DNA from: Chitinophagaceae bacterium T5-Br10_B2g13
GTDB lineage: Bacteria; Bacteroidota; Rhodothermia; Balneolales; Balneolaceae
Reading direction: 5' to 3'
DNA length: 40,678 bases
Assembly (NCBI GenBank): GCA_001564065.1
Contig: LKNA01000023.1
Location: forward strand, 1-40,678
Below are positions 1 through 40,678 of the stretch, piece after piece; position 1 is the first letter of the stretch, and every line of letters starts with the position of its first letter. The translations under genes and the position numbers were made by a program. The notes under the pieces are model-generated. The model saw only the letters and a program-made list of their open reading frames with translations, made no database searches and was not told the DNA's origin.

Positions 1-348
1 CGAACCTGGAAACTCTACTCCTCTCTGAGTGAAGAGACTCAGAAGATAATCAATGTTCTGGCCGTCAGCTTTGATTACAAAAACGATACGCCTGATGCAC
101 TGAAAGAGTATGCTGAGTATGAGCAGCTCGATCTGCCCGAATGGCACTTTGTAACAGCTGAACAAACCGATATCCGGCAACTCGCCGCTCTTTTGGGAGT
201 CAAATACAGGGAACGCAGTGACGGGCACTTTGACCATTCAAACCTGATTACTGTTTTAGATCCTTTTGGAAATATCAGTCGCAGGATTGAAGGAATTATC
301 GGAGATCTGGATGATGACATAAAATTCATAGAATCGCTGGTTCAGTGA
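1..348 (+). CDS. SCO1/SenC-family copper chaperone, 3' part only
   Basis: The last 115 codons of a gene that begins before the window, read in frame from base 1 to a TGA at 346-348. The fragment looks like the C-terminal half of the SCO1/SenC/PrrC thioredoxin-like fold: VSFDYKNDTPDALKEYA near residues 22-38, and FDHSNLITVLDPFG near 77-90. In that second block H79 is the conserved copper-binding histidine that precedes the 'LxDPxG' strand. The CxxxC copper site would lie upstream and cannot be seen. SCO proteins deliver copper to, or reduce, the CuA site of cytochrome oxidases, and some serve nitrous oxide reductase. The next gene starts at a GTG overlapping this stop (GTGA), which implies translational coupling with a copper protein. 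Family call is fairly sure; the target enzyme is unknown. Confidence 0.8.
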   Translation, partial: RTWKLYSSLSEETQKIINVLAVSFDYKNDTPDALKEYAEYEQLDLPEWHFVTAEQTDIRQLAALLGVKYRERSDGHFDHSNLITVLDPFGNISRRIEGIIGDLDDDIKFIESLVQ

Positions 349-749
349 GATGGATCTTCTTCCATATCACCCTCATGTTCCTGATCTCTAACGGAGTGTA
401 CGCACAACAAATTAAACCAACAGAATCAGATACCGTTACCATCCAAATTGTGGGATCCATGGAAGATTCCAGGTTTGTACCGGCTGATATTGAAATCCGT
501 AAAGGAGACCTACTAAAGTTTATCGTGGAGGAAGGTGTACATACTGTTACGGCTTACCACCCCGATAACCGCAGGCCACTAGGAATTCCTGAAGAAGCGG
601 AGTCCTTTGATTCCGATGTTCTTCAAAAAGGTGATGTCTGGTATTATCAGCCGAATGTAGCCGGAGAGTACAACTACTTCTGCCGTCCCCACGAACGAAT
701 GGGACACAAAGGAAAATTTATCGTCCGATCAACGGACATAATCAACTAA
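345..749 (+). CDS. Secreted plastocyanin/halocyanin-like cupredoxin
   Basis: 134 residues. The signal peptide covers about residues 1-20 (hydrophobic run ending VYA-QQ), so the mature protein should be periplasmic or membrane-facing. The rest is one cupredoxin domain. Ligand candidates for a type 1 copper site are H66 (GVHTV), C113 and H116 in CRPHERMGHKG. In plastocyanin, pseudoazurin and halocyanin the axial Met lies eight residues after the Cys. Here that position is H121, and a Met sits at 119 instead, so the axial ligand may be altered. The GTG start overlaps the upstream SCO stop codon; no other start fits the signal peptide. Likely role: small electron carrier or copper carrier working with the neighbouring SCO protein. 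Family sure, exact partner unknown. Confidence 0.85.
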   Translation: MRWIFFHITLMFLISNGVYAQQIKPTESDTVTIQIVGSMEDSRFVPADIEIRKGDLLKFIVEEGVHTVTAYHPDNRRPLGIPEEAESFDSDVLQKGDVWYYQPNVAGEYNYFCRPHERMGHKGKFIVRSTDIIN

Positions 750-780
750 ACAGTTTATAAAATTTAAATTTAAAAGAATT

Positions 781-1248
781 ATGAAACGTACAATCAAAAC
801 AGTTATCACACTTTTTACCGCACTGATCATTGCCATACCGGCATTTGCTTCACAAGAAAGCGATGAAATAAGAACTATCCATATCAAAGGATTGGATAAC
901 ATGAAGTTCGACGTAGAACTGATTGAGGCTGCACCCGGGGAGACCATTCGCATTGTATTTGAAACGGTGAGCAATATGCCGCCACAAGCGATGGCTCATA
1001 ATATCGCCGTTGTAGATCTGGGCACCGACGTGGATGCATTCGCAATGGCTTCCATGTCAGCTCGCGATAATGAATATATCGCACCGGATTATGAAGATAA
1101 GGTGATCTTTAACACCCCGATGCTGGGTGGCGGTGAATCCGTAGAGATGGAATTTACCGTTCCGGAAGTTACAGGTGATTATGACTTTGTATGCACCTTC
1201 CCGGGTCACTACATGGCCGGTATGGTTGGAATATTGAGGGTTCAATAA
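781..1248 (+). CDS. Auracyanin/azurin-like blue copper protein
   Basis: 155 residues with a signal peptide (about 1-23, ending PAFA-S) followed by an azurin-type cupredoxin domain. The ligand set is complete: H73 in MPPQAMAHNIAVVD, then C138, H143 and M148 in CTFPGHYMAGM. The Cys-x4-His-x4-Met spacing is that of auracyanin from Chloroflexus rather than azurin, which has Cys-x4-His-x3-Met. It should be a periplasmic one-electron carrier between a quinol-oxidising complex and a terminal reductase or oxidase. It follows the other cupredoxin by 31 bp, in a gap that contains a short AT palindrome. Two distinct cupredoxins plus SCO suggest copper-dependent respiration encoded just upstream of the window. 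Confidence 0.88.
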   Translation: MKRTIKTVITLFTALIIAIPAFASQESDEIRTIHIKGLDNMKFDVELIEAAPGETIRIVFETVSNMPPQAMAHNIAVVDLGTDVDAFAMASMSARDNEYIAPDYEDKVIFNTPMLGGGESVEMEFTVPEVTGDYDFVCTFPGHYMAGMVGILRVQ

Positions 1249-1289
1249 ACCTAAGCTTACGTGAAATCCGGAGTGAATTTGTAATAGAC

Positions 1290-1314
1290 TCCTCCTCTAT
1301 TTATAAGTGGAGGA
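1290..1314 (+). terminator. Possible hairpin after the cupredoxin gene
   Basis: TCCTCC at 1290-1295 pairs with GGAGGA at 1309-1314 around a 13-base AT-rich loop, and a T-rich stretch follows. It lies in the 148-bp gap between the auracyanin-like gene and the Rrf2 gene. The stem is only six pairs, so terminator function is tentative. The rest of the gap shows no gene. Confidence 0.3.
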
Positions 1315-1396
1315 CTATTTCGTTTTCAAAATTAATAGATCTGGAACTGAAATCATGTTCGACAATGGATTCAAATCACTCTTTAAATAATAAATA

Positions 1397-1816
1397 ATGC
1401 TATCTGAATCAGGTATTTATGCAATACGGGCCTGTGAAATACTGGCTCAATTAGATGATCACTCGGTGGTGCCGACCCGGGAAATCAGCAGTGAGCTCGA
1501 TTTGTCTAATGAATACCTGGTAAAAATACTTCAAAAACTGAAGAAGGCGGGTATTATCCGGTCTCAGAAAGGTGCTGGAGGCGGTGTTCAATTAAATATG
1601 GATGCTGGTGACGTTACACTGCATCAAATTATTAAAGCGACCAATCCCTCCTTTCTGGACCATTTAAACCCATCTGATATCGAAGCCCTTAAAGTTAAAC
1701 ATGAGAATTTGTATCAGATGCTCGACCGGCAGATAGTTGACATTCAGCAGTTTCTCAAAACAACGACATTAAAATATTTCACTGATTTCCGATCAGGAAA
1801 TCAGGCAACAAATTAA
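1397..1816 (+). CDS. Rrf2-family transcriptional regulator without cluster cysteines
   Basis: 139 residues. The N-terminal winged helix-turn-helix is typical of Rrf2/IscR/NsrR: SGIYAIRACEIL, then helix 2-3 around residues 27-52 (TREISSELDLSNEYLVKILQKL) and the wing with QKGAGGGVQL. IscR and NsrR carry three cysteines at about residues 90-110 that hold an Fe-S cluster; here the only cysteine is C13, so the usual cluster cannot form. It sits 13 bp before the RIC repair gene. Rrf2 regulators often control RIC/YtfE genes in response to nitric oxide, so control of this cluster is a reasonable inference. How it senses its signal is unclear. Confidence 0.82.
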   Translation: MLSESGIYAIRACEILAQLDDHSVVPTREISSELDLSNEYLVKILQKLKKAGIIRSQKGAGGGVQLNMDAGDVTLHQIIKATNPSFLDHLNPSDIEALKVKHENLYQMLDRQIVDIQQFLKTTTLKYFTDFRSGNQATN

Positions 1817-1829
1817 ATCCCTAAATACT

Positions 1830-2558
1830 ATGATGAATCAAAATAATGTAATAGAAATGAAGGTTGGTGATATTGTAGCCAACAACTACAATGCGGCAGG
1901 CATTTTGAAAAAGTACGGAATAGATTTCTGCTGCGGCGGAGGAATCTCACTTGCAGCAGCGTGTAAAAAGAAAGGTGCCGACTTAAATGAGGTGGCTTAT
2001 CAAATTGCAAATCTGGCAGATGGTAATACAGGCCATCATGAAAATATTAACGATTGGGAACCCGATTTTCTGATTGACTATATTATCAATAACCATCACT
2101 CCTTCGTTCGCCGAAAAGTGGACGAAATTGAAGCCTATGCAGCAAAAGTAGCCCGGGTTCACGGAGAACGTCATCCGGAAAATATTGAGATTTACCACCA
2201 ATTTAATGCACTATCAAAAGAGATGATGGAGCATCTTAAGTCAGAGGAAGATCGTGTATTTCCACTTATTAAAAGCATTTACGCCAGTGTGAAAAATAAT
2301 AAGACACCTAACCAGACCGGGATTAAAGAGCTTCGTAAAGAGCTCGATTTGATGGAAGAGGAGCATGAGGCAGCTGGTGACCTTATGAAAGCCATTCACG
2401 AGCTCAGCAATGGATTTAACCCGCCGGCTGATGCCTGTGCAACTTACCAGATTCTTTATCAAAACCTTGAAGGGTTTGAAAATGACCTGCACCGACACGT
2501 TCATCTGGAAAACAATATTCTTTTTAAAAAAGCAGAAAAACTGGTCTCTGCTGCTTAA
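1830..2558 (+). CDS. ric: RIC-family iron-sulfur cluster repair di-iron protein
   Basis: 242 residues, the usual size for RIC (ScdA/YtfE/NorA/DnrN). The N-terminal DUF542-type domain has VGDIVANNYNAAGILKKYG followed by C34-C35-G-G-G. The rest is a hemerythrin-like four-helix bundle with metal-ligand candidates in NHHSF (89-90), EHLKSEED (134-141), EEEHEA and HRHVHLENN near the C-terminus. These proteins repair Fe-S clusters damaged by nitric oxide or oxidative stress and act in the cytoplasm. ATG at 1830 is followed directly by a second ATG at 1833. Placed right after an Rrf2 regulator, it is the strongest sign that this cluster answers nitrosative stress. Confidence 0.92.
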   Translation: MMNQNNVIEMKVGDIVANNYNAAGILKKYGIDFCCGGGISLAAACKKKGADLNEVAYQIANLADGNTGHHENINDWEPDFLIDYIINNHHSFVRRKVDEIEAYAAKVARVHGERHPENIEIYHQFNALSKEMMEHLKSEEDRVFPLIKSIYASVKNNKTPNQTGIKELRKELDLMEEEHEAAGDLMKAIHELSNGFNPPADACATYQILYQNLEGFENDLHRHVHLENNILFKKAEKLVSAA

Positions 2559-2585
2559 AAGTTGATTGCTGTAAAATAATAATCG

Positions 2586-2612
2586 GATCGGATGTGAAAG
2601 TCCGTTCCGATC
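2586..2612 (+). terminator. Possible intergenic hairpin after ric
   Basis: GATCGGA at 2586-2592 is matched by TCCGATC at 2606-2612, and CTTCTTTGATCC follows. It lies about 30 bp after the RIC stop and may be a weak terminator or an mRNA-stabilising stem. There is no long U-tract, so confidence is low. Confidence 0.35.
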
Positions 2613-2661
2613 TTCTTTGATCCGGTTTATTATAGATTAATATTTATTAGTCGAAGCCTGA

Positions 2662-3150
2662 ATGTACTTTTGGTCAGCATTTATTCACATAATTATCGCC
2701 TGCTTCTGGATTGGCGGGATGCTCTTTACAGCAGCGATTCTGGTTCCGGCTACCCGAAAACGGTTAGCTAATCAGAGGGGACTTCTATTCACAGAGCTTG
2801 GAACCCGGTTCAGCAGACTTAGCTGGATTCTGTTTCCAATCCTTTTCATTACCGGTGTTACTTCACTTTTAGGCAGAGGCTTCACTGTTGAAGAGTTATT
2901 GTCGATAGAGTTTTGGCATAGCCGGTATGGGGCAACACTTTTCAATAAGCTGTTTGCTTTCTCCCTCATGTTAATTGTTGCAGCATTACACGATTTTTGG
3001 CTCGGCCCTAAAGCAGCATCACTAATGGAGAGTAATCCGGATGGGATAAAAACAAAAAGCTATCGTAAAGCGTCCAGCTGGGGTGGCAGAATCAATCTTA
3101 TTCTTGGATTGATCATTTTATATTTTGCCGTATCACTGGTTCGCTGGTAG
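2662..3150 (+). CDS. CopD-like four-helix membrane protein
   Basis: 162 residues with four hydrophobic segments at about 5-27, 52-70, 92-112 and 143-161. FWIGGMLFTAAILVPATRKRL in the first third, and the overall layout (a small integral membrane protein with an early His on helix 1), fit the CopD-like/DUF4149-like group of copper resistance or haem-related membrane proteins. Cargo or cofactor cannot be read from the sequence. It follows the RIC gene after a 103-bp gap and is followed 27 bp later by two further membrane genes, suggesting one functional unit at the inner membrane. The family call is tentative. Confidence 0.6.
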   Translation: MYFWSAFIHIIIACFWIGGMLFTAAILVPATRKRLANQRGLLFTELGTRFSRLSWILFPILFITGVTSLLGRGFTVEELLSIEFWHSRYGATLFNKLFAFSLMLIVAALHDFWLGPKAASLMESNPDGIKTKSYRKASSWGGRINLILGLIILYFAVSLVRW

Positions 3151-3152
3151 CT

Positions 3153-3170
3153 TAAATTAAATTTAATTTA
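3153..3170 (+). promoter_or_regulatory. Perfect 18-bp AT palindrome before a start codon
   Basis: TAAATTAAATTTAATTTA is its own reverse complement. It ends 7 bases before the ATG of the next gene and starts 2 bases after the previous stop. It could be an operator for the local Rrf2 or another dimeric regulator. Low sequence complexity makes chance possible. Confidence 0.35.
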
Positions 3171-3177
3171 CAACATC

Positions 3178-3612
3178 ATGCCTACTACAACCCGATGGTT
3201 CATCAGGTCAGCGGTAATCTATTTTGTTTTGGGTATTACCCTTGCATTTTTAGCAGAATTCCCATCAATAACCGGGGAGCTCTCTCTCCTGCCAATTTAT
3301 TGGCACATGCTTGTGATGGGCTGGATCACGCAGCTGATTATCGGTGTGTCTGTCTGGATGTTTCCCCGAAAGCATCGTGATAAAAAAGCAAGAGAGTCAT
3401 TTCTGGTGTGGTCAGCATTCTGGACGCTGAACATCGGGTTAATTCTGCGTTTTCTATCTGAACCCTTTATACCGGCAATCACAGATAATCAGGTCATTAA
3501 AATAAGCATCGTTCTATCTGCAATCTTGCAGTGGATTGCTGTACTGTTTTATACCATCGAAATATGGCCGAGGCTTCAAAACCGTAAAAAAAGACGGAGT
3601 GCAAAAGCATGA
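3178..3612 (+). CDS. Four-helix membrane protein with GW..Q....WMFPR signature (paralogue 1)
   Basis: 144 residues with four predicted membrane helices (about 9-27, 40-62, 76-94 and 105-126). The central motif is HMLVMGW (43-49), then TQL and WMFPR (60-64). This resembles short membrane proteins, related to haem-copper-oxidase or NnrS-like proteins, that occur beside oxidases and NO-related genes; I cannot assign a named family with confidence. The next gene encodes a paralogue and its ATG overlaps this TGA (ATGA), so the two are probably made together and may form a heterodimer. H43 is a candidate haem ligand, but this is inference. The C-terminus is strongly basic (RLQNRKKRRSAKA). Confidence 0.65.
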   Translation: MPTTTRWFIRSAVIYFVLGITLAFLAEFPSITGELSLLPIYWHMLVMGWITQLIIGVSVWMFPRKHRDKKARESFLVWSAFWTLNIGLILRFLSEPFIPAITDNQVIKISIVLSAILQWIAVLFYTIEIWPRLQNRKKRRSAKA

Positions 3613-4025
3613 TGCCATCTCAGTCTATTTGGATGATTCGCTCATCCCTAATCTATTTATTGGTCTCTGTTAGTGTGGGGTGCTTAATTTTAATGCAAAA
3701 AGCAGTAGATCTGCATCCATTTATCTGGGCTCTGCTCCCCGCGCATTACGAGATGGCGATCTGGGGCTGGGTGGTGCAGCTCGCAATGGGAACAGCCTAT
3801 TGGATGTTTCCCAGAAGGCTGGATGAGCCTAAACGTGGTCCCTTGTGGGCCGGATGGTCAATCTTTATTCTGTTCAATACAGGTCTTGTATTTTTAATTA
3901 TTTCTACTCTTTTCCGTTCATTGATATATACTGCCATTTTCGGAAGAACATTAATACTTATTGCAATTCTGATATTTGCAATATTGATGTGGCAGAGAAT
4001 TGTAACCTACCGTAAACACCATTAA
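3609..4025 (+). CDS. Four-helix membrane protein with GW..Q....WMFPR signature (paralogue 2)
   Basis: 138 residues, same layout as the preceding gene: WMIRSSLIY at the start, GW at 53-54, then VVQL and WMFPR at 65-69, and an NTGL block on helix 3. The aligned position of H43 in the partner is Glu here, while its own His (H46) lies two residues earlier, so the pair has probably diverged in ligand or proton chemistry. Start ATG overlaps the upstream stop. The stop codon TAA overlaps a TAACTTTG promoter-like box that may drive the following Fur gene. Function unknown; context suggests a respiratory or nitric-oxide-related membrane role. Confidence 0.65.
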   Translation: MMPSQSIWMIRSSLIYLLVSVSVGCLILMQKAVDLHPFIWALLPAHYEMAIWGWVVQLAMGTAYWMFPRRLDEPKRGPLWAGWSIFILFNTGLVFLIISTLFRSLIYTAIFGRTLILIAILIFAILMWQRIVTYRKHH

Positions 4026-4030
4026 CTTTG
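4000..4030 (+). promoter_or_regulatory. Bacteroidota-type promoter for the Fur-family gene
   Basis: TTG at 4000-4002, 20 bases, then TAACTTTG at 4023-4030. This matches the Bacteroidota sigma pattern of a -33 TTG/TTTG and a -7 TAnnTTTG. It overlaps the end of the preceding gene and lies 28 bases before the ATG at 4059. Confidence 0.5.
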
Positions 4031-4058
4031 TACGGATTATTAAGATCACACCGATAAA

Positions 4059-4478
4059 ATGAGCGAAAATACACTCGTAAATAAACTAAAATCCAGAAAA
4101 ATTCAGCCTACGGCCATGAGGCTGCTGGTTCTGAAGTTTCTTGTTGAAAAACAAGCGGCAGTGAGCCTCAATTTACTGGAAACTCATTTTACCAGGTCAG
4201 ACAGAACCACTCTTTACCGCACCTTAAAAACGTTTGAAGAGAAAGGTCTGGTTCATCGAATTGATGATGCCGGAGACAGCACTAAGTATGCCCTCTGCCC
4301 GGCAAATTGTACCTGTACCTATCCAAACGATACGCACCTCCATTTTTTCTGTACCGATTGTGAAAATACATACTGCTTTACCGACCTCTCCATTCCCAAT
4401 TTTGCGCTGCCGGATCAATTCATTCCCGAAAAAGGGAACTTCGTGATCAGCGGTCACTGCCCGGCCTGCGCTGCGTAA
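4059..4478 (+). CDS. Fur-family metal-responsive repressor (Zur-like?)
   Basis: 139 residues. An N-terminal winged helix (about 5-70, recognition helix around RSDRTTLYRTLKTFEEKGLV) is followed by the Fur dimerisation domain with HLHFFCTDC (93-101). The protein is rich in possible metal ligands: C80, C84, C86, H93, H95, C98, C101, C106, H133, C134 and C137. The CxxC at 98-101 and CPAC at 134-137 match the structural zinc site of Fur/Zur/PerR proteins. It is followed 88 bp downstream by a Zn/Cd/Pb-type P-type ATPase, so control of zinc or toxic-metal efflux is the best guess. The extra cysteines at 80-86 are unusual and could form another sensing site. Subfamily not certain. Confidence 0.85.
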   Translation: MSENTLVNKLKSRKIQPTAMRLLVLKFLVEKQAAVSLNLLETHFTRSDRTTLYRTLKTFEEKGLVHRIDDAGDSTKYALCPANCTCTYPNDTHLHFFCTDCENTYCFTDLSIPNFALPDQFIPEKGNFVISGHCPACAA

Positions 4479-4532
4479 ACCATCTTTGCAATTCCGTTGC
4501 ACCTCCCCAAATGTTTATCTTTGGATCAAAAG

Positions 4533-4548
4533 AAATGATAATCGTATA
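4533..4548 (+). promoter_or_regulatory. Possible Fur/Zur-type box before the metal ATPase
   Basis: AAATGATAATCGTATA resembles the AT-rich half-site of Fur-family operators (ATGATAAT) and lies about 20 bases before the ATPase start, downstream of the Fur-family gene. Dyad symmetry is imperfect, so this is only a candidate. Confidence 0.3.
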
Positions 4549-4566
4549 TAGAATTTTGATCTGATC

Positions 4567-6531
4567 ATGAAGCATGACCATCAAGACACCGGCTGCTCAA
4601 CTTGCGGGTTCAACCAAAGTCAGGGTATTGATCACCATACGCACTCTTTTAGCCTCTCTAAACACTGGCAGCCAATCATTAGCGCTATATTGCTGAGTAT
4701 TGGATTAATTCTGGACTATTTCTATCCTGTCGCGCATTTTGATGGCTATTTCCGGCTCTCGTGGTACATTTTAGCCTACCTGCCGGTGGGTTATCCGGTT
4801 TTAAAAATGGGCTGGGAAAATCTGATACGCGGAGAACTTTTTACTGAATTCTTTTTGATGGGGATAGCCACACTTGGAGCGTTTTATATCGGTGAATACC
4901 CAGAAGGTGTAGCCGTAATGCTTTTCTACTCTGTAGGGGAAGCTTTTCAGCACAGTGCCATTGAAAAAGCGCGAAGTAATATCCGGGCATTGCTTGATGT
5001 AAGAGCTGAAGAGGCTCACCTAAAGGTTGGGGAAACCTTCCGGACTGTTCACCCTAAAACAGTTGGTGTTGGACAGACAATCCGTGTAAAACCCGGTGAA
5101 CGCATCCCTTTAGATGGTAAACTGATTACTGATCGTGCAGCTTTTGATACTTCAGCCATTACAGGAGAAAGTAAACCCCGTCATTTCGGTACCGGTGAAG
5201 AGGTTCTGGCCGGCATGATCAACCTGAATCGAGTGATTGAGCTTAAAGTTCAAAAAACATATGAAAACAGTTCTATCTCCAGAATTTTGAAGATGGTGCA
5301 GGATGCTGCATCCAGAAAAGCAAAGACTGAACTGTTTATCCGCTCTTTTGCTAAGGTATACACCCCAATTGTGGTTTTACTGGCAACTCTGCTTGTTGTA
5401 CTGCCGGTATTTTTTGTCTCGCCTTATGAGTTTCATGACTGGTTGTATCGCGGACTGGTGTTTCTGGTCATCTCCTGTCCATGTGCTCTGGTTATCTCTA
5501 TCCCTCTTGGTTACTTTGGAGGTATCGGTGCAGCTTCCAAAAATGGCATTTTGATAAAAGGCGGAAACTTTCTGGATGCTCTTCGATCGGTCAAAACGGT
5601 TGTGTTTGATAAAACCGGTACGCTGACTCACGGAATATTTGCGGTCAGAGATCTCATATTCCATTCAGATGAGGATGAAAAACTTATTCTCTCCTACCTA
5701 TATGCCATTGAAAGATCATCGACGCACCCTGTTGCTAAGGCGATTACTGACTACATAGATACTCCGGAAAAGGAGCTCCAAGTGACCAATCAGCGGGAAA
5801 TACCCGGGATGGGATTAACAGCTACCGTTAATGGCGATTCCGTTTTAATCGGCAATCAGAAATTGATGGAGAGTGAGAAAATTCGCCTGAATAGTCGTCA
5901 AGAAATAATCGGTCAATCCTTAACCGTCGTTTATCTGGCCATTAACGGCGTACATGCAGCAACCATTACCATTTCTGATGAAATTAAAGAGGACTCAAAA
6001 AGAGGAATTGAGCAGCTTAAAAAGCTGGGAATAGAAAACAGTGTTATGCTAAGCGGAGATCATCAGCAAGTGGTAGATGAAATTGCGCGAGAACTAAATC
6101 TGAATGAAGTATATGGAGATCTGCTTCCTGAAGAGAAAGCCGAAAAACTGAAAGAGATCATGCAACAATCCGGTGGCTTAACAGCATACGCAGGAGACGG
6201 TATCAATGATGCGCCTGTATTGGCACTGAGTGACGTGGGTATTGCCATGGGGGCGATGGGAAGCGACGTAGCCGTAGAGACAGCAGATGTTGTTATACAA
6301 ACAGATCAACCCTCAAAAATTGCAGAGGCAATCCGAATAGCCCGAAAAACACGCAATATCGTCTGGCAAAATATTGGTCTTGCGATGGGAGTAAAACTTC
6401 TGGTATTAGCTTTAGGAGCTCTTGGAATGGCTACTCTCTGGGAAGCCGTTTTTGCTGATGTTGGAGTGGCATTGCTGGCAATCCTGAATGCGGTGAGAAT
6501 TCAGAATATGAAATTTTCATCCGATGCGTAA
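4567..6531 (+). CDS. P1B-type heavy-metal ATPase (Zn/Cd/Pb efflux)
   Basis: 654 residues. Key motifs: actuator-domain TGES; membrane metal site C304-P305-C306; phosphorylation site D348-KTGT; HP in SSTHPVAKAI; GDGINDAP in the ATP-binding/hinge region. The final helices contain VKLLVLALGALGMATLW...ADVGVALLAILNAVR. The CPC plus this conserved Lys and Asp pattern is that of the P1B-2 class (ZntA/CadA), which exports Zn2+, Cd2+ or Pb2+, rather than the Cu+ class. There is no full N-terminal HMA domain; instead the first 30 residues hold a C10-STC13 motif and several His, a short metal-binding tail. A Fur-family regulator precedes it. Substrate is inferred from motifs. Confidence 0.92.
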   Translation: MKHDHQDTGCSTCGFNQSQGIDHHTHSFSLSKHWQPIISAILLSIGLILDYFYPVAHFDGYFRLSWYILAYLPVGYPVLKMGWENLIRGELFTEFFLMGIATLGAFYIGEYPEGVAVMLFYSVGEAFQHSAIEKARSNIRALLDVRAEEAHLKVGETFRTVHPKTVGVGQTIRVKPGERIPLDGKLITDRAAFDTSAITGESKPRHFGTGEEVLAGMINLNRVIELKVQKTYENSSISRILKMVQDAASRKAKTELFIRSFAKVYTPIVVLLATLLVVLPVFFVSPYEFHDWLYRGLVFLVISCPCALVISIPLGYFGGIGAASKNGILIKGGNFLDALRSVKTVVFDKTGTLTHGIFAVRDLIFHSDEDEKLILSYLYAIERSSTHPVAKAITDYIDTPEKELQVTNQREIPGMGLTATVNGDSVLIGNQKLMESEKIRLNSRQEIIGQSLTVVYLAINGVHAATITISDEIKEDSKRGIEQLKKLGIENSVMLSGDHQQVVDEIARELNLNEVYGDLLPEEKAEKLKEIMQQSGGLTAYAGDGINDAPVLALSDVGIAMGAMGSDVAVETADVVIQTDQPSKIAEAIRIARKTRNIVWQNIGLAMGVKLLVLALGALGMATLWEAVFADVGVALLAILNAVRIQNMKFSSDA

Positions 6532-6540
6532 ATCAAATTA

Positions 6541-6681
6541 TCACTTTTTGGATTTCACATAGATATGAACGGGCTTATACTCCTTCATTCGAATACAAAA
6601 AAGCCTGAAAAGCATTTGAGCTACGCCTTTTAAAATTTCCAGGAGCATGTAAAGGCCGAGAAGTCTTGAGAGCAGATCCAT
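6541..6681 (-). CDS. Possible 46-residue small membrane or amphipathic protein
   Basis: An ATG-to-TGA frame of 46 codons on the minus strand, in the 247-bp gap between the metal ATPase (plus) and the aldehyde dehydrogenase (minus). The product starts MDLLSRLLGLYMLLEILKG, is hydrophobic or amphipathic, and ends in a basic tail (YVKSKK). It has the look of a small membrane-associated protein, but there is no homology I recognise and no clear ribosome binding site. An inverted repeat lies just upstream of its start. It may equally be chance. Confidence 0.3.
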   Translation of the reverse strand: MDLLSRLLGLYMLLEILKGVAQMLFRLFCIRMKEYKPVHIYVKSKK

Positions 6682-6693
6682 TATAAATATTTC

Positions 6694-6724
6694 GGGTTCG
6701 TTTACTAAAAAGAGAAACGAACCC
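6694..6724 (-). terminator. Ten-pair inverted repeat downstream of the aldehyde dehydrogenase gene
   Basis: GGGTTCGTTT at 6694-6703 and AAACGAACCC at 6715-6724 form a perfect stem with an 11-base loop. It lies 55 bases past the stop of the minus-strand dehydrogenase gene, which fits a terminator, although no U-tract follows. It could also act on the convergent ATPase transcript. Confidence 0.5.
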
Positions 6725-6778
6725 TTGCCATGTTACAGGATAGTGGGGATTCTAATTCTTTTGGTACTTATTAATTCG

Positions 6779-8143
6779 TCATTCAACATATACCGTTTTA
6801 ATATTCACAAACTCTTTGATCCCAAAGTGTGACAATTCACGACCGTATCCGCTCTCTTTAATTCCGCCAAACGGTAAACGCGGATCAGATTTCACCAGGG
6901 AGTTAACAAAACAGTTCCCTGCATTCAGTTCTTTTGCTGCAATACGTTCTCCTTTTTTCAGATCTTTTGTAAATACAGCTGCTCCAAGGCCAAAAACGCT
7001 GTCGTTTGCAATACCAATTGCATCTGCTTCGTCCTTTGCGCTGATAATAGCTGCAACCGGACCGAAAAGCTCCTCATCATAAGCGGCCATTCCCGGTTTT
7101 ACGTTACTCAGTATCGTAGGCGGATACCAGGCACCTTTTTTATTTGGTATTTCTCCTCCTAACAAACAGTTAGCGCCTTTATCAATACTTTGTTGAACCT
7201 GATCGTGTAACTCGTCGCGAAGATCTCCTCTCGCCTGAGGGCCCAGGTCATAAGACTCATCCATTGGGTCGCCCATACTCTTTGTTTTCATCTCCTCCAC
7301 AAATTTCCCGGTAAACTCCTCTAATCTGGATTCTACGACGATAAATCTTTTAGCAGCAATGCAGCTCTGACCGTTGTTAATCAGACGGCTGTTTACACAC
7401 GTTGGAATGGCTTTATCCAGATCGGCATCATCCAGAATCAGGTATGGATCACTGCCCCCCAGCTCAAGTACTGTTTTCTTAAGTTCTGATCCCGCTTTCT
7501 CAGCAACGGCTTTTCCGGCAGGTACGCTTCCGGTCAGAGTTACAGCTTTAACAATGGGATTTTCTATAACGCCGGCAACCTCATTACTGGAGATTTTTAG
7601 CGTTCGAAACAGATTATCTGGAAATCCGGCCTTTTTAAAAATATCCTCGATGGCGAGAGCACAGCCCGTTACATTCGATGCGTGCTTCAGAAGCCCCGCA
7701 TTCCCGGCCATTAACCCGGGAACAGCAAATCGAAAAACCTGCCAGAAAGGAAAATTCCAGGGCATTACCGCAAGTACGGTTCCCAACGGTTCAAAAGTGA
7801 CAAAGCTCTTTTGAGCATCTGTTTTAATGATCTCATCCTTTAGGAATGACTCCCCATTTTCTGCGTAATATTCACAAACCCAGGCGCACTTTTCAACCTC
7901 TGCCCGGGCACCGGAAATAGGCTTCCCCATCTCCATGGTCATAAGCTCGGCATACTCATCAATATTGCTTCGGAAAATCTTTGCAGCGTTGCTCATCAAC
8001 CGCGCTCTTTCACCATAATTATATGACTGCCAGTTTAAGAACGCTTTTTCACTGCTGATAAGGATTTCATCGATCTCTGATTTTGTATGCTCTTTATATT
8101 CCTCAATTAGTTCATCGTTGGCAGGATTTATTGATGTAAGCAT
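6779..8143 (-). CDS. NAD(P)-dependent succinate-semialdehyde-type dehydrogenase
   Basis: 454 residues, the length of the Sad/YneI and GabD-like aldehyde dehydrogenases. Motifs: PWNFP around N130 (oxyanion hole), TLTGS (202-206) in the cofactor site, catalytic base E227 in LELGGSDPYLIL, catalytic thiol C261 in NNGQSCIAAKR, and ELFGP and PFGGIKESGYGRE near the C-terminus. The short N-terminus, the GSDPYLI motif and AAKR are typical of the YneI-like subgroup, which oxidises succinate semialdehyde to succinate. It is downstream of tryptophanase on the same strand, separated by 110 bp with a hairpin, so the two may be co-regulated in amino-acid breakdown. The exact aldehyde substrate is inferred. 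Confidence 0.9.
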   Translation of the reverse strand: MLTSINPANDELIEEYKEHTKSEIDEILISSEKAFLNWQSYNYGERARLMSNAAKIFRSNIDEYAELMTMEMGKPISGARAEVEKCAWVCEYYAENGESFLKDEIIKTDAQKSFVTFEPLGTVLAVMPWNFPFWQVFRFAVPGLMAGNAGLLKHASNVTGCALAIEDIFKKAGFPDNLFRTLKISSNEVAGVIENPIVKAVTLTGSVPAGKAVAEKAGSELKKTVLELGGSDPYLILDDADLDKAIPTCVNSRLINNGQSCIAAKRFIVVESRLEEFTGKFVEEMKTKSMGDPMDESYDLGPQARGDLRDELHDQVQQSIDKGANCLLGGEIPNKKGAWYPPTILSNVKPGMAAYDEELFGPVAAIISAKDEADAIGIANDSVFGLGAAVFTKDLKKGERIAAKELNAGNCFVNSLVKSDPRLPFGGIKESGYGRELSHFGIKEFVNIKTVYVE

Positions 8144-8202
8144 ATCTCTGTTTTATTAAATTTATAATTCCGATCTGATACGACAACAAATTTACTTTTA
8201 GA

Positions 8203-8229
8203 ATTGATTCAAAACTGTTGGGAATCAAT
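8203..8229 (-). terminator. Inverted repeat between tryptophanase and dehydrogenase genes
   Basis: ATTGATTC at 8203-8210 and GAATCAAT at 8222-8229 are perfect inverted copies with an 11-base loop, lying 25 bases after the tryptophanase stop. It may be an attenuating terminator, or an operator for the dehydrogenase gene. Confidence 0.4.
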
Positions 8230-8253
8230 ATCCAAACTTATTCTATCCATAAT

Positions 8254-9642
8254 TTACAAAGGTTTCAGCCTTGCAGAAAAATGTCTGAGTACTTTTGGCG
8301 CAGAGTCAATTTCATACCCTTTTAGCTGTTCTCTCTGTTCAAAAGCGTGTATGACAACTTCCGCCAGATAGTCGATGTGACTCTGTGTATAAACTCTTCT
8401 TGGAATGGCCAAACGTACCAGCTCCATCGCGGCCGGTTTTTCTGATCCATCAGGCTGAAGCCCGAACATAACAGTTCCAATTTCCACCGCGCGAACACCG
8501 CCAATCAGATAGAGTGCGTTGGTTAAACTCCATGCCGGATAATCAAGCGGATCTATTTGAGGCAGCATCTCTTTAGCATCGATATAAACGGCATGACCGC
8601 CGGTTGGCTGCACGATTGATATCCCAGCGTCAATCAATTTATCTCCCAAATAGGCTGTAGATCTGATGCGATACTTCAAATACCCTTCATCCAGGGCTTC
8701 ATAAAGTCCGGCCGCCACAGCTTCCATATCGTACCCCGCCATTCCGCCATATGTAGGGAAACCTTCTGTAAGTATGGTAAGGCTCCGGCAATCCTGCGCA
8801 AGCTGATCGTCATTCAGTGCCAGAAAGCCACCAATATTGGCCATGCCGTCTTTTTTAGCGCTCATCGTACAACCGTCTGCATAGCTGAAAATTTCACGGG
8901 CAATCTCAATCGGTGACTTATCCTCGTAGCCATCTTCCCTGGTTTTGATGAACCAGCTATTTTCAGCAAAACGGCACGCATCAATAAAAAATGGAATGTC
9001 AAATTTCCGGGCTACATCAGAGACAGCTTTTACGTTCTCCATACTTACCGGCCGCCCGCCACCCGAATTGTTGGTCAGAGTTAGCATTATAGCCGGAATT
9101 TTTTCACTCCCAACCCGTCCAATGGTCGCTTCAAGTTTTTCAACATTCATATTTCCCTTAAATGGATGAATCGTCAATGGCTGGCGACCTTCATCAATGA
9201 CCAGATCCAGCGCTTCTGCACCATTATGTTCTACGTGTGCCCGTGTGGTATCAAAGTGGGTATTACTGGGTATCACATCGCCTTTTTTTGCAATGGTTGT
9301 AAAGAGGATATTCTCAGCCGCCCTGCCCTGGTGAGTTGGGATTACATGCTTGAACCCGGTAATATCCTGAACGGCTTTTTCAAACCTGTAAAATGATTCA
9401 GATCCGGCATACGACTCATCGCTGCTGATCATACCTGACCACTGCTGTGAAGACATCGCTCCGGTGCCGCTATCCGTAAGCAGATCGATTAGTACATCTT
9501 TTGCCTTAAGCAAAAAAGGATTATAGCCGGCTTTCTTAAGTAGTTCTTTTCGCTGTTCCATCGTTGTAAACCGAATGGGTTCAACAGAACGAATACGAAA
9601 GGGTTCAATAATGGTGTCTGTTTTAAATTCCTTTAGCTCCAT
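8254..9642 (-). CDS. tnaA: Tryptophanase (beta-eliminating lyase family)
   Basis: 462 residues, a PLP enzyme of the tryptophanase/tyrosine phenol-lyase family. The PLP lysine is in SAKKD (K264 by family alignment), the PLP aspartate is in FIDACRFAEN, and R384 is in GGVRAVEIG. The body, for example MSSQQW, EIFSYADGCTMS and NIGGFLALNDD, looks more like tyrosine phenol-lyase, but the two positions that separate the activities are tryptophanase-like. HFDTT has Asp131 where phenol-lyase has Thr, and RAVEIG has Ile388 where phenol-lyase has Arg. It should convert tryptophan to indole, pyruvate and ammonia. No adjacent tryptophan transporter or obvious tnaC-like leader is visible in the 130 bp upstream. 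Confidence 0.85.
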   Translation of the reverse strand: MELKEFKTDTIIEPFRIRSVEPIRFTTMEQRKELLKKAGYNPFLLKAKDVLIDLLTDSGTGAMSSQQWSGMISSDESYAGSESFYRFEKAVQDITGFKHVIPTHQGRAAENILFTTIAKKGDVIPSNTHFDTTRAHVEHNGAEALDLVIDEGRQPLTIHPFKGNMNVEKLEATIGRVGSEKIPAIMLTLTNNSGGGRPVSMENVKAVSDVARKFDIPFFIDACRFAENSWFIKTREDGYEDKSPIEIAREIFSYADGCTMSAKKDGMANIGGFLALNDDQLAQDCRSLTILTEGFPTYGGMAGYDMEAVAAGLYEALDEGYLKYRIRSTAYLGDKLIDAGISIVQPTGGHAVYIDAKEMLPQIDPLDYPAWSLTNALYLIGGVRAVEIGTVMFGLQPDGSEKPAAMELVRLAIPRRVYTQSHIDYLAEVVIHAFEQREQLKGYEIDSAPKVLRHFSARLKPL

Positions 9643-9761
9643 GGTACTATTTCTACTTTTCAGTCTTTTTAATCTCGGGTTATGATAGTAAAAGCAATAT
9701 TTATGTAATGTATTTTGCCTTTTCTTTAAACACTGTCTAATTTAAGATAAAAATATCCTAA

Positions 9762-9769
9762 TAACTTTG
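9762..9769 (+). promoter_or_regulatory. TAACTTTG promoter box directly before the acyl-CoA synthetase
   Basis: Identical to the -7 box found before the Fur-family gene and matching Bacteroidota TAnnTTTG. A start site about 5-8 bases downstream would fall at the predicted first codon, so the mRNA may be leaderless. No clear -33 box is seen. Confidence 0.4.
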
Positions 9770-9773
9770 AATT

Positions 9774-11825
9774 ATCATTGAATCTTTCTTCACACCCAAA
9801 AAGGTTGCCGTTATAGGCGCCTCAAGAGATCCCCACAAGCTTGGCTACGGCGTTATTCGAAATCTGTTGAAATACAATTTCAAGGGAGAGATTTATCCGG
9901 TTAACAAAAACGCCTCAGAGATTCTGGATATCCCCTGCTACTCCTCTGTGGAAGAGCTGCCGGATGGTATAGATCTGGCAGTAGTTGTACTGCCGGCTAC
10001 TATCGTGCCTAAAATAATTGAACAGTGTGGAGCTAAGAAGATTAAAAACGCCATTGTAGTAAGTGGGGGGTTCAGTGAAACAGGTGAAGAAGGCCGGGAA
10101 CTGGAAGAAAAATTAAAGGAAGTAGCAGAAAATCACGGAATTCGAATAATAGGTCCCAATTGTATCGGAACCATAGATACACATGCACCCGTAAATACAA
10201 CATTTGTAGTGGGAATGCCCGAACAAGGCGGAATTGGATTTATATCGCAGTCGGGAGCAATGGTTGCTGCGGTTATTGACTGGGCACGGGGTGCAGGTGT
10301 CGGTTTTTCAAGGATTGTGAGCCTGGGAAATCAGATCGATGTAACGGAAACAGAAATGATCGACCTGATCGGAAATGATCGCCAGACAGAAGTGATTACC
10401 GCTTATGCCGAGGGCGTTTCTGACGGTGCACAATTTTTAAAAATATCCCGGGAAATAGCCCGGAAGAAGCCCTTTGTTATTTTGAAAGGTGGACAGAGTG
10501 AAAAAGGCGCTGAAGCCGTATCGTCTCATACCGGTGCTCTTTCAGGAAGCAAAGAAGCCTATTCTGCAGCGTTTAAAAAATCCGGCGTGCTTGAGGCACG
10601 AACCATGGAAGAGATGTTTGACTGGGCCCGGGCACTTGCCTGGCAGCCGCTCCCAAAAGGAAAACAGGTTGCCGTTCTCACCAACGCCGGTGGCCCGGCT
10701 ATTTTAGCTGTAGACGCACTAGAGAAAGCCGGACTCGAAATGGCTCCTCTTACAGATGAGACAAAGGCTTACCTGAAAAGCCGGCTACCAAAAGCAGCAA
10801 GTGCAAAGAATCCCGTAGATGTACTGGCCGGTTCCGGACCCGCTACCTATACACTGGCCCTTGAAGCACTGCTTACCGATGAAACCGTGGATGCCGTTAT
10901 TGTTATTCAGGCACCCCAGGACTGGTTTCTGCCCGCAAGTTTGGCTGAAGTAGTCGGAGAAACAGCAGGATTGCATAATAAACCGGTCATTGCTTCAATC
11001 ATGGGGAAAGCGTCCGTGGATGAAGCGCTCAATATTCTCCATAAACGTCGTGTGCCAAACGTGGCATTTCCCGAAAGAGCCGCCTCTATCCTCTCTGCGA
11101 TGGTTCAGCGAAAAGAGTGGATGAATTCAGAAAATCATCAGCCTGAGGATGCAGCTGAATTTATACCGGCAGATACTGATAGATTTATTGAAAATGAAAA
11201 CTGGGAGAAGCTCATAGAATCCTACGGAATTTCTCTTCCTGATCAGTCTGAAGCAACAAGCCTGGATGATGCTATCGAAATTTCGAATCAAATCGGATAT
11301 CCTGTTGTCATGAAGCTGATCGCAAAAGAGCACACTCATAAGTCGGATATTGGCGGTGTACAGATAAATCTGAACAGTGATGATGATGTGCGAAATGCCT
11401 GGAGAAACATCACTGAAGCTGCAGAGAAAGTGAATGCGGAAATGGATGGTGTACTCATCCAAAAAATGCTCCGGAATGGACAGGAGGTAATCATTGGTAT
11501 TAAGCAAGATGAGCAGTTTGGGCCGCTCGTGCTATTTGGTACCGGTGGAACTGATGTGGAGTTGTACAAAGATGTGAAGACTGCGGTAGCCCCCCTGAGT
11601 GAAATTGAGGCAACGCAGCTCATTGAATCAACGATTGCCGGTAAGAAAATGAAAGGATGGCGCAATCTCCCTCCGGCTGACATCAAGGAGGTAAGGAAAA
11701 CTCTCATCAGCATGAGCAGAATTGCAGTGAATCATCCTGAAATTAAGGAAATGGAGATGAACCCTCTTTATGTTTTAAAAGAAGGCGACGGTGCTTTCGC
11801 CATTGATATCAGAGGATCGAAGTAA
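9774..11825 (+). CDS. ADP-forming acyl-CoA (acetyl-CoA) synthetase, fused alpha-beta
   Basis: About 683 residues if read from ATC 9774 or ATT 9777. Homologues begin M(L/I)ESFFxPKSVAVIGAS; here the same frame reads IESFFTPKKVAVIGASRDPHKLGYG, but it has no ATG, GTG or TTG before TTG 9867. An in-frame TGA at 9768-9770 limits the start to ATT 9771, ATC 9774 or ATT 9777. Starting at TTG 9867 would remove the CoA-binding Rossmann strand. Domains: CoA-binding (about 1-130), succinyl-CoA-synthetase-like with phospho-His in SSHTGALSGS (about residue 252), and ATP-grasp in the last 220 residues (VVMKLIAKEHTHKSDIGGV, EMNPL). It makes ATP from acyl-CoA, or activates acids, and fits amino-acid fermentation or degradation beside tryptophanase. 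Confidence 0.9.
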   Translation: MIESFFTPKKVAVIGASRDPHKLGYGVIRNLLKYNFKGEIYPVNKNASEILDIPCYSSVEELPDGIDLAVVVLPATIVPKIIEQCGAKKIKNAIVVSGGFSETGEEGRELEEKLKEVAENHGIRIIGPNCIGTIDTHAPVNTTFVVGMPEQGGIGFISQSGAMVAAVIDWARGAGVGFSRIVSLGNQIDVTETEMIDLIGNDRQTEVITAYAEGVSDGAQFLKISREIARKKPFVILKGGQSEKGAEAVSSHTGALSGSKEAYSAAFKKSGVLEARTMEEMFDWARALAWQPLPKGKQVAVLTNAGGPAILAVDALEKAGLEMAPLTDETKAYLKSRLPKAASAKNPVDVLAGSGPATYTLALEALLTDETVDAVIVIQAPQDWFLPASLAEVVGETAGLHNKPVIASIMGKASVDEALNILHKRRVPNVAFPERAASILSAMVQRKEWMNSENHQPEDAAEFIPADTDRFIENENWEKLIESYGISLPDQSEATSLDDAIEISNQIGYPVVMKLIAKEHTHKSDIGGVQINLNSDDDVRNAWRNITEAAEKVNAEMDGVLIQKMLRNGQEVIIGIKQDEQFGPLVLFGTGGTDVELYKDVKTAVAPLSEIEATQLIESTIAGKKMKGWRNLPPADIKEVRKTLISMSRIAVNHPEIKEMEMNPLYVLKEGDGAFAIDIRGSK

Positions 11826-11846
11826 AACCTTTTAACAGCAGAACTG

Positions 11847-12830
11847 ATGATGAGTCATAAACCAATACGACTGGGAATTATCGGATTGGGCCACATTGCA
11901 GATTATCAGCTATCTGCGCTGAATTATCTGGAAGGGTTTGACCTGGTGGCTCTCTGTGATAAAGATCGTTCAAAAAAAGCCAAAGTACCGGGCGAACTAC
12001 GTTTTTATGATAATTCGGAGCAGTTTTTCAATGACAGGCTGATGGATGTCGCATTAATTTCCGTCCCTCACAGTAGCCATTTGAAAATAACCAAAATTGC
12101 ACTTGATTCAGGAGTTCACGTCCTGATTGAAAAACCATTAGTATCAAATAGTGATGAGCTTACGGTACTTTCTAAATTAGATGAAAAGTTTCCCGGTAGA
12201 GTTCATTCTGCATTGCACGCTTCTTTTGGTGCTGAAGTGGAGTGGTTATTGAATAATGAAAAGGTAATAGATAAGCTTGAATTGGGGCAGCTGATAGGAT
12301 TCCACTGCGGATTTTACGATCCATACATTGAGGAAGGTGAGCTTAAAAAAAGTGTTACTCAGCTTGGCGGTTCATGGATAGACAGTGCAATCAACGCTCT
12401 GAGTGTAGTGGGAAAATTTATTTCTCCTGAACGTTTAACTCTTACTAATCACAGTAGATCTACAATTGAATCTATCAACTGCAGTGAAATTCAGGGAATG
12501 GGAACCTACTCTATCCAGGAAAATGGTAAAAAAACAGGAATTGGTGTTGTTGACACTAGCTGGGTTACAGGCAAAGATCAAAAAAGAACACAGTTATATT
12601 ATCAAAATGGATCGATTTTGCTGGATCACTCTAATCAGTCCGTAGTGCATATCAAATCAAACGGTGAATCGGTACAACTGGCTGATTTCTCATCAGAGCA
12701 TGAGCGGCTGACAAGACATTACATAGGCCTCTATAAGAGTTTTAGAAACGACTATTTATCGGGAAGGTCAAACTACTCACACTCTGCTAGATTACATGAT
12801 CTCATGTTCTCTTTCTATTCATCATCTTAA
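11847..12830 (+). CDS. Gfo/Idh/MocA-family oxidoreductase
   Basis: 327 residues. The N-terminal Rossmann fold has GIIGLGHIADYQ (about 9-20), and VHVLIEKPL carries the family EKP lysine. The C-terminal alpha-beta domain is present, but the common D-x-G-x-H active-site motif reads GGSWIDSAINAL, with Asn where the catalytic His is expected, so chemistry may differ from ordinary sugar dehydrogenases. It starts 21 bp after the acyl-CoA synthetase stop (ATG ATG; the first is used) and is followed 12 bp later by a VOC protein. Substrate unknown; many members act on sugars or inositols. Confidence 0.85.
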   Translation: MMSHKPIRLGIIGLGHIADYQLSALNYLEGFDLVALCDKDRSKKAKVPGELRFYDNSEQFFNDRLMDVALISVPHSSHLKITKIALDSGVHVLIEKPLVSNSDELTVLSKLDEKFPGRVHSALHASFGAEVEWLLNNEKVIDKLELGQLIGFHCGFYDPYIEEGELKKSVTQLGGSWIDSAINALSVVGKFISPERLTLTNHSRSTIESINCSEIQGMGTYSIQENGKKTGIGVVDTSWVTGKDQKRTQLYYQNGSILLDHSNQSVVHIKSNGESVQLADFSSEHERLTRHYIGLYKSFRNDYLSGRSNYSHSARLHDLMFSFYSSS

Positions 12831-12842
12831 AAGTGAACCAAA

Positions 12843-13259
12843 ATGGAACTGAATAAAATTTTAGAAACCTGCCTTTACGCTGAAAATTTAGATGAAACTG
12901 AACACTTCTATTCTGAGATTCTTGGATTGAAATTGATCAGAAAGGAAGAAGATCGCCATCTTTTTTTCAGGTGTGGAGATTCGATGCTTCTGATTTTTAA
13001 CCCGAAGCACACTTCCGAAGTTCAGACCTATGTAAATGATCGTCCGATACCGCTGCACGGCGCAACTGGCTCAGTTCATCTGGCCTTCTCTGTTGATCAG
13101 AAAGAGTTTAAAGAATGGAAAAAAAGATTAAAGAATAAAAATATAGAGATCGAATCGAGCGTTAAATGGCCCGGAGGACTAAAGTCTATATATTTTCGAG
13201 ATCCGGCAGGTAACAGTTTGGAAATCATAGAGTCAGGCATGTGGAATATTGAGTATTAG
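12843..13259 (+). CDS. VOC-superfamily (glyoxalase/bleomycin-resistance fold) protein
   Basis: 138 residues with two beta-alpha-beta-beta-beta modules. Metal-ligand candidates are the Glu in ILETCLYAENLDETEHFY (E8), the His in GSVHLAFSV and the Glu in DPAGNSLEII. YSEILGLKLI and YFRDPAGNSLEI are standard glyoxalase/dioxygenase-fold motifs. The usual first-strand His is replaced by E8. It may be a lyase, isomerase or dioxygenase-like enzyme; the substrate cannot be told. It is the last gene of the plus-strand run that begins with the acyl-CoA synthetase, and it converges on the PIG-L gene. Confidence 0.85.
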   Translation: MELNKILETCLYAENLDETEHFYSEILGLKLIRKEEDRHLFFRCGDSMLLIFNPKHTSEVQTYVNDRPIPLHGATGSVHLAFSVDQKEFKEWKKRLKNKNIEIESSVKWPGGLKSIYFRDPAGNSLEIIESGMWNIEY

Positions 13260-13284
13260 TGTGTTCATAAACTGAGGAATATAT

Positions 13285-13995
13285 TCAGGATTCTAAACCA
13301 TCCACAATAGAGCTGAGGCGGCCCTCGATGTTTTCACCAAAAATTTCGAACGGTACTTCTTTGGTTGTCACCTCCCTTACGCCGCTCCCGTCAATCACTT
13401 CCTTATACGTTTCATAACAGTCCAGTGCATTATTGAATTTCTGCATATCCTCATCATTGCACTGCTCAACAAATTTAATATCCTCCTCGTCAGATACTGC
13501 CAGTCTGAATTTACCGTCCGTAAATACTTCTCCCATTCTTGTAAATAGTGCCAGACGCTGCGGATATTCCAAATTCTGTTCCTTCAGTTTACAAAACAGA
13601 CGTTTTACCACTGCATGGCTCACAAGATGATCTTCAAATCCACTTATCCCATGCACGGCGTATGTTACAATTACATCCGGTTTTAAATCGTGAATTTGCT
13701 CTTCAATTACTTGTTCAATTTCTATCGGGTTCATCTTTTTCAGCTCGTTATCAGGCAGGTCTAGAACTTTCATACCCGAGAGGCCAAGTGTTTTCTCCAC
13801 ACACTGCATCTCTTTAAATCGAATTTCTCCCATCGCTGTTTTGCCGATACCTAAACGAAATCTCTGCTTGGTAGCCTCCCCTTTCGTCAACGTTAAAAGG
13901 TGTACTTCATGGCCCTGCCTAAGTTGAGCACTAATTGCAGGTGCCGGACCAAAAGATTCATCATCAGGATGAGGGAATATGTAGAGTATTTTCAT
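13285..13995 (-). CDS. PIG-L (LmbE-like) zinc deacetylase
   Basis: 236 residues. The metal-binding motif HPDDE is at 9-13 in LYIFPHPDDESFG; the second conserved block is YAVHGISGFEDHLVSHAVV, where HxxxxxxDH-type residues complete the zinc site. The family removes N-acetyl groups from sugars or related small molecules (PIG-L, MshB, BshB). A role in bacillithiol synthesis is possible because many Bacteroidota make it, but the glycine/histidine pattern is not decisive. No thiol-synthesis partner lies nearby. ATG at 13995 is preceded by an AT-rich 255-bp divergent intergenic region. Confidence 0.87.
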   Translation of the reverse strand: MKILYIFPHPDDESFGPAPAISAQLRQGHEVHLLTLTKGEATKQRFRLGIGKTAMGEIRFKEMQCVEKTLGLSGMKVLDLPDNELKKMNPIEIEQVIEEQIHDLKPDVIVTYAVHGISGFEDHLVSHAVVKRLFCKLKEQNLEYPQRLALFTRMGEVFTDGKFRLAVSDEEDIKFVEQCNDEDMQKFNNALDCYETYKEVIDGSGVREVTTKEVPFEIFGENIEGRLSSIVDGLES

Positions 13996-14160
13996 GGAAA
14001 CGTAGGAAATAAATGTTTAGTTAAATAATTGTTTGATAACATAGGGAGTCTTAATTGCGTATGCGAATGATAAATCAACATGCTCTCTGAAACAAAAATC
14101 AAAAGATCATTTAAAAAAACATTGAGAAATCACTCTTTTTATCTATTTTCCGCGAAATAT

Positions 14161-14191
14161 TTGCATTTCTCATCAGGAAACGTTTTATAGA
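14161..14191 (+). promoter_or_regulatory. Sigma70-like promoter for the DUF2795 gene
   Basis: TTGCAT at 14161-14166 and TATAGA at 14186-14191 with 19 bases between, 60 bases before the ATG. The 255-bp gap (13996-14250) is very AT-rich and shows no gene. The call is tentative. Confidence 0.3.
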
Positions 14192-14250
14192 ATTCGAAAA
14201 CAGATAGAAATTAACAATCCAACTAAACGAATACTGAAAAAACAAAAACT

Positions 14251-14505
14251 ATGATTTGGACAGTTGAATTAGCCGCAGCACTTGATGACGCACCTTTTCC
14301 GGCAACAAGAGAAGAACTAATTGAGTGGGCAGAAAGAAATGGTTTGCCACAACAGGCCATCAATAATTTATATGAACTCGACGAGATCGAAGAGGGAGAA
14401 GAAACTATTTACGAGGGGATCGAAGACATTTGGCCGGACTATATTCGTAAAGAGGACTTTTTCCACGGTGAGGAGGATGAAGGATTTGACTACGATGATG
14501 TTTAA
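14251..14505 (+). CDS. Acidic DUF2795-domain protein
   Basis: 84 residues, of which about 30 are Asp or Glu. The N-terminal half (ELAAALDDAPFPATREELIEWAERNGLPQQAINNLYEL) is the DUF2795 pattern: a small helical domain with FPAT(K/R)(D/E)EL followed by an amphipathic helix. The C-terminal half is an acidic tail ending FDYDDV. It stands alone, with its own promoter region and a strong terminator, so it is probably an abundant cytosolic protein. DUF2795 proteins have no firmly known role; a binding or regulatory function is likely. The acid bias fits a salt-adapted proteome. Confidence 0.85.
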   Translation: MIWTVELAAALDDAPFPATREELIEWAERNGLPQQAINNLYELDEIEEGEETIYEGIEDIWPDYIRKEDFFHGEEDEGFDYDDV

Positions 14506-14532
14506 TCCAAAATTTTAACATTTCAGATACTT

Positions 14533-14574
14533 AAAAACGCGGGCTCATTTAAGGCACCGCGTTTTTTGTTTTAA
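14533..14574 (+). terminator. Intrinsic terminator after the DUF2795 gene
   Basis: AAAAACGCGG at 14533-14542 pairs with CCGCGTTTTT at 14557-14566 around a 14-base loop, followed by TTTTTTGTTTT. It is the clearest rho-independent terminator in the window, 28 bases after the stop codon. The rest of the gap up to 14729 shows only AT-rich leader sequence. Confidence 0.85.
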
Positions 14575-14729
14575 TATTTGGCAAAATTCTTTGATCCAAC
14601 TGCCGTTGTGATATCTAACTCCTTTAAAAAAGTGGTCAATTACTCTTTTTAAAACACGAATAAATTCCCTGAAAAACACTATTTTCAGCCATATCTGATC
14701 ATCTTTAACTCTGAAATTCAATCAACTGC

Positions 14730-17105
14730 GTGCGCAATCTCCATCTGCTGCTCTTGTTACTGTTTCCTTTTCTCTTACTGGTTGAGGTTTCTGTAGCTCA
14801 AAACGATGACTCATCTGATGAGGATGATCGGGAAGAGGTTGTACGCATTGTTCGTTTTACAGGAAATGACGCAGTGAGCAACAGGGCACTCAGCACGCTT
14901 GTAAGAACCAGAAATAACAGGGAGTTTCTCGGTATTCCTCGCTTTACACCCTGGTACTACATTCATCAACTGGTTGGTGTGGGTGAATCTCCCGCCCTTC
15001 TCGATCGCGAAACGGTAGGAAGTGACATAGAGAGGATTCGCCTCTATTACGAAAACCTGGGATTTTTTGAGGCCTCTGTTGATACAACCATCATTGAATA
15101 TCGGCCGGGCAGATATGAAGTTTCGTTTATCATTGAGGAAGGTAATGCCTCCAGACTTCGATCGGTTTCATACACAGGATTTCCTGATTTTGAGGATGAA
15201 GAACTGGTTGAGGATTTTCTGAGTGAAAGTTTATATGCAGGTCGATCTGAAAATGACACCACTTTCCGGGTAGATGAGCGATACCGTGCTCAGAAGCTTC
15301 GACAGGAACAGACACGGATTATCGATTTTTTAAAAAATAATGGATTTGCAGCCGTCCAGCGAGACTCTGTACGAGCACTTGTAAAACGTGACGAGGATAA
15401 CCCGTACACCATGGATGTTCTCTACGCCATTCGCCCGGGAAACTTTTACACATTTGGAGACGTCTACATTCAGCTTGCCGGTCCTGATGGTAACGGAGAG
15501 TTTGAAGAGTCTATGCTGGTAGACAATCCACGCTATTCCGAACAGGGATTTGCGATCTATATGGATAAGCAGGAGGCTGCCAACACTAAGTTTGATCTTC
15601 TCACTGAACAGCTACAGTTCCGGGCGGGTGATTCATTCGATCAATCGGCCTATTTGAGAAGTGTAAATGCTTATCAGAATTTAGGAATGCTACTCATTAA
15701 CCGTTTTGGCCTGAGTGAAGACGGATCCCTGCCCGACTATTCAAAAGAGCATATTCCGGTTTTCTTTGATCTTCAGACGGTTCCAAAACACTCCATCCGG
15801 ACTGAATTTTTTGGAATGAGACGATACGGTTTTGGTACCGGCGTTGGTCTGAACTACAATAATAATAATCTGCTTGGGCGAGCTGAAAATTTAACAGTTG
15901 CCCTGAACACAAATCTTGAATTTGTCACTTCCAACACCCTTAATGAAATTTCACCTAGAGATGAAGACGGTAATCGGGTTACGTCGGGATCAGATATTTT
16001 CCAGAGTTATGAGTTCCGGGTGGAATATGCCCTTCCGCGATTGAACCGTCCGCTTCGGTTTTTAAGTGATGTGCCGTGGATTGAGACAGCCCGTACCCGG
16101 TACTCACTTAGCTATAGCCAGAGTAATCAGCTATTTTTTGATATTAACTCCGATGTACGATTTAATCTGAGATATGAACTTCGTCACTCTCAACGCTTTC
16201 AAAGTTTGATTGATGTTATAGAACTGGATGTTGTGGATACGGACCCTTCAACACAGTTCAGACAAAACCTTATAAACGAATTTGGTGAAAATTCTCTTGA
16301 GCTTCTTCGGATTGAAGAGGATTTCAGGCCCCAATTTTCATCTGTAATCAGATACACACTAAGAGCTCAAAATACGAACCTGATTAAACGTAATTACGGT
16401 TATTTCAGTGAGTATTCCATAGCTCTTGCCGGTAATGTTCCCTTTCTGATGGATCGTTATATCATCACTCCCGGAGATATTGAAGGAACGCTCCCCTCTC
16501 CTTTGGGAATTTCATCTAACGCACTGGCCTACAGTAGATTTTTTAAATTATCAGCTGACTATCGGCGCTATTTTAGCCTCACTCCCGACGCAGTTTTTGC
16601 ATTGCGGTTTTTCGGGGGCTATGCGCATCCTATCGGACAAAGTGACAATATTCCTTTAAACAGAAGATTTTTTGCAGGAGGAAGTAACGACATTCGAGGC
16701 TGGAGTCCATTTCGGTTAGGGCCCGGAAGTATTCCACCTGATGAGGTAACAATACCGGGCGGAGAGGTGAAACTAGCTGCATTTAAAGAGATTCGCCAAA
16801 CCTTTATGAAAAATGTTCTTAACGCCGACTGGTATCTTGCATGGCATACAGACGCGGGAAATGTATGGTACGGGCCCGGTAATACATTTATTGATGAACA
16901 GGACACAGATCTGCTGGCTGATGGCAGATTTCGTATTCAGGAATTTTATAAGCAGATTGCCGTTGGGTCAGGTATCGGTATCCGGCTCGACTGGGAGTTC
17001 ATCGTCGCCAGATTCGACTTTACCTATCGAATTCATGACCTTGAAGAAGGATGGCTTGAAAATCGTCAAATGTACTTCAGTTTTGGAATTGGGCATTCAT
17101 TTTAA
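14730..17105 (+). CDS. Omp85-family outer membrane protein (TamA/BamA-like)
   Basis: 791 residues starting at GTG 14730; an in-frame TGA at 14712 leaves no earlier start. The signal peptide is about 1-23 (hydrophobic, ending SVAQ). Residues 35-350 hold POTRA-like segments (VRIVRFTGNDAVSNRALSTL, then YENLGFFEASVDTTI and YTFGDVYI). The C-terminal half is a beta-barrel with the Omp85 signature RFFAGGSNDIRGW (RGF-type motif), ending in an aromatic terminal strand, YFSFGIGHSF. It should sit in the outer membrane and help insert proteins, like BamA or TamA. The number of POTRA domains cannot be fixed by eye. The next gene begins 12 bp downstream. Confidence 0.9.
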   Translation: MRNLHLLLLLLFPFLLLVEVSVAQNDDSSDEDDREEVVRIVRFTGNDAVSNRALSTLVRTRNNREFLGIPRFTPWYYIHQLVGVGESPALLDRETVGSDIERIRLYYENLGFFEASVDTTIIEYRPGRYEVSFIIEEGNASRLRSVSYTGFPDFEDEELVEDFLSESLYAGRSENDTTFRVDERYRAQKLRQEQTRIIDFLKNNGFAAVQRDSVRALVKRDEDNPYTMDVLYAIRPGNFYTFGDVYIQLAGPDGNGEFEESMLVDNPRYSEQGFAIYMDKQEAANTKFDLLTEQLQFRAGDSFDQSAYLRSVNAYQNLGMLLINRFGLSEDGSLPDYSKEHIPVFFDLQTVPKHSIRTEFFGMRRYGFGTGVGLNYNNNNLLGRAENLTVALNTNLEFVTSNTLNEISPRDEDGNRVTSGSDIFQSYEFRVEYALPRLNRPLRFLSDVPWIETARTRYSLSYSQSNQLFFDINSDVRFNLRYELRHSQRFQSLIDVIELDVVDTDPSTQFRQNLINEFGENSLELLRIEEDFRPQFSSVIRYTLRAQNTNLIKRNYGYFSEYSIALAGNVPFLMDRYIITPGDIEGTLPSPLGISSNALAYSRFFKLSADYRRYFSLTPDAVFALRFFGGYAHPIGQSDNIPLNRRFFAGGSNDIRGWSPFRLGPGSIPPDEVTIPGGEVKLAAFKEIRQTFMKNVLNADWYLAWHTDAGNVWYGPGNTFIDEQDTDLLADGRFRIQEFYKQIAVGSGIGIRLDWEFIVARFDFTYRIHDLEEGWLENRQMYFSFGIGHSF

Positions 17106-17116
17106 ATTTATCTTCT

Positions 17117-17695
17117 ATGTTTGGAAACAACAGTAAATTTCAAAAAATAAAACAGCAGAGTAATATTGTTAAAAACTCTGAACTGCTGAAGAACTTAACC
17201 GTTACAGAACGGTACGAATTGCTACAACTCTGCCATCGCAGAACCTACAAAAGCGGTGAGTTTGTCTACTATCAAAATGATCCCGGCAGTGGTCTCTATT
17301 TTATTGAGGAGGGGCAAATTCAGCTTCAGGTTAACGATAAAAGGGCAAATCAAGCCACCGATACAGAGAATATTGAACCGTACTCTATTACCGTGGAATC
17401 TCCACAGGAGATCGGTCTTGTATCCATTGGCTATGAAACACGGCGACTATCCTCCGCACAGTGTTTAACAGATTGCACCCTTCTGGGATTTTTCACGCCC
17501 GATTTTGAAACACTGAAAAAAAGAAATCCTCAAACTGCAGTTAAATTTTTAGAAGCCTCATCCAACCGGATTATGAAACAGCTGGATCTCTCCATGCAAA
17601 AAATCATAGAGATCTCAGATACCAAAACCGCATTTCAGATTCAGTTCGAAACCCAGTACAAAAACACTGATAAAACAGAAAAGCCGGGTGAATAA
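17117..17695 (+). CDS. Stand-alone cyclic nucleotide-binding (CRP-fold) domain protein
   Basis: 192 residues. The CNB/CAP effector domain spans about 20-150: LKNLTVTERYELLQLCHRRTYKSGEFVYYQNDPGSGLYFIEEGQIQL, then a beta-barrel and LLGFFTPDFETL. The CRP/FNR DNA-binding helix-turn-helix is missing; the C-terminus is a helical stretch (about 150-190) instead. The phosphate-binding cassette is not well matched to cAMP-binding proteins, so ligand binding is uncertain. It lies 12 bp after the Omp85 gene, probably as one transcript. A cytoplasmic regulator or scaffold is possible, but function is unknown. Confidence 0.8.
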   Translation: MFGNNSKFQKIKQQSNIVKNSELLKNLTVTERYELLQLCHRRTYKSGEFVYYQNDPGSGLYFIEEGQIQLQVNDKRANQATDTENIEPYSITVESPQEIGLVSIGYETRRLSSAQCLTDCTLLGFFTPDFETLKKRNPQTAVKFLEASSNRIMKQLDLSMQKIIEISDTKTAFQIQFETQYKNTDKTEKPGE

Positions 17696-17733
17696 CTGAA
17701 ATTTATCATCAAAATTTATCTATCCTCTCATTT

Positions 17734-19140
17734 ATGGCATTAAAGAAAGGCACTGAAGTAGAACTTACAATAGAATCGACCGCATTTAAAGGAAAAGGAG
17801 TTGCAAAACATGACGGTATTGCTGTGTTTGTTCCCGGTACCGCACCCGGTGATGTAGTTAATGCCCGCATTATTAAAAAGAAGAAATCATTCCGCGAGGC
17901 TAAGGTCCTTGAAATTGTTACGCCTTCACCCGATAGAATTGATCCAAAATGCAGTCATGCCAATGTTTGCGGTGGATGCACATGGCAGCACCTGCCCTAT
18001 TCAGAACAGGTAAAACACAAGGAGCAGCATGTTCGAGATCACATGGAGAGAATTGCTCATCTCAATCCGGATATTGTACGCCCCATCATAAAGTGCGAAA
18101 ATGATTTTTACTACAGAAACAAGATGGAATACAGTTTTGGTACTAAGCGCTGGCTTACTGAAGAGGAGATACAGCGGGATGAGTTTGTGGATGATACCGC
18201 TTTTGCTGCCGGTCTTCACGCACCGGGACGGTTTGATAAAATATTGAACCTCAATGAATGTCATCTGCAAGCCCCCATCTCCTATCAGATTCTTGATTTT
18301 GTGAGAAACCACTGTATTCAAAATCAAATTCCTGCTTTCGATATCTATAAGAAAGAGGGATTTATGCGCCATCTAGTGATTAGAAACAGCCATTTTACGG
18401 ACGACTTAATGGTTAACCTGGTTACCTTCCGGGATGAACCTGAGACGGTTAACCGGCTAAAAGATGAGCTGCTTAATGAGTTTCCACAGATAACAACTAT
18501 TGTGAATAATGTGAATGATCAGCCCAACCCCACTGCTGTTGGGCGATTTGAAAACATTCTGTATGGTCCGGGGTTTATTGTTGATAGGATTGGAAATCAC
18601 TCTTTTAAGATTCATGCCAATGCATTTTTTCAAACCAACACTCAGCAGGCGGAAAATCTATACGCTGTTGCGCGAGATTTTGCTGAATTAGACAGTGGTG
18701 GGCACCTGTTCGATCTCTATTGCGGCGTAGGAACTCTTTCTCTATTTATGGCAGATAAAGCCGATAAAGTAACCGGAATCGAGATTGTTGATGTGGCCAT
18801 TGAAAACGCCAATTTTAATGCAAAAGAGAACGGTGTTGAAAATGTGGAATTTGTACTGGGTGATATGAAAGACACATTCAATGACGAATTTTTAAAAGAA
18901 AATGGTCACCCCGATTGTGTGATTACGGATCCTCCCCGCTCAGGAATGCATCCGGATGTTGTAGAGCAACTTTGTAATCTGGACGTAGACCGGCTGGTTT
19001 ACGTAAGTTGTAACCCTTCAACGATGGCCAGGGATTTAAAAGAGTTAAAAGAGTTCTACAACGTTGAAGCTGTACAGCCTGTAGATATGTTTCCTCAAAC
19101 CTATCATATCGAAGCCGTTGCGAAACTTACCAGAATATAG
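17734..19140 (+). CDS. rlmD: 23S rRNA (uracil-5-)-methyltransferase, RlmD/RumA type
   Basis: 468 residues. The N-terminal TRAM domain (about 1-60) has VFVPGTAPGDVVNARIIKKKK. A [4Fe-4S] cluster motif follows, C73, C79 and C82 in CSHANVCGGCTW, with C172 (LNLNECHL) as fourth ligand. The Rossmann SAM domain has FDLYCGVGTLSLF, DPPRSGMH, and the catalytic Cys in YVSCNPSTMARDL. This is the standard layout of RlmD/RlmCD, which methylates U1939 (E. coli numbering; some members also another site) of 23S rRNA. Which uracil is methylated cannot be told from sequence. Neighbours are unrelated. Confidence 0.92.
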   Translation: MALKKGTEVELTIESTAFKGKGVAKHDGIAVFVPGTAPGDVVNARIIKKKKSFREAKVLEIVTPSPDRIDPKCSHANVCGGCTWQHLPYSEQVKHKEQHVRDHMERIAHLNPDIVRPIIKCENDFYYRNKMEYSFGTKRWLTEEEIQRDEFVDDTAFAAGLHAPGRFDKILNLNECHLQAPISYQILDFVRNHCIQNQIPAFDIYKKEGFMRHLVIRNSHFTDDLMVNLVTFRDEPETVNRLKDELLNEFPQITTIVNNVNDQPNPTAVGRFENILYGPGFIVDRIGNHSFKIHANAFFQTNTQQAENLYAVARDFAELDSGGHLFDLYCGVGTLSLFMADKADKVTGIEIVDVAIENANFNAKENGVENVEFVLGDMKDTFNDEFLKENGHPDCVITDPPRSGMHPDVVEQLCNLDVDRLVYVSCNPSTMARDLKELKEFYNVEAVQPVDMFPQTYHIEAVAKLTRI

Positions 19141-19195
19141 TTCAATTTAAATGCTCCGATTCTTCGTGTCTGTAAGTTCAATTCAATACTGAAAA

Positions 19196-20680
19196 CTAAT
19201 CTTCTTGATATCTCTCGATCAGTTCTAAGGCATTAAATGCACTCTGTATTACGAGCGGTATGCCACCGCCGGGGTGGGTGCTCCCTCCTACCAAATAGAG
19301 ATTGTTCAGCCCCCTGAACTTATTTCTGGGGCGAAGAAAAGCAGCAAACTTACTGTTTGATGACGTACCGTAAATACTGCCCCGGTTTGAACCGTATCGA
19401 TTTAGAAAGCCCTTTGGGGTGATCACATCTTTGACAGTTATGGACTCTTTTAGTCCATCCAAACCACGCCTTTCCAGTTCTTCAATTAAGAATGAACTAT
19501 AAGTTTCACTTAATTGATCCCAATCCTGATTTTCAGTCACATACGGAGAATTTACCAGTATAAACAGGTTTGAGCTGTTTTCAGGAGCGTGATCGGAGTC
19601 CGTATATGATGTATTTGCAATGTAGATGGTTGGGTCATCCGGCAGAGTTTTCTCTCTGAAAATTTGCCGAAACTCCTTCTCATAGTCTTCTGAAAAGTAA
19701 ATATTATGATGCTTAAGGTGCTCCCACTGCTTATTTACCCCCAAAAACACCACAAACCCTGAACAAGAGGGTTCAATTGATTTCTGTTTATTTCTCTTAG
19801 AGTTCGATACTGCTTTTTGGTCCAGCAAATTCAGAATTGTATCCGTGGCATCTGAGTTAGCCACAACTATATCAGCATCTACCCGATCTCCATTTTTTAT
19901 CTGTACGGATTCAGCTCTTCTATCTTTTACGGTAATATTTACTATTTCAGCATCAAATTGAAACGTAACACCCATTTTTCCAGCCAGGTTGTAAAGAGCT
20001 TCAGAGATTCTGTACAGTCCACCCCTTACATAATACCCCCCCTGATTGAGTTCCACGTGGGGTATAACATTTAAAGTGCCGGGAGCCTGAAATGGAGACG
20101 AACCGTTATAGGTGGTAAACCGTTTAAAAAACTTTCTGAGATATTCGGATTGAAAGTTCCGGTCAACAACATCAGAAACCGTTGTAAAAGCATCAATTCC
20201 CAGAAAGTCGGTAAGTTTCAACCCCTTCAAATCACTCAAAGAGTATAACGGATTAAACAGAAAAGCATCGGAGGTTTGATCGTACAGTTTTGCCGATTGA
20301 TCCAGGAATTCTGCATACTGTTCAGCGTCTTCAGGTGCAAACCGAGTGATATTCTCTATACTCCTATTCCGATCAGAAAAGTTATCAAATACTGTACCGT
20401 CCTGGAAGAAATACCTGCAGACAGGCTCAAGCTCCTCAAATGTCAGGTAATCACTCAAAACCTCGCCACACTCTTTAAATAGATTCTCCAAAATGAATGG
20501 CATTGTGAAAAGACTAGGGCCGGTATCAAACCGAAATTCATCCAATTCCAACTCCTGCATTTTGCCACCGTGTGTGGAGTTTTTCTCAAATAGTGTAACG
20601 TTGTATCCCCGGGAAGCCAGAAGAGAAGATGCCGCAAGTCCGCCAAGACCTGCTCCGATAACAATTGCTTTTTGATTCAT
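19196..20680 (-). CDS. Phytoene desaturase-family carotenoid oxidoreductase (CrtI/CrtD-like)
   Basis: 494 residues. The FAD-binding dinucleotide fold is at the N-terminus (VIGAGLGGLAASSLL, then LFEKNSTHGGKM), and FRFDTGPSLFTMP and YLVGGSTHPGGGIP near the C-terminus are classic CrtI-family motifs. The N-terminal wording is closest to CrtD-like 1'-hydroxycarotenoid 3,4-desaturases and other C-terminal-ring or acyclic carotenoid desaturases, but CrtI (phytoene desaturase) cannot be excluded. No other carotenoid gene is near, so it is a lone desaturase. A TAACTTTT-like box lies about 50 bases upstream of its start. It is membrane-associated and convergent with rlmD. Confidence 0.88.
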   Translation of the reverse strand: MNQKAIVIGAGLGGLAASSLLASRGYNVTLFEKNSTHGGKMQELELDEFRFDTGPSLFTMPFILENLFKECGEVLSDYLTFEELEPVCRYFFQDGTVFDNFSDRNRSIENITRFAPEDAEQYAEFLDQSAKLYDQTSDAFLFNPLYSLSDLKGLKLTDFLGIDAFTTVSDVVDRNFQSEYLRKFFKRFTTYNGSSPFQAPGTLNVIPHVELNQGGYYVRGGLYRISEALYNLAGKMGVTFQFDAEIVNITVKDRRAESVQIKNGDRVDADIVVANSDATDTILNLLDQKAVSNSKRNKQKSIEPSCSGFVVFLGVNKQWEHLKHHNIYFSEDYEKEFRQIFREKTLPDDPTIYIANTSYTDSDHAPENSSNLFILVNSPYVTENQDWDQLSETYSSFLIEELERRGLDGLKESITVKDVITPKGFLNRYGSNRGSIYGTSSNSKFAAFLRPRNKFRGLNNLYLVGGSTHPGGGIPLVIQSAFNALELIERYQED

Positions 20681-20769
20681 CGATCTTATTTCATCATTAT
20701 TTTTGAATCAAACAGATTTGCCCCTAAAAAAGTTACGGCTATCGGGTAAAAATTGTATTCTAAACCAGT

Positions 20770-21276
20770 TTACTCCTCTCCCAGGCGACCAAGATTAATA
20801 ACCTCTACATCCTGTACTTTTCCCTCATGAAGACAAAATCGAACAATTGTACGATGAACCTGAAACCCTTGTTTACCTGCTGCACCCGGATTCATATAGA
20901 GCATTTTATCAAGAGATTGATCCCGGGCAATTTTTAAAATGTGAGAGTGTCCACAGATAAATAAGTCGGGAGTATTTTTTTTGATATCTTCTACAATTGG
21001 GATACAGTACCTTCCCGGAATACCACCAATATGGGTGATCCAGACATTTACACCCTCTCTGGTAAAACGCTGATGAAGAGGGAATTTTTTTCTGATGTCC
21101 TGTCCATCAATATTACCGTACACACCAATCAAAGGAGCGATTTTTTCAAGCTTTTCTGCTATTTGAATTGTTCCAAAATCTCCCGCATGCCATATCTCAT
21201 CCCTGTCAGAAAAATACTCTTCAATCTGAGGATCTAAATAGTTATGTGTGTCAGATATTAATCCTATCTTTGTCAT
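20770..21276 (-). CDS. YfcE/MJ0936-type metallophosphoesterase
   Basis: 168 residues, full length for the family. Metal-site motifs run in order: D9-x-H11 (ISDTHNYLD), HAGDFG, VYGNIDGQD, THIGG, GHSH at 109-112 and NPGAAG. These ligate two metal ions in calcineurin-like phosphoesterases. YfcE-type enzymes split phosphodiesters such as bis-pNPP in vitro; the natural substrate is unclear. It is separated from the divergent glycosyltransferase gene by 99 bp, and a good TATAAT promoter lies upstream. Confidence 0.9.
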   Translation of the reverse strand: MTKIGLISDTHNYLDPQIEEYFSDRDEIWHAGDFGTIQIAEKLEKIAPLIGVYGNIDGQDIRKKFPLHQRFTREGVNVWITHIGGIPGRYCIPIVEDIKKNTPDLFICGHSHILKIARDQSLDKMLYMNPGAAGKQGFQVHRTIVRFCLHEGKVQDVEVINLGRLGEE

Positions 21277-21301
21277 GCCGCTGTAAAATGATCTTTGTTT
21301 G

Positions 21302-21329
21302 ATTATATGAACTCTTACAATGCGAGCAA
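21302..21329 (-). promoter_or_regulatory. Sigma70-like promoter for the phosphoesterase gene
   Basis: On the minus strand TTGCTC (21329-21324), 16 bases, then TATAAT (21307-21302), about 25 bases before the ATG. A perfect -10 hexamer. Confidence 0.45.
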
Positions 21330-21375
21330 AATCTTTTACAGGTTACCAATAACTTTTTTAATGACTCTTTTTTAA

Positions 21376-22425
21376 GTGAGCAATTCATCAGAAAGACCAA
21401 CCTATAGCATCATAATTGTAACCTGGAATGCTTTAGAACATATTCAAAACTTTCTTCCCACTGTAGTAAAAACAGATCATCCCTCTTTCGAGATTATAAT
21501 TGCCGATAATGCATCTGAGGATCAAACAGCAGAATGGGTTGAAAATAACTACCCACAATGCAGGGTGATTAAACTCGACAAAAATTACGGCTACTGCGGC
21601 GGCAATAACCGGACGGCAAAATTTGCAAATGGAGAAATTCTGATTTTTCTCAACAATGATGCAGAATCAGATCCAAACTGGTTACATGGACTTGATAAAA
21701 CATTTTCAAATCCTGAAATCGGCATAGCTCAGCCAAAAATAAAATCATCAGAAGCCCCGGATTATTTCGAATACGCCGGGGCAGCAGGTGGCTACATCGA
21801 CAAAATGGGATATCCGTTTTGTAAAGGGCGTATTTTTGATCATGTAGAAAGAGATACCGGTCAATATGATGACCATTCCGAAATATTCTGGGCTTCCGGT
21901 GCAGCAATTGCAATCAGGAAAAATCTTTTTGACATTTTAGGAGGATTTGATGAAGATTTCGAATTTCATATGGAGGAAATTGATCTCTGCTGGCGTGCAC
22001 ACAAACTTTGTTATAAGGTAGTTTATCAGCCTGAAAGTGTTGTTTATCATCTTGGAGGCGGTTCGTTGCCGATGGGAAATCCAAGAAAAGTGTTTTACAA
22101 TTACCGCAATAACCTAACAATGATGACCAAAAATCTGGATCATAATCCTATCTTAAGGATTTTTGGCAGGCTCTGTTTAGATGGAGTTGCCGGGGTTAAA
22201 TCTCTTCTGTCAGGTGCGCCGAAAGAGACACTGGCAATCATAAGAGCTCACTTTTCATATTATGGCCAGCTTAGAAAAACACTGGAAAAACGCAGTCAGA
22301 TCAAGAGTGTTTCAAAATCAACGACGCCTGAAAACTTGGTCTACAACAGGCTGATTATAGTAGAATATTTTCTAAAGAAGAGACGTACATTTTCTGAACT
22401 GAATTTTGAGAACGAGAGTCAATAA
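21376..22425 (+). CDS. Family 2 glycosyltransferase (rhamnosyltransferase-like)
   Basis: 349 residues. The GT-A fold begins YSIIIVTWNALEHI (about 10-23); the nucleotide-sugar motif is FLNNDAESD (about 94-102), and the acceptor-side block is FHMEEIDLCWR (about 197). Sequence layout matches the WbbL-like/rhamnosyltransferase GT2 group that builds surface polysaccharides. Start is GTG at 21376, because an in-frame TAA directly precedes it. A tiny open frame (ATG 21361 to TAA) ends immediately before the GTG. No clear membrane helix is seen; it should be cytoplasmic or loosely membrane-bound. The gene lies next to the polysaccharide export gene on the opposite strand. Confidence 0.88.
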   Translation: MSNSSERPTYSIIIVTWNALEHIQNFLPTVVKTDHPSFEIIIADNASEDQTAEWVENNYPQCRVIKLDKNYGYCGGNNRTAKFANGEILIFLNNDAESDPNWLHGLDKTFSNPEIGIAQPKIKSSEAPDYFEYAGAAGGYIDKMGYPFCKGRIFDHVERDTGQYDDHSEIFWASGAAIAIRKNLFDILGGFDEDFEFHMEEIDLCWRAHKLCYKVVYQPESVVYHLGGGSLPMGNPRKVFYNYRNNLTMMTKNLDHNPILRIFGRLCLDGVAGVKSLLSGAPKETLAIIRAHFSYYGQLRKTLEKRSQIKSVSKSTTPENLVYNRLIIVEYFLKKRRTFSELNFENESQ

Positions 22426-22451
22426 CCCGGTCTCAATTCAATAACTTAATC

Positions 22452-24893
22452 TTAGTTACCCAAGCGATCGATTACCAGTGCGATAGTCGCGGCTGTGGAC
22501 GCCAGTGATGCAGCTATACTGATTCTCTCCTGAGCTGACATCTCTCTGCGGTCCGGTTTTCTGGGAATTACAATTGTTGCGCCCGGTTCTACGGATGGAT
22601 TATTTCTGAAAAAGAGAAAACGCTTGCTTCGGTCTACTTCACCATTTGCGTAAACAATATATGCACGCCCACGTTTAGCATTGTCTGTTACACCACCTGC
22701 AGCGTCTAAGTAAGATCTGATGGATCGGCTGTCGTCGTATCTAACACTTGTTGGGTTGAGTACTTCTCCTTCGATACGAACGGTCATCAACTCTTTTGGT
22801 ACGGAAATAACATCACCCTGCTCCAGAATTAAGTCTGTGCTTGACTGAGGCCGTTGAAGTGCTTCGGCCAGACGTATTCCTACAGATGTTGTGGTTCTTT
22901 GTTCTAAACCTTCCGCTCTCTCTTCCTCGTCAAGAAACTCGAGTTGTTCATCAATGTCATCCGTTAATCTTCTTTCCAAGGATGCCCCGGAAGGATATGC
23001 AAAATCTGATAATCCTCCGGCCATTTCGACCAGGTCCGAAAGTCTCATAGTACGGCTATCCAGAACGTATACTCCTGGAAACTGAACTTCACCTTCAATG
23101 CGAACCGTCTGTTGTGTTTGATAGTCAGGCTTTGTTCTTACATAGATCTGATCAAATGGCATCAATTCAAATTCGCCATTCTCATCTTCAAAACTTAATG
23201 TCTCGTCTACATCAAAGCGAAATGTCTCTGCCGTACGATTACTTCTAATTCGTTCACCATCCGTTATCCTGCGAGCAACATCAACCCTGTAAACTGCGGC
23301 ATTATCAGTAAATCCATCAGCTCTAAAAATAGCGTCTTTTAGAGTAAACCCTTCTCTAAACTGAAACGTACCGCCATTATTCACTGAACCGCGTACAGAA
23401 ATTGTGTACTCCTCCTGGAGATCAAAAATACTGGATATGCGAATCACGTCATCCGGTCGAAGAAGAATATCATGTCTGGCCGGATCATCCATTAACCGTT
23501 CAACACTGAATGATAAAATCTCCGGTTCACGGTTCTCTTTCAGGCGTTCAATTGTTCCTCTTCCCCTGAAAGCGTCTTCCTTTAGACCATCTGATTTTTG
23601 TATGATATCATAAAGTGTTATTCCATCCTGAAACTCATATACTCCGGGGCGAAATACAGCACCTTCGATTTCAATTCTATTCTCAAAACGGTCTAAAATT
23701 TTACCTACTCGAAGTTTATCTCCATTTTGAATTTCTGTATCAGAATCTTCCGGATAGAAAAGTGAAGATACTCTTCTCATGGTGGGAGTCATACCTTCAA
23801 GGGTTAACCTTCGTGTATACGCTTCATCGGTAAATCCGGCTACATATGTTATGAGATCTTCCAGAGTTTCGCCTGGCAAAGTTTCAAAATAGCCGTTTCG
23901 TTTTGTTTCTCCCCATACATGTACACGATTCTGATAAGGATCTACTTAAATAACATCTTGGTCACGCAACCGAATATTACTTTCCTGATTTCCATCAACT
24001 AAGAAATCGTATACATCTAACGATTCCAGAATTTCTTTGTCTCTGATAATTTGAATATTACGAAATGTACCCTGTCTGTTTGGTCCTCCTGCAGCATACA
24101 GTGCATTAAAAGCTGTAGAAAGTGAGGAAATGGTGTAAGTACCGGGTTGTACAACTTCACCAATAACGGTAACTTTAATACTTCGTACATTTCCAAGTGT
24201 GATCTGTGCAAAAGTATTTCCCTGGTCTGGATTATTGGGTCTCAGCCCTGAGTAGATATCGGTTAAACGATTCAGTATTCGATTCTCAGCATCATCTATC
24301 TGAAGGCCGTTAACATGAATTGGACCTAAATTTGGAATTCGAATATTTCCTTCCGGACTAACAGTTAATCTGTAGGTCTGTTCAGCTGCTCCCCAAATAT
24401 CTATAACTATCTCATCACCAGCGCCCAAGGTGTAATCTTTTGGTGTTGGAACATTAAATGAGGGCTCAAAACTAATGGATGCTTTACTAAAAAGATCCAT
24501 CCCAAATATCTTAAGAGAATCTGAAATCACTTCTTGTTGAACTGTGTCAGATTCAAACTCAATTCTGCGATCTTGGTCACGGTCAATCGACCTTGTTTCA
24601 CCGGTTTCAACACTATCTCCAGAAACACCTTGAGTACTGCGTAATTGCCTGATTCGCTGCAACAGCTGACTTACCTGAGCTTGTGATGCTCCCTGTGCAA
24701 CAGCAAGCTGCTGAAATTCACTAAGGCTTAGCCCCCTGTCTCTAATCTCACGATCAGCCTGGCGTATCTGCTCTTCACTGAGTTCATTGACATTTACGCC
24801 TCTCAGGTCAGTTGGATTGAAACTTTGAGCGGATATCTCTGTTGCTGCAAGTAGTAATAAAATGCCGGCAATTAGTAATAAATATCGTCGCAT
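22452..24893 (-). pseudogene. SLBB polysaccharide-export (Wza-like) gene interrupted by one in-frame TAA
   Basis: A single open frame of 814 codons on the minus strand is split only by TAA at 23948-23946. The upstream piece (24893-23946, 315 residues) has a signal peptide (ending ISAQS), a poly-export domain (YTLGAGDEIVIDIWG) and the first SLBB repeats. It ends RDQDVI. After the stop, the frame continues VDPYQNRVHVWGETKRNGYFETLPGETLEDL without a shift, through several more SLBB repeats, to a C-terminal membrane segment and NRLGN-type end (downstream piece from TTG 23879 to 22452, 475 residues). Wza-like proteins form outer membrane channels for capsule or exopolysaccharide. The interruption may be a recent nonsense mutation, readthrough, or a sequence error. 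The convergent GT2 gene supports a surface-polysaccharide role. Confidence 0.85.
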
Positions 24894-24990
24894 AGTAAAT
24901 TTTTAACCTCTTGGTATCGTTCTTAACGTGTTGACAAATCCGGATTAGATCAGCTTTTTAAAGATAATTTTTGCGAAGCGCCAAAATAAA

Positions 24991-24998
24991 CAAATTTA
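24991..24998 (-). promoter_or_regulatory. TAnnTTTG-type box before the SLBB gene
   Basis: TAAATTTG on the minus strand, about 100 bases before the ATG, fits the Bacteroidota -7 consensus. No well-spaced -33 element is seen. The 213-bp gap 24894-25106 otherwise shows no gene. Confidence 0.3.
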
Positions 24999-25106
24999 AG
25001 CTTTATGTATAGCTCTTTTTGGCTATCAAAACTGATCCAAACCGCAAATATTTTCTATTGCACTTATTACTTGAACTCAGGTTTTAAAATCAAACGATTC
25101 AACCTG

Positions 25107-27719
25107 TTACTTAATCAGCATCATTTTTTCAGTAGCTACAGTACCGTCCTGGAAAGTAATTCTGTAGATATACACTCCTGATGAGAGACTACCAGCATCA
25201 AATTCGACCTCATTATCTCCCGGAGGAAAACTCTGCCGGGAAGCCGGCTCTGCTACTTTTCGGCCAAGGATGTCAAAAACCTCTACCGTTACTACGGATG
25301 ATTCAGGCAGAGTAAATGGTATAATAGTAGATGGATTAAAAGGGTTTGGATAATTTGGCTCAATGACGATTTCAGAAGGCAACTCTACAGGTTCTCCCGT
25401 AAACTGGAATCGTGTCCAGACCGGAGCGTGATCGGACGTTGTACCAACAAAGTCTTCGATATAGGCCGGACTCTCAACTCTCTGGGCACCATCAATATGG
25501 TAATCGGTCAGGTTTTCATTTATGATGATATGATCAATCATGCTCCTGAATTCACCTGCCAGATAGCTCGCAAACCCTTTCTCCTCAAGCATTTTAGTAA
25601 CGGCATAATACCTGTCATCCTCAAGAAACATCGAGTAAGGTGACTGATCAGCCCCGTCATATGTTGATAGGGTCAGCTGGTCATTAAAGTCTCCCAAAAA
25701 GATAACTCTGTCATTCGAACGGTTTTCATCAAGGTATTCTTTTAACGATTTTGCTGCATTCAAACGACGGTTATATGATGGTTGATCGCCAAAGGCTTTT
25801 GCATGAACATTATACAGAAGAATACGCCTGGTAATACCATCTACGGTAACATCAACCTCAAAAAAGAGCGGCAAGCGACCGGCCCAGTCAAAGCTTTCCT
25901 GTCCTTCAAAAAGCAGACCGGAGTCCAGAGAGTCAACCACTGCAGTTTTAAAGAGATAGGCTGTTTTTTGAGTTTGACCGTATGTGGCAGTGAAACCATT
26001 AAAATGCTCAAGACTGTCTACCAGGGCATAAAATGCAACCTGGCTGGAAATTTCCTGAAATGCATAGATATCGGCATCAATTGCGTTTATGACATCTATT
26101 ACGTTATTCATTTGCAGATCATTGTCATCCGGCCCCAAGCTTTCCGAACCAAACCACTCAATATTCCAGGTTACCACATCGAAAGTAAGATCTTTATCAA
26201 TCTCCTCTCCTTCAGGAACGAAAGGTTCCGCAGACAAGTCATCACTATCTCTTGGCTTGATTTGATATGTTCCGCTGAATCGATCCACAACACCTGTTAT
26301 TTCGACGGGATCTGACGGGATAAATGCATCTACTAAATCCTTAACGTTTCCATCTATTCTAAGCTCCCCTAAATCGCTCGCATCCGAAATGGAATAATTT
26401 CTATCTCCCATAAACAGACCTGAATCGCGAATATTTACGTTTTGCAGTTGAATTAACTGTGCCTCGTATAATCCACTATTCATCTCTTGAACATTAATAA
26501 CTGCCGGTTCCGGTACAGATTTCTCACCTTCAATAATTTCGTAGATAATGGAATCATCGCCTTCAACAGAAGCGATCTGAGTCAGAAATGTTCCCGGGGT
26601 GCCGCCAATGGGATTATACTCTGTCACCGGTCCGTTTACCCGGATTGAATCTCCCCGAGATACAGCCTCGATCAAACCGGGTTCGAAAATTGCCAATCCA
26701 GCCGTTTCATCCTGAAAAAAGACAGGGCCTTCAAACTCATCAGCCACGGTAACTCTTCCCGCAACCGTTACCCTGGTGCCAAACGATACTTCTCGCGCCT
26801 TTTCAATAGTGATCAACTCATTTTGATCAATAGCTTCTCCGGTCAGATTGATTTCATACTCCGGGGTCTCCGGATCATTACTTTGGATGAGAATCATACC
26901 GTCATGGATCCCGGGTTCGTCAGGCAAATATATTAATTCCATTTCCAATGACTGCCCTGCTGAAATTGGAGATTCCGGTTCAGGCTCTAACGAAAACAGA
27001 TTTGGATCGTTACTTATAATATTGTCTAGAGTAAGATCCGGCTCACCCATGTTTGTTATCCGGACTGCCAACGATTTTTCTCTGCCGCTGTTTATGACCG
27101 GAAAGTTGACCAGGTCCCCGCTGTTTAAAACACTTCCCTCAACCCTGACTTCTAATTTGGGATCTTCTGAGAGTTCTTTGAAAGGTTCTATCCGAAAATC
27201 ATCAAAACTAACTCTCCCTCCCTCAACCTTCTCAATTCTGAATCGTACATCTCCGGCGGCACTTAAAGGTAAAGAATAGAATCTGAATTCATCTGTGAGT
27301 TCTAAGCTATTTCCAACCTGTTGCCAGTTTTCTCCTTCGTCTTGTGAGTAAAATAATCTAATCACTCCACCGGTGTCACCGCTAAATCCAGCATTTGAAG
27401 CATAAAACTGAACTTCATTGGCGCCCTCACTGTAATCAAAGAGCATCTCAATATAACCATCGCGTATTCTTACGGACTGATCTCCGTTTTTTCTATCCCC
27501 ATCCTGGTTGCCCAGCAATGCATCATCAAATATCCACTCACCCGACTGCAGCTCAACGGTTGCCGCTGCATAACTGCCCTTAGAGCCTTCTTCAAAATCC
27601 TCCATGAACTGAGCAGTAGCTGACTGCAATGGAATCATCAAAATAAACAGTAGCAAAAATAACAAATGGGTGAATTGGCGGCAATTTGCTGCGAAGTAGC
27701 GTTGGTAACTTAGAAGCAT
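25107..27719 (-). CDS. Secreted multidomain endonuclease/exonuclease/phosphatase with T9SS-like tail
   Basis: 870 residues. An N-terminal signal anchor (about 1-37, ending TAQF) is followed by a jelly-roll-like segment (about 38-175) and a choice-of-anchor D / ASPM-Hydin-like domain (about 190-295). A YhcR-type OB-like domain (about 300-490) precedes an EEP catalytic domain (about 505-775). Catalytic motifs are WNIEW, FQEI, NVHAKA, LGDFND and SDHAP, all present, so it should be active as a DNase or phosphodiesterase. The end is a type A-like sorting tail (PNYPNPFNPST ... GVYIYRI ... MMLIK), which suggests type IX export and outer membrane or extracellular location. It may degrade extracellular DNA for phosphate or nucleoside use; the next genes on the other strand salvage nucleosides. 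Confidence 0.88.
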   Translation of the reverse strand: MLLSYQRYFAANCRQFTHLLFLLLFILMIPLQSATAQFMEDFEEGSKGSYAAATVELQSGEWIFDDALLGNQDGDRKNGDQSVRIRDGYIEMLFDYSEGANEVQFYASNAGFSGDTGGVIRLFYSQDEGENWQQVGNSLELTDEFRFYSLPLSAAGDVRFRIEKVEGGRVSFDDFRIEPFKELSEDPKLEVRVEGSVLNSGDLVNFPVINSGREKSLAVRITNMGEPDLTLDNIISNDPNLFSLEPEPESPISAGQSLEMELIYLPDEPGIHDGMILIQSNDPETPEYEINLTGEAIDQNELITIEKAREVSFGTRVTVAGRVTVADEFEGPVFFQDETAGLAIFEPGLIEAVSRGDSIRVNGPVTEYNPIGGTPGTFLTQIASVEGDDSIIYEIIEGEKSVPEPAVINVQEMNSGLYEAQLIQLQNVNIRDSGLFMGDRNYSISDASDLGELRIDGNVKDLVDAFIPSDPVEITGVVDRFSGTYQIKPRDSDDLSAEPFVPEGEEIDKDLTFDVVTWNIEWFGSESLGPDDNDLQMNNVIDVINAIDADIYAFQEISSQVAFYALVDSLEHFNGFTATYGQTQKTAYLFKTAVVDSLDSGLLFEGQESFDWAGRLPLFFEVDVTVDGITRRILLYNVHAKAFGDQPSYNRRLNAAKSLKEYLDENRSNDRVIFLGDFNDQLTLSTYDGADQSPYSMFLEDDRYYAVTKMLEEKGFASYLAGEFRSMIDHIIINENLTDYHIDGAQRVESPAYIEDFVGTTSDHAPVWTRFQFTGEPVELPSEIVIEPNYPNPFNPSTIIPFTLPESSVVTVEVFDILGRKVAEPASRQSFPPGDNEVEFDAGSLSSGVYIYRITFQDGTVATEKMMLIK

Positions 27720-27904
27720 GAATAGTTCTATTCTTTTGCCCGGATGGGATCTCTATTTACAGGTTAAAATCTGCAATAACTTAAGAATATTTTATTAAAT
27801 ACTTTGATTCGATTGTTGTGCACCGCAGTCGCAAAAGAAAACTTTTTACTTTTATCTCTACAAGGATATATTCCACGCAGTAAATAAAATGAGGAAGATA
27901 AAGA

Positions 27905-28552
27905 ATGATAAATGAACCCGGTTTTGTCTCAGATCAGGTAGGCTGGATTGAAGTAATCTGTGGCGGAATGTTTAGTGGAAAAACGGAGGAATTGATCCGT
28001 AGAGCCAAACGAGCTCACATTGCAGGTCAGCGTGTAGTAGTTGTGAAACCGGCCATAGATAATAGATACAGCGATACAGAAGTTGTATCACATAACGAGA
28101 CTGCACTGCCCGGGATTCAGGTTGACACTGCCGATCAAATCATTCTTCTAACCTCAACGGCTAAAGTGGTTTGCATTGATGAAGCACAATTTTTTGATGA
28201 CCGAATTGTTGAGGTAGCCAATACATTAGCGAACGATGGTAAGCGAGTAATCGTAGCCGGGCTGGACATGGATTTTGAAGGCAAACCATTTGAACCGATG
28301 CCGCAACTTCTTGCCGTTGCAGAGTTTGTTACTAAGTTGCACGCAATCTGTTCGGAAAGCGGTATGATTGCCAATTTTTCCCAACGTGTTGTAGAAAATA
28401 AAGACAAAGTTCTGGTTGGTGAAAAAGATGCATATGAACCTCGAGCACGCCACTGTTTCAGACCACCGGTAGATCAAAAAAGAGGAAAACCAATTCCTGA
28501 TATGAATCCGAAAGACACATCCTTACAGCAACCTAAAGAGACAAACGCATGA
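27905..28552 (+). CDS. tdk: Thymidine kinase with a reduced zinc site
   Basis: 215 residues, a type II thymidine kinase. P-loop GGMFSGKTEEL (about 20-30), VVVVKPAIDNRY, the Walker B-like CIDEAQFF, and GLDMDFEGKPFEP are all present, so it should phosphorylate thymidine with ATP. The zinc-binding end is altered: relatives have Cys-x2-Cys twice (for example AICMKCG and RCRHC), but here they read AICSESG and RARHC, so one Cys of each pair is lost. An AGGAAG sequence about 10 bases upstream makes ATG 27905 the likely start. The stop overlaps the transporter start (ATGA), indicating a salvage operon. Confidence 0.92.
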   Translation: MINEPGFVSDQVGWIEVICGGMFSGKTEELIRRAKRAHIAGQRVVVVKPAIDNRYSDTEVVSHNETALPGIQVDTADQIILLTSTAKVVCIDEAQFFDDRIVEVANTLANDGKRVIVAGLDMDFEGKPFEPMPQLLAVAEFVTKLHAICSESGMIANFSQRVVENKDKVLVGEKDAYEPRARHCFRPPVDQKRGKPIPDMNPKDTSLQQPKETNA

Positions 28553-29880
28553 ATATTCTTCGCGGACTCATCGGAATGGCCGTTATCATTGCCATTGCCC
28601 TGATACTTAGTAAAAACAGAAAAGCCGTTGACTGGAAACTGGTTGGTACCGGATTAGGCATTCAATTTATACTGGCTATTTTCATTCTAAAAGGTGCTGA
28701 TATGGCGGAAGTCTGGGCACCGCTGGGCTGGCCAAAGGATTTCTTCAGCTGGGTCTCCAGTTTCTTTGTTGTTGTATTGGATTTTACCACCGCCGGTGCT
28801 GAGTTTATTTTTGGTGATCTGGCAAAAAGTCCCGGAATGGAAGGCAGCATGGGGCACTTCTTTGCATTTCAGGTTTTGCCTACCATTGTTTTTTTCGCCT
28901 CACTAACGGCTATTTTTTATCACTATGGCATTCTTCAAAAAGTTGTAAGCCTGATGTCGAGAGGCATGCAAAAAGTGATGGGAACATCGGGTGCTGAATC
29001 TCTTTCGGTTGTTGCAAATATATTTGTGGGTCAGACAGAATCACCTCTTGTCATTAAACCCTATATCGGCAAAATGACTCAGTCTGAGCTGCTTACCGTA
29101 ATGACCGGTGGTATGGCAACCATAGCCGGCGGTGTGATGGCGGCTTACGTTCAAATGCTGGGTAACTCTTACGCACTGGCGAATAATGTTCCCCTTGATG
29201 TGGGACGGCTGCTTTTTGCTGAACAGCTTCTAGGTGCCAGTTTGATGGCTGCACCGGCTGCACTCGTGATTGCGAAAATACTTTATCCTGAATCTGCAGA
29301 ACCCGCCACTAAGGGTGATGTAAAGATGAGTGTTGAAAAAACCGATGCGAACGGAATTGATGCTGCTGCTACCGGTGCCGGAGTTGGATTAAAACTCGCT
29401 GCCAATGTAGGCGCTATGCTTCTGGCGTTTATCGCATTGCTTGCTATGGCGAACTACTTCCTTTTCGAAATTGGAGAAATTACCGGCTTCAATTCCATGT
29501 TTCCTAACTTTGACCTGACCATCGAGACCCTGCTTGGGTGGACATTAGCTCCATTAGCTTTTCTTATGGGGGTACCGTGGGCTGATGCCGTAAATATGGG
29601 ATCTTTGCTCGGTACAAAAGTTGTCCTTAATGAGTTTGTTTCTTATCTCCAGATGGCTGATATGGTTGCGGATGGAACACTTTCCCCAAAAACAATAACA
29701 ATGGCCACATTTGCACTTTGTGGATTTGCCAACTTTTCATCCATTGCCATTCAGATAGGTGGTATTGGCGGGCTGGCTCCGAACAGAAAATCCGACTTGG
29801 CCAGATTTGGCCTGCTCGCAGTTCTGGCCGGAACAATGGCTAACATGATGACAGCCACGATTGCCGGTATGCTTTTTTAA
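28549..29880 (+). CDS. Concentrative nucleoside transporter (NupC/CNT family)
   Basis: 443 residues with about ten hydrophobic segments. CNT signatures: GQTESPLVIKPYIGKMTQSEL (about 163-183) and MATIAGGVMAAYVQ, then GFANFSSIAIQIGGIG near the C-terminus. It should bring nucleosides in with Na+ or H+ across the inner membrane. The start codon overlaps the thymidine kinase stop, so uptake and phosphorylation are produced together. The transporter specificity (pyrimidine or purine) is not clear by eye. A 143-bp gap to the next gene holds no recognisable gene. Confidence 0.92.
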   Translation: MNILRGLIGMAVIIAIALILSKNRKAVDWKLVGTGLGIQFILAIFILKGADMAEVWAPLGWPKDFFSWVSSFFVVVLDFTTAGAEFIFGDLAKSPGMEGSMGHFFAFQVLPTIVFFASLTAIFYHYGILQKVVSLMSRGMQKVMGTSGAESLSVVANIFVGQTESPLVIKPYIGKMTQSELLTVMTGGMATIAGGVMAAYVQMLGNSYALANNVPLDVGRLLFAEQLLGASLMAAPAALVIAKILYPESAEPATKGDVKMSVEKTDANGIDAAATGAGVGLKLAANVGAMLLAFIALLAMANYFLFEIGEITGFNSMFPNFDLTIETLLGWTLAPLAFLMGVPWADAVNMGSLLGTKVVLNEFVSYLQMADMVADGTLSPKTITMATFALCGFANFSSIAIQIGGIGGLAPNRKSDLARFGLLAVLAGTMANMMTATIAGMLF

Positions 29881-30023
29881 AACAACCAAACTCAATAAAC
29901 AGAAAAATACAGGAACATTATGCGGTATAGATAATTTTATTTTCTTACCCCGTAATTAATGGTATTTTTCAAGTTCTGTTTCATACAGATTATAAAAACG
30001 TTTGGTTTAACATTTTCTACTCT

Positions 30024-30923
30024 ATGAAGGTTAACCATTACCTATCCGCTTTACTTATCGTCATACTTGCGCTTACCGGCTGCGAGAACAATTTTCAACA
30101 GGCAGACTCCCCTGTTCTGGCAAGAGCCGGCGGTGAAACATTAACACTGCAGATGGCACTTGACGAAATACCGGCTTCAATATTGAGGCAAGACACTCTA
30201 CAGGCCATAAATCAATATACAGAGCAGTGGATAAATTCAGCCATTACCGTCAATCATGCAGAGAATATCGGTCTGAACCGTACCCCCGAAGTAAACAGAA
30301 AACTTCAGCGAATGAGACACCAACTGCTTGAACAGGCACTTAAAGATTACATTGTTGAAAGAAATTTAGGGGATATTGAAGTTACCCGAGAAGAAGCACA
30401 GACCTATTATCAGACACATAAGGATCAATTTACCTTAGATGAAAAATACATTCGCTACAGGCACATTACCACACAGACCAGGACGGATGCCGATAATGCA
30501 AACCGCGATCTGATGCGGGGCGTGGAGTGGAGAGAAATTCTCGAGAACTATAGTGTAAATCCGGATCTGCAGTTCAGGCAGTCGCAGCAGTTCTGGCCTA
30601 TCTCCATGGCCGGCGGTGATGTACCCATGCTAAACAGGTATCTTAACGTTATCGGTTTATCGGAACGCTCCCCTATTCATTTTCATGGCGGGCAGTATCA
30701 CCTTGTTCAACTTATGGAAGAGCGTCCGGCCGGCGATCATCCTGATCTGGAATGGCTTATTCCTCAAATTGAGGATTGGCTAAAACTTGAAAAAGCCCGA
30801 AGAATAACCAATAGTTACATACGTAATCTGTATCTTGAGGCGAGCGCGAATAATGAAATAGAAAGAACGAACGTTACAGATATCGAACAAATACTATCTG
30901 ACTTTCAAAATTCAACAAATTAA
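30024..30923 (+). CDS. SurA-like lipoprotein foldase
   Basis: 299 residues. A type II lipoprotein signal peptide ends with lipobox LTGC (C20), so it should be anchored in a membrane of the periplasm. An N-terminal helical chaperone region (about 30-120, containing LQMALDEIPASIL) resembles SurA/PrsA trigger-like domains, and a weaker parvulin-like C-terminal half (about 125-250, VTREEAQTYYQTHKDQFTLDEKYIRYRHI) follows. The isomerase active site is poorly matched, so it may be only a chaperone. It precedes the full SurA-like protein by 23 bp, the same operon. Confidence 0.75.
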   Translation: MKVNHYLSALLIVILALTGCENNFQQADSPVLARAGGETLTLQMALDEIPASILRQDTLQAINQYTEQWINSAITVNHAENIGLNRTPEVNRKLQRMRHQLLEQALKDYIVERNLGDIEVTREEAQTYYQTHKDQFTLDEKYIRYRHITTQTRTDADNANRDLMRGVEWREILENYSVNPDLQFRQSQQFWPISMAGGDVPMLNRYLNVIGLSERSPIHFHGGQYHLVQLMEERPAGDHPDLEWLIPQIEDWLKLEKARRITNSYIRNLYLEASANNEIERTNVTDIEQILSDFQNSTN

Positions 30924-30946
30924 TACGTAACAGATATTTACTTATA

Positions 30947-32350
30947 ATGACTCACTTTGTAAAACGGCTTCTCTTTTTTACGGCAATACTCTCTTTTTTC
31001 TCTACTTCACTTATCGCACAGCAGACACGGGTGGCGGATCGTATTATTGCTGTTGTAAATGATCGAATTATTTTGAAATCTGACGTTGATGATGAAGTCA
31101 GACAGTATATCAACCAGGTTGAAGCACAGGGAGAACAGATTGATTTCAGCGAAGATCTATGGTACAGCGCACTGCAAAGCATGGTAGACAACTACGTTAT
31201 GCTGGAGAGAGCTAAGGTTGACTCTATTACCGTTTCTGATGAAATGGTTAACCGACAAATGGACGCTCGAATTAACGACTTAATCCGACAAGCCGGCGGA
31301 GAACGAGCCGTGGAAGAAGCGTTTGGAAAAAGCATTATACAGCTGCGCGCCGATTTCAGAGATCAGTTTCGTGAGCAGATGGTTGTACAGCGGGTTCAAC
31401 AGACAAAAATGAATCAGATCAATATTACCAGGCCTGAAGTTGTTGAATTTTTTAACAGTATACCGGATGATCAGCTTCCTACCATTCCCGAACAGGTCGG
31501 AGTATCACAGATTGTTGTAATTCCCCCACCTCTCGAAGATGCAAGAAGCGCCGCATTACAGAAAGCAGAGGCTATCAGAGACTCGATCGTAAATCACGGG
31601 AAAGAGTTCGAGGAGATGGCCAGAAGATATAGTGAGGATCAGTCAGCCCAGCGTGGCGGCTCATTGCCTATGTTACCTGTAAACGATCTGGTAGCAAACT
31701 ACTCTGCTGCGGCAACAGCTATTAATGTAGGAGAAATCTCAGAAGTAGTTCGAACGGAGTTTGGCTATCACATTATCCGGCTGGACGATCGCCGCGGCGA
31801 TCAGATCGCAACGAGCCACGTATTGATTAAAATTGATGAAACACTTGTAGATGAAGGTCAGGCCATTGAAAAACTGAATGCGATTCGAGACAGTGTATTA
31901 AACCACGATAAGCGTTTTGCAGATATGGCTCGCCAATATTCTGAAGATGAAGCCACTAGTTCACTCGGAGGCCGTATTGTGAACAGGCAGACAGGTGATC
32001 GACTGATACCCATTAGCCAGCTGGAACCGGCACTCTATAGAATTGTACTGCTGCTGGAAGAGGAAGGCCAAATTTCTGAACCTCGCTCCTACAATCCTCC
32101 CCGGCAAAATGTAAGCAGAGCATTTCGAATTGTTAGGCTGGACAGGCAGATCCCGGAACATATCGCAAACTTAGATCAGGATTACGACCGTATTAGGGAT
32201 ATAGCTCTTCAACAAAAACAGATGGAAGAGTTCAGAACCTGGCTTGAAGGGTTAAGGGATGAGGTATTTATAGAGTTCAAAATTCCAATGCCTGATGTTG
32301 ACGGTCTTACAGATCCGCTGATGCAGGAACCTGAACCGGCTACCCCTTAA
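30947..32350 (+). CDS. SurA-like periplasmic peptidyl-prolyl isomerase
   Basis: 467 residues with a signal peptide (about 1-24, ending IAQQ). The N-terminal chaperone block begins RVADRIIAVVNDRIILKSDVDDEV, as in SurA, and two parvulin domains follow: about 180-280 (VSQIVVIPPP ... EFEEMARRYSEDQSAQRGGSLPML ... FGYHIIRLDDR) and about 285-395 (ATSHVLIKIDET ... FADMARQYSEDEATSSLGGRI). It should help outer membrane proteins, such as the Omp85 and sorting substrates, fold in the periplasm. Only 10 bp separate it from the MoxR gene, so an unusual foldase-MoxR operon is likely. Confidence 0.88.
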   Translation: MTHFVKRLLFFTAILSFFSTSLIAQQTRVADRIIAVVNDRIILKSDVDDEVRQYINQVEAQGEQIDFSEDLWYSALQSMVDNYVMLERAKVDSITVSDEMVNRQMDARINDLIRQAGGERAVEEAFGKSIIQLRADFRDQFREQMVVQRVQQTKMNQINITRPEVVEFFNSIPDDQLPTIPEQVGVSQIVVIPPPLEDARSAALQKAEAIRDSIVNHGKEFEEMARRYSEDQSAQRGGSLPMLPVNDLVANYSAAATAINVGEISEVVRTEFGYHIIRLDDRRGDQIATSHVLIKIDETLVDEGQAIEKLNAIRDSVLNHDKRFADMARQYSEDEATSSLGGRIVNRQTGDRLIPISQLEPALYRIVLLLEEEGQISEPRSYNPPRQNVSRAFRIVRLDRQIPEHIANLDQDYDRIRDIALQQKQMEEFRTWLEGLRDEVFIEFKIPMPDVDGLTDPLMQEPEPATP

Positions 32351-32360
32351 TACAGAAAAA

Positions 32361-33356
32361 ATGAGTTCAGAACGTATTCAGGATCCGGTTGAAGCCGCTG
32401 AGGGTTTTAGCAGCGCTTTCGCTTCGATAAAAGATGAAATTTCGAAAGTTGTTGTGGGGCAGAAAGATGTCGTAGAGCAGCTCTTGATCTCACTATTCTC
32501 CGGAGGTCATTGCGTTTTGGTAGGTGTACCGGGTTTAGCAAAGACACTTCTCATTCAAACCGTGGCCGAAACGATGAATCTTTCGTTCAGCCGAATTCAG
32601 TTCACCCCCGACCTGATGCCCGGAGATATTACGGGAACGGAAGTAATTGAAGATGATAAGGAGACCGGCCGAAAGCACTTTAAATTCATCAAAGGTCCCA
32701 TCTTTGCAAACATTGTTCTGGCTGATGAGATTAACCGAACCCCTCCTAAAACTCAGGCTGCGCTTCTGGAGGGAATGCAGGAGCATAAAATTACCGCATC
32801 AGGACAGACTTTTACACTGGATGATCCATTTTTTGTTCTCGCTACGCAGAACCCTATTGAACAGGAAGGTACATATCCATTGCCGGAAGCACAGCTGGAC
32901 CGGTTTATGTTCCATATACATCTGAATTACCCTCTTCCTGCTGAAGAGAAGCAGATTGTAAAACAGACAACCTCACCACAAAGAAAAGTCATTCACTCTG
33001 TTCTTGAAAAGAATCGGATTCTCGAATTTCAAAAACTGATCCGTGAAGTTCCTGTGCCTGAACACGTTTTGGATAAAACCATTAAGCTGGTTACTCAAAC
33101 ACGGCCTAAAACGGAGCAGGCACCGGAGTTTGTCAATAAGTATTTAAGCTGGGGCGCTGGACCGAGAGCTTCTCAATATTTAATCCTTGGTGCAAAAACA
33201 AGAGCACTCTCTATGGGTCGTTTTAACGTAGAGATGGATGATATCAAAGCATTAGCCATTCCGGTACTTCGTCATCGTATAGTTACAAACTATGCAGCTG
33301 AAGCGGAAGGTTATACAACGGTTGATATTATCAATCATTTGTTAGACACACTGTAA
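32361..33356 (+). CDS. MoxR-family AAA+ ATPase
   Basis: 331 residues. Walker A GVPGLAKT (about 53-60), Walker B LADEINRTPPKTQAALLEGMQE (about 118-140), sensor ATQNPIEQEGTYPLPEAQLDRFMF, and C-terminal lid. MoxR ATPases act as chaperones that insert metals or cofactors, or mature protein complexes, usually with VWA-domain partners. The next gene (40 bp downstream) encodes such a VWA-like membrane protein. ATG at 32361 is the natural start, with 10 bp to the preceding gene. Confidence 0.93.
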   Translation: MSSERIQDPVEAAEGFSSAFASIKDEISKVVVGQKDVVEQLLISLFSGGHCVLVGVPGLAKTLLIQTVAETMNLSFSRIQFTPDLMPGDITGTEVIEDDKETGRKHFKFIKGPIFANIVLADEINRTPPKTQAALLEGMQEHKITASGQTFTLDDPFFVLATQNPIEQEGTYPLPEAQLDRFMFHIHLNYPLPAEEKQIVKQTTSPQRKVIHSVLEKNRILEFQKLIREVPVPEHVLDKTIKLVTQTRPKTEQAPEFVNKYLSWGAGPRASQYLILGAKTRALSMGRFNVEMDDIKALAIPVLRHRIVTNYAAEAEGYTTVDIINHLLDTL

Positions 33357-33396
33357 GCGCAGCTCAAAAGAAAATGTTCAAATGATCCGGTAAGCT

Positions 33397-35526
33397 ATGC
33401 AAATTGCATTTTTTCAGGGTTTCAGCCCGATATTACCGGTCATCCTACTCTTATCCCTGGCGGCTTTAACCACATTCATCTCTTACTACACCTATCGAGA
33501 TCTGAACAAAGGCGGTCCGTTTAAAAGGTGGAGCTTGATCACCCTTCGTTCTCTCTCCCTACTGATCCTGATTATACTTCTTTTTAACCCGTTTTTTACC
33601 CGCGAATCTGTCACTACAGAATCCCCGCAATTAGCGATCTACTACGATAACTCCATCAGCGTTTCCCTTGAAAGAGGTGAATATGAGGGACTCGAAAGCT
33701 ACAGAGAGCGTCAGGAGCTGTTTAACGAACAACGAGATGACCGATTTACCTACACACAATTTTTATTTGATACTGAGATCTATTCCGGAGATGAATTAAC
33801 GGTTGATGGTACAGGAACCCATCTCAATGCCGTTTTAAATCATATCCTTGAGAATGAGAATCAATTTAAAGCTGCTGTTCTCTTTAGTGACGGAATAGCC
33901 ACACAGGGCAGAAACCCCGTATTTACAGCCACTCAGCTCTCGATCCCCGTTTTTACAGTTCCCCTTGGCGACACTACCACAGTACGTGATCTGGCTATCT
34001 CTGATGTGAACTTCCGTGATCCGGTTTATACAAATACGGTAACTCGAATCACGGCGGAAATACAGTATCAACAAGCAGAAAATGAGCAGACAGAAGTGAG
34101 GCTTATTGAGAATGGCACTGTTGTTGAGTCTTCTGAAATCCGGTTTCAATCATCATCAGGAAGCCGGCTGATTGAGTTTGAAAGGCAGTACAGCGATCCC
34201 GGGTTTTACGATTTATCCGTAGAAATAGTGCCTATCGAAGATGAATTCACTACAGAGAATAACATCTACACATTCACAACCGATGTGCTTGATGATAAAA
34301 CCCGGATCTTATCCATTGCATTCGAAATACATCCTGATGTTGCGGCGATACGAAATCAGATCGCTACCGATATTCAAAATGAACTGATTCAATCAACCTG
34401 GTTAGGCGGAGATCAATTTTTTGATACAGACCCCTTCTCTCCGGAATTTGATATTGATGATATTGACCTGATCATTCTGCATGGCGAACCTCCGGCTAAC
34501 TCAGATATTTCTGAAAGAGTGACCAATCTGATGGATCAAAAACCGGTCATATTTTTTACACTGCCGTCTTCTTTTCAGGGTAATCGATCATTCAATAATT
34601 TAAAACCTGCAGTACCGCAAACCGCGGGATCACCTATTGAGGTTCGTCCTGTTCGGGTCTCTTCTGATTTATCCCATCCCCTGCTGGAGTTAACAATTCC
34701 GCCTGAACGAACACTTCCTGCGCTTCTTTCCCATCAAAGTGAATACTCTATATCTCCTGCCGGTCAGATTTTGATCAATGCAAACTTTCAGGGAACAGAG
34801 ACAAGCATACCGGTTTTAGTTTCAGATGAAGGAGCAAACAGACGACTTGCTACAGTAAATACCTATGGGTGGTATCAATACAGGTTAAGCCGTCAGGATC
34901 AGTCCGGTGAGTTTTTCAGAAACCTGATTGACAACCTGGTCTCCTGGACCTCGACACCACCCGATCGAAGGACCCTGACTATCGAACCTGCAAAGAGCAG
35001 TTACACGGAAAATGAGTCCATACAAATCCGGGGTTCACTTATCAACGAACGCGGTGAACCTGAACTGAACGGGCTGATCGATGTAGATATTTTTGATGCG
35101 GATAGCGAAGCAGAAATAAGCACATTCAGGATGAGACACACCGGGTCAGGAAATTATATAGCTGAAATCGGCACATTGCCGAGCGGTACATACCGAGCTG
35201 TAGCCAGCGCTGCCTTGAATAATCGGGATTTAGGAACAGATGAAGCGCGTATAGCTGTTGGCCGGTCTAATGTCGAAATTTTGAATACACAGAGGGATGA
35301 TGCCTCTTTGAGAAGTATTGCGTTAAACAGTGGTGGTCTTTTTCTGGAAAATCTCGACTTCAGCAGATTTAACACCCATTTAGAAGAACAGGAACTGTAT
35401 GATACCGTTGAAGAGATATCAGAAACACAACGCTATCTGAGGGAATTCAGCTTGATCTGGTTTGCGGTTGTAATCGCACTTTTAACATCGGAATGGATTC
35501 TGCGAAGATCACTTTCGTTGCCTTAA
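33397..35526 (+). CDS. VWA-like membrane protein (MoxR partner candidate)
   Basis: 709 residues. Two N-terminal helices (about 10-30 and 46-66) precede a VWA-like domain in which DNSIS (about 85-89) matches the MIDAS DxSxS and SDGIATQG supplies the next acidic turn. Large beta-rich periplasmic domains follow (about 190-640), and a C-terminal helix is near 685-702 (SLIWFAVVIALLTSEWIL). This is the BatA/BatB-like layout with an extra long ectodomain. It probably works with MoxR at the inner membrane, in proximity to the SurA proteins of the same operon. Ligand and substrate are unknown. Confidence 0.8.
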   Translation: MQIAFFQGFSPILPVILLLSLAALTTFISYYTYRDLNKGGPFKRWSLITLRSLSLLILIILLFNPFFTRESVTTESPQLAIYYDNSISVSLERGEYEGLESYRERQELFNEQRDDRFTYTQFLFDTEIYSGDELTVDGTGTHLNAVLNHILENENQFKAAVLFSDGIATQGRNPVFTATQLSIPVFTVPLGDTTTVRDLAISDVNFRDPVYTNTVTRITAEIQYQQAENEQTEVRLIENGTVVESSEIRFQSSSGSRLIEFERQYSDPGFYDLSVEIVPIEDEFTTENNIYTFTTDVLDDKTRILSIAFEIHPDVAAIRNQIATDIQNELIQSTWLGGDQFFDTDPFSPEFDIDDIDLIILHGEPPANSDISERVTNLMDQKPVIFFTLPSSFQGNRSFNNLKPAVPQTAGSPIEVRPVRVSSDLSHPLLELTIPPERTLPALLSHQSEYSISPAGQILINANFQGTETSIPVLVSDEGANRRLATVNTYGWYQYRLSRQDQSGEFFRNLIDNLVSWTSTPPDRRTLTIEPAKSSYTENESIQIRGSLINERGEPELNGLIDVDIFDADSEAEISTFRMRHTGSGNYIAEIGTLPSGTYRAVASAALNNRDLGTDEARIAVGRSNVEILNTQRDDASLRSIALNSGGLFLENLDFSRFNTHLEEQELYDTVEEISETQRYLREFSLIWFAVVIALLTSEWILRRSLSLP

Positions 35527-35699
35527 TTGATTTACAGAAAGGATCTGAATTTATAATCCGGTAAATGTAATTGATCTATCCCTGATACTTTCCTATATCT
35601 GCACTATATTGAATGCGACAAGATTTAAGGAACTTCTTACTTAGTAATAAGTAATCGAATACAATCAACACTTAATAACAACTACAGACGACAGAATTC

Positions 35700-36419
35700 A
35701 TGAAATATACTTTTCAAATTATCACATTTCTGGCCATTACCGGTCTATTACTTTTCTCTGGCTGTGAGTCGGAAAACTACAGTTCAGAATCAGATTTAAG
35801 CTCAAAAGCAGATAGCGTTAGCTACAGCATCGGTTACCTTCAGGGATCCGGTATGGCTCAGGAAGGATTTACGGATATCGATATGAAAAACTTTGTTGCC
35901 GGTTTCCAGCAAGCCCTGGCTGAGCAAGATCCGGAAATAGACAGAATGGCTATGCAACAGACCATTCAGACCTATATGATGGAAGTTCAGCAGCGCCAGG
36001 AAATGGAGCGATCTGAGCAGGCTGAGGGTCAACGTGCCGAAGGTCAGGCTTTTCTCGAAGAGAATGCAGAACGTGAGGATGTAATGGTAACCGAATCAGG
36101 ACTTCAATACAGGGTTGTTGAGGAAGGAACCGGTGACAGGCCTGAAGCAACGGACCAAGTGGAAGTTCACTACAGAGGAACTCTCATTACCGGTGAAGAG
36201 TTTGACAGCTCTTACAGCCGAAATCAAACCGCAACTTTTCCTCTGAATCAAGTTATTCCCGGTTGGACTGAAGGACTTCAACTGATGCGTGAAGGCGCAA
36301 CCTATGAGTTTTTCATTCCATCTGAGCTCGCATACGGAACTAACCCTCCTCCGGGAAGCATCATTCTTCCAGGTTCAGTACTGATCTTTGAAGTTGAGCT
36401 GATCGACATCAAAGAGTAA
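35700..36419 (+). CDS. FKBP-type peptidyl-prolyl isomerase lipoprotein
   Basis: 239 residues. A lipoprotein signal ends with LFSGC (C22). An N-terminal FKBP-dimerisation region (about 30-125; LSSKADSVSYSIGYLQGSGM) is followed by the FKBP domain (about 132-238). Catalytic surface residues are recognisable in VEVHYRGTLITGEEFDSSY, FPLNQVIPGWTEGLQLM and YGTNPPPGSIILPGSVLIFEVELIDI. It resembles Mip/FkpA, periplasmic folding helpers. It stands alone between the VWA and queG genes; the 173 bp upstream carry only AT-rich leader sequence. Confidence 0.92.
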   Translation: MKYTFQIITFLAITGLLLFSGCESENYSSESDLSSKADSVSYSIGYLQGSGMAQEGFTDIDMKNFVAGFQQALAEQDPEIDRMAMQQTIQTYMMEVQQRQEMERSEQAEGQRAEGQAFLEENAEREDVMVTESGLQYRVVEEGTGDRPEATDQVEVHYRGTLITGEEFDSSYSRNQTATFPLNQVIPGWTEGLQLMREGATYEFFIPSELAYGTNPPPGSIILPGSVLIFEVELIDIKE

Positions 36420-36501
36420 CCATATATTTCTCATTTTAAGAATTACGGGTCGCGGGAACCACATTTCTGTCGACCCGATTCTTACATCTCACATCTATCC
36501 A

Positions 36502-37449
36502 ATGGATCCCCTCAAAAATACTCTTCATGTTCGTGCTAAAGCGCTTGAGCTGGGATTTGACCGGTGCGGATTCGCCAAAGCCGAAAAACTTGATGACGAC
36601 GCTTTTCGATTGGAAGAGTGGCTAAATCAAGGCGGACATGGCAACATGGATTGGATGGAGAATCATTTTGACAAACGAGTTGATCCCACAAAACTGGTAC
36701 CCGGCTCAAAAAGTGTGGTAAGCGTTATTGCGGGATACCGTTTCGAAGAGAATGAACAATTCGATCAAAACCACGACGTACCAAAAATCTCTAAATATGC
36801 CCGCGGAAGAGATTATCACAAACTTTTTAAAAACCGCTTAAAGCATCTTTTTCGCTACACCCGGGAACTTATCGGGGATGTTAACGGTCGCATATTTGTA
36901 GACTCAGCACCCGTTCTTGATCGAGCCTGGGGCCGTTTAGCCGGGAATGGCTGGATCGGTAAAAACAGCATGCTGATGAACAAAACCCACGGCTCCTGGT
37001 TTTTTATCGGAGAGATGATCATCGACGTTCCCTTTGTTTATGATGCCCCCGAAACCGATCACTGTGGAACATGCACGCGCTGTATAGACGCCTGCCCCAC
37101 CGACGCTATTTACGAACCGCAAAAAGTTGACGGGAGCAAGTGCATCTCCTATCTGACCATTGAGATGAAAGAGACGATGCCCGATGAGTTTAAGGAGCAG
37201 CTCGGTGAGTGGATGTTTGGCTGTGACATCTGCCAGGATGTTTGTCCCTGGAACCGTAAAGCAAAATATGGCTCATACGAAGATCTGAAACCCAGAGAGA
37301 ATGTACTCTATCCAACCGATCGTAAATGGAGTGAAATTACCGAAAGTGAGTTCGATGACATCTTTGAGGGAAGTGCCGTTCGCAGAGCCACACACAAATG
37401 GTTTGTCAGAAATGCAAAACTGGCTGAGGAGAATATAAAGGAGTCATAA
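36502..37449 (+). CDS. queG: Epoxyqueuosine reductase
   Basis: 315 residues. The N-terminal cobalamin-binding type region (KALELGFDRCGFAKAEKL; VDSAPVLDRAWGRLAGNGWIGKNSMLM) is followed by two [4Fe-4S] motifs, CGTCTRCIDACPTDAI and CDICQDVCPWN. Together these are the hallmark of QueG, which reduces epoxyqueuosine to queuosine in the tRNA wobble base of GUN anticodons, using a cobalamin cofactor. The length is slightly short of some members but the ends are complete. No other queuosine genes lie nearby. Confidence 0.95.
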   Translation: MDPLKNTLHVRAKALELGFDRCGFAKAEKLDDDAFRLEEWLNQGGHGNMDWMENHFDKRVDPTKLVPGSKSVVSVIAGYRFEENEQFDQNHDVPKISKYARGRDYHKLFKNRLKHLFRYTRELIGDVNGRIFVDSAPVLDRAWGRLAGNGWIGKNSMLMNKTHGSWFFIGEMIIDVPFVYDAPETDHCGTCTRCIDACPTDAIYEPQKVDGSKCISYLTIEMKETMPDEFKEQLGEWMFGCDICQDVCPWNRKAKYGSYEDLKPRENVLYPTDRKWSEITESEFDDIFEGSAVRRATHKWFVRNAKLAEENIKES

Positions 37450-37570
37450 GAGTCATTTCGCTTTCTTAAGCAGTCACATTTTTTTCAACTTTAAAAATGA
37501 TTTTGGAATCCTAAGGCTGATAAATACCTTTTAACAATAGATCAATTCGACTTCAAAACCATACAGTCCA

Positions 37571-38086
37571 ATGACTGAAAAATCGATCACTTTAACTCCG
37601 TCTCATAAATCACTTTTCTGGTGGTACCTTCTGGGAATCTTTTTAATTCCGCTCTTTGGCGTTGGTATTTACCTGATTTATAGATTTTATTCTGCTCACA
37701 ACGCTATTTCGTACAGAATAACGGACCACTCAATAACGGCAAAAGATTCTAAGTTTGAACAGAAGATGGATCTTGTAAACATCCAGAACGTTGATATTTC
37801 CCAAAAATGGATCGATAAAAAATTTGGATTAGGCTTAGTTACGATCCGGTCCGATTCAAACTCCATCGACCTTCTGGGAATGGAGAACCCGGAAAACCTG
37901 GCCAATACCATCATGTCTGCCGCCAAGGCAGAACGCAAACGGCTGGCAGAATTGAATAAGAAATCTGAGCCGGCAACACCTTCAAAACCCGGTCGGGATG
38001 ATCGGATCGACTATCTGACCGGTCTTTGGCAGCAGGGATTGATTTCTGAAGAGGATTACGAAAAAGAGCGGAAGCACTTCGAGTAG
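37571..38086 (+). CDS. Membrane PH-domain (bPH2) protein with SHOCT tail
   Basis: 171 residues. Two hydrophobic helices at about 15-42 (FWWYLLGIFLIPLFGVGIYLIYRFY) are followed by a bacterial PH/YdbS-like beta domain (about 45-118; ISYRITDHSITAKDSKFEQKMDLVNIQNVDIS). A SHOCT motif ends the protein (about 143-171; RIDYLTGLWQQGLISEEDYEKERKHFE), a short helical element often at the end of membrane or oligomerising proteins. Function is not known. It overlaps no neighbour. Confidence 0.8.
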   Translation: MTEKSITLTPSHKSLFWWYLLGIFLIPLFGVGIYLIYRFYSAHNAISYRITDHSITAKDSKFEQKMDLVNIQNVDISQKWIDKKFGLGLVTIRSDSNSIDLLGMENPENLANTIMSAAKAERKRLAELNKKSEPATPSKPGRDDRIDYLTGLWQQGLISEEDYEKERKHFE

Positions 38087-38175
38087 TATGCATCAAATTC
38101 AACGTGCGCCTGCTCTCTTCTAAAAAGAGGACATATCACTTCTCACATATCCTCATATATCTTTACATTGCCGGC

Positions 38176-39822
38176 ATGATTAGTTTGTTTTACAAAAATC
38201 CGGTTCACAGGTATGCCTTATCAATCATCCTGCCTGTTGCATTGCTGATCGTTCTGCCGGTCAGTTCAATTTCCCAAGATCTGAACCTCGATCCGATTCA
38301 GGATCGTTTTCGCTCAATCGCTCAAAACTCAGTCACCTCTTTGGAGGGATCCGGTGACCTGATCTGGATGGGGCCCGGATTGAATGCATACTCCGGGCTG
38401 ACCGGAGAGGTCTATATTCCTGAAATGGCAGACAGCGTTTTTGTTGGCCGCGGACGCGTTTTTTCACTGCAAGCAGATGGAGATCAAATTTTTGCCGGAT
38501 TGGGCTTCACCTCATCTATTGGTGATGATTCTGCACAGACGGCAATGGGGTACTACAGATCGGCTAACGCCGGAAATTCCTGGCAATTCATCCCTTTTCC
38601 ACTCGATGATCGTCCGGGTACAGCCTGTACAGGATCAGATGTCGGTACGCCCTGTGACATGGAGTTTGAATATGGCAATCGAACATATCTTCGTACCCGA
38701 ATTACCGTTCCGCAGCTATCCCCTCCGTTTGAGGTTGATTTATATGATCAAACACTATTATCCGTCAATTGGGCATCGGGACTGTTGAGAAGTTTGGACA
38801 ATGGAGTCAGTTGGGAGCGCTTGATTCTTCCGCCCTCTTCTCTTCATGAGATGAATCCAAACATGGATGATATTGAATGGATCTCCCAAACCTCGGATGG
38901 AAGCATCGTAAACAGATATGACCCGCGCTTCGACAACAATCTGTTAGGTTTTGGCCTGATGATCGATGATGATCAGAATGTATGGGTGGGAACTGCCGGA
39001 GGAATCAATATCTCACCCAATGCACTTACCGCACCGAGAAGTGAAATTGAATGGAGACGAATCTCCTTTCACTCGGATGAAGATAGCGGTCTTTTAGCCA
39101 ACTGGGTTGTTGCGATACGACAACAGCCGGGAACAAACCGAGTATGGATGACCAACTGGATGACGGACCGAGAGAATCGCGATCAGAATGGCGTGGTCTA
39201 CACGGATGATGCTGGAGTCACTTTTTATCATGCACTTACAGGAGTAAGAGTAAATGATATCGGATTTTGGGATGATAAGGTGTTTGCTGCTGCAGACGAT
39301 GGCCTCTACCTATCTGAGGACGATGGGGAGTCATGGGGCAGGATAAGCAGGATCAGCAGCCCTAACACTTTTATTAAGGAGGACGCCCGATACTACGCGA
39401 TTTCATCAACCGATTCTCACTTGTGGGTTGGAACGAGTGATGGAGCTGCATACACCTCTGATGGAGGTGAAAACTGGAGCATCCTTCGGGTCAATCTTCC
39501 TCTGCGCGGCGGAAATATCTATCAGCCAGATGCACCCGAAAGTGATACATATGCCTATCCAAATCCATTTTCGCCAACTCAACACGGTGTTGTACGAATC
39601 AAATTTGAAACCACCGCTCCCGGACCGGCTACCATTCAAATTTTTGATTTTGGATTGAATACCGTAAGAACTATTGAAGTTACAACTTCAGGCCAAGGCA
39701 GCTTCGAAGCCACCTGGAACGGACAAACAGAGTCCGGCCGATATGTTGCAAGCGGAACCTATTTCTACCGTGTGAAAACTCCATCCGGAACAGCTGATGG
39801 CAAGATATTATTGCTGGATTGA
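38176..39822 (+). CDS. Secreted Asp-box beta-propeller protein with sorting tail
   Basis: 548 residues from ATG 38176. An upstream GTG at 38104 would add 24 residues without improving the signal peptide; the ATG gives a normal one ending VSSISQ. The body carries about five Asp-box-like turns (NAGNSWQF, DNGVSWER, DDAGVTFY, DDGESWGR and DGGENWSI), indicating a sialidase/Ycf48-like beta-propeller. The C-terminus (about 455-548) is a FlgD-Ig/T9SS type A-like domain (YPNPFSP ... GTYFYRVKTPSGTADGKILLLD), so export to the cell surface or medium is likely. Enzymatic residues of sialidases are not recognised; function unknown. Confidence 0.8.
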   Translation: MISLFYKNPVHRYALSIILPVALLIVLPVSSISQDLNLDPIQDRFRSIAQNSVTSLEGSGDLIWMGPGLNAYSGLTGEVYIPEMADSVFVGRGRVFSLQADGDQIFAGLGFTSSIGDDSAQTAMGYYRSANAGNSWQFIPFPLDDRPGTACTGSDVGTPCDMEFEYGNRTYLRTRITVPQLSPPFEVDLYDQTLLSVNWASGLLRSLDNGVSWERLILPPSSLHEMNPNMDDIEWISQTSDGSIVNRYDPRFDNNLLGFGLMIDDDQNVWVGTAGGINISPNALTAPRSEIEWRRISFHSDEDSGLLANWVVAIRQQPGTNRVWMTNWMTDRENRDQNGVVYTDDAGVTFYHALTGVRVNDIGFWDDKVFAAADDGLYLSEDDGESWGRISRISSPNTFIKEDARYYAISSTDSHLWVGTSDGAAYTSDGGENWSILRVNLPLRGGNIYQPDAPESDTYAYPNPFSPTQHGVVRIKFETTAPGPATIQIFDFGLNTVRTIEVTTSGQGSFEATWNGQTESGRYVASGTYFYRVKTPSGTADGKILLLD

Positions 39823-39854
39823 GTGGATTTTTTTGAAAACTGAAACTACTAATC

Positions 39855-39966
39855 CGTCACTTCGAGCGGAGTAAATGGAGCAAGGCGAAATGAACGCAGT
39901 CGAGAAGATCTTGCCAAGCAACACAATGTTCTCGACAGGCTCGAACTGACGCGGGGTTTTGCTAGC
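39855..39966. repeat. 112-bp tandem repeat unit 1 (long hairpin plus spacer)
   Basis: Begins CGTCACTTCGAGCGGAGT, contains a 27-base insert, then TCGAGAAG, a loop of about 21 bases, and TTCTCGACAGGCTCGAACTGACG, the imperfect inverse of the beginning. The hairpin part is 39855-39951; a 15-base spacer (CGGGGTTTTGCTAGC) follows. It repeats at exactly 112 bp. Confidence 0.9.
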
Positions 39967-40078
39967 CGTCACTTTGAGCGGAGTAAATGGAGCAAGGCGA
40001 AATGAATGCAGCCGAGAAGATCTTGCTAAGCAACACAATGTTCTCGACAGGCTCGAATTGACGCGGGGTTTTGCTAGT
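39967..40078. repeat. 112-bp tandem repeat unit 2
   Basis: Same length as unit 1, with six single-base differences, all transitions, and the same hairpin plus 15-base spacer. No insertions or deletions relative to unit 1, so the duplication is probably fairly recent. Confidence 0.9.
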
Positions 40079-40106
40079 CGTCACTTCGAGCGGAGTCGAG
40101 AAGTTC
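40079..40106. repeat. Left arm of the GIY-YIG element
   Basis: CGTCACTTCGAGCGGAG then TCGAGAAGTTC: the third copy of the unit start, at the same 112-bp phase, but without the 27-base insert found in units 1 and 2. It is the probable ancestral arm. Confidence 0.8.
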
Positions 40107-40219
40107 ATTACTAAATTCATTTTTACTCCGACGCACTTCTGTTTGACGACATGCACATTTTATTGTAAGGAGATCGCATACTTTGTTTCATACAAGTAGA
40201 GTAACCAAATAATAAATTT

Positions 40220-40513
40220 ATGATGAAAATGAAAAAATCATGGGTGTACATTTTACTCTGTTCAGATGGTACTTTTTATACGGGATGCACAACAAATCTT
40301 AAGCAAAGAATAGAACAACACAGAGAAGGTTTATTTGGTGGCTATACGGCCAAAAGGAGACCACTTAAATTGGTTTGGTATGAAGAATTTCGTGATATAA
40401 ATAATGCCATAGATATGGAAAGGAAAATCAAAAAGTGGTCTCAGGCTAAAAAGAGGGCATTAATTAAAGGGGATTTTGATACTATCTCAAAACTTGCTAA
40501 GTCTAAAAATTAA
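40220..40513 (+). CDS. Small GIY-YIG nuclease inside a repeat-bounded element
   Basis: 97 residues. The GIY-YIG catalytic fold is complete: VYI (about 9-11), YTG (20-22), the arginine in LKQRIEQH, and the glutamate in DMERKIKKWSQAKK. The family is the COG2827/YhbQ-like stand-alone group, often found many times in Bacteroidota genomes, with a basic C-terminus for DNA contact. It should cut DNA using a single metal. The gene lies between inverted repeat arms at 40079-40106 and 40517-40540; the right arm starts 3 bases after the stop. This arrangement implies a mobile unit. Start is the first of two close Mets (40220 or 40223); a role in copying the repeats is inference. Confidence 0.88.
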   Translation: MMKMKKSWVYILLCSDGTFYTGCTTNLKQRIEQHREGLFGGYTAKRRPLKLVWYEEFRDINNAIDMERKIKKWSQAKKRALIKGDFDTISKLAKSKN

Positions 40514-40516
40514 CGA

Positions 40517-40540
40517 GTTCTCGACGGGATCGAACTGACG
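40517..40540. repeat. Right arm of the GIY-YIG element
   Basis: GTTCTCGACGGGATCGAACTGACG is close to the right end of the hairpin in units 1 and 2 and is an imperfect inverted copy of the left arm. Together they bracket 462 bp, 40079-40540. Confidence 0.8.
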
Positions 40541-40554
40541 TTTTCTAAATAATT

Positions 40555-40565
40555 CGTCACTTCGA
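40555..40565. repeat. Decayed extra repeat start
   Basis: CGTCACTTCGA restarts the left-arm sequence 14 bases after the right arm and then diverges. Probably a truncated copy. Confidence 0.45.
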
Positions 40566-40588
40566 ATACTATGACTAAATCAAGTGAA

Positions 40589-40678
40589 TCAGGCTGATTT
40601 TTTCCATTGTTCTTTCATATTCTGGATATGGTTTGGGTCATATTCTGATTGATTATTCCACATGGCGCAGTACAAACG
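40589..40678 (-). CDS. Possible C-terminal end of an unidentified gene
   Basis: The only minus-strand frame open to the right edge encodes 29 residues beginning RLYCAMWNNQSEYDP and ending KKSA before a TGA at 40591-40589. It would be the C-terminus of a gene continuing past the window. Too short for a family call; the other two frames on this strand are closed. Confidence 0.35.
   Translation of the reverse strand, partial: RLYCAMWNNQSEYDPNHIQNMKEQWKKSA

Follow-up and report, generated by a model that had tools for sequence, protein, structure and literature searches.

A small GIY-YIG nuclease gene housed within CGTC-tagged palindromic repeats, a candidate enzyme of a REP-type element

The window (the whole stretch of DNA analysed, 40,678 nucleotides of contig LKNA01000023.1 of Chitinophagaceae bacterium T5-Br10_B2g13) carries near its end an array of palindromic repeats comprising two gene-less tandem units, a third unit bearing a GIY-YIG nuclease gene, and a remnant of one more unit (Table 1). 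In the gene-less units, two CGTC-tagged palindromes are arranged head to head; the spacer of the third palindrome pair houses the nuclease gene, with the CGTC ends pointing outwards.

Table 1. Palindromic units and the nuclease gene in the window
Feature	Coordinates	Strand	Basis
Gene-less tandem unit 1, head-to-head dimer of CGTC palindromes	39854..39965	+	sequence
Unit 1, left palindrome, CGTC tag, CTTC-GAG-loop-CGA-GAAG	39855..39910	+	sequence
Unit 1, right palindrome, CGTC outward on minus strand	39928..39951	-	sequence comparison
Gene-less tandem unit 2, identity to unit 1 107/112	39966..40077	+	sequence comparison
Unit 2, left palindrome	39967..40022	+	sequence comparison
Unit 2, right palindrome	40040..40063	-	sequence comparison
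Gene-bearing unit, left palindrome, CGTC-ACTTC-GAG-CGGAGT-CGA-GAAGT-TC	40079..40106	+	sequence
GIY-YIG nuclease gene, 97 aa	40220..40513	+	ORF and profile match
Gene-bearing unit, right palindrome, minus strand CGTCAGTTCGATCCCGTCGAGAAC, tip GAT replaces GAG	40517..40540	-	sequence
Remnant, start of one more unit, TAATTCGTCACTTCGA	40550..40565	+	sequence comparison

Each arm of the gene-bearing unit is a small imperfect hairpin composed of the CGTC tag, a stem, and a GAG-loop-CGA tip, and the stop codon of the nuclease gene lies 3 bases before the right arm; the enclosure of the gene by the arms, as described in the initial annotation, is read directly. Over its first 18 nt the left arm is identical to unit 1, and the right arms of the two units agree in 92%; the arms are thus the same repeat as the one forming the tandem units, as had also been proposed. 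The spacer between the hairpins is only 17 nt long in the gene-less units versus 410 nt in the gene copy, and the loop of the left hairpin is longer in the former. It is the identity with the tandem units that rules out a chance pair of arms, since pairing alone cannot exclude it: the score of the inverted pairing was reached in 290 of 5000 dinucleotide shuffles, i.e., not beyond chance. With standard DNA parameters, the folding of single arms is unremarkable (z of +0.88 and -0.42), and the 97-nt dimer of unit 1 folds unusually well (z of -2.62). No known RNA family was found for the arms, the window having no match at the Rfam gathering scores. Of the earlier reading of units 1 and 2 as gene-less derivatives, the relatedness to the gene copy holds, and descent from that copy is a candidate history. 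Draft contigs end close to repeat arrays both here (window 40540–40678) and at the contig starts of two further loci of the same genome, L004 and L005, so the arrays may exceed their assembled length.

The protein encoded in the spacer is a GIY-YIG protein (PF01541, E 1.8e-19) with no NCBIfam model at E 0.001, and it has the residues that are unchanged across 50 aligned proteins, of which it is one (Y10, Y20, G22, R30, T43, E67, K77, and K78). The nearest solved structures are those of UPF0213 proteins (E 2.8e-12), and the predicted structure (pLDDT 91.2) resembles two UPF0213 structures at E <0.001, followed by Slx1 chains at E 0.003–0.02, the GIY-YIG fold being common to all of them. Slx1, according to PDB titles, works together with Slx4 on branched DNA, an activity which would suit a hairpin or cruciform substrate for the window nuclease. 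Stand-alone Slx1-like prokaryotic members are described in the part of the 2006 survey of GIY-YIG proteins consulted here (PMC1564403), the text of which contains no word starting with "palindrom". Among the literature matches listed, judged by titles and beginnings of abstracts and with preprints and most subscription papers lying outside, none links GIY-YIG proteins to REP palindromes; in the text of PMC9465073 "GIY-YIG" and "repetitive extragenic" occur once each. The structural kinship to a branched-DNA nuclease, as judged from the model, would also agree with a housekeeping function, in which the enzyme would trim or resolve cruciforms of palindromic repeats for the benefit of the host, its location among the repeats being a matter of autoregulation. 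Such a function is improbable in view of the patchy presence of the gene: the A1 model, whose matches can include UPF0213-like rows such as L003, finds it at E 1e-8 in 182 of the 296 genomes of the phylum sample (own genome included), with up to 16 matches per genome. The empty sites and neighbouring gene copies described below look selfish, too, and repeat-rich genomes can be devoid of the nuclease.

The source genome contains nine GIY-YIG places at E 1 or better. The window unit recurs on contig C233 as two further tandem copies, both nearly complete, on C150 as a 75% copy, and on C209 as a partial one. Three of the loci (L004, L005, and L006) represent a second nuclease family, flanked by hairpins unlike those of the window. 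Matches to the left part of the L004 element were found at 11 places, of which 3 contain the gene and 8 have none of their own, so that gene-less relatives of an element, expected by the initial annotation, are found in the very genome that carries three gene copies. The 8 gene-less matches span the first 80–95 of the 147 query bases; one gene-less copy retains both the left and right parts, and the search for GIY-YIG places (E 1 or better) lists no nuclease on contigs C108 and C58. In the flanks of L004–L006, a second pair of hairpins, which are GCGGCG-rich, separates the tag palindromes from the gene, and these hairpins occur in gene-less copies as well. Eleven loci of the genus located 3' of the ortholog of ORF 38104–39822, drawn from 23 genomes with a match to this ORF (own genome included), have neither a tip hairpin nor a tblastn match to the window nuclease; they were rejected as a clean local empty site, because one of them comprises only 108 bp and the downstream gene differs from that in the window.

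Relatives of the nuclease gene were gathered from named genome contigs (the best 80 of 540 confirmed stretches) and from the phylum sample, the latter providing 30 loci and 60 further regions, 57 of which were taken in score order, with some skipped and some widened over neighbours, and three (L197, L198, and L199) picked for side-by-side copies. Removal of ORFs longer than 260 aa and of duplicate entries reduced the 186 ORFs to 176 genes, including 162 with at least 350 bp on both sides; the window gene, followed by only 165 bp, is thus outside this set. A composite test (a direct repeat with a score of 18, an inverted repeat with a score of 16, or tip hairpins on both sides, all within 400 bp) was passed by 125 of the 162 genes and failed by 37, versus 3 of 231 control windows placed in the same loci regardless of genes, which bears out a flanking of the gene by such repeats at many loci. 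The proportion was 41/65 among the named loci, 81/93 in the phylum sample, and 3/4 in the own genome, the fourth gene being L003. With the five regions fetched or widened for neighbouring copies (L160 and L196–L199) left out, it was 114/150, the phylum sample then giving 70/81, or 53/63 with one gene per genome. Flanked named loci come from Pseudomonadota (21/34), Bacteroidota (15/23), Ignavibacteriota (2/3), Thermodesulfobacteriota, Chloroflexota, and a genome with no phylum assigned (1/1 each); Nitrospinota gave 0/2.

The individual repeat classes give the same picture. Direct repeats between the up- and downstream flanks (score of at least 25, 400 bp) accompany 91 of the 162 genes and none of the 231 controls (93 genes within 600 bp, the median length being 123 bp), and inverted repeats (score of at least 16) 51 genes and two controls. 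A tip hairpin on either side is found at 97 of the 162 nuclease genes and at 18 of the 96 other ORFs of the same loci. The latter count would agree with the nucleases being ordinary mobile or junk genes that persist where intergenic DNA is rich in repeats, without being linked to these at the molecular level. This explanation is very improbable: tip hairpins on both sides occur at 52 of the 162 nuclease genes but at 0 of the 96 other ORFs, they are missing from all 10 loci of UPF0213-like genes, and the repeat type matches the nuclease tree (see below). The association of the nuclease gene with palindromic repeats is very likely real. A loose tag scan allowing long loops was abandoned as too noisy (outward tags on both sides at 37/162 genes, the reverse orientation at 32/162, controls 10/140), as was a scan for imperfect hairpins with a score of at least 16 on both sides (58/162 genes, 10/140 controls). 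One region, L198, carries three tandem nuclease genes, starting near 1533, 1953, and 2371, i.e., ca. 420 bp apart, with direct repeats between them.

The hairpin tip was characterised by scanning the 350-bp flanks of the 80 named loci (the best 80 of 540) for all two-base internal mismatches. GA opposite GA was found in 82 inward and 57 outward hairpins versus 6.4 and 6.1 expected, while the other combinations reached 12 inward hairpins at most, save TC/TC, which is the same class read on the other strand. These GA/GA hairpins, closed by a G-C pair in 135 of 139 cases, are present at 55 of the 80 loci, and thus the form stem-GAG-loop-CGA-stem is frequent among the palindromes. In DNA, tandem G.A pairs can make a stable non-Watson-Crick step. 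Around 160 cores GAGC(2-3)GTCGA, collected with no stem requirement, the first four neighbouring positions are complementary in 79–88%, and 28 distinct perfect 5-bp stems are found; three scrambled cores occur in 6, 8, and 1 places, numbers too low to yield a definite value. Of 263 tip hairpins, 166 have a CGTC, TGTC, or CCTC tag at the 5' side versus 28 at the mirrored side, and the tag is followed by AT in 82 and by AC in 42 of the 166; in the window arms the following bases are AC or AG. Palindromes with no GAG-loop-CGA tip are found at other loci, e.g., TGTCATTCCCGC..GCGGGAAT.

The association is absent from the few UPF0213-like genes available. Ten such loci, so labelled by us for the similarity of their products to the L003 protein of the own genome, have a single direct repeat (score of 23) and neither an inverted repeat nor a tip hairpin, unlike the 18 loci from the same search nearer to the present clade, with 10 direct repeats, 3 inverted repeats, and 11 with tip hairpins (2 of the 30 loci were dropped owing to short flanks); since the split was itself made by score, the similarity score is no test of membership in UPF0213. 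Moreover, the repeat type co-varies with the nuclease phylogeny: it requires 25 changes on the nuclease tree versus a mean of 57.9 and a minimum of 49 in 200 shuffles, and the nearest nuclease from another family has the same repeat type in 86 of 127 cases versus a mean of 40.7 and a maximum of 59 in 1000 shuffles. As far as the trees tell, the repeat type follows the nuclease, and a part of this agreement may reflect host kinship. Genomes with several repeat types gave no signal in the first binning (10/25 versus 8.0 in shuffled data); after the bins had been merged by the base preceding GAG, which was decided upon after seeing the data, the figure was 19/23 versus 10.0, reached by 1 of 2000 shuffles. 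The flanked or not flanked state itself clusters little on the tree (29 changes versus a shuffled mean of 33.7 and a minimum of 29).

The tag and the dimeric arrangement bring these repeats close to the CGTC superfamily of REPs described by Di Nocera, De Gregorio and Rocco in 2013 (PMC3733652), in the consulted parts of which CGTC tags with TGTC and CCTC variants, a stem starting with AT, and head-to-head dimers are reported. The tag variants and head-to-head dimers are also found in the nuclease-flanking repeats, the dimers being present in the window units, in Azospirillum lipoferum, and at 15 of 19 distinct places in the genome G002; AT follows the tag in 82 of the 166 tagged tip hairpins, and AC or AG in the window arms. 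Those same parts of the paper report no dedicated transposase for CGTC REPs and no transposase gene flanked by CGTC units, and suggest that REPtrons of this superfamily may have vanished early, whereas here 125 of 162 GIY-YIG genes are flanked by such repeats, the action of the enzyme on them being putative. The word GIY-YIG is absent from PMC3733652, and the GAG-loop-CGA tip is not met in the portion of its text covered, figures aside. Of the 57 plasmid-collection records with a relative, four were examined, three of them from taxa named in that paper (Neisseriae, Sinorhizobium meliloti, and Azospirillum lipoferum) and one being the best match. Strong flanking repeats were found in three of the four. 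In Neisseria gonorrhoeae, the nuclease gene lies in ATTCCCGCGCAGGCGGGAAT repeats with the tag CGTC, which we identify as dRS3, the CGTC-1 of Neisseriae in PMC3733652; in S. meliloti it is located between hflX and mazG, and in A. lipoferum it occupies the sufB–sufC gap and has a complete dimer at either end. The fourth record, of Methylobacterium bullatum, has weaker flank scores (direct 18, inverted 20).

The sufB–sufC gap of Azospirillum provides a clear presence/absence site, at which gain and loss are not told apart. In A. lipoferum, which has the gene, it is 617 bp long. Four relatives lack the gene there, namely A. ramasamyi, A. oryzae, Azospirillum sp. B510, and A. thermophilum, and their gaps measure 91, 87, 129, and 55 bp, the closest relative being 96% identical; the empty sites foreseen in the initial annotation thus exist. 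These four were compared out of the 23 Azospirillum records matched, the other seven listed matching in two pieces with a coverage of 69%. In Sphingomonas parapaucimobilis (L288, 1029–1439) the sufB–sufC gap contains a DUF559-domain gene in the place of the A. lipoferum GIY-YIG element. Fragments of the dimer with 83–87% identity are found on four other replicons of the A. lipoferum strain, and Sinorhizobium sp. K101 has the gene at the S. meliloti position with fewer upstream repeat copies, in our reading of both sequences. In the genome G074, a dispersed pair of copies lies ca. 6.5 kb apart, identical in 88% over 722 bp, starting with TGTCATTCCC and ending with GGGTATGACAGA. It is the only one among the dispersed copy pairs seen to have tags at both edges; a tag is present at one edge in L160 and L199 and at neither edge in L147. 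No target-site duplication or excision product was seen at the copy pairs and sites compared.

Repeats and nuclease do not always go together. Repeat-rich genomes, defined by an excess of at least 20 TGAGC(2-3)GTCGAA sites over the reversed pattern, constitute 41 of the 296, and 36 of them have a nuclease match versus 146 of the 255 others (Fisher p 1.1e-4, not corrected for kinship), while the correlation of copy numbers over the 296 genomes is weak (Spearman 0.17, not corrected for phylogeny). The remaining five (G002, G128, G162, G192, and G277), with no A1 match at E 1e-8, speak against a strict repeat–nuclease co-occurrence, and with it the earlier expectation that gene-less hairpins be confined to gene-carrying genomes. 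In a PF01541 search of these five and four other genomes, the matches in the five fell in frames of at least 295 aa, bar one, a 118-aa frame in G162 (C25:10075-10308, L139; E 4.7e-4, slightly over the cut-off for the family), and this frame may, by its sequence, be a distant small member. G002, a single contig (loci L259–L278), has 244 TGAGC(2-3)GTCGAA sites, its dimers are tagged TGTC, and neither the A1 model nor PF01541 revealed a small GIY-YIG gene in it. Of two findings named in the initial annotation as telling against its reading, arms abundant in genomes devoid of the nuclease are thus observed in part, in 5 of the 41, while relatives generally devoid of arms are not, given the flanked majority.

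The pattern of G002 parallels that of REPs present without RAYTs, and it also fits a nuclease that does no more than invade repeats. In the latter case, the repeats would be spread by something else, and a free-standing GIY-YIG homing gene would use them as cleavage sites, in agreement with the five repeat-rich genomes without the gene and with the position of the window gene in the dimer spacer; SegB, a GIY-YIG homing enzyme, moreover causes tandem amplification of its own locus according to passages of PMC13096335. We consider homing unlikely, since many of the genes lie between direct copies of a unit rather than splitting one, the repeat type tracks the nuclease phylogeny across host families, and gene-less copies and the gene element have common parts beyond the tagged palindrome.

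The GIY-YIG gene is more probably the enzyme of a REP-type selfish element, the nuclease driving the repeats. The flanking repeats of the relatives, frequent against the 3 of 231 controls, together with the gene-less relatives and empty sites, bear out the suggestion of a nuclease–repeat system comparable to RAYT/REP; we infer cutting and transposition in such a system, with an enzyme unrelated to that of REP/RAYT. According to this proposal, the gene lies inside or between head-to-head dimers of CGTC-tagged palindromes, and the minimal UPF0213/Slx1-like nuclease would recognise an extruded palindrome by its tag and tip, often GAG-loop-CGA with tandem G.A mismatches, and would nick or cut it. 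If the cut were then repaired from neighbouring or distant copies, units could be duplicated in tandem and gene-less dimers could spread, and sometimes the entire gene-bearing unit might be copied to another location. A broader and more tentative proposal, which we hold at somewhat below even chances, is that the whole CGTC REP superfamily is mobilised by GIY-YIG nucleases dedicated to it, which would read the tagged hairpin and thereby give prokaryotes a means of spreading DNA independent of RAYTs; if true, it would explain both dRS3 of Neisseria and the TTCGACAAGCTCAGG-type repeats in Pseudomonadota and Bacteroidota. REP palindromes are widespread in bacteria, and according to the passages of PMC3733652 consulted no enzyme could be assigned in 2013 to one of the two superfamilies; the present data point to a small GIY-YIG nuclease as the partner so far lacking for a widespread repeat family, and a small, abundant nuclease group with no assigned role gains a candidate substrate and a structural motif.

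Two further known systems can be set beside the one proposed here. SegB is required for tandem amplification in phage T6, as stated in passages of PMC13096335, and therefore provides a precedent for the duplication of units: in both cases a stand-alone GIY-YIG gene is tied to tandem amplification of its locus. However, SegB comes from a phage and has an association with tRNA genes, and no palindromic repeat family figures in those passages. The likeness to RAYT/REP and REPIN, i.e., to the GTAG REPs, described in part in PMC3733652, lies in an enzyme gene flanked by palindromes, in dispersed gene-less dimers, in family-specific pairing of enzyme and repeat, and in genomes having the repeats without the enzyme. 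The two differ in the enzyme, which is a tyrosine (HUH) transposase in RAYT/REP and a GIY-YIG protein here, and in the tag, GTAG in the former versus CGTC in the window and CGTC, TGTC, or CCTC in the tagged majority of tip hairpins.
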